From Mayamaea pseudoterrestris (lineage: Eukaryota > Bacillariophyta > Bacillariophyceae > Sellaphorales > Sellaphoraceae), in the NCBI GenBank assembly GCA_027923505.1, contig BROI01000021.1:496001-560000 (forward strand): a DNA stretch of 64,000 nucleotides. The letters are read 5' to 3'. A model generated the notes under the pieces. That model did not search any database, was not told the origin of the DNA, and saw nothing but the letters and a program-made list of their open reading frames with translations. The translations under genes and the position numbers were made by a program. Shown in pieces: positions 1 to 64,000 of the stretch; positions within the stretch are counted from its first letter, which is position 1, and each line of letters begins with the position of its first letter.

Positions 1-1
1 C

Positions 2-67
2 CGCAAGTGTGGATCGACTGAAATAATGTTGTTCTGCGAAATCTGCGGAATGAAGGGCTGTGAATGA
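2..67 (+). CDS. 3' end of an upstream gene (partial, Cys-rich tail)
   Basis: An open frame enters from the left edge and ends at a TGA at 65-67. The visible tail is cysteine-rich, with CEIC and KGC motifs and an earlier KCG, like the end of a zinc-ribbon or zinc-finger protein. Only about 21 residues are visible, so no family can be named. Its stop lies about 100 nt before the TRM82 start on the same strand, which fits a preceding gene. It could also be chance open frame. Confidence 0.35.
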   Translation, partial: RKCGSTEIMLFCEICGMKGCE

Positions 68-168
68 GTACCGAGACGACACAAGCGATGCTCTCGTCGC
101 AATCAAGCAGCGCCGCAGCGCGCCAAGATCAAGATCCTTTCTTCACATTTGTTTGAAATCCTGCTACC

Positions 169-1536
169 ATGAAGCAACTTTTGGATTGTAGCGGGCACTA
201 TCTTATTGGAGGCTGGGGCGACAGAGCATTTGTAGGATGTTTAGGTACCTCTCAGATTTATGAGCTCGAGCGATCACCCCTTCCTCCCATGAATCATGAC
301 ACCTCTGGAGCCCCAGCTGCAGCCACCGACGACGAAGTAAACGCGCGAGAACAAGAAATTCAGGCAGTCGCTGTTTGCAATATTAACAATGGCCCAATCT
401 GGTGCGCAGTGGCAAGGCATGACAAGAGTCTATCGCTCTACTGCGTTGAGAAGTCTATACAAGACGAAACGTCGGAACGACTCAATCAATCATCAATTGT
501 CGTCCAGCCTTGCACCACTTACAAGACCACTAAACGAGTTACGAGTCTCTGCTTTGCTTCCATACCCGACGAGAACGATATCGCAAATGACTTGACAGTT
601 GTTATTGCAGCCGATCTAGCTGGAGATGCTGTAGCCTTTGCGTTGGAACGTGAGGCACAACCATGCGACGGTGCGGGAATCACTCATGATACTGAGGAAG
701 AATCTGTCGAAGATGCTCGGTTTCGCCGCTTACTACTAGGTCATACGGCAACCATGCTGACTTGCGTCCGTGTCGTTGGAGACGGCGCTCAGCAGCGCAT
801 CCTAACGGCGGATCGCGATGAAAAAATTCGAGTGTCCTCCTTTCCCAACACGCACATTATTGAAGGCTTTTTGCTTGGCCACGAGGCGTTTGTTTCATGT
901 CTCGACGTTGCGCGGGAAGACCATGTCACACGATGCGTTTCGTGCAGTGGTGACGGGACGGTGCGGATGTGGGACTATCTAACGCATTCACAGTTGGGAC
1001 AGTTCACCTTGGTGGGCGATGACGGGACGAGCGACGGAGTCTTACCGACACGGGTAGCGATGAACACGAGAGGAAGTACTGCAATTGTCTGTACTGATGA
1101 TCAAGACTTTGCGCAAGTGCTACATTGGAAGGCAGACAACACGGGCTTTGGCCTGCTTATCAATACTATTCATGTCGGAACGACATTGGCCGCACTCTGG
1201 ATTGACAATGAATTCTTCGTGGCAATGTCTAAAGCTCCGCAATGTTTGCAAGTGTTTAGTGTTTCAAGTGACGATGAAGCGAACCACGTTCGAGCTGTTG
1301 ACGGGAGGTTTCCATTCATCGACGCCATGAACAAGTATGCCACAAGCGAAAATCTGGCATTGCCTGCGAGTGTTCTAGAACGCGACGACTTCGGTGTTCT
1401 CAAGATGCAGAAGCAAGAGGAGAAGCGGATCAGTAACACTGACCGAGCCTGGAATGACGCTGGTAGAATTGAGACGGCCAAGGCACGCGACAAGCGTTAC
1501 AAGAAGCGAAAGATTGAGCAAGCTCATGCTCATTAA
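169..1536 (+). CDS. TRM82: tRNA (guanine-N7)-methyltransferase non-catalytic subunit, TRM82/WDR4-like WD40 protein
   Basis: A 455-residue single-exon protein. The diagnostic stretch is around residues 190-250: a GHTATMLT motif, then TADRDEKIRVS, then LGHEAFVSCLD and a GDGTVRMWD repeat. TADRDEKIRVS is the hallmark of Trm82/WDR4, the beta-propeller partner that stabilises the Trm8/METTL1 enzyme making m7G46 in tRNA. The C-terminus is lysine- and arginine-rich (KKRK), fitting a nuclear, RNA-contacting protein. The ATG at 169 follows CTACC and no in-frame ATG precedes it. The gene converges on the PPIL1-like gene with only 46 nt between stops. The catalytic METTL1 partner is not in the window. 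Confidence 0.88.
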   Translation: MKQLLDCSGHYLIGGWGDRAFVGCLGTSQIYELERSPLPPMNHDTSGAPAAATDDEVNAREQEIQAVAVCNINNGPIWCAVARHDKSLSLYCVEKSIQDETSERLNQSSIVVQPCTTYKTTKRVTSLCFASIPDENDIANDLTVVIAADLAGDAVAFALEREAQPCDGAGITHDTEEESVEDARFRRLLLGHTATMLTCVRVVGDGAQQRILTADRDEKIRVSSFPNTHIIEGFLLGHEAFVSCLDVAREDHVTRCVSCSGDGTVRMWDYLTHSQLGQFTLVGDDGTSDGVLPTRVAMNTRGSTAIVCTDDQDFAQVLHWKADNTGFGLLINTIHVGTTLAALWIDNEFFVAMSKAPQCLQVFSVSSDDEANHVRAVDGRFPFIDAMNKYATSENLALPASVLERDDFGVLKMQKQEEKRISNTDRAWNDAGRIETAKARDKRYKKRKIEQAHAH

Positions 1537-1582
1537 ATAGATAGCGATAAACTGCTTCCCTAATATCATTATAGACTACGTT

Positions 1583-2164
1583 TTAAGTGGCGTTAATAAG
1601 TAGGTGCTGAGCTTGCCTTTCCAACAACTGTTGTTCTTCGCTGGATGGAGGTGGTCCGCGAAATGGCCTAGCCTTGTGAATCGTGATGGGCTCGAGTGGT
1701 CGATCCTCTTCATCAGTGGCTACCATTCCCATTCGTTGAATTACTCCCATGCCAGAGTATATTCGTCCGAAAATACTATGTTTGCCATCCAATGAAGGCA
1801 AGGGCTTGAGCGAAACATAAAACTGAGACGTATTTGAATCTTTCTTGCCTGGATTGGCCATGGCGACTACTCCAGCTCCAGTGTGCTTTAAATGGCGCGT
1901 TACTTCATCTTCAAATTCACCCCCGTAGATACCTGATCCTCCTCGTCCAGTAGCAGTAGGATCACCTGTTTGAATGTACTCGCCCCGAGCGATCCTATAG
2001 AATATCTGTCCATCGTAATACTTGGCGTTAGCCAAACTTGCTACGTTGTATGATGACCGGGGACAGTGCTTGTAGTAAAGCTCAATCACAAAGACTCCAA
2101 TGCTCGTCTCAAACTGGACGTGCGTCCAGGGTGCTGATGCGTCGGACGCCATGGTCCACAACAT
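1583..2164 (-). CDS. PPIL1: Peptidyl-prolyl cis-trans isomerase, PPIL1-like cyclophilin
   Basis: A single-domain cyclophilin of 193 residues, or 189 if the second ATG at 2152 (MASDAS) is used, which I prefer because the first four residues look non-conserved. Family signatures are the active-site FYRI segment, a YIQTGDPT segment, GRGGSGIYGGEFEDE, and SQFYVSL followed by LDGKHSIFGRI. The GxGRGG-SIYG motif and the His in DGKH point to the spliceosomal PPIL1 class, not cytosolic CypA. PPIL1 homologues act in the activated spliceosome next to SKIP/PRP45. No signal peptide is seen. The gene is head-to-head with CPSF73, so two RNA-processing genes probably share one short promoter region. Confidence 0.9.
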   Translation of the reverse strand: MLWTMASDASAPWTHVQFETSIGVFVIELYYKHCPRSSYNVASLANAKYYDGQIFYRIARGEYIQTGDPTATGRGGSGIYGGEFEDEVTRHLKHTGAGVVAMANPGKKDSNTSQFYVSLKPLPSLDGKHSIFGRIYSGMGVIQRMGMVATDEEDRPLEPITIHKARPFRGPPPSSEEQQLLERQAQHLLINAT

Positions 2165-2318
2165 AACATCAATTCTGCCCTCGTCGCAAAGGGTCCAACT
2201 TTAGTACCGGAGCGACAGTATGACTTGCACCTCTGCATGTGCGGCGCAGCGCCTCATATACTCTGCTTCGGCCTTCGTTACTGCAAAGTTCAGTGCTGTA
2301 CTTCAAGGATATATTATA

Positions 2319-4496
2319 ATGGAGGATATCATGTCGATTACACCTCTTGGGAGCGGACAAGAGGTTGGACGAAGTTGCCATTTCCTCGAGTTTCGTGGCA
2401 TGAAAATCATGCTCGACATTGGCATCCATCCGGGCTATGACGGACTCAATGGATTGCCATACCTGGACCGGATTGATCCGAAAGAGATTGATGTTCTTTT
2501 AGTTACGCACTTTCATTTGGACCATGCAGCGTCTTTGCCATACCTGACAGAGCGAACGAACTTCAAAGGCCGTATCTTTATGACACATCCTACCAAGGCG
2601 GTCATTCGCCTTTTGCTTGGTGATTATTTGAGGCTGCTGGAAATGAGAAATGCGAAGGGTGAAGACGTTTTATACACGGAAGCAGATTTACAGGCATGCA
2701 TGCAGAAGATTGAGCTTGTTGATTTTCATCAACGAGTCAATGTCGGCGCCTTCTCGTTTTACGCGTTGAATGCGGGGCATGTATTGGGAGCGTGCATGTT
2801 CATGCTGGACATGGGAGGTCGGACTGTCCTATACACGGGGGACTATTCGATGGAAGATGATCGACATTTAATGGCTGCCGAGATTCCTGACGAGAAACCA
2901 GATTTATTGGTCGTCGAATCAACATATGGCGTGCAGGTGCATGCGTCGCGAGCTGAGCGAGAAGCACGCTTTACTGGAACCGTGGAGCGGGTCGTTAGTC
3001 GCGGAGGGCGATGTCTCATTCCGGTCTTTGCGCTTGGGAGAGCACAAGAATTACTGCTCATATTAGACGAGTATTGGCAAGCCAATCCTCACCTTCAGTC
3101 TATTCCCATCTGGTACGCTTCAAAGTTGGCATCACGTGCTTTGCGTGTGTATCAGACGTACGCAAACATGATGAACGCTCGCATTAGAGCGCAGATGGAT
3201 GTCAGCAACCCTTTTAGCTTTCGATTTATACAAAATTTGAAATCTGTCGAAGCCATTGACGATACCAATCCTGCCGTTGTATTCGCATCGCCAGGCATGC
3301 TTCAGTCTGGAGTATCGCGGCAACTCTTTGATCGTTGGGCAGCAGATCCAAAGAACGGCGTACTCATTGCGGGATATGCTGTCGAACACACGTTGGCCAA
3401 GGAGATTATGAATCAGCCCAAGGAAGTTGTTACATTGGAAGGACGACGTCAGCCGCTTAATTGTCTCGTCGATTATGTCAGCTTCTCGGCACATGTTGAC
3501 TTTGTTCAAAATCGAAGCTTTATAACGCAGGTGGCCCCAAAGCATATAGTGCTGGTACATGGGGCCAAAGAAGAGATGGGGCGCTTGAAGAAAGCCCTCA
3601 TGCTTCAGTACAAACAATACCCAGAGAACAAACGACCATCAATTTCAATGCCTCCCAATTTACAAGAAGTAAAATTCATGTTTCCTCGTCGGCGTTCAGC
3701 AAAAGTTATGGGCTCGCTTGCTAGCAGAGAAGATGATCCCAAAGAAGGCGAGGTAATTAGAGGCGTGCTTGTTACTCACAACTACAAGTCGAAACTGGTC
3801 GCATCGGAAGACTTGAACACATACACGCCTATTCGGACCGGCACCATCGCGTCAACTCTCCACGTTCCATTCTCTGGTTCAAAGGATATACTTACTTTGT
3901 TTTTGAGCGAAACGTTCACTGGCTTGACTGAAGAGATGGATGGCGACGTCACAGTTCTTGGCTTGTATAACAACCAGGTCCAAATACTATTGGATAAGGC
4001 CCAATATAAAGCAATTATCAAATGGGAAGCATCGCCTGTTGGTGATATGATAGCCGATTCCGTTGTTGCGCTACTTATGCAAGCCCAAAGCAGTGTTGCG
4101 TCCATAAGGCTAAGCAGTAATCCATGTCGCCATCAAAGGGCTCCGGAAAACGAGGACGATAGTTTTCCAAAAAAGTCGAAAATCGTGGATGATGTTGGTG
4201 TTGAGGAGCGTCTCAAGTTTCTGTATGCAACTTTGAGGGATCAGTTTTCTAGTGTTGAGGCTGTTTACGAAGGATTAAGCGGCAAGTTCGAGGTGACGAC
4301 TGATGCTGGGATAGATGCTAGTGTTTTAGATGAGTCAGGACGGCTTGTTTGTGTCGTTGACGTTACATTCGAAGCGGGCTCATCGGAAGCGGCGCAAATA
4401 ACTGTCGAGTGTCCCGACGAGCAACTCGCCGTGAATGTCCGAGCTTGCATACAAAATGTCGTCGCGGCGTCTATTCCCATAAATAATTTACTTTAA
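2319..4496 (+). CDS. CPSF3: Cleavage and polyadenylation specificity factor 73 kDa endonuclease (CPSF73/Ysh1)
   Basis: Metallo-beta-lactamase/beta-CASP endonuclease that cuts pre-mRNA 3' ends. Near the N-terminus are PLGSGQEVGRS, then the zinc-binding HFHLDHAASLPYL motif. Further on come LNAGHVLGACMF, YTGDYSMEDDRHL, the VEST(Y)G segment, and PVFALGRAQELL of the beta-CASP insert. FSAHVDF and VLVHGAKEEM complete the metal site. The frame is open from an ATG at 2220, but conserved sequence starts at the ATG at 2319 (MEDIMSITPLG), giving 725 residues, close to human CPSF73 (684). The C-terminal third resembles the CPSF73/CPSF100 C-terminal domain. It ends 50 nt from the convergent CCT8 stop. Confidence 0.95.
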   Translation: MEDIMSITPLGSGQEVGRSCHFLEFRGMKIMLDIGIHPGYDGLNGLPYLDRIDPKEIDVLLVTHFHLDHAASLPYLTERTNFKGRIFMTHPTKAVIRLLLGDYLRLLEMRNAKGEDVLYTEADLQACMQKIELVDFHQRVNVGAFSFYALNAGHVLGACMFMLDMGGRTVLYTGDYSMEDDRHLMAAEIPDEKPDLLVVESTYGVQVHASRAEREARFTGTVERVVSRGGRCLIPVFALGRAQELLLILDEYWQANPHLQSIPIWYASKLASRALRVYQTYANMMNARIRAQMDVSNPFSFRFIQNLKSVEAIDDTNPAVVFASPGMLQSGVSRQLFDRWAADPKNGVLIAGYAVEHTLAKEIMNQPKEVVTLEGRRQPLNCLVDYVSFSAHVDFVQNRSFITQVAPKHIVLVHGAKEEMGRLKKALMLQYKQYPENKRPSISMPPNLQEVKFMFPRRRSAKVMGSLASREDDPKEGEVIRGVLVTHNYKSKLVASEDLNTYTPIRTGTIASTLHVPFSGSKDILTLFLSETFTGLTEEMDGDVTVLGLYNNQVQILLDKAQYKAIIKWEASPVGDMIADSVVALLMQAQSSVASIRLSSNPCRHQRAPENEDDSFPKKSKIVDDVGVEERLKFLYATLRDQFSSVEAVYEGLSGKFEVTTDAGIDASVLDESGRLVCVVDVTFEAGSSEAAQITVECPDEQLAVNVRACIQNVVAASIPINNLL

Positions 4497-4546
4497 ATAC
4501 TATGTCAGATAGTCAGAACCCTATAAAAGCATTTAAAAAATTACTT

Positions 4547-6199
4547 TTACTGCTTTGGTCCCCCACTTGGCTTGCTCATTATAATTTGGTCGATCTTTAA
4601 AATCGTAATAACTGCATCAACTGCAAGTCGCATGGCCGAGATCTTAGCCGATAAAATATCAACCACACCCTTCTCCTTCATGCTCGCAACACCTCCCGTC
4701 GTTCCCGACGAGACCGCTTTGTCAATATCGACACCAGCATCACATGCTCCATCCATGTTATTAGCATGAGCAGCCTGCAAGTCAGCCAGTATGCATGTTG
4801 CATCCCAGCCGGCATTCTCCGACAGAGTACGAGGAATGATTTGAAGAGACTTGCCGAATGCCGCCACAGCGTACTGGTCCAAGCCGGCAATTTTCTCAGC
4901 TTCTTGCTGCAGATACACCGAAAGCGCCATTTCAATCGCGCCCCCTCCATATACAAGGCGCTGGTCCTTAATATATTGAACGACCGCCTGGACTCCATCA
5001 TCGACGGCGCGCTCCAAGTCATTCAAAACGGAACTCGTGCTCGCGCGCAAAACTATCGTGGCCAGCTTGTTGGAACCTTTGGCAGCCCGAACAAGCGTGA
5101 TAGTCTTCCCTCCAAGCTCCTTTTGGCCGACTGACTCACAAAAGCCCATTTCATCCGGCATCGGGGCACCAAGGCGAACCAAGGCAGTGGCGCCGACGGC
5201 TTGGCAGAAGCGCCGCAATTCCCACTTTGAAGAAATCTTCAACGCCATCATCTTGTTCCGCTCTAAGAAGTGAAGCGCCATGTCCGATATATTGCCTCCA
5301 GTAACAATAAACTGAGCCCCTGATTCGCGAATTGACTCGACAATGTTCTGCATATTTCTCTCCTCCGTCTTATTGTAGCTGAGCAAATCTTCAGCCGTCT
5401 TCATGAGCACAGTCCCCTTGGCTTCTGTCGACGATGCTTCGAAACCACAAGCAAAGACAGCAATTTTAACATTCTCCAACTGAGTAACAGTCGTTTCCAA
5501 TCCACGAGTCGCAACATACCCAGGCAAAAGGATCGAGTCCGTAATGCTTCCACCAAGAATTTTGCACGTGCGGACCGACTCGGCTGAAATTTTAGTAGTA
5601 TCGGACCCGACCTGTAAACAAGCGTCCGCAACAAGTGGCGCTAGGATCTCCTGTGAGCCATACTGCTTGCTAGCGAGAACTGGCCTGAGTACATACAAAA
5701 GGGTATCGAGATCGACAGAGCTTCGCTCATTCCCAGGAATGACGAGCTTCTGCACCCGCTCCAAGCACAAATCCAAAGCCTTTTGATAGCCTGCAAGAAT
5801 TTCAGGGGCAGGCTGCCACGTCATTTTCTGAATCAACAAGCATGTCTGCCAGAGAAGCTCGCCACCAAAAGCAACGACAAAATTGGTTCCATCGCCAACC
5901 TCCGTCTCTTGTTTTTCGCAAGCTTGCTTCAATAATTGGGCGGCCGGATGCTCTATAACAATTTCCTTCAAAATGGACGCGCAGTCACTCGTTACAATCT
6001 TTTTCTCCAAATGATTAACGACTAGTTTGCAGCGTCCTTGGGGACCAAAGGATGTTCGAAGCATGCGCGACAGATCCATGCAGGCTTCAATATTGCGGAG
6101 GACCACGGATGCGCTGCTATTGTCTTGCTCAAAATGCTGCGTCCCTTCCTTCATCATGCCTCCGAGACCGGCGGCTGCGTTGTATGTCATTGACGACAT
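4547..6199 (-). CDS. CCT8: T-complex protein 1 subunit theta (CCT8)
   Basis: A 550-residue group II chaperonin subunit. Near the N-terminus GLGGMMKEG and then RNIEACMDLSRMLRTSFGP are typical of the theta subunit. NHLEKKIVTSDCA, HPAAQLLKQA and the nucleotide-binding GDGTNFVVAFGGELL follow. The apical domain carries TEAKGTVLMKTAEDLL and the second half contains YGGGAIEMALS and FGKSLQIIPRTL. CCT8 is one of eight paralogues in the cytosolic ring that folds actin and tubulin. Length matches the family (about 548). It is divergent from the C3orf33-like gene with about 240 nt between starts. Confidence 0.95.
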   Translation of the reverse strand: MSSMTYNAAAGLGGMMKEGTQHFEQDNSSASVVLRNIEACMDLSRMLRTSFGPQGRCKLVVNHLEKKIVTSDCASILKEIVIEHPAAQLLKQACEKQETEVGDGTNFVVAFGGELLWQTCLLIQKMTWQPAPEILAGYQKALDLCLERVQKLVIPGNERSSVDLDTLLYVLRPVLASKQYGSQEILAPLVADACLQVGSDTTKISAESVRTCKILGGSITDSILLPGYVATRGLETTVTQLENVKIAVFACGFEASSTEAKGTVLMKTAEDLLSYNKTEERNMQNIVESIRESGAQFIVTGGNISDMALHFLERNKMMALKISSKWELRRFCQAVGATALVRLGAPMPDEMGFCESVGQKELGGKTITLVRAAKGSNKLATIVLRASTSSVLNDLERAVDDGVQAVVQYIKDQRLVYGGGAIEMALSVYLQQEAEKIAGLDQYAVAAFGKSLQIIPRTLSENAGWDATCILADLQAAHANNMDGACDAGVDIDKAVSSGTTGGVASMKEKGVVDILSAKISAMRLAVDAVITILKIDQIIMSKPSGGPKQ

Positions 6200-6439
6200 G
6201 ATAACGCTACTAATGGCAACAATGCAGTGCGAACGGCTTTGCTACGTTGTTTTGTGTGGCTCTGCAGCAAGTCCGATCGAGACACGCTGCGACTCAGTAG
6301 CCGGAGCGACTTTTCAACGTTTCGGTTTTTGCGACGCGCGACCATCACCATGGAGACGGTGACTTGCCACAACAGCGTACGAGTACCACTGGTATCGTCT
6401 CATATCAATTGCAAATTAGAGGCGACTGTTTGATGACAA

Positions 6440-7630
6440 ATGGCTTTGGACGAGCATGATGTCAAAAGAAGACCCCGTTCCCGCGATGCACCTCCTGGCA
6501 GTGGCGTCGTCAACCACGAGACGAGGCAGACAATATGCCCCGATGAACATTCAGAAACGTCCGTGGATACCTCTATATTCACGCCGACTGGTACACAATT
6601 TCAAAAAGAAAGAGATTTTACTGCTCGACGACTTTTGGGGACTGGAACGAGTCGCCTCTCAGACTTTATAAATGAGCATCTCAAGGCAGTTCGATTGGCA
6701 GCATCCGCTTCTATTTTCTTAATCACAGCCTATGGAATTGCCCACTCGCCAGTCTTCTTTCGTTATAGAACCGTGGCAGAACTACCCTCCAAATACTTTA
6801 AACGTCGCAAAACCCTGTCTTGTCGAGTCATCAAGGCAGAAAAGGACCCTGCGAATCGAACCATCATGCTATACATGCGCCATTTGTCACCGCTCGAGCG
6901 ATTGAGCTTCTCAAAATCATGGTATGAACGACTTGTGAGTCTTCAACCATCGTCGATCCTGCACAAAGTTGATGATGATGATCCGTCACAGCTACTCAAA
7001 GTGGCATTAGCAGGATTGCAGTGGCCGTCGTACGAATGGGACGATGGATGGTTCGACCAGCTGGTCCAGCATAAGACGCCAGTCACATGTCAGTGTCTTG
7101 CGCGAGATGTATCATATGCACAGTCAACCAGATCTGCTGTGAGTCCGAGGGCGGTGAACAGTGCTACTCTGATGCGAACCGGACCGGTGGGACGACGCAA
7201 TAAACGACCAATCCCCGACATTGACGGACAACCGACAACTGCGTATGGTGATGACCAGATAGCCGTTTGCAAAATCCACTACCGACCCATGGATTCGAAG
7301 TGGAAGCTGCTGCGTCTTTTTCAAATGTCCGATCTCGCCGAGTCGATGGTCCAACATGGCCGGGCCATCACGAAAGAAGACACTCTATATGGTCCTACTT
7401 CGGAGGAGCATGTGATGGTTGATATGAGTGACTCGTTAAAGGACTTGCAGCGTGACGCAGCTTACTTCGAACAGCTATCAAACCTGGAGTATCAGGCTGC
7501 GCGTAAATATCGAGGTATTTGGAGCGATCTTTCCTACCGAGAAAATCGTGAGGACGTTGTCGACAAGATAGACTTTCAAGCGGTGTCGACAATTTTTAAT
7601 AAACTTATGAGGTGGCTCCGAGGCGGTTAG
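6440..7630 (+). CDS. C3orf33-like membrane-anchored protein (predicted)
   Basis: A 396-residue protein with a disordered N-terminus (to about residue 70) and one hydrophobic segment around residues 85-105. The region after it resembles animal C3orf33: a short motif before the domain (LPSKYFKRRKTLSCRVIKAE, compare IPVEFIRKNVKLRGRL), then a predicted SNase-like beta-barrel, and a C-terminal helix with LEYQAARKYRGIW matching the C3orf33 LTALKKGEGIW region. C3orf33 has been linked to mitochondria; its reaction is unknown. I recognised the similarity from memory of short motifs, so it remains tentative. Start ATG at 6440. Confidence 0.6.
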   Translation: MALDEHDVKRRPRSRDAPPGSGVVNHETRQTICPDEHSETSVDTSIFTPTGTQFQKERDFTARRLLGTGTSRLSDFINEHLKAVRLAASASIFLITAYGIAHSPVFFRYRTVAELPSKYFKRRKTLSCRVIKAEKDPANRTIMLYMRHLSPLERLSFSKSWYERLVSLQPSSILHKVDDDDPSQLLKVALAGLQWPSYEWDDGWFDQLVQHKTPVTCQCLARDVSYAQSTRSAVSPRAVNSATLMRTGPVGRRNKRPIPDIDGQPTTAYGDDQIAVCKIHYRPMDSKWKLLRLFQMSDLAESMVQHGRAITKEDTLYGPTSEEHVMVDMSDSLKDLQRDAAYFEQLSNLEYQAARKYRGIWSDLSYRENREDVVDKIDFQAVSTIFNKLMRWLRGG

Positions 7631-8084
7631 CGTATGACAACACTGACATGCTAGCACAGGATTCTTCGTCACGATACCCGCAGCCGCTTCCACAGGATTT
7701 CCCCCCAAGCATCCTCGTTATCGGATGATGTCAGTAAAGTTAAAGCTAGCATATGATATTGATGCGTTAGTGCTACTGTACTTCCTATCGTGCGCACTGG
7801 TAGTCGTAGAATAGCTAAACCGTGGCGCTGCTTGGCGTCACACTATTCCTGCTGCGACATTTCCTAATGGATCCAATCGTGTCATCGTGGAAACGTTTCG
7901 TTCCTCTCATTTCCCAAGCAGCACGCGGACCGGAAAATCTTCAGACATAATATATCAAGCGAGGAGTACAAGCAAAGCATTTACTCTACATTCAAACTTG
8001 CTTGTCAGTGCCAGGGGGCTGTGGAAAGTCATTCTCATTTTCTTGACGTGTGGGACGGACGACAAAGCTTGAATTACAAACGAA
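7631..8084. other. Intergenic region, no gene seen
   Basis: This 454-nt stretch separates two plus-strand genes. Short open frames lack conserved-looking sequence and splice sites that join to a neighbour. It probably holds the 3' UTR of the C3orf33-like gene and the promoter and 5' UTR of the JmjC gene. Confidence 0.5.
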
Positions 8085-11000
8085 ATGGCTTCTCTGCGTC
8101 GTCGTCCTGGAGACGGCCATGCAAAATCGAAGAAGGGTAAAGCTAAGTCGCGCAAGACGAAGGCTGACAGGCAAGGTGACGATGGATTACCGGAAAGCTT
8201 GTGGCGGGTGATCGAAAGCCACCGACCTTCATATTTGGACAATCTTCCGAACAGTTTATTAGACGTGTACGACGAATTCAAAGGTTGTGGAATGTTTGGA
8301 AACGATCGTTGGAAGGGCGGGGTTTACAGTTTGATGGTCTTTGCGATAAACGGCCATAAACCTTATCCGCGTAGAGCGAGTGATTCGGATCGTTCGAAAC
8401 TCTCGTCCATTGTCACATTGATGACGAATGTGGAGCAGGAAGCTGTTTCGAGCAGAAAGGACGTTCGTGTCTTGCTGCAAATTGTTGAACAAGCTCGATT
8501 GCAGCGAACAAGCGTCAAAGATCCTTTCGCTTGGAAATTTGTTCACGAATACGTTGAAAGCAAGTACGAGGCTGTCAATTTACGACGTTCGGCTCAACCG
8601 GAGAAGCGTCGCGTGACAAGTAAGTCGCCTGACTGCACACGTTCGCCGAAGCGAGGAAACACGCGACAAGAAGTAGAGCAGATGATGTCGAAGCCTTACA
8701 TTCCTTTGGAGTTTTACCCGGCTAATGCGCCTTTCGTCGAGGAAACGGCCTTTCTCTACGAGCCACCCCAAGATGTCAAGGAATTATCGCCGCTGCCACC
8801 TCCTCCACCGCCTCCCGCCATCCCACAGAACTTGTCGGATCGTTGGGCGTACGATGGCGTCGATAATCGTATCTTGCGTGCGAACTTTGTTGGTCTACCA
8901 ACGATCCCCGAGCAACACTTAAGCTTTTTGCGTATAACAATGCAGTGCGACTACATTGTCGTCGTTTGCGACGGTGTACTGGAAACGGATGCACTGACAA
9001 ACCCTTTTGTATGGACGCTGGAGCATATAGAGGCCGAGTTTGGCGCAGGGAATATGTATCACAAGTATCGGTACGCGTTATCGCGTTTCGTGGCAGCGCG
9101 TGTGTGCATATGTGGTATTTCTGACGTTCCGATTATTACTTTGCTTTGTCAGGCGCTCTACAAGGGAGCTAGCAAACTCGCAAACTTTCAAGGAGCCGGA
9201 TGGATACACATATCTTTTGCCAAAGGATTATTTGTAAGTGTTTCGTATCTGTCGGCGTCAACTTTCTATTTAGTAAGCGTTTTCTGATACACATCCCGCA
9301 GGAGATATCTCAAGTTGCGGCAACAAGCGGATCAAGCGGATAGTGCAGACGAGACGCGTCACAAACTTACTGCATTTGAGTTTACATGCGGTTGCGAAGA
9401 ATGTTGGAACGCAAACGGTGACTTGTGCCCGGGACATTTGATTGACGACGTTAGAACGGTGACCTTGCAAATGTATGCACAGATCCCCGAATGTTATTGT
9501 ATCGAGAATTCGTTTACCACTGCTAACGCTTACCATGTTTTTAATTCAGGATGAACGTTGAGCTAGCAACCTCTCTCCATCGATTCCATGAGCAATTTCT
9601 TCGGATTTTCAAGCTGGATCAGGAGATTTTGCCTGGCGGTGATTGGTGCATCATGTGAGCCTGAAATTGTTGAATTGTCGCAGCTGTTCATTGGATGACG
9701 CCACTAACGCTCAATTTTATAGGAATGCAATCACTCCTTCGAGCCGCCCACTAACGTGAGTCTAGCCATTGGGAAATCTCAACTGTTGTAGCACAGGCTT
9801 ACCAGTCCTCTTTTCACTGCGCAGGGGACCCAATCTCTACATCAGCCCCGCCGGTGGTTACACCCACATTAATCAGGATGATCATGGCTCTGTCGACAGC
9901 GAGCATTTATGCCTCTCTGGCAATCATGAGGTTCTCATTCTGCGCCGTTTGCCTGAACGCCACTTAGCGAATGCTGTCGACATTCTCAACAATATAGTCA
10001 GCGGCGATTACTCGCTAGATGAGCAAGCAACCAGAAAATTGAAGGACATGGGGTAAGTCGCGTTTGCGCTTGTGCAGAATTGACTTTTCTTAAACGGCTT
10101 TAATGATTCAATCACCCTTTATGCTGCAGGTACGAACCCATCCTTTGTAATCTTACGGCTGGTCAGAGCGTTCATATAAACAAGGGGCGTTGGCATGGTA
10201 GGTAATATGCGAGCATTAAGGGTGCTTGGCAGGAAAACGTCTTACATATTCACCCGCCATACGTCGTCCAATTCAGTCATTCGGAATAGCACTCGTGATG
10301 TGCTTCCTGAGGACGACAGTCGTAACAAGCTTCGAAATGACATAATTAAAAGCTTAGGCAACCATGCAGATTCTATTTGTATGAGCATTGCTTGGAAGTG
10401 GTAAGCAATAAACTTGTTTCCAGCGCTCGAACTTGTATTCACTCAACATTAATTTGCTGTAGGAACTTTGTTGGCGCGGACTCTGCTGGCATTAACCGGG
10501 AGGTGGCGAGCATGGTTGCTGCGTCTCAGCGTTGCCGGCAAAAGGAAATGAAGTTGCTGGCACCAATTGGTCATGCAATATTGCAGATGGGATTGTATAT
10601 AACCAACACACATGATTTGAGCGGAAAGCCAGCTGGTGTTGATAATGATATTGTTGCGTTCGCGCCAAACGAGCGGTTGTCGACGGTTGCCCGAGGTATT
10701 TTGCCATCTTTAAATTGGGTTGCTCTGCGGGAAGTAAACAGTTTCGAGCGAGCATTGGCAGCAGCCAATGACCGTCGAACGCGAAGCCGTCAAAGCCGTG
10801 GGCATGAGCTCGTTCAAGCTCGCGTCCCGGACATCCAAAGAAATCCTGTTAATTTAACATTTGACGCGCGCGGCAATGGTAACACTTTAAGGTGGATTTT
10901 TTCACCATTTGTTTTCTCGTGGCTCACGTTATTTTTGCAGATTATTTTTGCAGGCTTTGTGATGCTGAACTTCCCAATTGCTATTTTCGATGCAACGGGT

Positions 11001-11473
11001 GTGAGTCTCTCCGGAATGATTACATAATTTGTATTGATTGCTACGTGGATGGCACATATTTGAATGAGCAACGTCGCGACGCCGTCAGTCACCGATTTCA
11101 TTGCGGGTTTTTGTCAGGCAATGTAAAGGGATCTTGTAGTAAAAAGTGCAAGTCGTGTAACATTTGTAAGTTTGGAACATGCTGTTCGTGCCGCTGTCAC
11201 TCGGATTTTACTATGCACATGCGATTGGCAACGGCGGCTCACGTTAAACAACTTGTGCGCGATGTTGCTACAATTGCGGGCGATCCAATTGAGCATGCGG
11301 ATGCAACGATGATTCGTCTGAAGTACGGTGCTGACCCTGGGGGTTCTGTCTATGGTGAACTGTCGCAAATGGTTTTTGACACCGACCCTGTCAATTCCAA
11401 GAATGTATCGGCGCGTGAGAGCTGCGTCAGAGGCGAATGCGGGAAGAAAAAATATACTGGATCTAAAGATTGA
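8085..11473 (+). CDS. JmjC-domain protein with C-terminal Cys-rich zinc finger, 10 exons
   Basis: Inferred exons: 8085-9070, 9153-9233, 9302-9472, 9550-9654, 9723-9755, 9825-10052, 10130-10197, 10277-10400, 10463-10878, 10941-11473, coding 914 residues. All nine introns are GT-AG, 62-82 nt, and every join keeps frame. A basic N-terminus and a PPPPPPP tract lie before the core. The JmjC fold spans about residues 455-620: GPNLYISPAGGYTHINQDD, then LCLSGNHEVLIL, and the distal iron-ligand His in INKGRWH (His557). The first iron ligand is expected in an HxD motif, but N475-Q-D477 is found. A C-terminal Cys cluster (CRLCDAELPNCYFRCNGC, then CIDCY and CNIC) looks zinc-binding. JmjC proteins are 2-oxoglutarate Fe(II) hydroxylases or histone demethylases; the substrate cannot be read from sequence. 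Start ATG at 8085. Confidence 0.8.
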
Positions 11474-11829
11474 GCCTGACTAACATCGATATTTTGAGGT
11501 AGTAGATCATTTTGCTACTCTTTCGTCACAATGATGCCATTTTGACATCTTCTTTGTCGCTCGTCCGTATAAAGCGCAGTATCGCACTACTTGCAACTTC
11601 CGCATCTATCGAAGTGTGTGCAAGTTCGACGACGTACGAGTAGTGTCGCAGTCAATACCGGTGGGTCAGCAATGGTCATTGTAAAAAATCGCGATGACCA
11701 CGCAGAACAGCGACTTTACACCGGATCTCGCTCCATGTCTTATACCAGGACCAGCAGAACTTTAGAACGTCGTCTATACAACCTCATAACTCAACAAAGG
11801 ACGTCCAACTCCTTTCTTGCTTTTCCTTG
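11474..11829. other. Intergenic region, no gene seen
   Basis: About 356 nt between the JmjC stop and the LRR gene ATG, on the same strand. No coding or RNA signal recognised. Confidence 0.5.
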
Positions 11830-14800
11830 ATGGATGATAGTAATTGCAATAGGCAGAGCGATGGCGCCAGAAACAGAGATCAAGAATTGTTGGTCAACGA
11901 TGATTACAGACCAGCCAGCACCACCATAGACATGACGATCTCAAATGAATCGTCTACGAACGACAAGAAAGATCAACTATTGAATCAAGCATTCACAGGG
12001 TCCGCTGCGGAGAGCTTGTTCTCGCTGGAAAAAGACAAAGCGGCTAAGCAAGCCTCAGAGTCTGGGCGGCCATTGGCTTTAGATATTAGCACTAAAGCTG
12101 CTCAAGCTGCGTCCTCTCTTGTATTCACTGCCACGCAGTTGGAGCGCGAAATTTTGACAGAGGCTTTTGTTGCCTCTCCGATTCAGCATTCAGTCCATCC
12201 TGGGGCCGTGGCAGTTGCTGAATTAGGAGGTACTGCCGCCGTCACTTTTACATCGTTGGAGCGCGACATTGCAGCGAAATGCATCGCCTCGCCAGGGCGA
12301 TCAAGTCAGTTAGAGCAAGATGTGTTAGCAAAAACATCGAGCATGCCTGTGGATAGCGCAGTTCAACTTGGAGAGGACCATGGGTCATATGCTCCAGCTT
12401 CATATAATAGGAGCAGTGCTAGTAAATCAGATTTTTCCGCATTGGAGCGAGATATTGCAGCAAAAAGTAAAGCGAGTCAGGGACGTTTGCTAGCAACCCA
12501 ACTGAGCGCTATTGAAGGCCGTGGACTCAAGCGCCTGGAACAGGATGTTCTTGCCAAGGCATCTGCTGGCCGCGAAGGCCACAGTCGCCCTGGAGCATCA
12601 CACGAGGTTGGACTAACTCGCTTAGAACAGGATGTTCTTGTGAAAGCATCAGCTACTAGACGCACCGGAAGAGCGCCTGATGTAAATGGCGAACTGAGTA
12701 TCGCCGCTTTAGAACGGGACGTTGCATTAAAGTCAGTCGCCCAAACAAGACTGGTGAATGACGCGCCTCGGTTGGATCATTTGGAGCAGGAAATTCTCGC
12801 GAAAGCATCCGGCAAGCTATGCGGTCCGAGTAGCCAGCCTGGTGTGGTTTCTGTTGATGGAGTCAGAAGTCTTTCTGCTGTGGAAAGAGACGTTTCTTTG
12901 AAGAGACAAGGCCATCGCGGTGATAACTCGACTCGAATACTTACGCCACCGGCCGATCGTGTCAGGGAATCATTAAATGACTTGGAACGAGACGTTCATG
13001 TCAAAATTACTGTTGGAGCTGGCGCAGATAGACCTGGCTTAGTCGCAGTTGATCCTCCAATTCAGCCTGCTAATGCATCGCTTAACACTTTGGAGAGCGA
13101 TATCTTGGCAAAGATGTCAATCGGGCCGGATGGCAGCGAAACCAGAAACCCTGGGGCGGCACACATCACTGAACTTCCGAAACTTTTAATCAGTGGCGCG
13201 TCGATGCATTCTGTAGATTCAGCTCTCAGTCGTCAAATATCGGCGCCACGCAGTTCGACGTCCGGCTGTTCCACAAGGCTTGAGAAAAGGAATAATCTGT
13301 CAGCACTTGAGGATGACATTTTAAGAAAGTCATACGGACATGTTCCTTCTAGCCCTTCTGTTGTAATGTCGCGTCGACAACCCCAAAGTTTGAAAGACGC
13401 GGAGAATGAGATATTGAGTGCGCCATCGGCGGAGTCGGATTTGGCGGAACCACGTGAATATACAGAGTCGCGGCACCAGTCACCGGCAGTCATGTCTGTT
13501 GTCGTTCCTGAAGCCCCATTGGAGGGAGAACGATTTTCAGAATATGGGGTCCAGGATGTCGTAGTTCCAACCGACGGGATTGAAGCATTTGTTGCAGACA
13601 ATGTTGTAGACGCTACCGGCGTCACGGTAATTGCGAGCGAAGAAGAGGAAGAAAAGAGAAATTGGTCGAGGCAGAAGAAACGACTTTGTTTCTTGGGCAT
13701 ATTTTTTGTCGCCATCGTCATTGCCCTTGTGGTCGCCATTGCTGTGGCGATTGATAAGCGCGAGAATGGTTTAAGGCCAATGCCAGCACCTTCTGGAGCT
13801 CCGACGGCGGCACCTACGGTAGCACCCACGTCAAGCGCTTTTGCGGCACTTATCCAGAACCTCTCGTCCATATCTGTTGAAAATGCCTTTGCTACCAAAG
13901 ACAGTTTTCAGTACATGGCCGCCGAATGGTTGTATGACGAGGATACGTATGGTATTGCTTTGTCATCAAGCAACCCGGCTTTTTTGGAACGATACGCCCT
14001 GGCAGTTGTATATTTTGCGCTGGGGGGTCCGTTGTGGCACATTTGTGGCCAGAGCGACGAGACATGCACTGGTAACTCTGGTATCAATAACTGGCTATCG
14101 CCTACGGATATTTGCACTTGGTATGGCATCACATGTGGCGCAGATAAATTTGTGGAGGAATTCGTTTTTCGTAAGTTGTTTTGCTCAACCTTTTCATTAC
14201 CGATATATCAAGGCTCATTAATTCGCTTTATAATGTTACAGGCGCCGGGACTGACTCAGAATTCAGCGAAAATGACTTGATGCTGGATGGCGAGCTTCCA
14301 CGTGAGATTACGCTGTTGACCCAGCTATCAGCTTTCATTGCCGATGGTTTTCAAATCAGTGGTTCCATCACTGATACCTTTTCGAACTCCTCGAAGCTGC
14401 AAACCCTGATCCTCTCGAACAATAATATATCAGGCGAGATTCCTAATTCATTCGCGATCAATAATCCGGAGTTGCAGACCATCATTTTCAGTAATAATCA
14501 GATGACAGGTACATTGCCTTCAACGATTGGACAGCTAGCGAGACTCGTCTTTCTCCAGCTAAATGGGAATGCGTTTGGTGGTACAATCAACGCTAACATA
14601 TTTGCAATGACCACATCTCTGCAAAGACTCGAGTTGCAAAGTAACCAGATTTCGGGCCAATTCCCTAGGTCTTGGTATGCATTAAAGGATTTAGAGATAC
14701 TACGGGCAGATGATACGAACTTGAGAGGCCTCCTACGAAGCGAAATCGGCCAAATGGACAATCTGCGGGAGCTTGATTTGTCTCGCTCGCTGATGAGTGG

Positions 14801-15140
14801 GTCGTTGCCGTCAGAACTGTATAGGCTCGCAAATCTTACCGCATTAAGATTGAGCGATGCACTGTTTACCGGAAGTTTAGCCGAAGATATTCGGTTTTTG
14901 AACAGAACCCTCCAAGTCGCCTACTTTGATGGTAATGGCTTGACAGGATCTATTCCAGTTGACGGGCTGGGAGCGCTGACGAGTCTGAATGAGCTGCAAC
15001 TTTATGGTAACGATCTGACTGGAGCAATCACATCCACGTCCAGACTCTGTGGCCTTGTGTTTGACAGCCAGATTCAGCTAATCAGGACGGACTGCAGCAT
15101 TGCCTGCGACTGCTGCGCTAAATGCGAACCTGGATTGTAA
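11830..15140 (+). CDS. Single-pass LRR membrane protein with N-terminal 14-copy LExDxxxK repeat region
   Basis: Two exons, 11830-14170 and 14242-15140, coding 1079 residues; the 71-nt intron joins in frame. The open frame starts at a TTG at 11827, but the ATG at 11830 (MDDSNCN) is the natural start. Residues about 60-530 hold fourteen short repeats with the pattern L-E-x-D/E-x-x-x-K (for example LERDIAAK, LEQDVLAK). A basic-flanked hydrophobic helix lies at about 619-642 (GIFFVAIVIALVVAIAVAI), followed by a P/A/T-rich linker (APTAAPTVAPTS) and then an LRR block from about residue 800 to 1050 with N-x-x-S/T-G-x-I/L-P consensus. No kinase domain is present. The likely topology is N-terminus cytosolic and LRR outside. 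Such LRR proteins are common in diatoms; ligands are unknown. Confidence 0.87.
12019..13425 (+). repeat. Fourteen degenerate LExDxxxK coding repeats
   Basis: In the LRR protein, about fourteen copies of an eight-residue core occur at irregular spacing, roughly 17-75 residues apart. Cores begin near 12028, 12139, 12259, 12310, 12442, 12535, 12622, 12709, 12781, 12880, 12982, 13090, 13309 and 13399. Early copies alternate between an LERD-IAAK form and an LEQD-VLAK form; later copies are more diverged, and the last lacks the Lys. The core is amphipathic and probably helical. Spacers are low-complexity and rich in S, A, G, P and R. Confidence 0.85.
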
Positions 15141-15430
15141 CTTTTGCAAAGAGAGTGCCTTGCAAACTATAGGCGTCTTTTGCTTTGTGTCAAAACGACC
15201 TTTCCATGTCCTTCCCGTCAGTATATACAAATACACTACCCGTACGAGTGCTTATAGCAATGTACTTGCCATGCTGATGTCTTTCGCGACCAATTCAAAG
15301 GTATTTATTCGCGCTTCGCCGAATAAGAACCCATTCGATCTCGTGACATCGCGGATCTTGCGCAGATGGTCGTCACAAACCCGTCGAACCGGCTCCATCC
15401 TATCGATTTACTTGCCTCAACGTCTTAACC

Positions 15431-15978
15431 ATGTTCAGACAACTCGCCCTTCTTGTCCTTGTCCTCGCGACTGGAACAGCCTTCCAAGTGCAAGCCCCGG
15501 CGCTGCATTCTCGGGTAAGTTCACGAAAGAAAATCCATTTCGCACAGCCGATAAGATTTGATCTCAACGTTGATTCTTTCAGATCCAACTCTCTTCTTCG
15601 ACAGCTCGTCAAGTCTTGCTGAGTGAGGAGGAAACCCAGTCTATTATCCAGAGCGCTCAGGAGTGTGCGGCAGGCGAGTGTTCGATTGATGACGTCTCGG
15701 ATCTCATTTCCGAGCTTCGAGAGCAGGAGAAAATCTTGTCTGCTCGTCTCGAGTCTGTGATGAATATGATTTCGGACTTGCAGTATATCAACGAGAAGGA
15801 GGAACGACAGACGGATGAAGTTCGTGCGTTTGTGAGTGATATGCTTCGTGTCTTTTCGCTCACACGCGGCAGCGAAACGCAAAGCTTGGCGACTGGATTC
15901 AGTGGTGACATCTCCAAGGGGACCAAGACTGCTTACGATTCGCTCAACCCCAAGCCATGGAAGCCCAAGGGGAACTAA
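15431..15978 (+). CDS. Plastid-targeted small helical protein, copy 1 of an inverted paralogue pair
   Basis: Exons 15431-15514 and 15583-15978 (68-nt GT-AG intron, phase 0) code 159 residues. The N-terminus is a signal peptide (MFRQLALLVLVLATGTAF) cleaved before QV. Phe at this site is the plastid-import feature of diatoms and other secondary red plastids, so a plastid location is inferred. The mature part is a predicted helical hairpin or coiled coil: EEETQSIIQSAQECAAGEC, SIDDVSDLISELREQEKIL, then a helix ending in DEVRAFVSDMLRVFSL, and a conserved tail GFSGDISKGTKTAYDSL followed by PKPWKPKGN. No family recognised. A clear paralogue lies on the minus strand 76 nt downstream, stop to stop. 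Confidence 0.85.
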
Positions 15979-16054
15979 ATTGTGAATACGTTTGCCCTTT
16001 AGCTAGAATTATCTGAACATTACAGTCTTTCGCCCTTCTGTATAAGTTATTCAG

Positions 16055-16734
16055 TTACAGTGTCGATGTCCACGGTTTTGGTTTGAGTGCTTTGTAAGCA
16101 TCCGTCGGTCCATCTCCAACGTCTCCCGAATACCCCGAGGGCTTGCTCAACGACGGATAATCATTGTTAGATGCCTTGCTGCCAAGTTGGAAGACGCGAT
16201 ACAATGCGCGAACGGTTTCGCGGATTTCGTCAACCTTTCGATCATCATGGGTGTTGACGCGCTCGAGTGACTGTGGTTAGAAGTGCCAACTGAAGTGAGA
16301 CCTAGAACCTTGTCAAGTGATCCATGCATTGCACAAATTTGATATTACCTCGATTATGCGTCGCATTTCATCGAGACGCTCGCTGAGTTGACCCTGTTGA
16401 GTCTGCAGAAGATTGATCAATTCACTCACGTTATCGAGTGAGCATTCCTCCACGCATGCTCCAGCTCGATCCAAAAGAGCGGAGGTCTCTTCTTGTGTCA
16501 TGATGTTAAGATCGGTGGATGACTGTGATTGCTGGAGTAGCCAACAGCATGTCAGTATGTGCGTGCATGAAGCATCGTTTGGCAATTGGCAAGTGTATTG
16601 TTCTTATTGTTTCATGGCAAGCAAGGCATAATACATTCACGTACCGATCTTGTCGGCTTGATGGGCGACGGTGCAAACGCCTTGCTCATGTCTGACAAGA
16701 CAAGGTAAGTCATTGCGGAGAAGAGCTTCATCAT
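16055..16734 (-). CDS. Plastid-targeted small helical protein, copy 2 (convergent paralogue)
   Basis: Three exons read on the minus strand: 16734-16645, 16531-16349 and 16270-16055, coding 162 residues; introns are 113 and 78 nt, GT-AG, phase 0. The start (MMKLFSAMTYLVLSDMSKAF) is a signal peptide ending in a KAF|APSP plastid-type motif. The mature protein matches copy 1 throughout: TQEETSALLDRAGACVEEC, SLDNVSELINLLQTQQGQL, DDRKVDEIRETVRALYRVF, GYSGDVGDGPTDAYKAL and PKPWTSTL. The first intron sits at the same place as in copy 1, just after the targeting segment; the second is unique to this copy. Function unknown. Because it is split in short exons it is easy to miss. Confidence 0.85.
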
Positions 16735-16792
16735 GGTGGTTTCTGTATGAAAGGAGGCGATGGATCTTGGATCTTGATGGCGCGGTCACGTC

Positions 16793-17989
16793 ATGGCAGC
16801 CGCCGCGTATTCACATTTGAAATTGGCGACTCGCCTAGTTATGAGTCATGATCAGTTCACTATGACCCAGCAAGTACTACTTTTCACACTGATGGTTGAA
16901 CATTTTCAAGGTGTTGTTAGCCAGCGTCAATGCAGGAGCACCATGCCGCGCCTCGACCCAAGAGCGACCATGGCAGCTTCTCTCTTTACAGTCAACAATA
17001 CATCCATTGGCGTTGGCTTTGGGACTGCTGCACTGGGAAACCACTGCTACAATGTCGTTACGATGGCACTCCAAGAAGGCTTCAGCAAGTTTGATACGGC
17101 GGAGGAAAATGACCACTGGTATGACAGCGCGTCGGTTGGTCAAGCATTAGCCGACTACTTCCTCGTGCCCAATGATGAGTGTGTATATAACGAAGACACT
17201 ATGGCTGAAGGCGTTTGTGGAAGAACTTGTTCGAGGGCAGACCTTCGCATTTCTACCAAAATCCCTCCGTGGAAGTTGACTTCGGAAGAAAACATTCGAA
17301 AGAGTGCGGAGGAGAGTCGAAACGAATTGGTTGGTTTCTGCGAAGAGATATTATGGGATGATGGCAATGACAAGCTAATGATTCCATTTCCATTGGATGT
17401 TTACTACATTCACGCTCCGACTTGTTGGAAAGGCTGGCATCCTCGATGCGAAAATCCACCACCATTGATGGACTTGCAATCAGCTTGGCTGGCCATGGAA
17501 GCTGTCGCTGCAATTGATCATTCAGCCAAGCGGATCGGAATTTCAAACGTCAGTCCCAATGAACTGCTGAGTTTGATCGACTTCATTCGCAAGCGACAAG
17601 AGACTGTACAAGGAAACCCACCTCCTCGATTGCCGGATGTGCTACAGGCATTCGCAGATCCCATTGAGCCAGCCGATGAATTGCGACGCATTTGTCGACA
17701 ACACAATATTGAGTTTGTCTCCTATAGTACGCTTGGGACGCAGCATGCTAGACGTGGCGGCAAGAATCCCGTCCTGGACAGTCCCATTATTCGAAACATT
17801 GCAGAGCGTCTCAAGCGATCAACAGCAGAAATCGTCTTGAGCTGGGCTTTGCAAAAGAATATGAGCGTCATTCCTCGATCCAGTGAGCGGGAGCATATTG
17901 CGCAATTAGCGCGGTTGTTACGAAAGGATGAATCGACATTTTTAAACGAGGACGACATGTCGCGCATCGATTCAATGAGGCGCATTTAA
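16793..17989 (+). CDS. Aldo/keto reductase family protein
   Basis: NAD(P)H-dependent oxidoreductase of the AKR TIM-barrel fold, 398 residues from the first ATG. The catalytic tetrad is visible: Asp in FDTAEEN, Tyr in HWYDSASVGQAL, Lys in ISTKIP, and His in YYIHAP. SAKRIGISNVSPNEL, FVSYSTLG and the coenzyme-binding LSWALQKNMSVIPRSS near the C-terminus complete the signature. The first ATG lies only 58 nt from the divergent plastid-protein start, and the first 50-60 residues have no AKR similarity, so starts at 16943 (MPRLDP) or 16970 (MAASLF) are plausible. The substrate cannot be predicted. An insertion after the Lys (EILWDDGNDKLMIPF) lengthens the barrel. Confidence 0.85.
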   Translation: MAAAAYSHLKLATRLVMSHDQFTMTQQVLLFTLMVEHFQGVVSQRQCRSTMPRLDPRATMAASLFTVNNTSIGVGFGTAALGNHCYNVVTMALQEGFSKFDTAEENDHWYDSASVGQALADYFLVPNDECVYNEDTMAEGVCGRTCSRADLRISTKIPPWKLTSEENIRKSAEESRNELVGFCEEILWDDGNDKLMIPFPLDVYYIHAPTCWKGWHPRCENPPPLMDLQSAWLAMEAVAAIDHSAKRIGISNVSPNELLSLIDFIRKRQETVQGNPPPRLPDVLQAFADPIEPADELRRICRQHNIEFVSYSTLGTQHARRGGKNPVLDSPIIRNIAERLKRSTAEIVLSWALQKNMSVIPRSSEREHIAQLARLLRKDESTFLNEDDMSRIDSMRRI

Positions 17990-18300
17990 GGGGACCTTTG
18001 TATACATTTTCCCTCTATATTAATTGACTCATTGCTCTCACTGATCCAGTAAGTTAACATAATTCTATTCTTGGTTATTGGCAACATCGGATATGCACTA
18101 CCGGTACTGTACTTGCAAAAGCTAGCTAACGTACTTGTGATGGCTGTCGTACCAACACTGGTCACCCGTCGCGACTCTTCCATCCATCACACATGCCAAT
18201 TCCCGGCATTGTACGCAATAAACGGCTACACTTTGCTCCGCATCCTTGTCTTTTTGCGTCCTTGTATTAGTCACCTACAGTGGAGCAAAAAGTTCTTTGA
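17990..18300. other. Intergenic region, no gene seen
   Basis: About 311 nt between the AKR stop and the next plus-strand ATG. It holds a short ORF without support, presumably promoter and UTR sequence. Confidence 0.5.
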
Positions 18301-19362
18301 ATGATGCGACAACAACACATACTGTCACGAATTTCTTCTGCGAATCCGTCCGTCACATGTTCTGTCCTTTTACTACTCGTCCTTCCGGTGATTCAAGCTC
18401 TTACACGTCAACCCGCCTTTGTTACCAAGAGAACCCAATCGCCATATCGGCCAACTTCCCTATCTCTCTTTGCGCCACCAGGATCTGGCTACGCGCAACC
18501 CGACGAAGAATCGTCGTTCTTTCCTGACACGTACGATCCCATGATGGAGTATCCAGGGACAATGCGACCCGGCCGCACACCGGAAAACATTCCCTTCCAT
18601 GACTTGCCCATTGCAGATACTGATCCGGACCCAGTTCCATGGCCACACTTTCAGCAAATTGAATGGCACCATCGCTGGGAACCTCCTCACGAGCATCCAA
18701 TTCCCATGGAGGAATTCATTGAATTGCATGGACGATGGGCGACGCCAGAGTTTGAAGCTACTATGCGTGCTGGTGTAAGGCGAAGTCTCATGGAGCAACG
18801 CGAGACTGCCGAAGCGGAGAAGAAAACGACGATTATTACGGATGACGAGGAAGACATGTTTGACGACGAGGGTGACAAGCCGGTAGGACTTGGTGAAGGA
18901 ATATTTGGCCAAATGGGAAGCGCTGTCAAACCAAAGGAAAAGAATCGAGTGGAAGAAGATGACGACACGAGCGCCGAGCTTGATGATTTTTTGCTAGATT
19001 TGGGCTTGGACTTGGATCTAAATAACAAACAGAGCAGCGCAAGCAAGGGCGCTTTAAAAACGCCCTCGCCTGCAGAAGTCAGGCCAGTTAATCTTAGTTT
19101 TGATGATAGCGAGGAGGACAATGATGAAGACGATGAGGAAGATGTTGGTGAGGTGGCAGCTACAATTGCTGTGGAAGACGATGGTGACATTACTTTGGAC
19201 ATTGACGACGACGATGACCTCGAAGTCAGCTCGGAAGTACCACTGGAGGACTATGGAGACTCTGACTCGCTCGATACCGAAGATATATTTGGTGAAGGAG
19301 GATTTGATTTTGATGATGGCGATTTTGAAGCGGCTGATGGTTTCGACATGGACGATTGGTAA
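18301..19362 (+). CDS. Secretory-pathway or plastid-targeted, very acidic protein of unknown function
   Basis: A 353-residue protein with a signal-peptide-like N-terminus (hydrophobic CSVLLLLVLPVIQA at about 20-33), then a Ser/Arg/Pro-rich stretch that could be a transit peptide. The central part is rich in Trp, His and Pro, including WPHFQQIEWHHRWEPPHEHP and EFIELHGRWATPEFEATMRAG; this is the only part that looks folded. The C-terminal half is dominated by Asp and Glu runs, with GFDFDDGDFEA near the end, and is probably disordered. No family recognised. It ends 12 nt from the convergent FSH1-like stop. The long antisense Ser-rich frame here is a shadow of the Asp/Glu codons. Confidence 0.8.
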   Translation: MMRQQHILSRISSANPSVTCSVLLLLVLPVIQALTRQPAFVTKRTQSPYRPTSLSLFAPPGSGYAQPDEESSFFPDTYDPMMEYPGTMRPGRTPENIPFHDLPIADTDPDPVPWPHFQQIEWHHRWEPPHEHPIPMEEFIELHGRWATPEFEATMRAGVRRSLMEQRETAEAEKKTTIITDDEEDMFDDEGDKPVGLGEGIFGQMGSAVKPKEKNRVEEDDDTSAELDDFLLDLGLDLDLNNKQSSASKGALKTPSPAEVRPVNLSFDDSEEDNDEDDEEDVGEVAATIAVEDDGDITLDIDDDDDLEVSSEVPLEDYGDSDSLDTEDIFGEGGFDFDDGDFEAADGFDMDDW

Positions 19363-19374
19363 AGTCAGCTCTTG

Positions 19375-20160
19375 TTATAGCAACGATTTTAGTTGTTCCT
19401 GTACCATACTAGCCTGTATCCAATCCATTATCAGCTCCAGCGTTTTGCTACTCTTGACTGGGACGGAGTGACCACCTGGATGGTGAATCGTTTGTACAGG
19501 ATAACCAGCTGCTTCCAGCGCGAGTTGGACACGCATGGCTTGCTCCGGAGGATTAATCTTGTCGCCTTCGCCGATAATGAGCAAGACACGAGGACCCCTG
19601 CCGCTGGTAAAAATAGTATCCTTGAGGCTCTCCAATTGCCGAGTGTAAGGATTGGGCCAAGCAACTCCGTTCATAATATAACCACCGGTCGGATGATGCG
19701 AAATCATATTCTGGGCCAAAAGCGATGTCAAGAAGATAGCACCTTGACTGTGGCCGACTATAAAGTCAAACGGTTCATTGGAACTATTCATTGCATCAGT
19801 GAATCGCTGTTTGCTTTCGTCAAACTCTTCGTATGTTTCCGCCTGAAAGGATCGAATGCCAGTAGGTAATTGCCACCATGAGTACCCGCCTTGCTGATTG
19901 TTCTCGACAGGAGCATTAATCGTCACAATATCAAAATGAGAGTTCATCTTTTTTGGCAACGCTCTATTCCAGCGATTGATAGTCTCGCGAAAAGATTTGG
20001 CATCACCTCCGCTCCCATGCAATGCGAGGATGCGAAGAGTGGAATGTTGTGATGGAGTTGCTGTAGATGATGACATGCTCACAATGACATGTTTGAATGG
20101 GCTCGGAGAGACGGGAACGAAAATTAAGAGTCCAATAAGTAAAGGACGTAGCCAGTGCAT
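19375..20160 (-). CDS. FSH1-type serine hydrolase (alpha/beta hydrolase) with signal peptide
   Basis: A 261-residue alpha/beta hydrolase of the FSH1/OVCA2 family. The core begins with LRILALHGSGGDAKSF; the nucleophile elbow is VGHSQGA, with candidate Asp in IIGEGDKINPP and His in HHPGGHSVPV. This order and the LHG..(S/N)..F start are typical of fungal Fsh1-3 and human OVCA2, which are probably esterases of unclear physiological substrate. A hydrophobic N-terminus (LRPLLIGLLIFVPVSPSPF) suggests entry into the secretory pathway, unlike the cytosolic fungal proteins. It is head-to-head with the TMCO4-like gene, about 231 nt apart. Confidence 0.85.
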   Translation of the reverse strand: MHWLRPLLIGLLIFVPVSPSPFKHVIVSMSSSTATPSQHSTLRILALHGSGGDAKSFRETINRWNRALPKKMNSHFDIVTINAPVENNQQGGYSWWQLPTGIRSFQAETYEEFDESKQRFTDAMNSSNEPFDFIVGHSQGAIFLTSLLAQNMISHHPTGGYIMNGVAWPNPYTRQLESLKDTIFTSGRGPRVLLIIGEGDKINPPEQAMRVQLALEAAGYPVQTIHHPGGHSVPVKSSKTLELIMDWIQASMVQEQLKSLL

Positions 20161-20391
20161 AGGAATAGCCGATGTTGTCGCTCAAAGTTGATCGTGCAAT
20201 GATATATACAACTATTTTTGATCTTCGATTCACAGAATTAAGTCGGAGTCCATCTTGGTGTTAGAATACCGATATAATGTCGTACCGGTGTACGTTTCTC
20301 GTCGTGGCGTCGCGGTAGAACAGCATCCATTTGTTTTCGACCATGAATAGCAATGCCACGATCAAACCGTAACTTAATATATAAGTAGACT

Positions 20392-23300
20392 ATGGACAAA
20401 GATTCGAGTAAAAATTTGCATACAGAGATCAAAGAATCAAATCATGTAAACGAGGAATCAGATTCTAATGCTGGTGCTGCAGTTGCCTTGCATGCACGAT
20501 TTCTTCGTTACGCCGACGAACGACAGCAGCAGCAGGATTCGGATGAAGATGGGTTTTCTTCGTCTCTAAATCCTACTCAATTTATAGAGGCAGCAGTGCG
20601 CAATATGCTTGACGAAGATAATCACTCGGAAGATGACGACTCATCGACGGCTATGCCTCATGGCATGTTCGGCACGCGGCAGGAGGAATCACTTTCGCCG
20701 TCTCTGCGATCCCTTCAAACCAAGCGATTACCAGCTATTCCTGATGAACAGGATCGAAAACGATTCATTGGATGCTTGGCGGCAGTGTTAGCTTCGACCT
20801 ATGACTACGAAGAGTTGGATCTAGCAGACGATGAATTGTCTCGGGCGGAAATATCCGCGTTTCTTACCTTCTCTGCGGACGACGACGTTGATGATGATGA
20901 TGAACTTGACAATGATAATTTTGCTTCGGAGCCTCCTTTATACTCATCGTCTATGAGGGAATTTGATGCTTTGGACATGGAGCAAACACGCGGACGAACT
21001 AAGCGACAATTTAACAGCCAGAGCAATCGAAACAAGTTGCGTGAAGCTCGGATGCGGTGTCGCAAGAGACGCTACGAAGTCTTGTCAAGTTTGCTGCTCT
21101 CTTCGGCGGACCTGCTCCAGTTGGAGAAAGGGCAAGTGAAAGCATTTCTACCCATTCTTTCGAAACTTCTTGTCCCGAATAATCACACGTGGCGTCGGTC
21201 GACGAGCAACATTCAAATTCCGACAACTCCAGATGACCAAATGATTGACCCCCTTGATCCGATACATTTATACTCGGCTGCGGTTCACTCTTTCTCCAAT
21301 CTCGGGTCGTCCGACTTCTACACCCATCAACTCGATCGCATCGAACATCTTCGCCCGTTTTTGGAATCACTCACCCCGGGGTCTGGATTTAGATGTTTGG
21401 CCATGTTTTTGCTTCGTCATTTGCTGACTAGCGAGGAAGGTTATGATGCAAGAGTGCGCCATGCAATCAAGACGCTGGGAGTGCTTGTACTGGTTCACGA
21501 GATGAGAAATGATCCAGTGGATATCATTTCGAGCCAGAGCGACGAAAAGAACTTGCCTGTTCAAGAGACTGGGAAGAATCGCTCGCAAACTTTTCGATTA
21601 GATCTAGTGGAAATGGCTACTCGCAAATTTGAAGCGTTGGAGATGTCAGTTGCCAGAAGACTAATTTTGCTTTCGCGAGAACAAGAGCAGTTGTCAAAGT
21701 TTCGCGGGCATGAGCGGCGTCCAGAACGACGACGGAAGCAACCAGCGACAATTTCACGTATGGAAGGACCAACGCGAGATGAAGTGGTGAGAGGGCTCAA
21801 GGTCGGCGGGACTGCCTTGCTCGCAGGCACCTTGTTTGCCGTTACTGGCGGCCTCGCAGCTCCTGGTATTGCAGCTGGTATGGGTATGCTGTTGGGCGGT
21901 ACTGCTGTTACGTCCGCCGCAACTGCGGTACTGACAAGCACAGCGGCGGTGACGACCATCTTCGGTGTAGGTGGTGGCGGTCTGGCTGCATATAAAATGC
22001 ATCGACGCACTGAGGGATTGACGGAATTCGAGTTCCAAAAAGAGGTGAATATCATTAGTTGTGGCAGCAAAGATGACAAATCTTTCGATTGTAACCTTTA
22101 TACAACATTAGCCGTATCTGGTTGGCTTCGAGATGAATGCGACTTTCAGCGCCCATGGGGTGTGGCCCCGACGAGGCCGCCCTTGAGTGATAGAATGGAA
22201 TTGTTGGAGAGATTTTACACAGTTCATTGTCCAGACAAAAGAGCAAAGTGTCAAAAGATTTTGCAAAGCTGGGAAGGCGAAGAGAAACAGCTCTGGAAAC
22301 TTTTAAGAAAGCGATACGGAACCGACCCTGATCATCTTTTTCCATTAGGCTACGGCCCACGACACCGCGCAATGCTTACACTTGAACAAGAAGAGTTGGT
22401 CACTGAGCTACTTATCGCACTAGGTCTGATTGATGATCTTAACCAAAGCAATTTTATTTATATGTCCTCGAATGAAAGGAAGCGCGAAAATTGGAATGGC
22501 GTAGCCAAAGAGGGAATGGGCAGCAGCAGCAATTTCGACAACATCTGTGATCCTGGAGACGAACAAAACATCTCGTATGAACGTCCTAATCACCTTAATA
22601 CAATTTGGTCTTTCGTCGATGAATTTGGGGGGGAGCTGTACACCGTCCGATGGGAAAGCGAGCTGCTTACAGAGCTCTGTGATTCTGTAAATGACTTAGC
22701 CTTGGAGCTGGTCACGGGTTCGACAGCACAAGTTTTGAAGCACACCGCACTCGCCACCCTCATGTCAGCAATTGCATGGCCTTATGCGCTCGTTAGCGCT
22801 GCAAATCTGATTGATGGAACGTGGACTCTTGCAGTGGAACGTGCTGATTTGGCTGGAAAGGAGCTAGCGCGGTCGTTACTATTCAGCAAGGCTGGCCATC
22901 GACCTGTGACGCTTATTGGCTTTTCGTTCGGCGCTCGCGTAATTTATGCATGTCTGAAGCAACTCGCAATTTATCAAACGCGCTGGGAAGAATATCATGA
23001 GACGGGCAGCCTTGTGGAGACGGAAACTGTGGCTGATGGTGGAGTACTAGCATATAACGAGCTTAGAGAACCTGCGAGTATCATTGAAGATGCCATTGTT
23101 ATGGGTCTGCCGAACCATTTGAGCCTCTCGTCGTGGAAAAGTTGTCGTCATGTTGTCGCAGGTCGTCTCGTAAACTGCTTCTCAAACAAGGATATGATTT
23201 TAAGTTTAATGTTCCAGTTTAAACGACTGGCTATTAAGCCAGTTTGCGGAACTTGTCCGGTTAACGTCAACGGAGTCGAGAATATCGATGTTTCAGACCT

Positions 23301-23433
23301 GGTGCAAGGGCATCAAGATTACTGTTATGCCACTGGAGCGATATTGAAACGGGTCAGGTTGTCGCAGCCGTTTGCCAGCCGTCCTACACGCTTGTTTGTG
23401 CCAAATCTTAATCGCGGAAAACAAACAGCTTAA
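20392..23433 (+). CDS. TMCO4/Mil1-like membrane alpha/beta hydrolase-fold protein (DUF726)
   Basis: A 1013-residue protein. The N-terminal 400 residues are acidic and partly disordered, with DDDVDDDDE near residue 165. Around residues 465-550 a glycine- and alanine-rich hydrophobic region (GTALLAGTLFAVTGGLAAPGIA, GMGMLLGGTAVTSAA) is the signature membrane segment of the TMCO4/yeast Mil1 family. The following HRRTEGLTEFEF is also conserved. The hydrolase half carries the nucleophile motif LIGFSFGARVIY, and IVMGLPNHLSL precedes the last strand. In yeast, Mil1 interacts with AP-1 at the Golgi and endosomes; whether members have lipase activity is unproven. It converges on RAB3GAP2 with 56 nt between stops. 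Confidence 0.85.
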   Translation: MDKDSSKNLHTEIKESNHVNEESDSNAGAAVALHARFLRYADERQQQQDSDEDGFSSSLNPTQFIEAAVRNMLDEDNHSEDDDSSTAMPHGMFGTRQEESLSPSLRSLQTKRLPAIPDEQDRKRFIGCLAAVLASTYDYEELDLADDELSRAEISAFLTFSADDDVDDDDELDNDNFASEPPLYSSSMREFDALDMEQTRGRTKRQFNSQSNRNKLREARMRCRKRRYEVLSSLLLSSADLLQLEKGQVKAFLPILSKLLVPNNHTWRRSTSNIQIPTTPDDQMIDPLDPIHLYSAAVHSFSNLGSSDFYTHQLDRIEHLRPFLESLTPGSGFRCLAMFLLRHLLTSEEGYDARVRHAIKTLGVLVLVHEMRNDPVDIISSQSDEKNLPVQETGKNRSQTFRLDLVEMATRKFEALEMSVARRLILLSREQEQLSKFRGHERRPERRRKQPATISRMEGPTRDEVVRGLKVGGTALLAGTLFAVTGGLAAPGIAAGMGMLLGGTAVTSAATAVLTSTAAVTTIFGVGGGGLAAYKMHRRTEGLTEFEFQKEVNIISCGSKDDKSFDCNLYTTLAVSGWLRDECDFQRPWGVAPTRPPLSDRMELLERFYTVHCPDKRAKCQKILQSWEGEEKQLWKLLRKRYGTDPDHLFPLGYGPRHRAMLTLEQEELVTELLIALGLIDDLNQSNFIYMSSNERKRENWNGVAKEGMGSSSNFDNICDPGDEQNISYERPNHLNTIWSFVDEFGGELYTVRWESELLTELCDSVNDLALELVTGSTAQVLKHTALATLMSAIAWPYALVSAANLIDGTWTLAVERADLAGKELARSLLFSKAGHRPVTLIGFSFGARVIYACLKQLAIYQTRWEEYHETGSLVETETVADGGVLAYNELREPASIIEDAIVMGLPNHLSLSSWKSCRHVVAGRLVNCFSNKDMILSLMFQFKRLAIKPVCGTCPVNVNGVENIDVSDLVQGHQDYCYATGAILKRVRLSQPFASRPTRLFVPNLNRGKQTA

Positions 23434-23489
23434 CTGAATACAACGACGACTGACCAATGTAAATTAATTCATTATTTAAAGCCGAGTAA

Positions 23490-26400
23490 CTAATTTTTAT
23501 ACGTAGGAGTGAGATTTACCAGAACACCCGAGGAAACCGTCAGTGAATGAATCTTGATTCTCATAATCGGTTCGACACGACTGGTGCACAAACCCAAGAG
23601 ACGGAGTGCTAGTCGATGCGTTAGTGATATAGGCACTTCCCAAACCGGTTGCGCCGTCATATGGTGCATCGCCATTGCCCGATGTTGGATCCATTCGCAA
23701 AGTTCAGCGTCAAGCAGCCCAATAATACCTCGCATTGCAGGTGTTTGCATTTCGTCGCCACCGAGGAACGTATGCAACCGCATGCAGACAATATCCAAAC
23801 CTTCCTTAATGAACTGGGTCACGTCAAAAGATGCAGTGCCTTTTGTTGTCAAATCATCTACAACGCCATCCTTGCCAAGCTCGTACATGCATCGCAGAAA
23901 ACAAGTGCGCACAGCCCATAGATCAATTTGCCAAACCTGGCACAACAAATCAATCTCAGCCAGTGAAAACGACTCCAGAGGAGGACCTGAGTATGCGCAT
24001 GATCGAGTGACCACAGCATCTTGAAGAAATTTTATTCGCAGCGTTCCTTTTTCGACATGATCCGACCCCACTGGGACATACAACGACTGCGAAGTAAAAC
24101 AATCATGCAAAGCGGGAACGCATCCAGAAAGAGCATGGATGTCGTCCGAGACGATCAGCCCACATATGATCGAGAGGTGAGCATCAAGAGCAGTTACATC
24201 CACTCGTTGCGAATTCTTCACGAGATCCTTCAGTATGTGATCCGTTCGAATCGTTGGCCATGCGTCCCAACTAGTACTGGACGAAAAAGCTGATTCAATC
24301 GCCTCCCAACCTTCGTCAGTCCACTGGATATTCCTTAAAAGGTCTAGGTATTGTATGCTTATTAATCCAAACTGATGACACCAAGTGCACATTAAGAGAA
24401 GCGGACCAAAAGTCGCTTCTTCCAACTCACGTACATTTTGAATGCCAAAAAGTTGTGCACGGTAAAGCGGAGAAATTGTAGATTGCCAGACGTCAAGGGC
24501 AACAGCAAATGCCAGCCTCGTCATACCAACAGTTTGAGATAGACGTTTAAGGGTAACCAATGCCTCTTCCATGGCATAGAATTCTTGCGGACTTTTGTGC
24601 CATATCCGTGATAGCAAGCGGGCCCGATGAGCAGCCAAAAGGCTAGTCTGATTGTAGCTCGGGAGGAAGAGTATCAAGACGCCATACCTGTCGTGTGCAA
24701 CTGAGGCGTTCTCGGTCGCGCTTTCTACCGCTGCAACCGCTTTTGGTGAACAAGCGACCTGCAGCTGCATTATTCTTACGACGTCGTCACCAGCCTCAGA
24801 TGTCGCATCGAATGAGAAACTACTGCCAGAACACGCCGCTTCAAGCGAGAGGAACTCATTGTAAGAGGAACTAGCAGACATCAAGTCCAAGGCTAGAAGC
24901 TCATACACTGAGAAAAGCCCATCTTCGTCTATATTTGCAACCGTGATAGGTGCAGCCAGTCGAACATGTATTAGCCTGAAGTGGATTACGATGCAAAGAC
25001 GTATTTTTCGCATTAACATCTCCCAAGCTTGTAATACATCGCAGGCCGTTGCCTTCCCGTAGGTCGTTCGTTCTCTGCGCATCAACACCACCTGGAGCGC
25101 ATTTCGGCATAGCACTGCCAAGGCAAATGCGCGCACAAGATCTTCCGACGTGTAACACAGCTGCAATAATTCATGAAGACAAGTGCCAGCCGCTGTATCA
25201 TCTCGTTCCGTTTGCTGAGCAGCATGGACTTGAAGAAAGCGGTTGAGGGCCGATTTAGGGTTGGAAAATCCACTTGCTCGTAGTTCTTCGTATGACAATG
25301 TAAACACCCACTCGCCAAAACATCTCAAAAGGTATGAAACGTTTTTACAATGCAAAGCTTGAAATATTCTGGGAACGATATTTGCAGCAAAAATGTCGCC
25401 TAACAAGGGCCTGAACACACGGACGAGCAAATTCTGCCGCGCCCGCGTCGAGTCGGTAAATAATATTGCTAACTCTTTATTGCCAGTGCTTTCGAGCTCA
25501 CAGTGAAGGACACACGCCGACGCAAACTCAGAAAATCTAACCTTGCTGAAGATATCAGCGTCACATTGACGCGAGGGTGTAACTTCGTTGGCGACGGAAA
25601 TCCAGACTAAGGCTTCTTTTCCCCAGTGATCTAAATCGTCAAACATTGTCGACTTATGTAGTTGGAATCGAGAGTTTTCAAAAGTTGACAAAACGTCATA
25701 GGCTTCAATAAGCTGGAAAATGAGTAACGGTAGTACTTTAGGAAGCCTATTATCAATAACGTGTCGGATCACCGCCGCCGCGCAAAACGTACTTACCTGC
25801 GCATGGTAACGAATTTTTAGCAAGAGAGCTGTTGCATCTGGATTCATGGTCCGACTTCGCTTTCCTTTGCCGGCTTCGCGAAGTGTTTGGCGACAGCAAT
25901 CAACCGCAAGTTTATGGAAGCCAGATCCCATAATACCTATCTTATTTTCCAAAATTGTAGATTTAGACAATATGTCAAGTGCAGTTGACAGATCAGAAAG
26001 CAATAATATCGCCTTCAGTGACCGAATGACAGCTTCGGTCGTAAGTTTCACACTCTCGGTGGACAGAAGCTGACAAAGATGCTGGAGTTGAAGTGTACTC
26101 GATCGGTGAGACGGTATAACTTGTAATGGAAGTGTCGACGAAAGAAAATTCACGGTCCGCGAGTTTAAACAATCAACTTGTATTTCGTCCATGTAATTAA
26201 ACGGTGTCCCCGGTACTCGCGATCGTAAAAGCTTCGCAAATGTAAGTGTCAATGATGATGCCGCAATGTGGACAGTGTAGGGAATAACCTCTGTGGCGAC
26301 GTCCAAATGGGTACGTTGTATTAGCATGCCATGTGGTATTTGATATATCTCCAAAGTTCGCCGTTGCCTCGAGTGAATTGCCAAGTTCAGACACAGTTCG

Positions 26401-28013
26401 TGACGATGTGATGAGATGACAAATTCCCTGCAACGTTTTGCATGTACCCAGTACAACGCAGCGTCTCGATAACCTTTAAACGTTCTGATAATTTCTTTCG
26501 TAAACAAGTTCAACAATAAAACGCGACCCAGATTGTCGGTTACAGCTGCCAGCATGCCATTGGGTTCGATGGTACACACTTCCACTTTCCGAGGAGCATC
26601 GTGTATCTCCTGGCCGGCAAATAATACAACAGGATTCCTTCTTAAAGATGGGAAGGGACAAAGCGGGACAACTAAGTCCAGGCTCACATCTCTGCTTTCC
26701 TCGTTCGGCGGTGGACACATCCCGATATTGCCCGTACTATTTCTGCGCCCAAACCGAAATACCTTGTAAGTTGCCGCCCCCACCATTCCACCAACCAAGG
26801 CTTTCGTACTTCCAACCAGTGCCCCAAAAAGATCTGCGTCCGGAGCCACAAGTGCACGTAAAGGAACATTCATACCATCACATGAAAATTGGTGTTCCGA
26901 TGAGTAGAATGAAGCTGTCGGTGCTGTGGGATGATTAGAAAAAATAATAGCTTGAAAAATGTCAATGTCGTCATCTTCCTGATCGGGATCAATGGTTTTC
27001 GGGTAATCATTTTCAATAGACCCAATCAGTTTGTCGCCATTATCAGTTTCCTTCATATCGTGCTTTCTTATCTGCTTCCATGGTTTGACCAGTACGTGTG
27101 CCAGCGACGGAAAGGATCGTGGTAATGGAACTATCTTTCGCAGCTCAGATCCCACCATGTGCGGCAGCTGTACCTGACATCGCAAGATGGCCGGAATTCC
27201 CAACAACTCATCCACAGATCTTCCTGTTAGCGCTCCTTTCTGCCAAATGGACGGAAAAAGCGCCGCGCTTTGAATGCGAATCAAGCAACCGTCGCCATAA
27301 ACAATCCATACTAATGTCTTCTTCTCTTGATTGACAAAGGATTCGAGCGAAATAATTCCTCCTGTTGGCTGAAAAGGTGTTTTCCCAATAAGTTTCAATT
27401 GCTCGGCAATTTGAGGCGAATCGGCTGGCAAGACTTCGCAAGGTAGGAGCGGAGTGTCGTCTATCAAAATGCGCGATTCGATCACATCGACGCGAAGTTC
27501 GACCGAGTACAAGCGGCTCGCGTTCGTTCCAATAACGACGGCAATTCGAGAGCAGACGAGCGGTTCGCCAGCCATGGTTCCTTTTAGAAGCGATTTGTGT
27601 GGAGTCGGCAGATCAGCACTGGCAACATATGAATTGGACAATTCAACTTCAATCGGAGAGGTCAGGTTATCCCCGTCATTGAGCAAAAGGTGCTCATCTT
27701 GCAAGGACACAATGGTAACACAAGTAATTTCTTCCTGTTGAGGTTTTGCTTGTTGAAATCTACACATTTCCAATGGCACTCCAGGCTTGTCTCGGCTGTA
27801 TTCCTGCACATAGCAACAGTGAGGCGTAAACGCAAGCATCAGGCAAAAGTCGCCCGAAGCAAAGAATTTAACGGTCGGTGGATCGGGATGTCCAAAATCA
27901 GGTGTGTATGAATCTGATAATAGATTTTCAAGATTTGAGACTGTTTGCAATAGCTGAGTGCAATCATATCGCACGGAATGATATGCCGACGGCGTGAATG
28001 AATGGTCAGACAT
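23490..28013 (-). CDS. RAB3GAP2: Rab3 GTPase-activating protein non-catalytic subunit (RAB3GAP2-like)
   Basis: A single-exon protein of 1507 residues, the longest in the window. The N-terminal half is a predicted beta-propeller. Its most diagnostic segment, around residues 495-530, reads AVTDNLGRVLLLNLF, then RTFKGYRDAALYWVHAK, and later RRTLEIYQIPHG; RAB3GAP2 has DNLGRVLLLD, WKGYRDAQIGWIQ and RRGILEVW at the same place. The C-terminal half is helical with no obvious motif, as in the family. RAB3GAP2 pairs with RAB3GAP1 as GAP for Rab3 and GEF for Rab18 on the ER and lipid droplets. RAB3GAP1 is not in the window. Length compares with human (1393). Confidence 0.85.
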   Translation of the reverse strand: MSDHSFTPSAYHSVRYDCTQLLQTVSNLENLLSDSYTPDFGHPDPPTVKFFASGDFCLMLAFTPHCCYVQEYSRDKPGVPLEMCRFQQAKPQQEEITCVTIVSLQDEHLLLNDGDNLTSPIEVELSNSYVASADLPTPHKSLLKGTMAGEPLVCSRIAVVIGTNASRLYSVELRVDVIESRILIDDTPLLPCEVLPADSPQIAEQLKLIGKTPFQPTGGIISLESFVNQEKKTLVWIVYGDGCLIRIQSAALFPSIWQKGALTGRSVDELLGIPAILRCQVQLPHMVGSELRKIVPLPRSFPSLAHVLVKPWKQIRKHDMKETDNGDKLIGSIENDYPKTIDPDQEDDDIDIFQAIIFSNHPTAPTASFYSSEHQFSCDGMNVPLRALVAPDADLFGALVGSTKALVGGMVGAATYKVFRFGRRNSTGNIGMCPPPNEESRDVSLDLVVPLCPFPSLRRNPVVLFAGQEIHDAPRKVEVCTIEPNGMLAAVTDNLGRVLLLNLFTKEIIRTFKGYRDAALYWVHAKRCREFVISSHRHELCLNLAIHSRQRRTLEIYQIPHGMLIQRTHLDVATEVIPYTVHIAASSLTLTFAKLLRSRVPGTPFNYMDEIQVDCLNSRTVNFLSSTLPLQVIPSHRSSTLQLQHLCQLLSTESVKLTTEAVIRSLKAILLLSDLSTALDILSKSTILENKIGIMGSGFHKLAVDCCRQTLREAGKGKRSRTMNPDATALLLKIRYHAQVSTFCAAAVIRHVIDNRLPKVLPLLIFQLIEAYDVLSTFENSRFQLHKSTMFDDLDHWGKEALVWISVANEVTPSRQCDADIFSKVRFSEFASACVLHCELESTGNKELAILFTDSTRARQNLLVRVFRPLLGDIFAANIVPRIFQALHCKNVSYLLRCFGEWVFTLSYEELRASGFSNPKSALNRFLQVHAAQQTERDDTAAGTCLHELLQLCYTSEDLVRAFALAVLCRNALQVVLMRRERTTYGKATACDVLQAWEMLMRKIRLCIVIHFRLIHVRLAAPITVANIDEDGLFSVYELLALDLMSASSSYNEFLSLEAACSGSSFSFDATSEAGDDVVRIMQLQVACSPKAVAAVESATENASVAHDRYGVLILFLPSYNQTSLLAAHRARLLSRIWHKSPQEFYAMEEALVTLKRLSQTVGMTRLAFAVALDVWQSTISPLYRAQLFGIQNVRELEEATFGPLLLMCTWCHQFGLISIQYLDLLRNIQWTDEGWEAIESAFSSSTSWDAWPTIRTDHILKDLVKNSQRVDVTALDAHLSIICGLIVSDDIHALSGCVPALHDCFTSQSLYVPVGSDHVEKGTLRIKFLQDAVVTRSCAYSGPPLESFSLAEIDLLCQVWQIDLWAVRTCFLRCMYELGKDGVVDDLTTKGTASFDVTQFIKEGLDIVCMRLHTFLGGDEMQTPAMRGIIGLLDAELCEWIQHRAMAMHHMTAQPVWEVPISLTHRLALRLLGLCTSRVEPIMRIKIHSLTVSSGVLVNLTPTYKN

Positions 28014-28354
28014 TTTTGGAGCGTCGCTTTCTGTGATATTTTACAGCGCAAACTGGAAGCATTCAGATGGCAGAGTTTGAGCTATACGAGACCGCACAGG
28101 CGAGTGTTACTCGTCGCTCTTCCGTGGTAGAAGCTGATAACTAGCAAGGCGGCGCCATGGTCGCGTCAGTCGTAAGGTTGCACTTGTTAACGCAGCTCCA
28201 GAGCGTTCGTGGTGTGTCGCTGTGACGATGATTTCACTCCCGCTAATTCTGCGCAAGCTATGGCTTTAGCACTCCCGTACCAGTAGCATGCATGTACAGG
28301 ATGAATCGGTCTTAACACGCGACGTACAGCACTTGCATTATGCAATAACTAGTG
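28014..28354. other. Intergenic region, no gene seen
   Basis: About 341 nt between two minus-strand genes: the promoter side of RAB3GAP2 and the 3' side of the RsmE-like gene. No conserved-looking frame or RNA structure recognised. Confidence 0.5.
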
Positions 28355-29470
28355 TCATCTATATCTTGAGTCACTACAAACATCATGTGCCAGACTCATG
28401 AGGCTGACAACGGCGCAGTCGCTTCGTAACACTCGAGTCCCCATTGTTATTTGCTCGAAAGCTCGACTCGTCAATAGTTCCAATTCATCAGGCTCCTTCC
28501 AACCTCCTTCTGGTCCGACGGCAACAAGTATCTTTCGTACGTTATTGTTTGGTAGTTTACATTCTCGCAGTCGTTTGGCTGGCACTGGATCTGTGATGCG
28601 CGTGGGATGCGCCACGACTCGAGCATATTCATCGATAGGAAAAAGGCGGTCCAAATCATGCTCCAAAAATCGACACAGGTTTCTAACAATGGTAAGCTTA
28701 GGCATTCGTACATCTCCGGCTTGTTCTAGGCCTTGCAAAAGCTTATCGGTCATCAAGTGAGGTTGACGGAGCAGCTGCGATCCCCAATAGTCCTTTGGCA
28801 CCTTACTACTCTCGGTAAGTATTACATGATCCACACCCATTTGTGATATCATGGGGAGCATGCGTCCGAGCTGAAGAGGTCGGGGCAACGCTAACATCAA
28901 ACTGACAGGAGGAACAGAAGTGGGTGGTGCTGGTTGCAGATCGTGCAAGTGTATTTTGAGGAGGCCTGGCGGATCTCCATTCCTTGTAGGCTGCGCCTTT
29001 TTGATGGAGCCTTGCGGACACCATTCAATAGTGGCCGAGTCAGTGACCAGCCCGTCATGTTCGTTGCAACTAACTAGGCCAGCTCGTAAAGTGTCGCCGG
29101 ATTGTGCTCCTAGGACCTTGGCAGCATGAAGAGTTCTGTAGTCGTCTTGAGGGAGCGTGATAGTTCGTAGTCTGCTCTCTCTATCCTCTTGTATGTCTTC
29201 CTCCATGCGAAATAGAAACCGATTCAATTTACAAGCAGTGGTTGAATGAAAAGCGGCTGTTCGCCTGCCAGCAAGGATGGTAGCCTTTCGTGGTGGGAGT
29301 AAGATCGAAAATGACATGCAAAATTTGCACATGTTGAGACTGATTAAGACCATCAGAGGTCGGACTTGCATCTTTCGCCTTCCGAGGATCACTCGCCGCG
29401 TCGGTAGCAGCCATAACTCAGAGAGCAAGCTAAAGTGAAAGCAAGCATAGGTCGGCAGTCGGCACGTCAT
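28355..29470 (-). CDS. RsmE-type rRNA (uracil-N3)-methyltransferase, probably organellar
   Basis: A SPOUT-class methyltransferase of 371 residues. An N-terminal extension of about 75 residues precedes the PUA-like part (NRFLFRMEEDIQED, HAAKVLGAQSGDTLRAG). The SPOUT knot is shown by LALPRPLQLGRMLPMISQMG, VDHVILTESSKVPKDYW and VAVGPEGGWKEPDELELL, with LGTR-like MGTRVLRSDCAVVSLMSL at the end. RsmE makes m3U1498 in the bacterial small-subunit rRNA. The basic, hydrophobic leader suggests mitochondrial or plastid import. The start could be an internal Met nearer the domain (MQVRPLM or MCKF). It is divergent from the H-protein gene by about 204 nt. Confidence 0.9.
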   Translation of the reverse strand: MTCRLPTYACFHFSLLSELWLLPTRRVILGRRKMQVRPLMVLISLNMCKFCMSFSILLPPRKATILAGRRTAAFHSTTACKLNRFLFRMEEDIQEDRESRLRTITLPQDDYRTLHAAKVLGAQSGDTLRAGLVSCNEHDGLVTDSATIEWCPQGSIKKAQPTRNGDPPGLLKIHLHDLQPAPPTSVPPVSLMLALPRPLQLGRMLPMISQMGVDHVILTESSKVPKDYWGSQLLRQPHLMTDKLLQGLEQAGDVRMPKLTIVRNLCRFLEHDLDRLFPIDEYARVVAHPTRITDPVPAKRLRECKLPNNNVRKILVAVGPEGGWKEPDELELLTSRAFEQITMGTRVLRSDCAVVSLMSLAHDVCSDSRYR

Positions 29471-29674
29471 GGGTCGTCGCGAAGGCCAACCCGCATGTCA
29501 CAGCATGACACAATGGTAACCGGAACGACACTTCAACGTCAGTGAGTGGTTCCGGCGCGCCGCACCATGATGATGCATGCGAGAGACAGACAACAAGAGC
29601 CTCCTGTCGATCAAAGTCCATAACTTTGAATAAATACACCAGCGTCCATCTCTAGAAAGATATTCGTGGCAGCA

Positions 29675-30261
29675 ATGTTATCTGTTGGTGTATTGAGCCG
29701 CAGCGTGATTCGCCAGTCTGCGCAGAAACTTCTCGTTCCATCTAGAACCCATGTGGCTCGCGTTGGATCCACACGCTGGGCAAGCAGCTACTTTACGCCA
29801 GGTGAGTCTCGATAAAGTATGAAGTCGTAAAATTAACTGCTGCAATCATTAACCATTTGTCCTCGCCCGTTCATCACGATACATTTGCCGATTCTCACTT
29901 CGCAGCACACGAGTACGCCAAGGTCGACGGCAAGATTGCAACTTGCGGCATTACAGATTTTGCCCAGGCAGCTCTCGGTGACATTGTCTTTGTTGATTTG
30001 CCCAATGTTGGCGATGAGTTTGCTAGGGGAGACTCCTTTGGCAGCGTCGAGTCGGTTAAGGCTGCGTCCGATGTTTATGCTGCTGTCTCTGGAAAGATTG
30101 TCGAAGTAAATAATGTCTTGACTGACGAGCCTGGTCTTGTTAACAGTGAAGCAGAAAACGCGGCCTGGTTTGTCAAGATGGAAATGTCGGACGAAAGTGA
30201 GCTCTCCGACCTCATGACACCAGAAGCGTACATGGAGCATTGCGACAAGGAGGCTCATTAA
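29675..30261 (+). CDS. GCSH: Glycine cleavage system H protein, mitochondrial
   Basis: Exons 29675-29801 and 29906-30261 (104-nt intron) give 160 residues. The N-terminus (MLSVGVLSRSVIRQSAQKLL, ending near RWASSYFTP) is a basic mitochondrial presequence. The lipoyl-carrier fold follows: HEYAKVDGKIATCGITDFAQ, LGDIVFVDLPNVG, and the lipoyl-lysine motif VESVKAASDVYAAVSGKIVEVN. The Lys in SVKA is the attachment site. H protein shuttles the methylamine intermediate between P, T and L proteins in glycine decarboxylation, which in diatoms also serves photorespiration. The minus-strand open frame over exon 2 is a shadow. Confidence 0.95.
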
Positions 30262-30374
30262 CTGCGCAAAGCAATCATCCCTCTCCGATGATGCGCCAAC
30301 ACACAACACACTTGTCTGAACCTTAACTTATAGGATGTTGGAAAATGTTTACATTTTATGTAACCATTTAAAAG

Positions 30375-32456
30375 CTACTTATTCCATCGGCTCCACTCTA
30401 GACCTTGCCCAAGGACCAATCCATTCTTCGCCTCAGACATTGCTAGCCGCTGCTCGTCTCGTGTCTTGGTTTCTTCCAAAAGGCTTCGTCGTACTTTTAC
30501 CGCATGGCCACGTCGTTGGCACAACAACGGAGGTCTTATGAACGTTTGCTGACACGTCGCACAGTGCCAAGACTTTTCAATCGGGCCTTCCTTTGTCTTA
30601 CTTTTAATTTGCTGCGCCTTTTCCTCCAGCTGATCCAGAGCATTGAGGCGATTTCGACTTCTTGTATATTCCTCCGCCATGGCCTCGGATTCGTACTTGC
30701 TTCTTGTAGCAGCAATCTGTGTCAAATCATGGTCAATGTTAATGTCACCAAAAAGTAGGGCCTCTCGATTGGAGACAATAGACGTTGCTTTCATCGTTGG
30801 CAATCGGTCAGGTATGTTCCTGCCTTGCGACCGCTGAATTTGTTCGGCCATTACTTGCTGTTGCAACAAGATCGCATCCGCCGCTCGTTCCTTAGGTTGT
30901 GCTTTTCTTGCAGCTGGGACTGCAACTTGACCAAGCAAACGAATCTTGGTGAACACCTGGGACGGGTTTGGAACAAGGACTGCCCCATCTCGACGAATGT
31001 TGCCTAAGTTGATTCGCTTAGTGCTGTTGTGATTCGATTTTCGTTTGGTAGACTCAGCCAGATTACTTTTGTCGGAGCCGAGTGTCACTCGACGGTCCTT
31101 TGAGTTGAGCCAGTCGGTTGTCACTGGTGTGTTCATGGTGATGTTGCGTTCGAGCGATGCAGGTGTCGATTTGGGCATGGCTAAAGGCGGTCTCCGCATA
31201 CTGGCAGTGTACGGGTTGTCCAAAAGCAAGGGGGACGGTCGATGGAGTAACTGATCAGTGGACAGTTTAAGCTTAGGAGCCTGCCTCAACGTCGCCTTGG
31301 CCGTCCCACCATGTGATGGACACAGGATCGAATTATTAGATCTTTGTGTCTTGTTGGAAGGTTTCTCACCAGTTGCCTCTCCACACGTATTGCCAACCAA
31401 GTTTAGTTGGCGTGCCTGCTGCTGAGGCGCCAACGATTTGAAGGGGTCAATGTTTGATTGTGGCCGCTGGTGGTTGTTAAAGTTGTGCTTCAATCTCTGA
31501 TGATCAGGCAAAGTCATTATTCTTCCAGAAGCTGTTTGTATGGTTCTGATGCGTTCATTCGTCAGAGGAAACGTTTTGGACTCTGCAACAAGCTTGCCCA
31601 TGGCAAGTGTATTCGCAATCATGTTCGTTGGCGCATTTCCCCTTTTCTGAAGAGCCAGCTTCCTATGTAAAGGACAATAATTTCCCTGACGAGTATCAAC
31701 AATATTTTTGCACTGCTTTGGTAGGTTGAGTGAGTGATCTTTTTGATCACCGGAGTGAGTGGTCCGCTTGTGGCCATAGTCGGCAACCTTGGCGTGACAG
31801 CGTCCAAAATCTCGCGCATCTGCCACGACTTGGCATTGCTCCGTGTTTTGGACGGAGAATAACACTGGTGAAGAAACATTGGATGCTTGCTGTTGTGATC
31901 TGGCTGGCATCAATCGCGGACAAACCAATGCAATGACCTTGCCGGGCGAGCAAATTCGAATACACTCTGAATAGGCCGAACCAAATAGCATGACGCTAAT
32001 GGCTGGTCCGGAGGTGAGAGTGCCCAACGTCAACATGCAGTAGGCGTTTCCGGACGTGCCTGAAATTCTCGTCCCAGTGTTGCTTAATACGATTGAAACC
32101 GTGACGAAGTTTGACGTTCCACATACGGTGGATGTTCGATCGAGAAAGGTGGATGCTGGATCTACCAATAGACGATTCAAGGCTGCAGTACTCATGGCTG
32201 CAATTGATGGCGCCGAGTAATATGGATATGATGCAGTGAGATCAAGCAACTCGGCTCCTGAAATCTTTCGATTAAGCATGCGAATGCCGACCTTGATGTC
32301 CACCGAAGCCGCCGGTGGCGACTTCGGACGAGGATTCAAATTGCGATTGTCGTTGTTGCTATGTGGACAAGCTTTAAAATCATCAATAGCTTCTTCTCCA
32401 TTTTCTTTGGTGTCTAGAGCTGAATCATCTTCAAGAAGTGCCAACAAGTCGTCCAT
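30375..32456 (-). CDS. MCM10: DNA replication initiation factor MCM10-like
   Basis: The open frame starts at a GTG at 32486, but the first ATG is at 32456 (MDDLLALLEDDSAL), giving 693 residues. The Mcm10 core comprises an OB fold (NFVTVSIVLSNTGTRISGTSG through VMLFGSAYSECIRICSPGKVIAL) followed by a zinc finger of the Mcm10 type (FGRCHAKV ... QCKNIVDTRQGNYCPLH). A Lys/Arg-rich linker follows. The C-terminus carries a second Cys/His cluster (WHCATCQQTF, LLCQRRGH), resembling the metazoan Mcm10 C-terminal zinc motifs. Mcm10 binds DNA and CMG and is needed for origin firing. It is head-to-head with METTL5, 215 nt apart. Confidence 0.87.
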   Translation of the reverse strand: MDDLLALLEDDSALDTKENGEEAIDDFKACPHSNNDNRNLNPRPKSPPAASVDIKVGIRMLNRKISGAELLDLTASYPYYSAPSIAAMSTAALNRLLVDPASTFLDRTSTVCGTSNFVTVSIVLSNTGTRISGTSGNAYCMLTLGTLTSGPAISVMLFGSAYSECIRICSPGKVIALVCPRLMPARSQQQASNVSSPVLFSVQNTEQCQVVADARDFGRCHAKVADYGHKRTTHSGDQKDHSLNLPKQCKNIVDTRQGNYCPLHRKLALQKRGNAPTNMIANTLAMGKLVAESKTFPLTNERIRTIQTASGRIMTLPDHQRLKHNFNNHQRPQSNIDPFKSLAPQQQARQLNLVGNTCGEATGEKPSNKTQRSNNSILCPSHGGTAKATLRQAPKLKLSTDQLLHRPSPLLLDNPYTASMRRPPLAMPKSTPASLERNITMNTPVTTDWLNSKDRRVTLGSDKSNLAESTKRKSNHNSTKRINLGNIRRDGAVLVPNPSQVFTKIRLLGQVAVPAARKAQPKERAADAILLQQQVMAEQIQRSQGRNIPDRLPTMKATSIVSNREALLFGDINIDHDLTQIAATRSKYESEAMAEEYTRSRNRLNALDQLEEKAQQIKSKTKEGPIEKSWHCATCQQTFIRPPLLCQRRGHAVKVRRSLLEETKTRDEQRLAMSEAKNGLVLGQGLEWSRWNK

Positions 32457-32671
32457 GGTGAGCAAGGTTTGCGGAATGCGCTGCACCGGCCTGCACCACA
32501 GTGAGGATCAACGCGTCGCAGCGGTTCCAAAAAATCTGTCTGACCGGTTATGGGAGTTTCGACGGCGAATTTGACGCAGCGAGGCCACGCGGTCCCCGCG
32601 CCCCAAGGTGAGGCTTCAAATTCACTTGATCGCTCGAAAATAACTTGTATTACTGTACTGTACCAAACATA

Positions 32672-33687
32672 ATGAGACATAAGCATCTTGAATCAGCCCT
32701 TACCTCAATTCAACGAGAGTTTCCTAATCCCGACGTGAGTTTAGCAAGCACGAATCCTCCTACTTCGGGGAAGAAACAAGAAACGGATTCATGCACTGTC
32801 AAGGTCAACGGAATGCTTTTTCCTCCCTCACTCAATATTTTCGCTCGCTACAGATTACACTAGAACAGTATCCAACGAGTCCGTCTTTGGCTGCGTCTGT
32901 CGCATTGACTGCTCAAACACATGGGCACATTGGACCAGGTCGCTCCGTCGTCGATCTTGGGTGCGGCACAGGCATGCTCGCCATGGCGGCTGCACTTTTA
33001 AAGTCTGACCAAGTCATTGCGATTGATTGTGATGCTCGAGCCTTGAATATCGCGAGAGAAAATGCAAACATATTGGACTTGCACGGTGAAACAATTGAAT
33101 TCATTATGGCAAAAGTGAAATCAACCTACACGAAGGAAGCAGTGACATCAGTTAAACAAGGGCATCAGCGACACAGAGGAAAAGGACGGCAATTTGGTCG
33201 GAATGGTAAAGGAAGGTCGCAACAACAATCCACAGCACCCACACTAGAAAGTTTAGCAACCAATCCTTTACCGGCGCTAAATGATTCATTCACTGATGAT
33301 GGGGTACATATGCGGTCAAAGTGCGTCGACACTGTTATATGCAATCCACCCTTCGGCACCAAGAATAATGCTGGCATGGACGTTCGATTCTTGCAAACGG
33401 CGGTTCGCCTTGCACGACTGGCAGTTTACAGCTTTCACAAAACCACCACGCGCGCCTACCTGCAGCGACTTGTGAATGACGAGTGGAATCTGCAATTCAC
33501 CGTCGTGGCGGAAATGCAGTTTGACATTGATAGAATATACAAGTTTCATAAAGACAAGACAAGAGATGTTGCCGTCGATTTGATACGGATAGATATAGCG
33601 GTGCTACCGGTAGATGTGGACGATCAGAGTAGAGGTGACGGAGACGACGATGCTTCCATTGACAAGGACGACGATTACGGTAAATAG
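32672..33687 (+). CDS. METTL5: METTL5-like 18S rRNA m6A methyltransferase
   Basis: Exons 32672-32734 and 32854-33687 (119-nt intron) code 298 residues. Exon 1 supplies the short N-terminal helix (MRHKHLESALTSIQREFPNPD); exon 2 begins ITLEQYPTSP, matching LLLEQYPT of METTL5. The Rossmann core has VVDLGCGTGMLAMAAALL, the acidic IDCDARALNIARENA, and the catalytic NPPFGTKNNAGMD motif. LARLAVYSFHKTTTR and IYKFHKDKTRDVAVDLIRIDI are near-identical to the family end. METTL5 with TRMT112 methylates the decoding-centre adenosine of 18S rRNA. A basic, Gln/Gly-rich insert of roughly 55 residues lies before NPPF, making it longer than human (209). It ends 8 nt before the convergent BCAT stop. Confidence 0.92.
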
Positions 33688-33695
33688 CACCACAT

Positions 33696-34808
33696 TTACG
33701 GCTTTACAATGTGTAGCCACTCCTTGTATTTTTCGCTCAAACGATCGTCGTTGCCATTTTGAATCTCGGTCAACAATTTGTAGAGCTGTCTCGTAATTTT
33801 ACCCGTCCCACCATCACCGAAGACAATCACTGATGACTCTTTGTCCGTTCCATCGGCTTGTCGATCCAAGATACTCACATATCCCACGGGAGTTATGCAA
33901 GCACCAGTACCACAGCAAAATGCCTCACTCGCATTAGCAAGGTCTGACAGCGTCAATCGTCCTTCAACAATTTCAAAACCACATTCATTTTTTGCAATGT
34001 CCATGATGGAACGTCGTGTCACTCCAGGCAGAATCGTTTCCGTCTCCAGGCCTGGCGTCACGATGGTCTTATTAGAAAACACGGCAAAAAAGTTACTGGC
34101 ACCAGCTTCTTCAATGGCTTCACCAGTCAGGGCATCCAAGCACAGAACTTCGTCAAAGCCGTTCTGCTTCACCGTATACTGGGCGCGAAAGGCACTCGCG
34201 TAATTGCCAATAGCCTTGACAGCTCCCGATCCTCCAGGCGCCGCCCGACTGTATCCCTTAACGGCTTGCAACTGAATAGCTTTCAAATCGCCTTTGAAGT
34301 AGTTGCCGACGGGTGACGCATAGATGCAAAAGGTAGCTTCCATGCTTGGTTTGACACCCAAAGCGGCCCCAGTTCCCATGAGCAAGGGTCTAAGATACAA
34401 GGCACCACATGAGAAAGGAGGCACCCACTTGGCGTTGGCGCGAACTACAGCGTCGACCGCCGTCAAAAAGACGTTGGGTGGAACGACTGGAAGAAAGAAT
34501 CGTTCGGCGCCACTGGACATGCGATCTGCATTCAGTTCTGGCCGGAAAATAGAAATGGAGCCATCTTTCCTTCGGACAGCTTTGAGTCCCTCAAAAAGGC
34601 CTTGTCCGTAGTTAAGGACAGTCGCTGCTGGCGAGAGCTGCAGCTTGCCCATTGGAACGAGGCAATCGTTCGTCGCGCGAAAAGGCGCAAAGGCTTTGCC
34701 GTCGGAGACCACCGTGTCGCACCACATGTAATCAGTTTCGACACCGTTGAGACCGAAACTGAAAGTTGACCAGTCAACGTTGTCGACGGGGTCTGCATGT
34801 TGATCCAT
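33696..34808 (-). CDS. BCAT: Branched-chain amino acid aminotransferase (BCAT)
   Basis: Fold-type IV PLP aminotransferase, 370 residues from the ATG at 34808 (MDQHADPV), which has good context (GAACCATGG). Markers are NYGQGLFEGLKAVRR, FRPELNADRM, LYLRPLLMGTG, the PLP lysine in SGAVKAIGNYA, FDEVLCLDALTGEAIEEAGASN, and TVTPG-like IVTPGLETETILPGVTRRSI. It interconverts Val, Leu and Ile with their keto acids. The frame stays open upstream for about 27 codons to a GTG at 34889. That stretch is Arg-rich, without acidic residues until its end, like an import presequence, but has no ATG. An unseen upstream exon or non-ATG start could add it. Confidence 0.93.
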   Translation of the reverse strand: MDQHADPVDNVDWSTFSFGLNGVETDYMWCDTVVSDGKAFAPFRATNDCLVPMGKLQLSPAATVLNYGQGLFEGLKAVRRKDGSISIFRPELNADRMSSGAERFFLPVVPPNVFLTAVDAVVRANAKWVPPFSCGALYLRPLLMGTGAALGVKPSMEATFCIYASPVGNYFKGDLKAIQLQAVKGYSRAAPGGSGAVKAIGNYASAFRAQYTVKQNGFDEVLCLDALTGEAIEEAGASNFFAVFSNKTIVTPGLETETILPGVTRRSIMDIAKNECGFEIVEGRLTLSDLANASEAFCCGTGACITPVGYVSILDRQADGTDKESSVIVFGDGGTGKITRQLYKLLTEIQNGNDDRLSEKYKEWLHIVKP

Positions 34809-35094
34809 GGTTCTGATTGTGACTCTCCAGGAGTCTCTGATTGCAGAAGGCTGAAGGTGCCGTGTCCCGTGTCGACGAATGAGAGCCACCCACGTTAAAA
34901 CTGATACGCAATTTGTACAAGATTCGCGGCTGGCAGGACGAGGTTAGCTTCGTGCCATGGAAGCTAGACGTGTTGATGTCCTTGGTAGTCGTATGGAAGG
35001 CCGAGACGTGCCCGCCGACGACACAACTTCAATTTGTGTACCGGTACGATACATTTTTCAATCGTACTGGTACTAAAAGGACGAAGATCTCACC

Positions 35095-36456
35095 ATGGCG
35101 CATCTTCGCCATAAAATTGCCATGGCATCCCAGCTACACGCACGGCGGCGACAGTTTGTCGGGGACGCAGATCCCGAAACCGGAGATGAACCACTACATC
35201 CCAACTCACCGGAAAAGTTCCATCACGGCCGACGTAAAGCGCGTGTCAATGGGCTGAAATATGCCATTCTCGCCATCCTCTCCTTTCTTGGTTGCGGAAT
35301 AGGCTTGGGTTATCTACTCTTGCATCATCGCCACCGAAAGGTTATCCTACACATAATGAAGGACCCATGGAATCATGGCAGGGGCATTCTTCGTGGGAGA
35401 AACGGTTTTCGACACCACTTTTACTCCGGCCCGCCGCGCGTCGTGACGATTGTTTTACCCTCCGTGGTGCGACCACAAGGTCGGCCACAGCGATTGAAGG
35501 CCATTCAAGATACTTGGGGGCAGTATGCAAGAGCCATTTTTGTAGTTCACAATGTTTCGGAGTTTAGTGACGCATCGCATGCCGTATGGTCGCCCACTAG
35601 CGTTCCGGACGACATTTACAGCTTTCCACAGTTGCTAGTCATTCCTCAAGACATTGGTCCTGAGCAAGGGCTACGACGGTTGTACTACACCATGCAAATG
35701 ATACACGAAAAGATAAATCCAGATTTTGCTTACGTTGTTAACGATCATACTTTTGTGCTGAACGAACACTTGTGTCGATTCCTTGAGCAGCGAGATGCGA
35801 CGGCGGACATGTACGCTGGGCACGCATTGAAGGAGAGCGAGAAGAGTTCCTTCAATTCAGGAGCTGCGGGATATGTACTATCAAGAGCGACACTTGGGAA
35901 ACTGGTGCAGAAATGGAATGATCATGACCCAGAATGCTGGGAAGATCCCGACAAGGCGAGGGATTGGTTGCAAGGTAACCCTGGCTTGGTTACTGCCCAC
36001 TGTCTCCATAGCTTTAACGTGAAAACGTTTGATACAAGAGCTTCCGGCAAGTGGCACCGGTTTCACGCCTTTCCGTTGACGCGTGTTGTGGCAGGGAAAG
36101 TGGACGAGTGGTACAATCGCAAACACAAGGGAATGAGCACGTTCGAAGGCTTTGATATTTCATATGAGACGCTTTTACCTGGAGAAGATTGCTGCTCGAA
36201 GGATTCCATTTCCTTTCACTACGTGGAGCAGACAGAGACGAGAGCCCTCTTCTCAACTCGAGAAGCCTTGCTGAAGAATCCTTACATCACGGATCACGAG
36301 CTACAATCGTACATGATGGTCGGATGGCCAAAGTCGTTTGCCGAGCTTGGTGGCTACTCACGCGGTCTTCCAAACAACAATAGGGAGCAAGACTGGGAAG
36401 CACTTCTTGCAGTGGTGCGTAAAATATCTACAAGAGGAACGCAACGAGAATGTTAA
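35095..36456 (+). CDS. GT31-family (fringe/C1GALT1-like) type II glycosyltransferase
   Basis: A 453-residue type II membrane protein: a basic cytosolic tail, one membrane anchor at about residues 60-82 (YAILAILSFLGCGIGLGYLLL), then a lumenal domain. RLKAIQDTWGQYARAIFVV, NPDFAYVVNDHTFVLNEHLCRFLE, ADMYAGHALKE and FNSGAAGYVLSRATLGKLV follow the order found in core-1 beta-1,3-galactosyltransferase and fringe. The family's metal-binding DxD (usually DDDT) is NDHT here, which may alter metal use. Substrate and sugar cannot be inferred. The start ATG follows CACC. Divergent from BCAT. Confidence 0.82.
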   Translation: MAHLRHKIAMASQLHARRRQFVGDADPETGDEPLHPNSPEKFHHGRRKARVNGLKYAILAILSFLGCGIGLGYLLLHHRHRKVILHIMKDPWNHGRGILRGRNGFRHHFYSGPPRVVTIVLPSVVRPQGRPQRLKAIQDTWGQYARAIFVVHNVSEFSDASHAVWSPTSVPDDIYSFPQLLVIPQDIGPEQGLRRLYYTMQMIHEKINPDFAYVVNDHTFVLNEHLCRFLEQRDATADMYAGHALKESEKSSFNSGAAGYVLSRATLGKLVQKWNDHDPECWEDPDKARDWLQGNPGLVTAHCLHSFNVKTFDTRASGKWHRFHAFPLTRVVAGKVDEWYNRKHKGMSTFEGFDISYETLLPGEDCCSKDSISFHYVEQTETRALFSTREALLKNPYITDHELQSYMMVGWPKSFAELGGYSRGLPNNNREQDWEALLAVVRKISTRGTQREC

Positions 36457-36812
36457 TGTTGGGGGATTGTCTATTCGTGTGCCTCATAAGAGAGCGTTAC
36501 AAACGACTGTAAATGTTGCTCCCTTCTATACCGTTAATCCTACTACCTCTCCGCTCCGCGAATGTGTTTACTCCATGATATATTTGGCCTAGAGACGGTA
36601 GCTCGCATGCCTTGACGTTTTCGTACCACTTGTGTGTCCCACTCCGATGGGCTTTTCATTAGCGCGAGAAGCTTGATGACGGCATCACGCTGTCGTCGCC
36701 ATCTATTGCCGCACAATAGCGAAGGAGCATTAATTGCTTGCAGTTAACGGAACAACCGCTCGCTTTTCCTCACTAGCGACTTACCGTTTACGAAAGATAA
36801 TTCATCAATATC
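36457..36812. other. Intergenic region, no gene seen
   Basis: About 356 nt between two plus-strand genes, without a convincing coding frame or repeat. Confidence 0.5.
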
Positions 36813-39800
36813 ATGGGGGCGACAAGTTCCAAGGCGCGCCTTACTCGGCCGCCAGACAATGAAATTCACACGGAAGAAATGGTAGGTCGAGTGCCACGAA
36901 ACGTTCCATGAGAACGAAGGAACGAATCCGTCTCACGTTCTCTTTATGTCTTTAACAGATTCTCGAACAATTTGGTGACGCATATGACTTGGAGCAGCAT
37001 AATCAAACCGAGTCTGATCAGTTCTTCGATGTAGACAACCCGTATAGAGCCATCCGACAATGGCATTTTTCCGACGCGAAGGGCAACGTCCAGCAAATTC
37101 CTCCCTTTGACCACATGCAGCAGGCAATCAAACCTGACACTGTTTTGCGCGGCTGGCTACAGCCTTCGAATATAAATGACAAGAACAAGAAGGTCAAGCC
37201 CATTTATGTCGCCATTACTCTATCTCCGCGCAGCCCTATGGATGGAGCTTTCGGGATTGCTTTTGACAGAACCAAACTTTTTCGCGGCTTTTGGGTCATG
37301 CGCCCATCCGATGAGCCAATCTACTGGTTGCAGGAACCTGACTTATCAGTCTATACAGAAGTGGAGATGTTACCATATCGTGCATTTATTGCAGTCACTT
37401 CCAATATATTTGACTTTCTCAATAGTCATCGAACGGCAGCGAAACAAACTGTCACTCAGATTCTCAGCGAGCATCATGACGCGTTCAGCGTAGCATTATT
37501 GCGCAACTTCACTGCTTACTGCGTCAAAAACTTGAATGGAAGCCTTCCTGGTTTGACACCGGGATGTCCTTTTTTCAAATCGGTTTGCAAGCTCAAGCCA
37601 AAGAATTTGGACGCAGACTATTTATTGAAATTGACTCTTGAGGCCGAAGGTCGATCACAGCAGTATCCATGGGGACAGTCAAGGGCCAATACTATCGGGG
37701 AAATTAGTGATGTGGTTTCAAGTGACAATGCTGCTGATTATGCTGGCCCAAACTCGGCTCGCTCCTTGAACCGATCGACAAAGCGAGGGGAAACACTTGA
37801 AGCACGCATTGCCAAGCCGCCTATGAAGGAAATCACGAAGAGAAGAGATCATGATGACGATAAAGACTCACCAATAGTGACGACGCGCAAAAAGCCGAAG
37901 ATGGAAATCGAGGAAATACATCTTTCGACAAAGAAAACGGTGTGCGCAGTTGCACCTAAATCGGCAGTAACGGCATCGAAGAGAGGGGTTGCTTCTAGAT
38001 CTGGTACTAATCGACCTCGAGCCATAAAGGACTTTCCGGCGAAAAAGCGAAGGAGAAAGAAGGAACCGGTAGAGTTGCCTGGACCCGACGAACTAGACGA
38101 CGACGGCGATCGCTTACAGGGACTGCAACGAGCGCTAGTAAGCTGGAACTATTGTGAGTTTGTAATTGTGAAACTGTGCTCTACTCATGTTTTTGTAATT
38201 CTCACAGAATAAGCTGAGTAGTTTGGGGTTCCTTGTGCCAATGACTGAGGAGCCTCGACACTGTTCGGCTAATGAATGGTGGAAGGAACTTCAGCACAAT
38301 CGAGCGATTCGAATTAAAGATTCATCGGCAGCGACTAAAGCGCTCAAACTTGCCGAAGACTGGAATGTCGTCACGGATTCCGAGTACTGCATGATTCTGC
38401 TCGAGGCCTTTCGGCAACGATTTCATTTCGAGTCGGCCCGACGGAAATCGTCACAAACAAAGAAAGTTGCCCATAAAGTGTTTCGAGACTTTATTTTCGA
38501 TAAATGGGATAGGGACGCTATGTCATGGATCAACGACTCCATCATTGCTCAGAAGCTGCCACCAGAAAACGCTGTTCAGTTGCTATGCTCGCTCCTGCTC
38601 TTTGTTGGTGAGCATGAAGACATCCAGACAGAAGGGCACTTGCGAATTTTGGTATCTAGCCGCAATATTGATCTACCAAGTTGGCTTGCAAAGGTACGTC
38701 ATTGCGTCATCGGCTAACTTGCGTCGTAACGTATGTGTACCAACACGCCAAATATTTTACAGATTCATAGATTCGTCTATGCAATAAGTCGAGTCGACCT
38801 CACCATAGCATACGAGTTGGCTATTAGCCGCGTCACAAAAGCGCAATCTTTAGCAATCACGTTGGCTGACAATGTCCAGCAAACTAACGCTGACTGCAGA
38901 GTTCCGATTCCACAAACAGATCTACCAAGAGCCCTTCAGCCTGCTCGACCCGTTTTTTCTTCATTGAAGTCATTGTGTGAGAAGAGTAAGCAGTTGAGGG
39001 AAGCATCGGTGCCATCTGTGGCGTCTCTGGCTCTTGAACCTTCATTTACGCGGACACGGATGGGACTAGGTCAACCGGGGTTTCAGATGCCGGCAAGAAG
39101 GGATGAAGGAACGTCTAGTCGTACTCAATTACACATGGAGCGACGACCCGCAAATGCCCAATTGCAATTGATGAAGGATGTACTGCCATTGATGAAGGAT
39201 GTACAGCCAGTGAGTCAGTCTCGCTTTCTTGCAAGTAATTTAAGGGCCGATTTCGGTGAAGGAAAGGTAGTGGGCATTTCGTCTGAAGAGCAACGATACG
39301 GTGCTAGACCATTAGACACCCTGCATCATCGAAAACACTCAACAACTTCCATTCACCCCGAGTGGACCATCGATCAAACTGTACGAAGGAAATTGGAAGG
39401 TAGTGCGCCATCACGAGCAGTAGGTGAATCTGGGAATGTCGCACGTTCACGAGTAACAGTCGCCATGCCTTATAGCCGGAACTCTACTGAACCATTAAGC
39501 GACGCATATGGTAAAAACTTGCGAAGGCACGGCGAGTCGATGGAGCCGCAGGCAGACAAGCATGTTAATTTCACGAGGGGACGCAGCTGTGATCAAGAGC
39601 ACGGGCCTAGCGACGCGATCGGACGACACATTTGCTCGGAAACAAGTCATTCGCCACAAGCACAGTTGTTAAAGGAGAAAGGACAATATGATGATGCACG
39701 GCATACATGCTCATATGGGAAAGTTGTTGAAATTGATGATGTTGAGAGGGGAGCTTTGTCTGATTTTGGTCGAGCGAAAGCAAGCAAGTACTACGATGTA

Positions 39801-39860
39801 TGCCAGTCTGGCGCCGCCACTGTACGACCAACAGTCAGTTGCCTATTCAGACTATGCTGA
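36813..39860 (+). CDS. Large protein of unknown family with candidate N-myristoylation signal, 4 exons
   Basis: Exons 36813-36881, 36959-38137, 38208-38693 and 38763-39860 code 943 residues; introns are 77, 70 and 69 nt, all GT-AG and phase 0. Exon 1 reads MGATSSKARLTRPPDN, a Gly2, Ser6, Lys7 pattern typical of N-myristoylated proteins. Residues about 50-230 look folded (WHFSDAKGNVQQIPPFDHM, IYVAITLSPRSPMDGAFGIAFD). A basic, Lys/Arg-rich disordered part with nuclear-localisation-like runs (RKKPK, KKRRRKK) follows, then a second helical region (EEPRHCSANEWWKELQHN to about residue 650). The C-terminal third is low-complexity and carries a 21-nt tandem duplication. No family recognised. The myristate and nuclear signals point in different directions. 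Confidence 0.75.
39168..39209 (+). repeat. In-frame 21-nt tandem duplication
   Basis: Two adjacent copies of a 21-nt unit (39168-39188 and 39189-39209) coding LMKDVLP and LMKDVQP, differing at one base. It lies in the disordered C-terminal part of the N-myristoylation-candidate protein and looks recent. Confidence 0.9.
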
Positions 39861-40063
39861 CCCAACACATTTGCAACAAAGTGGGACTGAGTTCTGACAC
39901 TCAGAAATTTTGGCATCGCAGAAGGCACACACTGATAATCACTGAACATGCTACTCGGACCGACTTTATCACAAGGTCCTCAACTCATGATGTAATAAGC
40001 TCTACTCCGGTAATGGTTGCAGTTTGTCAAGAAATTACATTTACATTTACTTAATCATTTGCG

Positions 40064-41578
40064 TTATTTTTCGATAGTTGCTTCTTTTACAAGAAATGGC
40101 CCTTGCTGCTGATCACGTGGATTCTGGCATTCTTTATCAAAAGTGGGGTATTGTTCATTGTTGATCCAGCTTCCGAAAAATGCAAAAGAAGCTGCCGCCT
40201 TGATCGTTGGAACCATGTGTCCCGCACCTCGAATGGTCAGGAAATCGAAACTGCCTTCATACCGCGTGACATAGCCACCCATTCGACGGCATCCATCGAC
40301 TGTCCAAGGTCTCCATCCATCGATTTCGGGGAAACCCAAACTTGACGTCCAATTCTCGGCGGCAAAGCTATTAATTGCTGGATCGGCGTCACCATTATAA
40401 ATTAAGACTCGCAGTTTTCCGTTAATCTCCTTATAAAAGCCAGTGAGATCTGGCTCTGTTGGAGTGTATTTGAAGTCGCCCTCTGCATTGTCCGTTTCAA
40501 AGAATGTTCCGCGAACATGCAGAGCTTGTCTGACCTGCGGCAACTGAAGATAGTCCAGCATTACAACGCCACCTCCACATGCGTAATCGTTTACTCCGCC
40601 CCTATTCAAGAGTCCATTACGATATGTACAGTCGTCATATAAACCATATTCGAAGAAGCCGCCAGCTTGAACGTACGCCTTGGCAACGGCATCGCCGCAT
40701 GCATCGCCGAGCGTGGTGGTGTGGTGGGTCTCATCTGACAAAAAGTGATGACGACATACCTGCATTACATTTTTGAACGTTTTCATAGGGAGCTGTCCAT
40801 GCCCTGCTAAAAAGAGCATGTCCCATAGTTGACTGGGTCGAGGGTCGTCAGCCAGCACGCCACATATACCAGTTTCGGTGCCGAGGCAACCGTCGCCGAC
40901 GGCAAAGCCTTGTAGCGTTTCGATTCTAGCGGGCGTATCATCTTGAAAAATTCGTCGCGCCAAGGTTGGAATGTAAATACCTGCATAGCTCTCGCCAGTC
41001 AGATATAAATTGTGCTGTTTGTAGCAAGGAAATTTGTTGTAAAAGGCTTGCAACGCCTTGTAGGCATTCATCGATGTCAACTCGTCCGTCCAGGCAATGT
41101 CTCCACAGGAATGAGACTCGGTATCATTATTGCAATAGCTGAACCCAACAGGAGCCGGCTGGTCAAAGACAAGTAGAGTTCCGAATCTAGCCCAGTTGAA
41201 TGGATTATACATTAATGATGGAATTTTGGATTCCCGATATTCGTCCGTCTCGAGCGATAGGTCGTTGAGTATCAGCGGCCCAAGCTCTGTGAGCAAGCCA
41301 AACAAGCTCGACGCACCAGGACCACCATTGCTCCAGTAAATCAAAGGCTTAAGATTGTCTTCGTCCCAATCATCCTCGGCAGCGACTAAAGTGTAGTGCG
41401 TGTAAACTTGCTGGCCGTTGAATTCGTAGCTGAGATATCCACTGTACCAAGGAGTCGGAAGTGGAGCGTTCAGTCCGGGTAAACTTCTCACAAAGTCGGC
41501 ATGGCTGCAATTGCAAGCTCTAGCAGCAGTAGCTAGTGATAGTGAGAGCAACAGCGCTTTATAGGCCGAGACTGCCAT
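40064..41578 (-). CDS. Serine carboxypeptidase (peptidase family S10), secreted or vacuolar
   Basis: The open frame begins at an ATG at 41641, but a second ATG at 41578 gives MAVSAYKALLLSLSLATAARA, a clean signal peptide, and 504 residues. S10 motifs are all present: PLIYWSNGGPGASSLFG for the oxyanion region, LVFDQPAPVGFSY, the nucleophile in LYLTGESYAGIYIPTLA, the catalytic Asp in YNGDADPA, and His in IRGAGHMVPT. Cysteines are plentiful, as expected for a lumenal enzyme. It removes C-terminal residues in an acidic compartment such as the vacuole. It is head-to-head with RPC4, about 180 nt apart. Confidence 0.94.
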   Translation of the reverse strand: MAVSAYKALLLSLSLATAARACNCSHADFVRSLPGLNAPLPTPWYSGYLSYEFNGQQVYTHYTLVAAEDDWDEDNLKPLIYWSNGGPGASSLFGLLTELGPLILNDLSLETDEYRESKIPSLMYNPFNWARFGTLLVFDQPAPVGFSYCNNDTESHSCGDIAWTDELTSMNAYKALQAFYNKFPCYKQHNLYLTGESYAGIYIPTLARRIFQDDTPARIETLQGFAVGDGCLGTETGICGVLADDPRPSQLWDMLFLAGHGQLPMKTFKNVMQVCRHHFLSDETHHTTTLGDACGDAVAKAYVQAGGFFEYGLYDDCTYRNGLLNRGGVNDYACGGGVVMLDYLQLPQVRQALHVRGTFFETDNAEGDFKYTPTEPDLTGFYKEINGKLRVLIYNGDADPAINSFAAENWTSSLGFPEIDGWRPWTVDGCRRMGGYVTRYEGSFDFLTIRGAGHMVPTIKAAASFAFFGSWINNEQYPTFDKECQNPRDQQQGPFLVKEATIEK

Positions 41579-41758
41579 GATGATGGTTTGAAATTTGGAT
41601 TCGATTGGATCTGGATCTCGATCTTGATCGCGGGCGCGCATCCTTCTTTTCAGTACCGTTATGACGCAAACGGATCATAATCCTCAACCACTACGACATC
41701 ACCCTCTCGACCATCGCTTCGCGGTACCGTAGCCCGCCACTTTTCCCACCGTTTCACC

Positions 41759-43061
41759 ATGGCGCCCCCTACCCAAGCCGGCAAATTTAAACCGCGCAAA
41801 CCAGCTAAACCCATTCAGGTGGGTGCAGCTCCGATTGCTGTTCCTTCGAATACAACGGCGGCAACCAGCGTACAACGACCATCCGCCCGGCAAGGTGGCC
41901 AAGGCGGCCGGGGAGGGCGAAGCGGCGGTCGGGGTGGCCGCGCAGCAGCAGGACAACAACAAGGACAAGTCTTTTTCACTGGCTCGAAGCGAGATGCAAC
42001 CAAACGGGGATCTGTTGCTGCTTCGGCAATTGTTGCAAAATCTAACAATGGCCAAGGTAATGTTGGACTGGGGTTCAAGCGAGGATCAGCCTATTCAATG
42101 GTTGGATCAAACGTTGGAGAGAATGTACAGGAGGAAGTTGTCGGATTAATGGAAGAAGGAGTAGGTAGCATGGGAACTGACGCGGCAACTGGTAGGGAAC
42201 GAACCGCAAGCAACAGAAAATACAGTGACTCCGCCGCGCCAGCTAGCAATGCGGAAATCCTTACAAGCTCTCGACAAACATTGGCATCCGCCATGGATCG
42301 CTTCATGTATGATTCTGATTCCAGTGACGATGAGGCACGACAAACCCAGTCAACATTTTTGCAGCCGATCCAACTGCCCATCCCGCCAGCCGACGAATTT
42401 GTTGCTGGGGAAGTCGCTAAATTCCCGTCGAAACTCCACCCGATGGAAATTACTTTAGCTTGGAAGGATCGTACGACGGAACAAAACTTACCCTACGAGA
42501 CGTCACCGTTTGCTTCCACTAGCAATATAGACGCTATACGAAAAGAAACGGATGGTTTCTTTTTGTGTCAATTACCAACGCGTCTAATACCGTTCCAGGC
42601 GACACCTTATGATGATCAAATCAGCGCTGCGGCAAAGGCTGATTTTGCAATGGCGACGGATCAGCAGCCCAGTGAAATTGCGACAACAACATCATCATCG
42701 CAATTCTGTAACCCGGCGGTACAAAACGTGTCTTTTGATAATGTCCTGGTGAAAGCTGAGCCTGGTCAACTAGGTCGCATGGTTGTCCACAAGAGCGGTC
42801 GGACGGTGTTGGAGCTGATTGCTCCTTCAGGTCAAGCGGTAAGGTGAATAGTTGTCGCATCGGACATTGTTGATTAAAAGTATTGATCTTCACACTCACT
42901 AGCTTTAATATAACCAGGTTCGGATGAACGTAGCCGAAGGTCTTACTTGCGCCTTTCGTCAATACATTGCGTGCATTGACCCAGACAAGGCTCAGCTGGT
43001 GGCGCTCGGCAACGTACACAAAACAATTGTCATAACGCCCAGGTTTGATAAACATGAGTAA
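41759..43061 (+). CDS. RPC4: RNA polymerase III subunit RPC4 (Rpc53/POLR3D)
   Basis: Exons 41759-42838 and 42918-43061 (79-nt intron) code 407 residues. The N-terminus is basic, with a Gly/Arg-rich stretch (GGRGGRSGGRGGRAA), and FMYDSDSSDDE follows. The conserved C-terminal part starts near FLQPIQLPI and includes FFLCQLPTRLIPF. GQLGRMVVHKSGRTVLEL matches the RPC4 GQVGKLLIRKSGRVQLLL signature. Exon 2 adds VRMNVAEGLTCAFRQYIACI and ends with LGNVHKTIVITPRFD, equivalent to LGHVKHKLVCSPDFE. RPC4 with RPC5 forms the TFIIF-like subcomplex for Pol III termination and re-initiation. Confidence 0.88.
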
Positions 43062-43244
43062 TAAACACAAAATGCAACGAAAGTATCTTTCGTGAGCTGG
43101 ACACTTTCCGGAAACCGTGTCGTGCGTCTGGTAAATTGTAAACCTCCACTGATTGGCAGGTAAAATGTACAGCCTAATCTTGTTATTAAAGCTCCATTAA
43201 TCTATTGCGGGTCAAGCCTCCTAGTTATTTTACTTTCAGAAGAC

Positions 43245-44278
43245 TTAGAGCAAATCTTTGATCTTCTCGTTCTTGTTGGTGCGGATCTCAAATTTGAGCG
43301 GCAGGAAATAGTCCGACTCGTCAGGAGGTGTGTTAATCTGGACACCTCCAAGAAGAGCAATCTTGCCATCTCCGCCAACCTCCTGGCATCCCGCGGCAAT
43401 GATCTTTTCCATGATTTGGTTCTGGGCGTCATAGAGGCTCAACGGCAGCTCAATCATCGGGTCAGCAGCCTTCTCCAATCGCTCCGCGTACGGGAGCAAG
43501 AGATTTCCAACCATAGCTTGTTGGGCGTCAACAACATCCGAAAAGACGGCTGGGTCAGCAGCTTTGATCTCACCACGGTGAACACATCCAACGTGTCCAG
43601 CGGCAGCGCATGCGGATCCGCAACAAGCACCAGCCTTGGCGCGTCCGCGACGGTTGACGACACCAACGTTTCCATCCTTATCAACACCAACATGAGGTCC
43701 GTAAACTACCAAGCAGCTTCCGCCATCCGGGATGTGGTGAGCGAAGGCTGTTTTCGTGAGAAACGAGTGCAGACGTGAGGAAATGTTGAGACAAAATTCA
43801 AATAAATCATTCAGCAAGACTCACCACCAAATGAAGTCACACCACCGAAGGGAAATCCAGCAAGGCCTCCCATGTTAAAGTTGTCAGTGTAGTGCTTGGA
43901 AAGGTCCTTCTCGAGGACGCGGTTAACTTCGTCGCAGCAAAGTGAGCAAGCGAGAAGCGAGCTTTCGCCGTACCCGAACTCCTTGAGCGTCGTGGTGACC
44001 TTGTCAACCAATTGGGCGTTGGTGATGGCCTTGGGGAAGGCCTTGGTGACATGCTGCTCAATCTGTGATGTGCCGCCGCCAAAGAGGTTGGAAAAGAAAT
44101 TAGACTGGACCTGCATGAATGATTCAACAATGCCGAAAACACGAAGTACAACTGATTGTCAGAGACAGTTCACACACGACATTATGAAACTTACCGCATG
44201 ACTTACGGCAGTGGAAGTGAAGAGCTTCTTTTGAAAACTGCCATTGTTGGCGACTCGGAGGACAGCAACACGCATCAT
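43245..44278 (-). CDS. LCIB-like (theta-class) carbonic anhydrase homologue
   Basis: Minus-strand exons 44278-44195, 44110-43825 and 43747-43245 code 290 residues; introns of 84 and 77 nt keep frame. The N-terminus (MMRVAVLRVANNGSFQKKLF) is basic with no signal peptide, more mitochondrial-like than plastid-like. An alternative donor at 44204 would shorten exon 1 by three codons. The LCIB/CGHR domain is clear: LLACSLCCDEVNRVLEKDL, then FGAFAHHIPDGGSCLVVYGP, HVGVDKDGNVG, and ACCGSACAAA followed by EIRTNKNEKIKDLL at the end. These Cys, Asp/Arg and His elements match the beta-CA-like active site of LCIB proteins, which act in algal CO2 concentration. Whether this member is catalytic is unproven. 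Confidence 0.87.
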
Positions 44279-44767
44279 AATGGTTGTAGTTGGTCTTGAA
44301 ATAGCTTGTCGAAGGATCGGATCTGAAATTGTGACGGCATGGAAGTGGACATCACTTTTTGAATTACGTCATTGAGGCGGAGAAGATCGGCCGATTATGT
44401 AGGTCACGATGAGCCGCATCACTCGTGACTGTGACTCACAGCTCCGGGTTTTCTGTAGCAGAATAAGCCGTCACCGAGGCCACGTCCAACTTTGGAAAGG
44501 AGAAAAATGGCCTTGGAAAGGGCAAGCAATAACAATAATAACGATAGATGAATGAGTCTCGCTACGCGGCTGTTGTTGCCACAATTTTTCGTTGAGTCTT
44601 TCACTCTCACGAGCATTCCCTAGGTACGCATGTTTTTTCTATGTCGTGTGAAAATTGCTGCTCGACGTGAAGAGAAGGTTATAAAGCACGAAGCTCGAAT
44701 TCATTTGATCACTCAAGGTTCCCATCGTTTACCATGTTCGACAGAAATCTCGCTTCTTATTTGAACC
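44279..44767. promoter_or_regulatory. Divergent intergenic promoter region of the LCIB-like and carrier-like genes
   Basis: A 489-nt space between the two start codons, the only sequence available for both 5' regions. No coding frame is convincing. It holds a TGACGT motif (see separate entry) on the LCIB side. Confidence 0.55.
44366..44371 (-). promoter_or_regulatory. TGACGT motif, possible CO2/cAMP-responsive element
   Basis: On the minus strand this reads TGACGT, about 88 nt upstream of the LCIB-like ATG. In Phaeodactylum, TGACGT and ACGTCA are known bZIP-bound CO2-cAMP-responsive elements in carbonic anhydrase promoters. A six-base match occurs by chance often, so this is suggestive only. 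Confidence 0.35.
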
Positions 44768-45688
44768 ATGCCTTTCCACTTGGCCGATGCCTCCGCCTTT
44801 ACTCATCAATTTGTTGAGGGGCCCTATGCAAGAGTGCCGAAGGAGTTGGCTTGCGCCTTTACGGCTAGCTTTCTCGTCTCTCCGCTCGTCTCGATCATTG
44901 ACAAGGCCATTGTCCAAGAAATCGCTGGAGTTGGGCAGCTGATTAAAACCATGGGGGTTGCAACGAAAGACATGATTGTTCAGCCCAAGCAGTTCTTGAA
45001 CGGACTCTCCTTCCGTCTCACCTTCTTGGTATACTTTGGTACATATGCGGTGGCTAACCTTTCTGAGGCTGCTCTTGACTTTTACCAAGTTAAGCAGGAG
45101 GAGACTCGCAAGCTGTACAAAGTTTCAGCGGCATCCGCTGCCAACATTGGTCTCCTTGCCTGGCGCGATTCTGTTTTTGCGCGTGAATTCTCGGGACCAG
45201 GCGTCGCCAAGAAGGCCACACCTAGCATGACCATTGCTGGTTTCGCCGTGCGCGATTGCGCCACCATGGCTGCCACGTTTTACTTCGCGCCCAAGGCCAC
45301 CGAGTACCTCATTCTTGAGCATGACGTGAACCGCCACATGGCAGAGATTGGATGCTCCTTGTCTATTCCAGTCGTCTCGCAATTCATCACTGCGCCGGTG
45401 CACATTGCCGCTTTAGACAAGTACAACCGACCGGACGCGTCTACGACGGAACGCATGGCGCAAATTAAGAAGGAGTTTGGCAAGGTCTGCTTCGCTCGTG
45501 GTCTGCGCATCCTGCCCGCCTTTGGTATTGGATCTTTCTCAAACAACAAATTCCGCGAGTTGACCATTCGCCAACCCAACGAAGAACTCCTCTTGACGCG
45601 CCGCATTACCCGACGTATCACCCAGCTCAATGACAAGCTTCGAGGCCGACGCACGGCCGCTGTAACTGCCACTTCTACCTCCAAGTAA
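44768..45688 (+). CDS. Integral membrane protein, mitochondrial-carrier-like (unconfirmed)
   Basis: A 306-residue single-exon protein with several moderately hydrophobic segments (LACAFTASFLVSPLVSIID, FRLTFLVYFGTYAVANLSEAA, IAGFAVRDCATMAATFYFAP, CSLSIPVVSQFITAP). The start GPYARVPKELACAF and the overall length recall carrier-like proteins of fungi and protists. The canonical carrier PxD/ExxK/R repeats are not obvious, so transport function is inference. The C-terminus is basic. Good codon regularity and an ATG preceded by AACC support expression. It is head-to-head with the LCIB-like gene. Confidence 0.7.
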   Translation: MPFHLADASAFTHQFVEGPYARVPKELACAFTASFLVSPLVSIIDKAIVQEIAGVGQLIKTMGVATKDMIVQPKQFLNGLSFRLTFLVYFGTYAVANLSEAALDFYQVKQEETRKLYKVSAASAANIGLLAWRDSVFAREFSGPGVAKKATPSMTIAGFAVRDCATMAATFYFAPKATEYLILEHDVNRHMAEIGCSLSIPVVSQFITAPVHIAALDKYNRPDASTTERMAQIKKEFGKVCFARGLRILPAFGIGSFSNNKFRELTIRQPNEELLLTRRITRRITQLNDKLRGRRTAAVTATSTSK

Positions 45689-45876
45689 GTGTCGGTCTTC
45701 GAAGACCTGACTATGCGCGCATAGGTTAAGAAGGGTATGTGGACAACAGGAGTTTTTATCTTTAAGAATACATGTTTAACCATTGCAGAAGATATGCAAT
45801 TCAAAAATTTAATCTGTTATTTCTCATGTCGTCAAATGTAGATCATGTACACGAATCATCATGTCGCTGAAGCTGT

Positions 45877-47487
45877 TCATCGTGACCGCTTTAGTGTTAT
45901 GCGGATTTTGCTCTTCGATGGCCTGGCTGCGGCAACTATCGATGAAGCGCCGGGTGGACGAATACGTTGTTGTGACTGTTGTTTTATGTACTGAACACTC
46001 GCTTCCTCTGTATCTGTCTCAAATTTCTTGCCCGATGCGAATACCCTCGAAATTGTCTGTTTTAGATCCATCAGGAAACGCGTCGCTACAGCTCGTTCGG
46101 CAGATTGATCGCGAGGCATTGCCACGAGGGACCCTTCGGCTCCAGCCTTGGACGATACGAGATTGTCGGCCTTAATCAGACCTTCAATCCAAGCTGAGAG
46201 TCGTGGCATGTGACGTTTCGTCAACAGTTCTAAGCAGCGTTTCAAAATTAATTTGGCGTGACGCGTCGACGCATCATTAGCGCTCAAAACAGGCGCTGCG
46301 TTATCCAAGCCAATTTCAATGCCGCCGTTCCGCAGAGCAGCGATTGACTGAATTCCTACCAAAGTCCGCTCCACTGCCGCAGCATGTAATATAGTCAAGT
46401 CCGTCTCAATGAGAGCTATGGGCGATAGCTCGTCATTGAAACCATCTTCCCAGTCAACAGCACTCTCGTCGTCGTCATCGATAATTTCTTCTGTTTGCGA
46501 AGAAGCAGCATCGTTTGAAATTAACCGCGGAACAATGACATCTATGCAGGCATAAGCCTGTCGAACGAGCTTGCGAACTCTTCTAACTTCCACCTGATAA
46601 TTGTCGAGCGCGGTATCGCGATGTAGACGCCATGTTTGCATGTCGGACGAACCAACATTAATGTTCGCTTCCGATGAAGCGTCAAGGCATTGCTGCCGGA
46701 ACCTTTGGAGGCCAGCAGTTAGTGTAGGGTACATCTTCTGATAACCGTTATCGACTAAGGTTTTCAGCAACAAATGGGCTTCTTGTTGAATAAGATTCCA
46801 TTCTGAAAAAGATGTTTGTCTTGGACCTCTTTGAGGCTCAGCCACGCTCGTAAATATATCAATAAAGAGTGCTAAATTCCTATTCACTTCAAAAAGCCAT
46901 TTTCGACAATCTGAACTCTTCCATAGAAGCTGAGCTGCTAGATGCAGGGCGGCTCTTCGAGTCGCAATGGAATGAGTACGATTCTGATCGAGTACCATGG
47001 AAAACAAGTGCTCAAATGAAGCCAGAGGAACAGAAAGAATACATGCCGAAGATTGTCGCTGTAGAATGCTCGACTTCTTCGAATCTTGGAGCTGATGAAT
47101 CGCATTTAGCCAAGATTGTATTGCTTGCTGCATGCTTCGTTGCGGATTGCAATTGGTTCGGATCTCATCTTGCGCGTCGATTTGTTGATGTTGCTGCTCA
47201 ATGCGACCAAAAATCCCGTCCATTACATGTTGACGGGTCTCCCTTTGAGCTGCAGCTCTCGGAAGCATACTATTGTTGACTTGGCATAACGGAGTGACAA
47301 CCCTAGACGACGTACGAAAGAAAGCGAGTGCCTTTTTCAGTGCATGCGCATGCAATGGAATAACTTGCTCGGGTAGACCACGAATATCCGGTAAATCAAC
47401 ACCATATATTTTAAGCTTTTCCAAACGTTCTAATTTCCGTTTTTGCTTGTTGGATTCAGACATTGACTTGAATAAAATAGGCTGCAT
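45877..47487 (-). CDS. UVSSA-like protein (transcription-coupled repair), without visible C-terminal zinc domain
   Basis: A 536-residue protein; the ATG at 47463 (MSESNKQKRK) is an alternative start. An N-terminal helical repeat region (SIATRRAALHLAAQLLW, then EWNLIQQEAHLLLKTLVDNG) resembles the VHS-like domain of UVSSA. VEVRRVRKLVRQAYACIDVIVPRL and an acidic run (IDDDDESAVDWEDGF) follow, then HAKLILKRCLELLTKRHMPRL and SAWIEGLI, closely like the UVSSA segment ARDALKLIRNKFLPAVCSWIQ. UVSSA brings USP7 and TFIIH to stalled RNA polymerase II. The C-terminal DUF2043 seen in animal UVSSA is not visible. The assignment rests on remembered motifs. Confidence 0.6.
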   Translation of the reverse strand: MQPILFKSMSESNKQKRKLERLEKLKIYGVDLPDIRGLPEQVIPLHAHALKKALAFFRTSSRVVTPLCQVNNSMLPRAAAQRETRQHVMDGIFGRIEQQHQQIDAQDEIRTNCNPQRSMQQAIQSWLNAIHQLQDSKKSSILQRQSSACILSVPLASFEHLFSMVLDQNRTHSIATRRAALHLAAQLLWKSSDCRKWLFEVNRNLALFIDIFTSVAEPQRGPRQTSFSEWNLIQQEAHLLLKTLVDNGYQKMYPTLTAGLQRFRQQCLDASSEANINVGSSDMQTWRLHRDTALDNYQVEVRRVRKLVRQAYACIDVIVPRLISNDAASSQTEEIIDDDDESAVDWEDGFNDELSPIALIETDLTILHAAAVERTLVGIQSIAALRNGGIEIGLDNAAPVLSANDASTRHAKLILKRCLELLTKRHMPRLSAWIEGLIKADNLVSSKAGAEGSLVAMPRDQSAERAVATRFLMDLKQTISRVFASGKKFETDTEEASVQYIKQQSQQRIRPPGASSIVAAARPSKSKIRITLKRSR

Positions 47488-47741
47488 GAGCGACGAAAGT
47501 CGACGATCCGCGAGCGGTGGAAAAAGGGCGAGAAGAGTGCATTGAATATTTAGAACCGCTAGGACTGTCAGTACCAGTCAGACGATGGTTTGTGAACACG
47601 TCATCTTCGAAAGTTGACGTCGCCATGGATGAAGCATCCATCAATCAACATCTCACTTGCTTCCAAGTCATCATAATTACATAGGTTAAAGAGATAGATC
47701 GAGTGTTGCAACAAGTAGTTCCTGTCGACTAACAAGTCAAT

Positions 47742-48323
47742 ATGTCCAATTTTGCATTCGTGACGACTTTGCTTCTAGCTGTCTCAGCGCAAGGATTCAT
47801 TTCTCCAGCTGTTCCGACAGTCGCTTCCACGATGACTTCGGCCAAGCCCATCCGTCTACCAATCTTTGCCAGTCTCAATAACATGCCGACGAAAAAAGTG
47901 GAAACGAGCGCTTCGGCGGCAGTTCAAGCTGTCGATAAAATAACCACGGTTGTAGCGAAAAAAGAATCCGGATCGGAAACACAACAACTCATGCGGCAAG
48001 TCAAAGATGCAGGCGTTGCCGGAGTCATCTCGTATGCTCTCTGGGAACTTGGATTCTGGCTTGCTTCGGTACCAGTTGTCTTATTTGGTTATTACGAGCT
48101 GACTGGACACATGCCTGATTTGGCTAATTCCGACGACATGGCAAAGCTCGGGGCCGAAGCTTTTGCTTTTGTCAACTTTGCGCGATTTGCTGTTCCTTTA
48201 CGAATCGGTTTGGCTCTGAGTACAACATCGTGGATTCAAGCAAACATAGTCGACAGATTTATGAAAACAGAAGGAGATACGACGACTACAAGTGTCGTTA
48301 CACCTGATGGCGCCATCGAGTAA
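47742..48323 (+). CDS. Plastid-targeted membrane protein of unknown function
   Basis: A 193-residue protein with a signal peptide (MSNFAFVTTLLLAVSAQG) followed by FISPAVP, where the Phe fits the diatom plastid-import site. A Ser/Thr/Ala/Lys-rich transit stretch runs to about residue 75. The conserved-looking part reads AGVISYALWELGFWLASVPV, VLFGYYELTGHMPDL, LGAEAFAFVNFARFAVPLRIG, with two probable membrane helices. It resembles the DUF1279/FAM210-like plastid proteins of algae and plants, but I cannot confirm that. Role unknown. Divergent from the UVSSA-like gene (254 nt). Confidence 0.82.
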   Translation: MSNFAFVTTLLLAVSAQGFISPAVPTVASTMTSAKPIRLPIFASLNNMPTKKVETSASAAVQAVDKITTVVAKKESGSETQQLMRQVKDAGVAGVISYALWELGFWLASVPVVLFGYYELTGHMPDLANSDDMAKLGAEAFAFVNFARFAVPLRIGLALSTTSWIQANIVDRFMKTEGDTTTTSVVTPDGAIE

Positions 48324-49177
48324 GGAGCTTCACAACGCAAGGTACCAAGTATAAAAACTAATAAATATCATAAAGAGCTAACTAGAAAGTACAATAATAG
48401 CATAGCACATTTCAAATCTTCGTTGCGGAACGGCCTGAGATCCTTTGCGCATATACAGTATCGTCTTGCTCAAGTGTGAAAAGGGTGTGACCTGTAAGAA
48501 GTTGTACAGTACCTATACGCGCTCATTTTCTTGGTTCGACTCAAGGGTATGCAACATTCTGAGAGCAGCAAGCATGGTGGTACTGGGGACGGATTAAACG
48601 AGATATTGTTACCCTCGGGAGTGCGCTGACAAAGATTACCGGCGTTCGAGAAGCCACCCAATTATGGATCTTTTTGGATCGCTTGTGCTAACTGTGTAAA
48701 GATCCTTCTGAGATCGCAATATAACACAAACGATTCGTTAACTCATCACCACCTTTCCTCACATTTGCCTGGTACGCACAGGTATATAAATTTAGGTTTG
48801 TGATGTCCCTATATCGATATTAGCTGTTACACACAACATTAGTATAATGTGTACATGTAAATCGTTATAGCAGATTCAGAGTGGCACTTTATTAAACTGT
48901 ATCATACTACGGCGGCATGCTTGTATCATAGAATACTACTTGGTCCACCGCTTGGAACGCCGTTGGGCGTGAAGAGTGGATAGTAACGTCGCACCGTTAC
49001 ACTTCACGCCTCACCTCGCAGATGTCGGATTGGAAGGGCTGCATGCTGCATCGCAGATTAAGAAACGATGTGGACATGGACTCGGCGATGATGGAAAAGT
49101 ATATTCGGCCAGACCTAGCTGTATAAGTGCCAGTGCTGAAAGTGTCTTATCAATAGTTGATATTAATACTGGTCGTG
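48324..49177. other. Longest gene-free stretch in the window
   Basis: About 854 nt between two plus-strand genes. Open frames here start at non-ATG codons or lack conserved-looking residues. A TATA-like ATATAAA lies at 48784-48790, far from the next ATG. No repeats, tRNA or transposon ends recognised. Confidence 0.5.
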
Positions 49178-50109
49178 ATGTATCGACGAGCTCTCGTCGT
49201 TGGTGCTCTTGCTAGCTGTTTTCGATTCGTTGCGAATGTCGCAGCATACAACATCATGTTGCCCATTCCATTAAGATCGCCACAGCACCGCATGCAACAC
49301 ATTACGCCTCTTGTGCGGTCGCGTTCCCTGCTGATGGCTAAATCGGAGAAGGTCGATCGTGAATATTGGCTTGGAGAGTTTTCGACGAGTACTGGAGAAG
49401 TCATCGAGCCGTACAAGGTTCTCGGAGGTACGACAAGGCGTCAAGGATAAATTGTTGTTTGTGTTGTTGATAACTCACGACGCGCAATTCTCATTCTACC
49501 TTAGTCAAACGAGAAGCGACTACGGACGAAATCAAGCATGCGTATCGGACACTCTCCCGAAAGTATCATCCAGACGGAATGAGATTTCGCACAATCCTTC
49601 CTGGTAATTGCAACAATGCGAATGATGTAAGGGATCATTGGGAAAGAATCAAATTGAGCTACGAAATATTGAGTCGTCCAAAGATGCGAAAGAGATATGA
49701 TCGCAACGTATTCATGGCTGATCCAGGTGCGGCGGTGCAACGAGCAGCAGTAGACGCCGCAGTCAAGGGTGCGGTTAGTGTGGGGACGAATATAGGCAAG
49801 GGATTATTACAAGCTGGCGCGTTTGCCTTACAACAAATCACTCAAAAGCCAAAACGACAATCTTGTACTAGTAACACATTCAAGGAGAGAGAAACGACTG
49901 ACTGTGAGTTCAAGAATCCAGATGACTTGGAAAGCGCATTCAGCAAGGGTGACGAAGGTGAACAAGTTGTGCTCCTGACAACTAGTGACATGGGAGACTT
50001 GATTCGACGCAAGTCGCGTGTTTCAAAAATCACCAAAACAAACGTTAAGGCAAAAAGGACTACCGGTACTGCAAAAGGCTTTGCCAAGCGAGAAGAAGAT
50101 TTGCAATAA
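49178..50109 (+). CDS. J-domain (DnaJ-like) protein with signal peptide
   Basis: Exons 49178-49427 and 49505-50109 (77-nt intron) code 284 residues. Upstream in-frame codons start with TTG, so the first ATG at 49178 is used. The N-terminus (MYRRALVVGALASCFRFVAN) is hydrophobic and basic, a signal peptide or anchor that could lead to a plastid transit region. The J-domain crosses the exon join: YKVLGVKREATTDEIKHAYR, LSRKYHPDG with the HPD motif, and IKLSYEILSRPKMRKRYD. The Hsp70 partner is unknown. The C-terminal part is basic and lacks Gly/Phe and Zn-finger regions, so it is a type III J protein. It ends 68 nt from the convergent K+ channel. Confidence 0.87.
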
Positions 50110-50177
50110 GTGGGCCTAGCATAGCGGCTGCATGAAGATCACAGCTACAAACATCATTGTACGCTTAAACGTAATAA

Positions 50178-51503
50178 TTAAACGTGCTCGGCCATCTTTG
50201 TCCTATAAGGAAACTTGTATTTAGTGGACGGTGTCGACGGCTCGTCCAGAGTCACCGCGCCAGAACTGTGTTCGTCCAGTCGATCGAATGCCAGGTGAAG
50301 CTCGTCGATATCACTCTGCGGTATCTTGTGCAAAGAAGCAAGCATGCATATAACAAAGTCCTCCCTCGCTACTCGTCCATTATTGTTCACAGCTAGCGTG
50401 CGAAGTTCAGTGATAGCAGCCGACTGTTGCATGGCAGCGTCGCCGTTGCAAAGTTGTTCTCGCTGCACATACATGGAAGCTATGTGACCAAGAATTTCTC
50501 TAGTCACCGCTACGGAAAAAGGCAAATATACAAGACAAAACAAGCGGGTGGTGGTGCTTTTTGGTACGTAGTCACCGAGTCCAATTGTAAAACTGGAAAT
50601 GGCTGTCCACTATGGACGAGAAGGTTGTTGGAAGCACGGTTTGTGAGGCTGATGGCAGACGCAGGTGTCAATAATGACAAAACTTATTTCCACGTACGTA
50701 AATGCTGTCCGCTAACGTCCACCCTTCATGTAGGCCAACAGCAATTCCCAAAACTAGGATCAACAGGACGACAGGCGCTTCGAGCGCGAGGAAAGCTGCA
50801 ATGTCACGCATAAGTGTTTTCGGTGGTTTGAACGTTGAAAATTGTTGATGCTTTTGATAAGCACCCTTCTCGTTTATCAAAAGCAATACGTTGCGATGGA
50901 TTGCTCGACGTCGTTGCATTGAAACGATCCACCAATGTTCAGCAGCTTGGTCAGCCTAGTCAGAGCCGTATGATGAAAGCGACAAGCGTCAGAATGTCAG
51001 CAGTTGGCAAGATGAAAGATGGATATAGTAAGCGTTAACTTTTCAGTGATTCGCAAAAGGGCATAGCATGTGTCAAGACCAGCATTGTCGCACTCATTCT
51101 CCTCTATCTGCAATAGATCGATACGCACCAGTATGCCGAGGAATATTCCTAGAGCAATAATACCATATGTAGCAACGACAAGAAAGTATGTCCTCCCAGT
51201 TATATCCATAGCGTGAATGTCGCCGTATCCCACTGTCGTAAAAGTTGTCGTTGCGAGGAAAACCGAGTCGGCAATGGAATGATTGTCAACCAGCAGGAAA
51301 CTGAATCCGATAACAATCAGACCATAGTAGACAATGACATGACGCAAAAGGAAGGTAAAGGCATTTTTGGAGCGCATGTACTTGTCGTAAATGGATGACA
51401 ACGAATGTTTGCTTCCTCTAGCACCGGTAGTACGTTCTAATCGCACATCTCGTCGTGGGGCGGTTCGACGACCCGTCAAGGAGTAGCGTATTCTTCGTAG
51501 CAT
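50178..51503 (-). CDS. Two-pore potassium channel (TPK-like) with C-terminal EF-hand-like region
   Basis: The first exon starts at 51503 (MLRRIRYSLTG) and holds a membrane helix, pore 1 with filter TTFTTVGYGDI, and TM2 (IALGIFLGILVRI). A later exon ending at 50697 carries TM3 (APVVLLILVLGIAVGL) and the start of pore 2 (WTLADSIY). After an 87-nt intron (50610-50696) the last exon gives WTAISSFTIGLGDY, the second filter, then TM4. The tail contains NNNGRVAREDF and FDRLDEHSSGAVTLDE, two EF-hand-like loops as in plant TPKs. The join between pore 1 and TM3, about 51080-50780, is ambiguous: several donors and acceptors are possible, so protein length is not fixed. Confidence 0.82.
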
Positions 51504-51812
51504 TTGCTCATGGAATCTTAAAGATTGTTAACAAGTTTCATCATTCGCATATATGAGCAATCAGCTTAACGCTCATCTATGTTGATACAGGTAGTGTCTG
51601 CCGTCACCATGGTCGAGCCGTCGCGTTGCTCGAAAGGAATATGGAAGTGTTTGTTGATGTTCCGTCAATGTCGCTTCGGTTTTAGATTTCCGTGCGGGAA
51701 CTTTTTGGTGTGCCAAGAAAATGAGACTCTCGCCGATCATTTAGGTACATACGCAAAATACGTATAATATATCAAGGTATAACAGTACATTATAAATGCA
51801 GCCCAAAGCGCA
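51504..51812. other. Intergenic region, no gene seen
   Basis: About 309 nt between two minus-strand genes (5' of the K+ channel, 3' of the TLDc gene). No supported coding frame. Confidence 0.5.
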
Positions 51813-53510
51813 TCACCTGAATATATTGGAAAGCAATTTGCTGTTTCCTCCGGACGTCGGGGCGCCGAGTCTTTCATCCTCCGAAACTGCTGTTTCGCCA
51901 ATTCGCCGATAAAACTCACTTTGCACCAAATCTCTGCTGCTAAAGACTTTTGGACTATAGCCGCAAGTCAGACCCGACGTTGATGAATCTACTTGGTTCA
52001 TGTTGCGCGAGGACTGTTCGATGAAAAACTTGCCCATCTCCAGTCTCTCCGCAGCAGTCACATCTCGCGCCGGCGTAAACGTCCACACTTCAAGGCCGGC
52101 AATTGAAAATATTTCAGTGGCATCGCCTTTGCCACAAAGAGCTGGACTATTAAAGGTCTTACATGGCGATGTCGTCCCCGTTGAAAGATTGCTATCCAGC
52201 GTCAGCGCGAAGCCCGACTGATCCAATGAGATGTCTGACCCGATATTATGTATTGCGTCGCCGATGTTAGAAATAGAGGTGCGGAAGCTATCATTACAAA
52301 TCTTGGCAAGGTCATTGTTCCTTGCATAGTCACCGCCCACACCTAGAAAGTTATCTCGGCACACTTGAACATGCGAGTCAGCATCTACACTAGCTTCGCC
52401 TCCAGTCGTTTCACTGGCAGCGTACGGGAAGACATCAATGTCATATTCAAGATGCGCTTGATCGTAAAGCGATGCCACCTTCGTTCTTCGACCGCGTCTC
52501 ATTTTCCAAACAAAGGCTAGCGCATCACCGTAAAAATCACCGCCAGTGTTTCGCCATGGGCTTGACGTAAAGCTACCGAAAACTTGGCCCTGCGTCGTCT
52601 CGACGGCCAAAATGGTGCAAGTCGCTGCTCGCGTATATTGCTGCAACGTATGTAGGGATGCTCCGTCACGAACAAGAGAAAACTTGAGCCAGTAGTTTTC
52701 ATTGTGTATTTTCTTCGGCACATGGCTCATCAAGCTATCCATTAGCGGCGGACTTAAGACATGTGGGTGACACGATGTATCATCGGCCGAAGTTCCCAAT
52801 ATGAGGAAAATGTTTTGATTGTCGTCGTCAATTCCAGGCACTGCAGGAAGACCAGTCGCATCAAAATCAAATCCGCCAACATCGGCAGCGTACTCATCCT
52901 TGAGCACATTCCACGTATCAAAGTGTTCCCAGTGATCGTCGTCGCCCCACGTACTATCGGATGACACGCTACCCTCGATATCGGGTCGAATTTCTTCGTC
53001 GGAAAGACAAACCAAATCATTATTGTCGTCAGCGTCGATTTCTAAAATCTGTGGTTGCAAGTTGGGTGGTGCAACTGTCGCTGTATTGGATGCTTGTTCC
53101 TGCTGCTCCTCGCGCGCATCCTGCTGTTGCAAGTCATGACTGCTTGCTCGACGTATGAGAGCTCTAGGAAAAACACCGTCTGCAAAGGCCTTCCACAAGC
53201 CAAGAATAGATGGTCGATTCGGTTTAGGCGGTGGCGATTGTTGAACGTGCCCTACGGCATGGACGTCGTGGAGGGTCGAAAATAGCATGTCATCGCTTAG
53301 CTTCTTCGTCGCCCTTTTCATGTGCTCCACTCTCTCGTCGTCTTTTGCGTTGCTACTTTCCTCTACTATTTCATCCTCGGTGAATGATGGCGGATCTAGT
53401 AAGAGGCCGCGCAGAAAGAAGGCTTCTGCCTGGGTTAATGTTGTCTTTACATCATTAATCGCATCATGGAGCTTGGACTTGGCTGTCATCGTATCTGACT
53501 CGGCCGTCAT
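51813..53510 (-). CDS. TLDc-domain protein
   Basis: A 565-residue protein. The N-terminal half is acidic and disordered with Gln/Glu tracts. The TLDc domain starts near residue 260 (MSHVPKKIHNENYWLKFSLV) and runs through LHTLQQYTRAATCTILAVE, GQVFGSFTSSPWRNTGGDFYGD, FVWKMRR, and near the end FALTLDSNLSTGTTSPCKTFNSPAL followed by FSIAGLEVWTFTP. TLDc proteins (OXR1, NCOA7, TBC1D24) protect against oxidative stress and can bind and disassemble V-ATPase. There is no LysM or TBC domain. It starts 540 nt from the divergent nicastrin gene. Confidence 0.9.
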   Translation of the reverse strand: MTAESDTMTAKSKLHDAINDVKTTLTQAEAFFLRGLLLDPPSFTEDEIVEESSNAKDDERVEHMKRATKKLSDDMLFSTLHDVHAVGHVQQSPPPKPNRPSILGLWKAFADGVFPRALIRRASSHDLQQQDAREEQQEQASNTATVAPPNLQPQILEIDADDNNDLVCLSDEEIRPDIEGSVSSDSTWGDDDHWEHFDTWNVLKDEYAADVGGFDFDATGLPAVPGIDDDNQNIFLILGTSADDTSCHPHVLSPPLMDSLMSHVPKKIHNENYWLKFSLVRDGASLHTLQQYTRAATCTILAVETTQGQVFGSFTSSPWRNTGGDFYGDALAFVWKMRRGRRTKVASLYDQAHLEYDIDVFPYAASETTGGEASVDADSHVQVCRDNFLGVGGDYARNNDLAKICNDSFRTSISNIGDAIHNIGSDISLDQSGFALTLDSNLSTGTTSPCKTFNSPALCGKGDATEIFSIAGLEVWTFTPARDVTAAERLEMGKFFIEQSSRNMNQVDSSTSGLTCGYSPKVFSSRDLVQSEFYRRIGETAVSEDERLGAPTSGGNSKLLSNIFR

Positions 53511-54050
53511 TACTCAAAGCGTCTTGTTGATATGTTGTGAACGTTGATTTGCTCTTGGTGTTGCAAAGCATGTCTATGGCGTAATGGCTCGATCAGTCAC
53601 TGGATTCTGATCCGAGTCTTGCGCCATAACAACAGCCGACTCCGCGACGTCGGAGGTGAATCGACGCGAACTCGTGCGTCACTTCGTAGATACCTTCCTT
53701 TCTCTCGCAAACAAGATGATCAATACTTTCAAAAGCGGTGATTTCGTAGTCAAGACTACCGGTACGGCTGTTTATATCGTGCGGGATTATGATGTTGTGA
53801 TTCTGATGTCGTCCTTATTCTAGTAACGGTAAGACAGTATTCGATTCGTTCATTTCTACGCTGATTGGTTAGATGAGTCACGGTACGATCGTATCTTGAA
53901 CGATAAGTCGAGCGAGCCTCCACCCTGGACTACGTAGTACAATAGCAGCGTCGCAGCATTCGATCAAAAGATGGAACCAGTTTTTATCGGAAGCTTTACA
54001 CGACAATTTACGATCATCAGCAGAATTGCAACGCAAGCAAGGACTACAAA
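53511..54050. promoter_or_regulatory. Divergent intergenic region between TLDc and nicastrin genes
   Basis: A 540-nt space between two start codons. It presumably holds both promoters. Short frames inside have no support and no obvious motif was recognised. Confidence 0.45.
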
Positions 54051-56477
54051 ATGATGAAAGAATTTTCCTTTCTTCTTGTTCTGTCGACTGTATGTTTGCT
54101 GCCATTCGTCGTTCGCGGTGGCAGCGGCTCCGATGAGCTTGACTCGCTGTTGAATCAGCCATTCGCAGCTTCTGTCACAAAACTCCAGCATGCTCCATGT
54201 ACGACTTTGTTTTACCGAGATGGCCGCGTCGGATGCGGAACGCAGGAGCGCTCCAATCAAGTCGGGGAGCTGGTCTACTTTGGCGGAAGCAGCAACGGAT
54301 TGTCGGGTCGAGATGAACCCTACGTGGCCGTCATGGAGGACTATATGCTGACAGCCAAAAGCTTAAATACTCTCTTAGCTGCTCGAAAGAATAATGGGCT
54401 GTTACAAGGCATTTTGGTACTCAACGCGACCAATCATGAGGATGATACGAAGGATGCGGATGATGCATCCAATACGCATAGATCACCAGATGCGCAGGCT
54501 CCGCAAGGTTACGGCACGCCATCGGAACAACTCAGCAGCTGCAATGGCATGAACAATTATGCGTATGCGTGGAACAGCAAAGGAGAAGGACTCTTTCACT
54601 ATGATCTATTTGGATTACCTATGGCCTATGTGTTGGACTCGGACGTTTCAGATGCCTTGCGACTTGAATCCCAGCTAGCGAAATCGTCATCGACTTCGAC
54701 GACATCATCTTCACACAGTACCAGCAGTGTTGTTGCCGATTTTAACTATTATATGGGCATGGACGGCATTAATAGCAAGCAGTGTTTGGCATGGAAGGAT
54801 GCAGCGACGGGTGATTGGGTGCCGAAGTGCTTGCCTCTCGGTGGTACAAGTGTCTGGGCATCTGCTGGTTCACCGTCTCTCTCTTCGGCACCGTCATCAA
54901 GCGCCAGTAGTAGCAATGGCGGTGAAGGCCGGTCTGTCGTCATGGTGGCGGGGTCAATGGATTCAACGAGCTTGTTTCATGACGTTGTTCCTGGGGCAAA
55001 CACGGCGGCGTCAAACATTCTCACATTGTTGATGGCAGCGAAATTGATAGGAGATAATGTTGACGATGATACTTTGGATGGACTGACAAGCCAAATTGTC
55101 TTTGCCTTGTTCCAGGGAGAATCCTTTGGTTTTTTGGGGTCGCGCTCCTTCCTGCGCGATGTCACCAGCTTTTCCTGCAACGGATCACCCGTTCGATCTG
55201 TCTATCGTATGGGCGATAAGTCTGATTACGCATGTTTAAATCCAGTCCGTCCAAGTCTCGCATTTACAGGACTTGGAACCATCAATGGAATGATTTCCGT
55301 TGATCAGGTTGGCCATGAAGTCGCCAGTGGATTATTATATGTTCACGCCGACAACAACAATGACAAGTTTGGCAAATTTCTGTCAAATGTCATGCTCAGC
55401 TCGAGTACCAGTGCCGTATCGGTAGCCAAAGCGTCAACCAATAACAATGGCAATGGATACCCGTATCCACCGACCCCGCTGACGTCTCTCCTTTCTGTGT
55501 CGGAAGGCGCAATTGGCGGCGCTGTGTTGACGGGCTATGACTATGCGTTCACAACTAAGGTTCCGTACCACTCACACATGGACTCTGCTACGGTGAACTC
55601 GATCAAAATTGATTCCATAGCTGGAGCTGCTACAATATTAGCTCGTGCCGCTGTTGCTGCTGCATACGATGGGGCCGTCAACTACGATTCCGACACGGCG
55701 TCGGCCTATGCGGCAAATCTCATTCCAGAGTTGAGCGAATCTGACTCGACCCTAAAGCAGCTGGCTAATTGTCTGTATCAGAATGCAGGCTGCTCGCTTA
55801 TCAGAACGTATGCCAGTGTGGAAATGGCGAATGAACGAGCGCGCACTGGGCTGGGCTTGGGCAGTGGAGTAGCGTTCGACAGTAATGGGCGTCAACCAAA
55901 CTATTTTTCAGGAGTATACAATGGATATTACGGACAACCGTTTGTGCAAGTTGGCGATGGTATTTACGGAGCATACGACGGAAGGGATTACGGTAAGAAG
56001 CAAACGGACGCCGTCGGTATCGTACCACGACAGTTGTCGAGTGCATTGCGTGGAATATTGAATGACTTTTTGGGAAGAGGCAAGATTAAAAGCACCGGCG
56101 CTAAATTCATCACGTGCGAAAAGCTTTCTGACTGCGACGATGTCGAGTATTGTCCGAATAATAATGAGACGCCGACTTGCACTGGTGGAGGTGTCTGCGT
56201 CTGCGGTCGTGCACACTATCACATGGCTTTGGACGAAGCCCTCCAGCCAGCAAATGGCATGCCGACGGGCTACTTTGAAGTTTCTGCCAGCGACGAGGGC
56301 TTAACGCCCATTTGGACTGAGCCGTTTTGGTCAAATGATGTTGGCGTCCAGATTTATCGGCAAGTTGGATGGATGCCTGGCTTCTTCACTCTCGTGGCTG
56401 GCCTGGCAGCTGCAGGAATATCCATGTTTGGAGCATTTGTGCTCAAGGTTGGCCTAAAGAAAGAGAAGCTCTACTGA
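54051..56477 (+). CDS. NCSTN: Nicastrin-like gamma-secretase subunit
   Basis: A type I membrane glycoprotein of 808 residues with signal peptide (FSFLLVLSTVCLLPFVVRG) and a C-terminal membrane helix (GFFTLVAGLAAAGISMFGAF) plus a short basic tail. The nicastrin pattern is clear: CTTLFYRDGRVGCGT, then CLAWKDAATGDWVPKCLPL, LGGTSVWASAGSP, and the peptidase-like segment VVMVAGSMDSTSLFHDVVPGA, IVFALFQGESFGFLGSRSFL. Nicastrin gates substrate entry to presenilin. A Ser/Thr run (SSSTSTTSSSHSTSS) interrupts the ectodomain, and an insert near residue 135 is Asp/Asn-rich. A late Cys-rich stretch (CPNNNETPTCTGGGVCVCG) is EGF-like. Confidence 0.9.
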   Translation: MMKEFSFLLVLSTVCLLPFVVRGGSGSDELDSLLNQPFAASVTKLQHAPCTTLFYRDGRVGCGTQERSNQVGELVYFGGSSNGLSGRDEPYVAVMEDYMLTAKSLNTLLAARKNNGLLQGILVLNATNHEDDTKDADDASNTHRSPDAQAPQGYGTPSEQLSSCNGMNNYAYAWNSKGEGLFHYDLFGLPMAYVLDSDVSDALRLESQLAKSSSTSTTSSSHSTSSVVADFNYYMGMDGINSKQCLAWKDAATGDWVPKCLPLGGTSVWASAGSPSLSSAPSSSASSSNGGEGRSVVMVAGSMDSTSLFHDVVPGANTAASNILTLLMAAKLIGDNVDDDTLDGLTSQIVFALFQGESFGFLGSRSFLRDVTSFSCNGSPVRSVYRMGDKSDYACLNPVRPSLAFTGLGTINGMISVDQVGHEVASGLLYVHADNNNDKFGKFLSNVMLSSSTSAVSVAKASTNNNGNGYPYPPTPLTSLLSVSEGAIGGAVLTGYDYAFTTKVPYHSHMDSATVNSIKIDSIAGAATILARAAVAAAYDGAVNYDSDTASAYAANLIPELSESDSTLKQLANCLYQNAGCSLIRTYASVEMANERARTGLGLGSGVAFDSNGRQPNYFSGVYNGYYGQPFVQVGDGIYGAYDGRDYGKKQTDAVGIVPRQLSSALRGILNDFLGRGKIKSTGAKFITCEKLSDCDDVEYCPNNNETPTCTGGGVCVCGRAHYHMALDEALQPANGMPTGYFEVSASDEGLTPIWTEPFWSNDVGVQIYRQVGWMPGFFTLVAGLAAAGISMFGAFVLKVGLKKEKLY

Positions 56478-56820
56478 TTAAAATCGTTAATGATCAGCGC
56501 ACAGACAAGACATTCCTGGTTCATTAGTTAACTCCTCGTCTGTCGGTGTTTATAAGAATTTGATAGCCGTACTGATGTCAACGACGTTATTTCGTTATTT
56601 GTGGTACATCGCAACTCTTCAAGTAGTTATAACAGGCAGTGCAAGTGTCTCAAAAGACTTGGGCAAAAGCCCGTACACTATGCTCTACTGGAGACCGTTC
56701 GTCGCCGTACGGTAGTCACAGTTAAACCAGTGCGACGCACGACGCGCCGTCGATCCGTTTCAACTTGTTCGTCATGCCACCCACGGCCATTCGTTCACAA
56801 GCAAGACCTACAGGATCACC
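56478..56820. other. Intergenic region, no gene seen
   Basis: About 343 nt between nicastrin and the helicase on the same strand. An overlapping frame that runs into the helicase start is out of frame with it and is not supported. Confidence 0.5.
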
Positions 56821-58641
56821 ATGGAGGAAATATTCAATCTTCTGACCTCCTCAGCTCGTTTGAAAAAGGAGAAACGCCCAAAATTCAAGCAACAGCCTTC
56901 GAAGCAGGTTCGTGAGTCGGAGAGACCGAGGGATGAGACTCTTGCCGACGCTCAGGACGTTGATCGCTCTATCCTCGCATCTCGGGATCGGACTGGGAAG
57001 CGAGATCTGTCAGATGAGAAACGAGACCAAGTGCATCGTGAGCAAGTTACGGCCTTTCGAAACTCCATGGGTATTCGCATTGCCAATTATGATCATGAGT
57101 CGCACCTGTCGGACCCGCTAGCTAATTTCAAGGAGCTGTCCGCTCCGTCATGGTGGAAGCAACGTGCAGAAGACATGAAGCTGTTTGAGCAGCTGCGGAA
57201 TACTCTTTTAGTGAACATTGAGCAGGGGCGGTGGAAAGAACCAACGCCGATTCAGATGCAAGCGATTCCATGCCTTATGGAACGACGCGACTTGATTGGC
57301 GCAGCTTGTACAGGAAGTGGCAAGAGCGGAGCATTCATTGTTCCAACTATTCTGTTGACTGGGGTTTCAAACGAGCTGTTTTATGGCGACACTGACGTTT
57401 CACGCGGACTTATAAAAAAGAGTGAAACAATCAACTCTCGACAAGGTGAAATTCGAGGGCTGATTCTCGCACCATCAATGGAATTGGCCGGGCAATTGCA
57501 TAGGGAATGCGAGCGACTAACTATGAATCTACCAGGTGGTCGCTCCTGTTTGCTACTGTCCAAATCGAACGCCCCTAATGTGATTGCGGGGTCTGTTGGA
57601 GGGAAGCGTGGACTTGATATACTAATAGCTACACCGCTCCGACTTGTTGACTCGATTCACAAGGGATTACGACTTGATGTCGTTCGGATTGTTATTTTGG
57701 ACGAAAGTGATCGACTCCTCGATGCTGCCGATGGACAGTACAGTTTGTGCAAGCAATCTGACCTTATCAACGCGAAAAATGCGACGCAAGGCTCAGCAGC
57801 GGTATCGGGATCTTCGCAAACCCTTTCGTTCCTATCGCAAATGGACGCTATATTGGCCGAAATCCCAGTGACTGCCACTCGCGCGTTGTTCTCGGCAACT
57901 GTTACACCAACGGTCCGATTCTTAGCAGAGTCTTTTCTTAGAGATCCGGTAGATTTAATTGTGCGGGCATCCACGGCACCAGGTGGGGCGAATCCGGATA
58001 TTATGCAGAATCTTATGTTTGTGGGACGAGAAGAAGGGAAGCTTTTGGCGATACGGCAGCTTGCACAGCGCGGCGAGCTGCGACCTCCTGTCATTGTATT
58101 TTTGCAAAGCAAAGAACGAGCGCAGGCGCTCTTTAGTGAGTTGCTTTACGATGGAATTCATGTGGATGTTATACACGCGGGGCGATCGAAGGCGGCTAGA
58201 GACAATGCAGTGGCCAGATTTCGGCGTGGGGACACGTGGGTCTTGATTGCCACAGACCTTGTAGCCAGAGGTGTGGATTTTCGGGCGGTGAACATGGTGA
58301 TAAACTATGACCTTCCAGAGTCAGGCATCACATACATTCATCGGATTGGTCGGTGCGGGCGAGCCGGGAGAAAAGGCGACGCAATAACATTATTCACAGA
58401 GTCTGACTTCCCTAATCTTCGCACGATTGCTAATGTTATGAAGCAGAGCGGATGTCAGGTTGAAGACTGGATGCTTCACTTGCCCTCGCAACGACCAGGC
58501 CAGTGGAAACAAAATCGACCTCGCCCGAGCATTGATACGACGCCTTCTTACGATAAGGAAAAGAAACGCAAAAAACGAGAGGTGGTTGCAGAAAGCAAAA
58601 AATTGTTGGTGAAGGGTAAAACTAATACTTATATAAATTAG
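56821..58641 (+). CDS. ROK1: DEAD-box RNA helicase ROK1/DDX52
   Basis: A 606-residue helicase for 18S rRNA maturation in the nucleolus. The N-terminal FRNSMGIRIANY is the ROK1/DDX52 signature. Then come the Q motif PTPIQMQAIP, motif I in AACTGSGKSGAF (Ser where Thr is usual), PSMELAGQ, TPLRLVDS, motif II DESD (typical of this subfamily instead of DEAD), SAT in FSATVTP, then FLQSKERAQALFSELLYDGI, ATDLVARGVDFRAV and HRIGRCGRAGRKGD. The C-terminus is lysine-rich (KEKKRKKRE). The start ATG at 56821 follows CACC. The TAG stop overlaps the VPS53 stop on the other strand. Confidence 0.93.
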   Translation: MEEIFNLLTSSARLKKEKRPKFKQQPSKQVRESERPRDETLADAQDVDRSILASRDRTGKRDLSDEKRDQVHREQVTAFRNSMGIRIANYDHESHLSDPLANFKELSAPSWWKQRAEDMKLFEQLRNTLLVNIEQGRWKEPTPIQMQAIPCLMERRDLIGAACTGSGKSGAFIVPTILLTGVSNELFYGDTDVSRGLIKKSETINSRQGEIRGLILAPSMELAGQLHRECERLTMNLPGGRSCLLLSKSNAPNVIAGSVGGKRGLDILIATPLRLVDSIHKGLRLDVVRIVILDESDRLLDAADGQYSLCKQSDLINAKNATQGSAAVSGSSQTLSFLSQMDAILAEIPVTATRALFSATVTPTVRFLAESFLRDPVDLIVRASTAPGGANPDIMQNLMFVGREEGKLLAIRQLAQRGELRPPVIVFLQSKERAQALFSELLYDGIHVDVIHAGRSKAARDNAVARFRRGDTWVLIATDLVARGVDFRAVNMVINYDLPESGITYIHRIGRCGRAGRKGDAITLFTESDFPNLRTIANVMKQSGCQVEDWMLHLPSQRPGQWKQNRPRPSIDTTPSYDKEKKRKKREVVAESKKLLVKGKTNTYIN

Positions 58642-61544
58642 CTACTACCGCTGTTGGTGCGAAAAGTTTTGCGGAAAACATCCACTTTCTGGCGCATCTG
58701 ATAAAGATCTCTAGCCACTGTAGATCCTTGGTCTTGAAGCCCTTGAATCCGCTCTTGGACAATGGACGCCCCAGTCACACCGGTCGTAACTCCCTTCAAC
58801 GCCTGATCTGCGTCGAGTCCAAACTTTTCTAGCCATCCAGCTTGTTGCGATCGACTGTATCCTTTCAAAGAAAGGACGAGAACAAAGTCTTGCGCAGTTC
58901 CATCGCTCCATTGAGCCTTAAAATTGTCCACAAGCAACGTTTCTGGGGTGCCGACAAGTTTTAGCAATATCTCGAGCCTCATAAATTGTTTACTAACCAT
59001 TTTTGAGTACATAGCCGGAGCTATCGTTGATCCAGTGGCTAGCGGTTTCTTTCCAGGTACCCCTGTTGGCGCAACTTCCTCTATAATAGGCAGCTTTTGA
59101 AACAGCGTCTTCAAGTTATAAACATCCAACAAAAGCTGCTGGCTGCCAGGCTCGCTGATATTCTTTAGTCGTGTGAGGTAATAATTGTATGTCACGATGA
59201 AGTTTGATGCGAACTTGTCGCAAAAAGTTCTGAAATACGAAATAGGCAGCAAGCTTCGAACTTGAATGACATATGGTTCAATTTCGTCGTGCATCGTTCG
59301 GACGTATGCACTCTCTTCACCCGCTGAATCCATGCCGCCATCTCCGGCAGTCCAGTTGTGAGACAACATCGGTTTGAGCCCGTCTTCCACTCTGCGCGTG
59401 AGTCCCGAAACAAGAACGCGGATTGATTTTGCAGTTATGTCGTGATATACTTCCTGATCAGACATCATGTCGATCTTGCTCTTGAATTCGCTGTCGATCA
59501 TGTCGCGAATGAGTTCCTCTAGTGCTTCAAGCGTATCGGCGCAGTACTCGCAGGTAGATACAACGTGACAGACTGTTACTTCTTCTCCCATCGGAACGCG
59601 ATAATGCGCAGAGATAGCGTTGTCAACTCGCTGCTGTTGCCCAAACGTACCGCCAATAGAAAGAGCCCCTCCAGGACTCTGAGCAGCAATCGGTAGCTTA
59701 CGATCAAGGACCAACGCATACTTCCGCAGTGCATCTTTAAATGCTCTACATAGCATGAAAAAAACCTTTCCTTTTGACAGTGCTGTGCAGCGCGTGATGC
59801 TCCCTTTTATGTACACGAAGAGGTTCGTCGAACTAGTAAACACCGGGCGCTCGCCGCGGGTGTCGACGGTGCGGTCTTCCAATGCCTCCTTGAGTAGATC
59901 CGTCAAATTCTGCTCCTCAAGTGAAATGTATGGGCGCATATAATTCTGAAAAGCGCCAGATGCAATGCCGATCAGCGGCGTCGTCGCTTGGCTTGTCTGC
60001 GACTCATCCAGCCCGATATCCTGGTCTCCTTTTCGAAGAAAAACTGTGCCACATTCATTTTGAAGCCATCCAGTGATATCCTTTTCAAAAACGATTGATG
60101 TCTGCAGTGCTTTCAGTAAGATGGTGGCATTGTTCGCGTCATCGTCCTTACTGGGCCCACTCAAAAGAGCGAGTATGTGATCGCGCGTCTGTCCGTGCAG
60201 AAAGCCTTTAATAGTGAGAAGAGCCATCGACAGTAACAGCATACATCAGAAATAGACATGTTTTAATTAACTTACCACTTTCAGAAAGTACCGCGCCATG
60301 GATGCATGCAAATTCCAACCGGCTGGAAAAACCGCTGGAAACTTGCGATCAATTTTTTGAATCGTTTGCTGGAACCAATGAAACCGCATTTCTAATTTGT
60401 CAAGTCCCGAAACCTTTTCCTTCTCATCATCCATTGGCGCTTGAATTTTAAAGCTCGAGACTCGCTTCTCATGCAGCTTATGATCATTGGACGACGGCTC
60501 AAACGTCAACACATACGACGCCAAGTGATCCTGGCAAAATCCGCAAATAAAAGCATCGCGAACCGTAGGTCCTAAAGCGTCAATAAGCGCAACACCTCCG
60601 CGCATGACGTCTGGAGTCATTATTGGAGTTGTGGGTGACTGCTGACGCAAATGGTCACCTTCGTCATTCTCATGATCACAGCAGTCGAGAAGAGACTCGT
60701 CATCATGCGCCTTTGTTTTCGCTTTTCCTTCCATTTCCATCGTCTTTTGCAACCCAAAACCAGCGATGCGAACTCCTTGCACCAAGCTTGTTTTCAAGAA
60801 TTCTTGAAACCCAGTGATGCGCTTTGAAAGCAATCGCATCGGCTGGACTTTGTGCGTATATCCACTAAAGTAGTCCATAAGAAGGTTTGTCGCTTCAACA
60901 AGTTGCGACGCACTTAAAAAGTCTGGATATGGTTCACTCAAGCAGCAGATTCGTAACTGCTCGACTGCATTGACCAGCATGTGAAGTCGCTTTAAGCTCG
61001 TAATGGTTTGCTGCAAGTGCTGCTTTGCATAGTCAAGCCGCTTCATGTCTTGCGTAATTCTTAAGACGGCAGATTCACTTTGTGAAGCTTTGTCTCGGAC
61101 TTGAAGTATGCGATGCTGGAGTTCTTTGACAGACGACTTGGCTTGCTGGACGTGACGTCGGGTAGAATCTGCCGTTTCTGATTGTCGTTGAAGGGCATTG
61201 TTTATGCGGTCGTCTAGCCGATAAATCTTTTCGGCGACAGCTTCACGAAGAAGCGGAAGTTGCTGAACCAAAGCAGCTTCAGAACAATAGTGCTTGTTGA
61301 GAAAGTCAATGGGTTCAAATCCCGCAGCTTCGGTCTCATCAATGCTTAATTTGGAAATATCCAATTTGGCAGTAAAGGCGGACGGTTGCTGCAGCGAGGT
61401 CGAAGCGAGAGAACTGAGCAGCTGCACTGGATCTGGAGCATGGTTTGGGGCCATTGGAGGACCTGATTGCGAGACTGATGGCCTGGTTTTTACCCTGGAG
61501 AGTGAAGACGGATGAAGTGACGTCGGCGAAGGCGCCATGGTCAT
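58638..61544 (-). CDS. VPS53: VPS53, GARP/EARP tethering complex subunit
   Basis: Exons 61544-60276 and 60188-58638 (87-nt intron) code 939 residues. The open frame begins at a TTG at 61610; ATGs at 61544 and 61538 are the likely starts. The VPS53 N-terminal coiled coil is evident: FEPIDFLNKHY, AEKIYRLDDRINNALQRQSE, VRDKASQSESAVLRITQDMK, RLDYAKQHLQQTITSLKRLHML. The join gives MARYFLKV|TRDHILALLSGP, the family's VTR region. Exon 2 keeps YCADTLEALEELIRDMID, PYVIQVRSLLPISYFRTFCD, and QFMRLEILLKLVGTPETLLVDN. VPS53 acts with VPS51, VPS52 and VPS54 in endosome-to-Golgi tethering. It is head-to-head with CDK7, 154 nt apart. Confidence 0.92.
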
Positions 61545-61698
61545 TCGTTGTGTGGAGGATGGCACAGTCTCTTCTGTCGCACCGCCGACATCTGTCGGTC
61601 CGGTACTCAATCACTGATGAGGGCGCTGCGCGTTGCGAACTTTTTCTTTCGGAAACCACTGGCAACCCACCCGCGCACTTCAAAGAGTGGAAAGTGCC

Positions 61699-62849
61699 AT
61701 GGACAGTTACAAGGTGATCAAAGCACTTGGACAAGGCACATGGGGTGTTGTACATCAGGTGCGTACAGAGAGAAAATCGATCCGTCTCGGGATTGCACTC
61801 TGTAGTCTTTGCCTCGAAGCATCCTTTTTCGCAGCCAAGGTGCTTCGTGCTTGACTAGTTTTGATGGCATTACCTTATGAAACTATGTAATTAACGTTCT
61901 GAAACAGGCTGAACAAAAAGGGACGGGTCGCATCGTCGCAATCAAGAAAATCAAGTCGGAGCGACCAGAAGAAGGCGTTAACTTTACTGCCGTTCGCGAG
62001 ATAAAGCTTCTCCGTGAGTTCAAACACGAACATATCATTGACCTGGTCGACTGTTTCACTACACCCGATCAAGCTGTCTGTCTCGTATATGAATGTGCCT
62101 ATACGGATCTTGAGAAGATCTTAAACAACAAGGCGATACCCTTGTCTATGGCAGACATCAAGCGTCACATTCTATCATTGCTCAGCGCCGTTGCTGCATG
62201 CCACGAACGATTCATATTGCACCGAGATATTAAGGTAAGAACATAAACGGCTTGCCATGCTCGACACTACTTATTGCTTCATTCTCATTGATTGCTTCTC
62301 ACGCTTTCTACGGTTCAGCCCGATAATATGCTTTTTCTAAAAGATGGAACGATGAAATTAGCTGATTTTGGTTTGAGTCGCATGTACGGGACACCTAAAA
62401 CGCGGTTAAGCCCACAAGCGATCACTCTTTGGTATAAGCCGCCCGAATTATTGCTCGGAGCATACGAGTATTCTTCATCGGCAGACATCTGGAGTGTTGG
62501 ATGCATTTTTGCAGAGTTGCTGCTCCGACGGCCGTTTCTGCAGGGCAAGAACTCGGATATCAGTCAGCTTGACACAATTTTTACCGTTTTTGGTACGCCC
62601 AATCAGACAAATTGGCCTGATCACGAGACACTTCCTCTTTGTGCCAGAGGCTTGGCGTGGGACGAAACCACGCCGATACCATTTGATGAGATATTCACGG
62701 CTGCTCCCAAGGATGCAATCAGTTTGTTGCGCAGCATTTTGGTGTTGGATCCAAACATGCGCTTTTCGGCATCGCAAGCACTTAGTCATCCATATTTATC
62801 GAATGATCCACCACCTACAGTTAAGGAGAATCTTGTGTTGACGGCGTAG
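61699..62849 (+). CDS. CDK7: Cyclin-dependent kinase, CDK7/CAK-like
   Basis: Exons 61699-61758, 61908-62234 and 62319-62849 (introns 149 and 84 nt) code 305 residues. The glycine loop is LGQGTWGVVH; then IVAIKKIKSERPEEGVNFTA and VREIKLLREF in the PSTAIRE-helix position, ILHRDIKPDNML, LADFGLSRMYG, and ALWYKPPELLLG-like ITLWYKPPELLLG. SADIWSVGCIFAELLLRRPF, FGTPNQTNWPD, and the end LSHPYLSNDPPPT match CDK7 (KYFSNRPGPTP). CDK7 with cyclin H and MAT1 is the CDK-activating kinase and TFIIH kinase. The cyclin-binding helix NFTAVREI is nearest to CDK7's NRTALREI. Start ATG at 61699. Confidence 0.93.
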
Positions 62850-62946
62850 TACAAGAGTCGTCTGTAAGGTGCATTAAACTAGTGTGGTATGGTCAAAACA
62901 ACCACACAATTATGCTTATGGTTAAGGTAGATCGAATCTGAAGTAT

Positions 62947-64000
62947 TTAGAAATCCGAGTCGCTTTCCATGTCGCTTGCGGAGTCCTCGTCATCCGAATC
63001 GTCTAAAGTGTACGCCTTTGGCAAGACAGCACGAGAATGGCGCGGCAAGCGAGAGGCTGGCTGCTTCCGAGACTCGTCGTCGCTGTCACCTCTAAAATCG
63101 AGATCTGAGTCCATGTGGTCATTCTTGCTTGTCGCTTCCTTCTTGCGCGCTCGTTTGACCGGTTGGACTAGTTTCGTCGACTTCGTAGTAGGCGTTAGCG
63201 ACGCCTCGACAAGCATCTCATCATCAAGCACTTCTACAGAATCTTCAGACTCTAAATCAGCCATCTTGGGTGAAGGACGCTTGTGTTTGATTGGCTTAGG
63301 CTGTAACACTTTGAGAGGCGGAGAAACTTGCACCTTCTTGATACGCTCCATGAGGCTCATAGACTTGTCAGAGACATCGCTGTCGCTGTCGATCTCAAAA
63401 GCTGCCTTCGTTGCAGCTGCAGGAGCTACTTTAGTCGTAGCCTTCGCTTTAGCAGCTGGCTTACTGGCCGTTTTGGTAGCCACAAAAGATGTCTTGCCCT
63501 TCGCAAAAGTCATTGTGCGGTCGAAGGTCGGCTTTCGCATGACTGGCATGGAAATTGACTTGTCGTCGTTAGAATCAACCTCCATCACATCGTCATCCGA
63601 TGACGTTTCCTGATGGCTGTCCCATTCGTGAAAATTTTTCTTTTTGGTAATGGGTTTCTTTTTGTCCAATTTGGCGCGGTGCTTGGCATTTTTGACTTGG
63701 GCTCGCTTTTCGCCGTCAGCAGCAGCAGCCAGAGACAAGTCGCGCTCGTCGAGGGCCTTTTCAATGGCGTCAAGGTCGTTTGACCAAAGATGGTCAGGCG
63801 ATGTCAAGCGAAGAGAATCTAATTCTGCTGTTTTCTGCACAAGCAACACTTTGAGCGCATCAACCTTTTCCATTGTCAAGCTCCAGAGTTTCATGCCCAT
63901 CAAGTACTCGTAACCCTGACTGAGCTCTGACTGAGATTGCTCCATGTCCTCGCCGTCAACCTCTGCGTCACTCTTGATGTGATCGTCCTTGCTGCTATAC
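62947..64000 (-). CDS. TOP2: DNA topoisomerase II, C-terminal part (runs off the right edge)
   Basis: A minus-strand frame stays open to the window edge; the internal Met at 63945 is not a start. The upstream visible part is YEYLMGMKLWSLTMEKVDAL and LLVQKTAELDSLR followed by SPDHLWSNDLDAIEKAL, matching the end of the TOP2 core (YLLNMPLWSLTLEKVEKL ... SPSDLWKEDLAAF). Below that is the usual variable C-terminal domain, rich in Asp, Ser and Lys with alternating acidic and basic runs and KKKNF. It ends ESDSDF at 62947. The active-site domains lie beyond the window. It converges on CDK7, 97 nt apart. Confidence 0.9.
   Translation of the reverse strand, partial: YSSKDDHIKSDAEVDGEDMEQSQSELSQGYEYLMGMKLWSLTMEKVDALKVLLVQKTAELDSLRLTSPDHLWSNDLDAIEKALDERDLSLAAAADGEKRAQVKNAKHRAKLDKKKPITKKKNFHEWDSHQETSSDDDVMEVDSNDDKSISMPVMRKPTFDRTMTFAKGKTSFVATKTASKPAAKAKATTKVAPAAATKAAFEIDSDSDVSDKSMSLMERIKKVQVSPPLKVLQPKPIKHKRPSPKMADLESEDSVEVLDDEMLVEASLTPTTKSTKLVQPVKRARKKEATSKNDHMDSDLDFRGDSDDESRKQPASRLPRHSRAVLPKAYTLDDSDDEDSASDMESDSDF

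What the first reader, a model, noticed from the sequence alone, without database searches (positions are those of the whole stretch)
12019..13425. Fourteen LExDxxxK motifs in the cytosolic half of an LRR membrane protein
The sequence shows about 14 copies of an 8-residue amphipathic core, in the early copies alternating between LERD-IAAK and LEQD-VLAK, in a disordered N-terminal region before a single membrane helix and an external LRR block. A regular spaced motif with variable spacers suggests a multivalent binding array (scaffold or adaptor docking) that relays LRR binding at the surface to the cytosol in a receptor with no kinase. I recall similar repeats in other diatom LRR proteins but know no assigned function.
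Basis: partly seen in the sequence, partly recalled or inferred. Interest (0 to 1): 0.75.

Follow-up and report, generated by a model that had tools for sequence, protein, structure and literature searches.

The report
Helical motif array in diatom LRR protein
A membrane protein of what is probably a diatom, with a leucine-rich outer part and no kinase, carries eleven clear copies of a short helix-like motif in its other, probably inner, half, and a second protein of the same type in the same genome carries the motif too, so it may be an unrecognised docking site through which such kinase-less receptors recruit partners.

Summary
The repeat is real. The gene (11830-15140, one intron, 1079 aa) has 10 exact LExDxxxK matches, or 11 clean plus 3 degenerate cores; none of 20,000 shuffles reaches 11. 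The unit is longer than reported: Φxx-L-E-x-D-[IV]-x-A-K, with a hydrophobic residue at -3 in 10 of 11 copies, a position not used to pick them. Between copies, synonymous sites are near saturation while motif residues stay fixed; flanks show no constraint. It is the only LE.D[IVM]..K cluster found in its 30.6 Mb genome. New here: a second gene (contig C6) has five L[ED]xx[IVL]x[AE]K cores, all with the -3 hydrophobic, upstream of TM, N-cap and LRRs, also without a kinase in Pfam. These two are the only array carriers among 37 N-cap LRR genes whose upstream DNA I held, so the motif goes with this architecture but is not general. Viral and prokaryotic collections gave no relative; no other eukaryote could be searched. 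Best reading: a flexible chain of helical docking sites in a kinase-less LRR receptor or adhesion protein. Partner and function are inferred. It resembles paxillin LD motifs in design but fails their consensus.

The parts
11830..14170 (+). exon 1: disordered N-terminal half with the motif array, TM helix, P/T linker, LRR N-cap
   Evidence: open frame from ATG; intron with GT..AG; found in own genome at 100%
14171..14241 (+). intron, 71 bases, GT..AG
   Evidence: splice carries the frame into the LRR block
14242..15140 (+). exon 2: LRR block and C-terminal cysteine-rich cap
   Evidence: Pfam LRR_8, LRR_4 and LRR_1 over their cut-offs
12025..12048 (+). degenerate core LEKDKAAK
12139..12162 (+). 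degenerate core LEREILTE
12256..12279 (+). core LERDIAAK
12310..12333 (+). core LEQDVLAK
12442..12465 (+). core LERDIAAK
12535..12558 (+). core LEQDVLAK
12622..12645 (+). core LEQDVLVK
12709..12732 (+). core LERDVALK
12781..12804 (+). core LEQEILAK
12880..12903 (+). core VERDVSLK
12982..13005 (+). core LERDVHVK
13090..13113 (+). core LESDILAK
13306..13329 (+). core LEDDILRK
13399..13422 (+). degenerate core AENEILSA
12199..13167 (+). five PG[AVL]..(.)[VI] linker motifs, starting at 12199, 12589, 12838, 13033 and 13150
   Evidence: none of 20,000 shuffles reaches 5; pattern chosen after the fact
13684..13752 (+). single TM helix (aa 619-641); 6 K/R in the 15 residues on the N side against 3 on the C side
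   Evidence: hydropathy 3.27, charge count
13780..13830 (+). P/T-rich linker (APTAAPTVAPT)
   Evidence: translation
13882..14154 (+). N-cap domain shared with other LRR proteins of this genome
   Evidence: 13-sequence alignment A2, invariant A, W, R, W, C

Best explanation
The gene encodes a single-pass, kinase-less LRR membrane protein whose N-terminal half, most likely cytosolic, is a flexible chain bearing 11 clear (up to 14) short amphipathic helices of the form Φxx-L-E-x-D-[IV]-x-A-K, mostly 24-44 residues apart. Each helix presents three hydrophobic side chains (-3, 0, +4) and a fixed charge pattern (E+1, D+3, K+7) to a folded cytosolic partner; the array would recruit many partner copies, or cross-link a multivalent one, when the LRR part is engaged or clustered. 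Shown: the repeat, its likeness kept against near-saturated synonymous change, the TM segment, the LRRs, and a second gene with the same motif and architecture. Inferred: topology, helix formation, binding, multivalent recruitment and any signalling or adhesion role.
For: Motif count far above shuffles. Hydrophobic -3 in 10 of 11 copies here and 5 of 5 in C6, although -3 was not used to choose the copies (binomial 3e-6 and 1e-4). Pooled over all pairs of the 11 copies, pS 0.95 against pN 0.14 at the six key positions, while pN/pS is 0.90-0.98 in the flanks. Genome-wide, 51 places fit LE.D[IVM]..K (reversed-pattern control 48), 9 of them in this gene, the only cluster. Second array gene at C6. 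No kinase or other enzyme domain in Pfam for either protein (C6 only for the 735 aa held). Helix over most cores in a low-confidence model. Published diatom TM-LRR proteins without a recognisable kinase exist and are hypothesised to be pheromone receptors or adhesion molecules (MRP2, MRM2; PMC6261938, passages read).
Against: No partner is known; none of six motif strings occurs in the paper library. The array alone finds no homologue by tblastn in its own genome (E up to 10), in IMG/VR or in GTDB genomes. Only 2 of 37 family genes have it, so the others must work without it. A profile of the window copies alone finds C6 only weakly (12.0 bits; next unrelated ORF 9.6), and C6 does not stand out in the unsupervised pattern test (5 against 4 in shuffles). 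Copies were picked for their amino acids, which lowers pN by construction. Helix prediction is from one sequence at pLDDT about 42. Vinculin, the one LD-type partner looked for, was not found, in a search with no positive control.
Confidence: 0.5

Rival explanations
1. Neutral or weakly constrained relic: an old tandem duplication of a unit of about 33 residues in a disordered tail, tolerated but with no binding role.
For: Spacing is irregular (18-72 residues); three copies are decayed; N-terminal halves of the 12 paralogues read are otherwise very different from each other; 35 of 37 family genes lack the array.
Against: Synonymous sites are near saturation while motif residues stay alike and flanks do not (with the selection bias stated); the same motif recurs in a second, distantly related gene (27% identity over the TM and N-cap stretch).
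Confidence: 0.2
2. Self-association: the helices pair with each other within or between molecules (short coiled coil or bundle) and cluster the receptor without a separate partner.
For: The -3, 0, +4 hydrophobic spacing is that of a helix of one and a half heptads; many similar copies per chain.
Against: Eleven residues is short for a stable coiled coil; +7, where the hydrophobic stripe would go on, is lysine in 12 of all 14 window copies (in the 16 picked copies K+7 is fixed by the pick); no confident helix packing in the model (pTM 0.16).
Confidence: 0.15
3. Phosphorylation or membrane-surface platform: residues after each core are kinase sites, or the helices lie on the inner membrane face.
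For: S or T one or two residues after K+7 in 9 of 11 window copies; a basic stretch just before the TM helix.
Against: Only 1 of 5 C6 copies has such an S or T; the protein is S-rich anyway (12.7%); the helices are short, of mixed charge and with a narrow hydrophobic face, unlike typical membrane-binding helices (inference).
Confidence: 0.1

Closest known systems
Kinase-less transmembrane LRR proteins of diatoms (MRP2, MRM2 of Pseudo-nitzschia multistriata)
   Same: TM region plus LRR domain, no recognisable kinase domain (PMC6261938, passages).
   Different: No N-terminal motif array is mentioned in the passages read; the sequences could not be compared here.
LD motifs of paxillin (class I LDXLLXXL; inverse class II with D/E+6 L+7)
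   Same: Several short amphipathic helices in an N-terminal region; counted from our -3, the motif has a hydrophobic residue at 0, 3 and 7 and mostly D/E at 6, as class II (PMC7703752, sections 17 and 18 and passages).
   Different: Position 4 is acidic instead of L; there are 11-14 copies instead of 4-5; the array is in a membrane protein.
Plant LRR receptor-like proteins and LRR-RLKs
   Same: LRR part with a capping domain and a TM helix.
   Different: Here the LRR is C-terminal to the TM segment, and the other side carries a motif array and no kinase (plant side recalled, not tested).

Membership tests
N-cap LRR family of this genome | N-cap with the majority pattern SPQ..A..W, QRYALAT.YY, WLS...EC.WYG | tested here: met
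   alignment of 13 members, including this one; 12 other tblastn matches, E 4e-11 to 3e-4
N-cap LRR family of this genome | TM helix upstream of the N-cap (33 of 37 held members have a TM-like stretch) and LRRs downstream | tested here: met
   hydropathy peak 3.27, Pfam LRR models over cut-off
LRR receptor kinases (LRR-RLK) | protein kinase domain | tested here: not met
   no kinase among the 7 Pfam families at E up to 1; none for the C6 protein either, 735 aa held
LD motif (paxillin), class I | LDXLLXXL with leucine at +3, +4 and +7 | tested here: not met
   +3 is D in 11 of 16 copies, the rest R, E, A or Q; +7 is K in 12 of 14 window copies
LD motif, inverse class II | LxxLLxxL with D/E at +6 and L at +7 (counted from our -3) | tested here: not met
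   position 4 is E or D, not L, in 16 of 16 copies (acidic by the pick); positions 0, 3 and 7 are hydrophobic in 15, 16 and 16, position 6 is D/E in 12 of 16
LD motif signalling | an LD-binding partner such as vinculin in the genome | tested here: inconclusive
   no PF01044 match, but the search rang in none of the 14 control genomes; other LD-binding domains not tested
Same motif array in other diatoms | orthologous or similar arrays in other species | not testable with these tools
   no eukaryote collection on hand; viral and prokaryote scans negative

The most novel reading that the evidence does not exclude
ΦxxLExDΦxAK is an undescribed docking motif read by a specific folded partner, and diatoms use tandem arrays of it in kinase-less LRR receptors as a route by which surface recognition (mates, bacteria or substrate) recruits a signalling or cytoskeletal complex.
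Probability: 0.25. Interest if true: 0.75.

Novelty: new variant of a known kind. Interest (0 to 1): 0.5.

Why it matters
This genome has at least 51 N-cap LRR places (three of them in one frame on C24, merged), and diatom TM-LRR proteins without a recognisable kinase have been proposed as mating receptors (PMC6261938, passages); how such proteins could signal is, as far as I know, open. A repeated motif kept in the probable cytosolic half of two of them gives a concrete bait for finding a first partner. Whether the other N-cap genes lack kinases was not tested here.

Tried and rejected
The hit in L060 (LERDIDEK) is a single copy. C9, C15 and C24 pairs of LE.D[IVM]..K places lie 33, 12 and 4 kb apart and form no array. 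Searches list 100 of 109 and 100 of 116 places (controls 63 and 46); by the order of the lists the missing 9 and 16 lie on the last contigs, so a further loose-motif array there is not excluded (one search lists all 51). These DNA searches skip simple repeats and very common words. The PDB search of the N-terminal half gave two chance-level matches, both PilO (E 0.78 and 0.87). Paxillin LD membership was considered and rejected on the consensus. The first genome search used an arbitrary pattern only to learn what genome is held; its matches mean nothing. Viral and prokaryotic scans found no relative. The second AlphaFold job, the fold searches and the covariance tools were not used.

Full report
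What the sequence is. The gene runs from 11830 to 15140 on the plus strand with one 71-base GT..AG intron and encodes 1079 aa. Order of parts: a 618-residue N-terminal half rich in S and A; one TM helix (aa 619-641) with 6 K/R in the 15 residues before it and 3 after it; a P/T linker; an N-cap domain; LRRs (Pfam LRR_8, LRR_4 and LRR_1 over cut-off); a cysteine-rich end. Pfam shows no kinase. The host genome G000 is 30.6 Mb in 41 contigs and holds silicon transporters (10 Silic_transp matches, 9 over cut-off), so a diatom is likely; the species was not determined, and silicon transporters also occur outside diatoms (a title in the listing).

The observation. Exact LE.D...K occurs 10 times (shuffle mean 0.012, at most 2 in 20,000). 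[LV][ED]..[IV]..K occurs 11 times in the N-terminal half (mean 0.07, at most 2 in 20,000). A search for any repeated 4-position pattern, without naming the motif, puts this one first (12 occurrences; at most 5 in 12 shuffles); of the 28 other N-termini that passed the TM and length filter, none exceeds its shuffles by more than 1, and the C6 gene below is one of the two at +1.

Position -3 is hydrophobic in 10 of 11 copies (binomial 3e-6), and spacers hold five PG[AVL]..[VI] stretches (none of 20,000 shuffles reaches 5; a pattern chosen after seeing the sequence). Across all pairs of the 11 copies, synonymous differences per site are 0.95 at the six key positions against 0.14 for nonsynonymous; in the flanks the two are close (0.73 and 0.71; 0.75 and 0.68; 0.76 and 0.73). 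The copies are therefore not recent duplicates. The caution is that copies were chosen by amino-acid pattern, which lowers the nonsynonymous figure; position -3 is the check free of that bias.

Genome-wide. The DNA form of LE.D[IVM]..K has 51 places (reversed control 48); nine lie in this gene and there is no other cluster among the 51. Loosening to L-E-x-x-[IVM]-x-A-K (109 places, 100 listed; control 63) and L-D-x-x-[IVM]-x-A-K (116 places, 100 listed; control 46) showed one second cluster in the listed places, on C6 (three and one places). These patterns also admit F for L. That gene (C6:1196653-1198164, minus, for aa 1-504) has five cores, LDQRLAEK, LEGDVQAK, LEAAIQAK, LEDQVQAK and LDQRIAAK (5 against a mean of 0.003, none of 20,000 shuffles reaches 5; pattern fitted to these copies), each with a hydrophobic residue at -3, two PG linkers (27 of 20,000 shuffles reach 2), then a TM helix (2.84), an N-cap and LRRs (LRR_1 and LRR_8 over cut-off, no kinase in the 735 aa held). 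The two proteins are only distantly related elsewhere (27% identity, 22.7 bits), and tblastn with the window array alone does not link them. A profile of the 11 window copies ranks C6 first among other ORFs, but weakly (12.0 bits, one copy over 3 bits; next 9.6; best shuffle 4.6). A 16-copy profile that includes C6 finds all five, which is no independent test.

Family frequency. Searches give 51 gene-level N-cap places, three of them in one frame. For 37 I held upstream sequence; 2 of 37 carry the array (this gene 11 units, C6 5 units), the other 35 have no unit over 6 bits. The two carriers entered the set as the finding itself and through the motif search, so the unbiased part is 0 of 35. 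In 10 of those 35 the upstream frame reached the edge of the held DNA, and 14 places were not held. The array is a minority feature of this family.

Beyond this genome. No relative of the array was found in IMG/VR (one scan each for the window and the C6 array) or GTDB genomes (one scan); these scans find close relatives only. None of six motif strings occurs in the paper library.

Mechanism. The N-terminal half is predicted mostly unstructured (493 of 621 residues under pLDDT 50), with helices over most cores: 11 of 14 have at least 6 of 8 residues in helix against 5.8 by sliding the positions, reached in 272 of 20,000 slides. It is a single-sequence model and weak evidence. Hydrophobics at -3, 0 and +4 with fixed E, D and K suggest a helix that docks on a groove; repetition, mostly every 24-44 residues, suggests multivalent recruitment. 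Paxillin LD motifs work in this way: amphipathic helices docking on a hydrophobic patch, with their negative charge facing basic residues (PMC7703752, passages and sections 17 and 18). The present motif resembles the inverse class but has an acidic residue where LD motifs have leucine, so it is not filed there. Vinculin was not found, without a working control. In Pseudo-nitzschia, TM-LRR proteins MRP2 and MRM2, without a recognisable kinase domain, are hypothesised to be pheromone receptors or adhesion molecules (PMC6261938, passages), and many LRR genes respond to bacterial signal compounds in Seminavis (PMC7296067, passages). These make a receptor or adhesion role plausible but do not test it.

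Verdict. Observation confirmed and sharpened; interpretation partly supported; function inferred. A second array gene of the same architecture is the strongest new evidence.

Noticed in passing
G000:C1:2970661-2974680 (minus): One open frame of 1445 aa holds three silicon-transporter domains in a row, like the multi-SIT genes reported for Synedra (PMC6114903, abstract and outline).
   Followed up: no
G000:C6:1196653-1198164 (minus), L009 and L090: Second TM-LRR gene with an array of the same motif; followed as part of the finding.
   Followed up: yes
L024 (C2:1552908, minus): Upstream part made of 14 [ST]E.PS[DNS]VP units before the LRR N-cap, with a start that looks like a signal peptide by eye and no clear TM stretch next to the N-cap.
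   Followed up: no
G000:C24:123093-128798 (plus): One open frame of 2692 aa with three N-cap matches and several LRR matches, apparently a fused tandem of LRR ectodomains.
   Followed up: no
window 54051-56477 (plus): Nicastrin-like protein, both Pfam lobes over cut-off.
   Followed up: no
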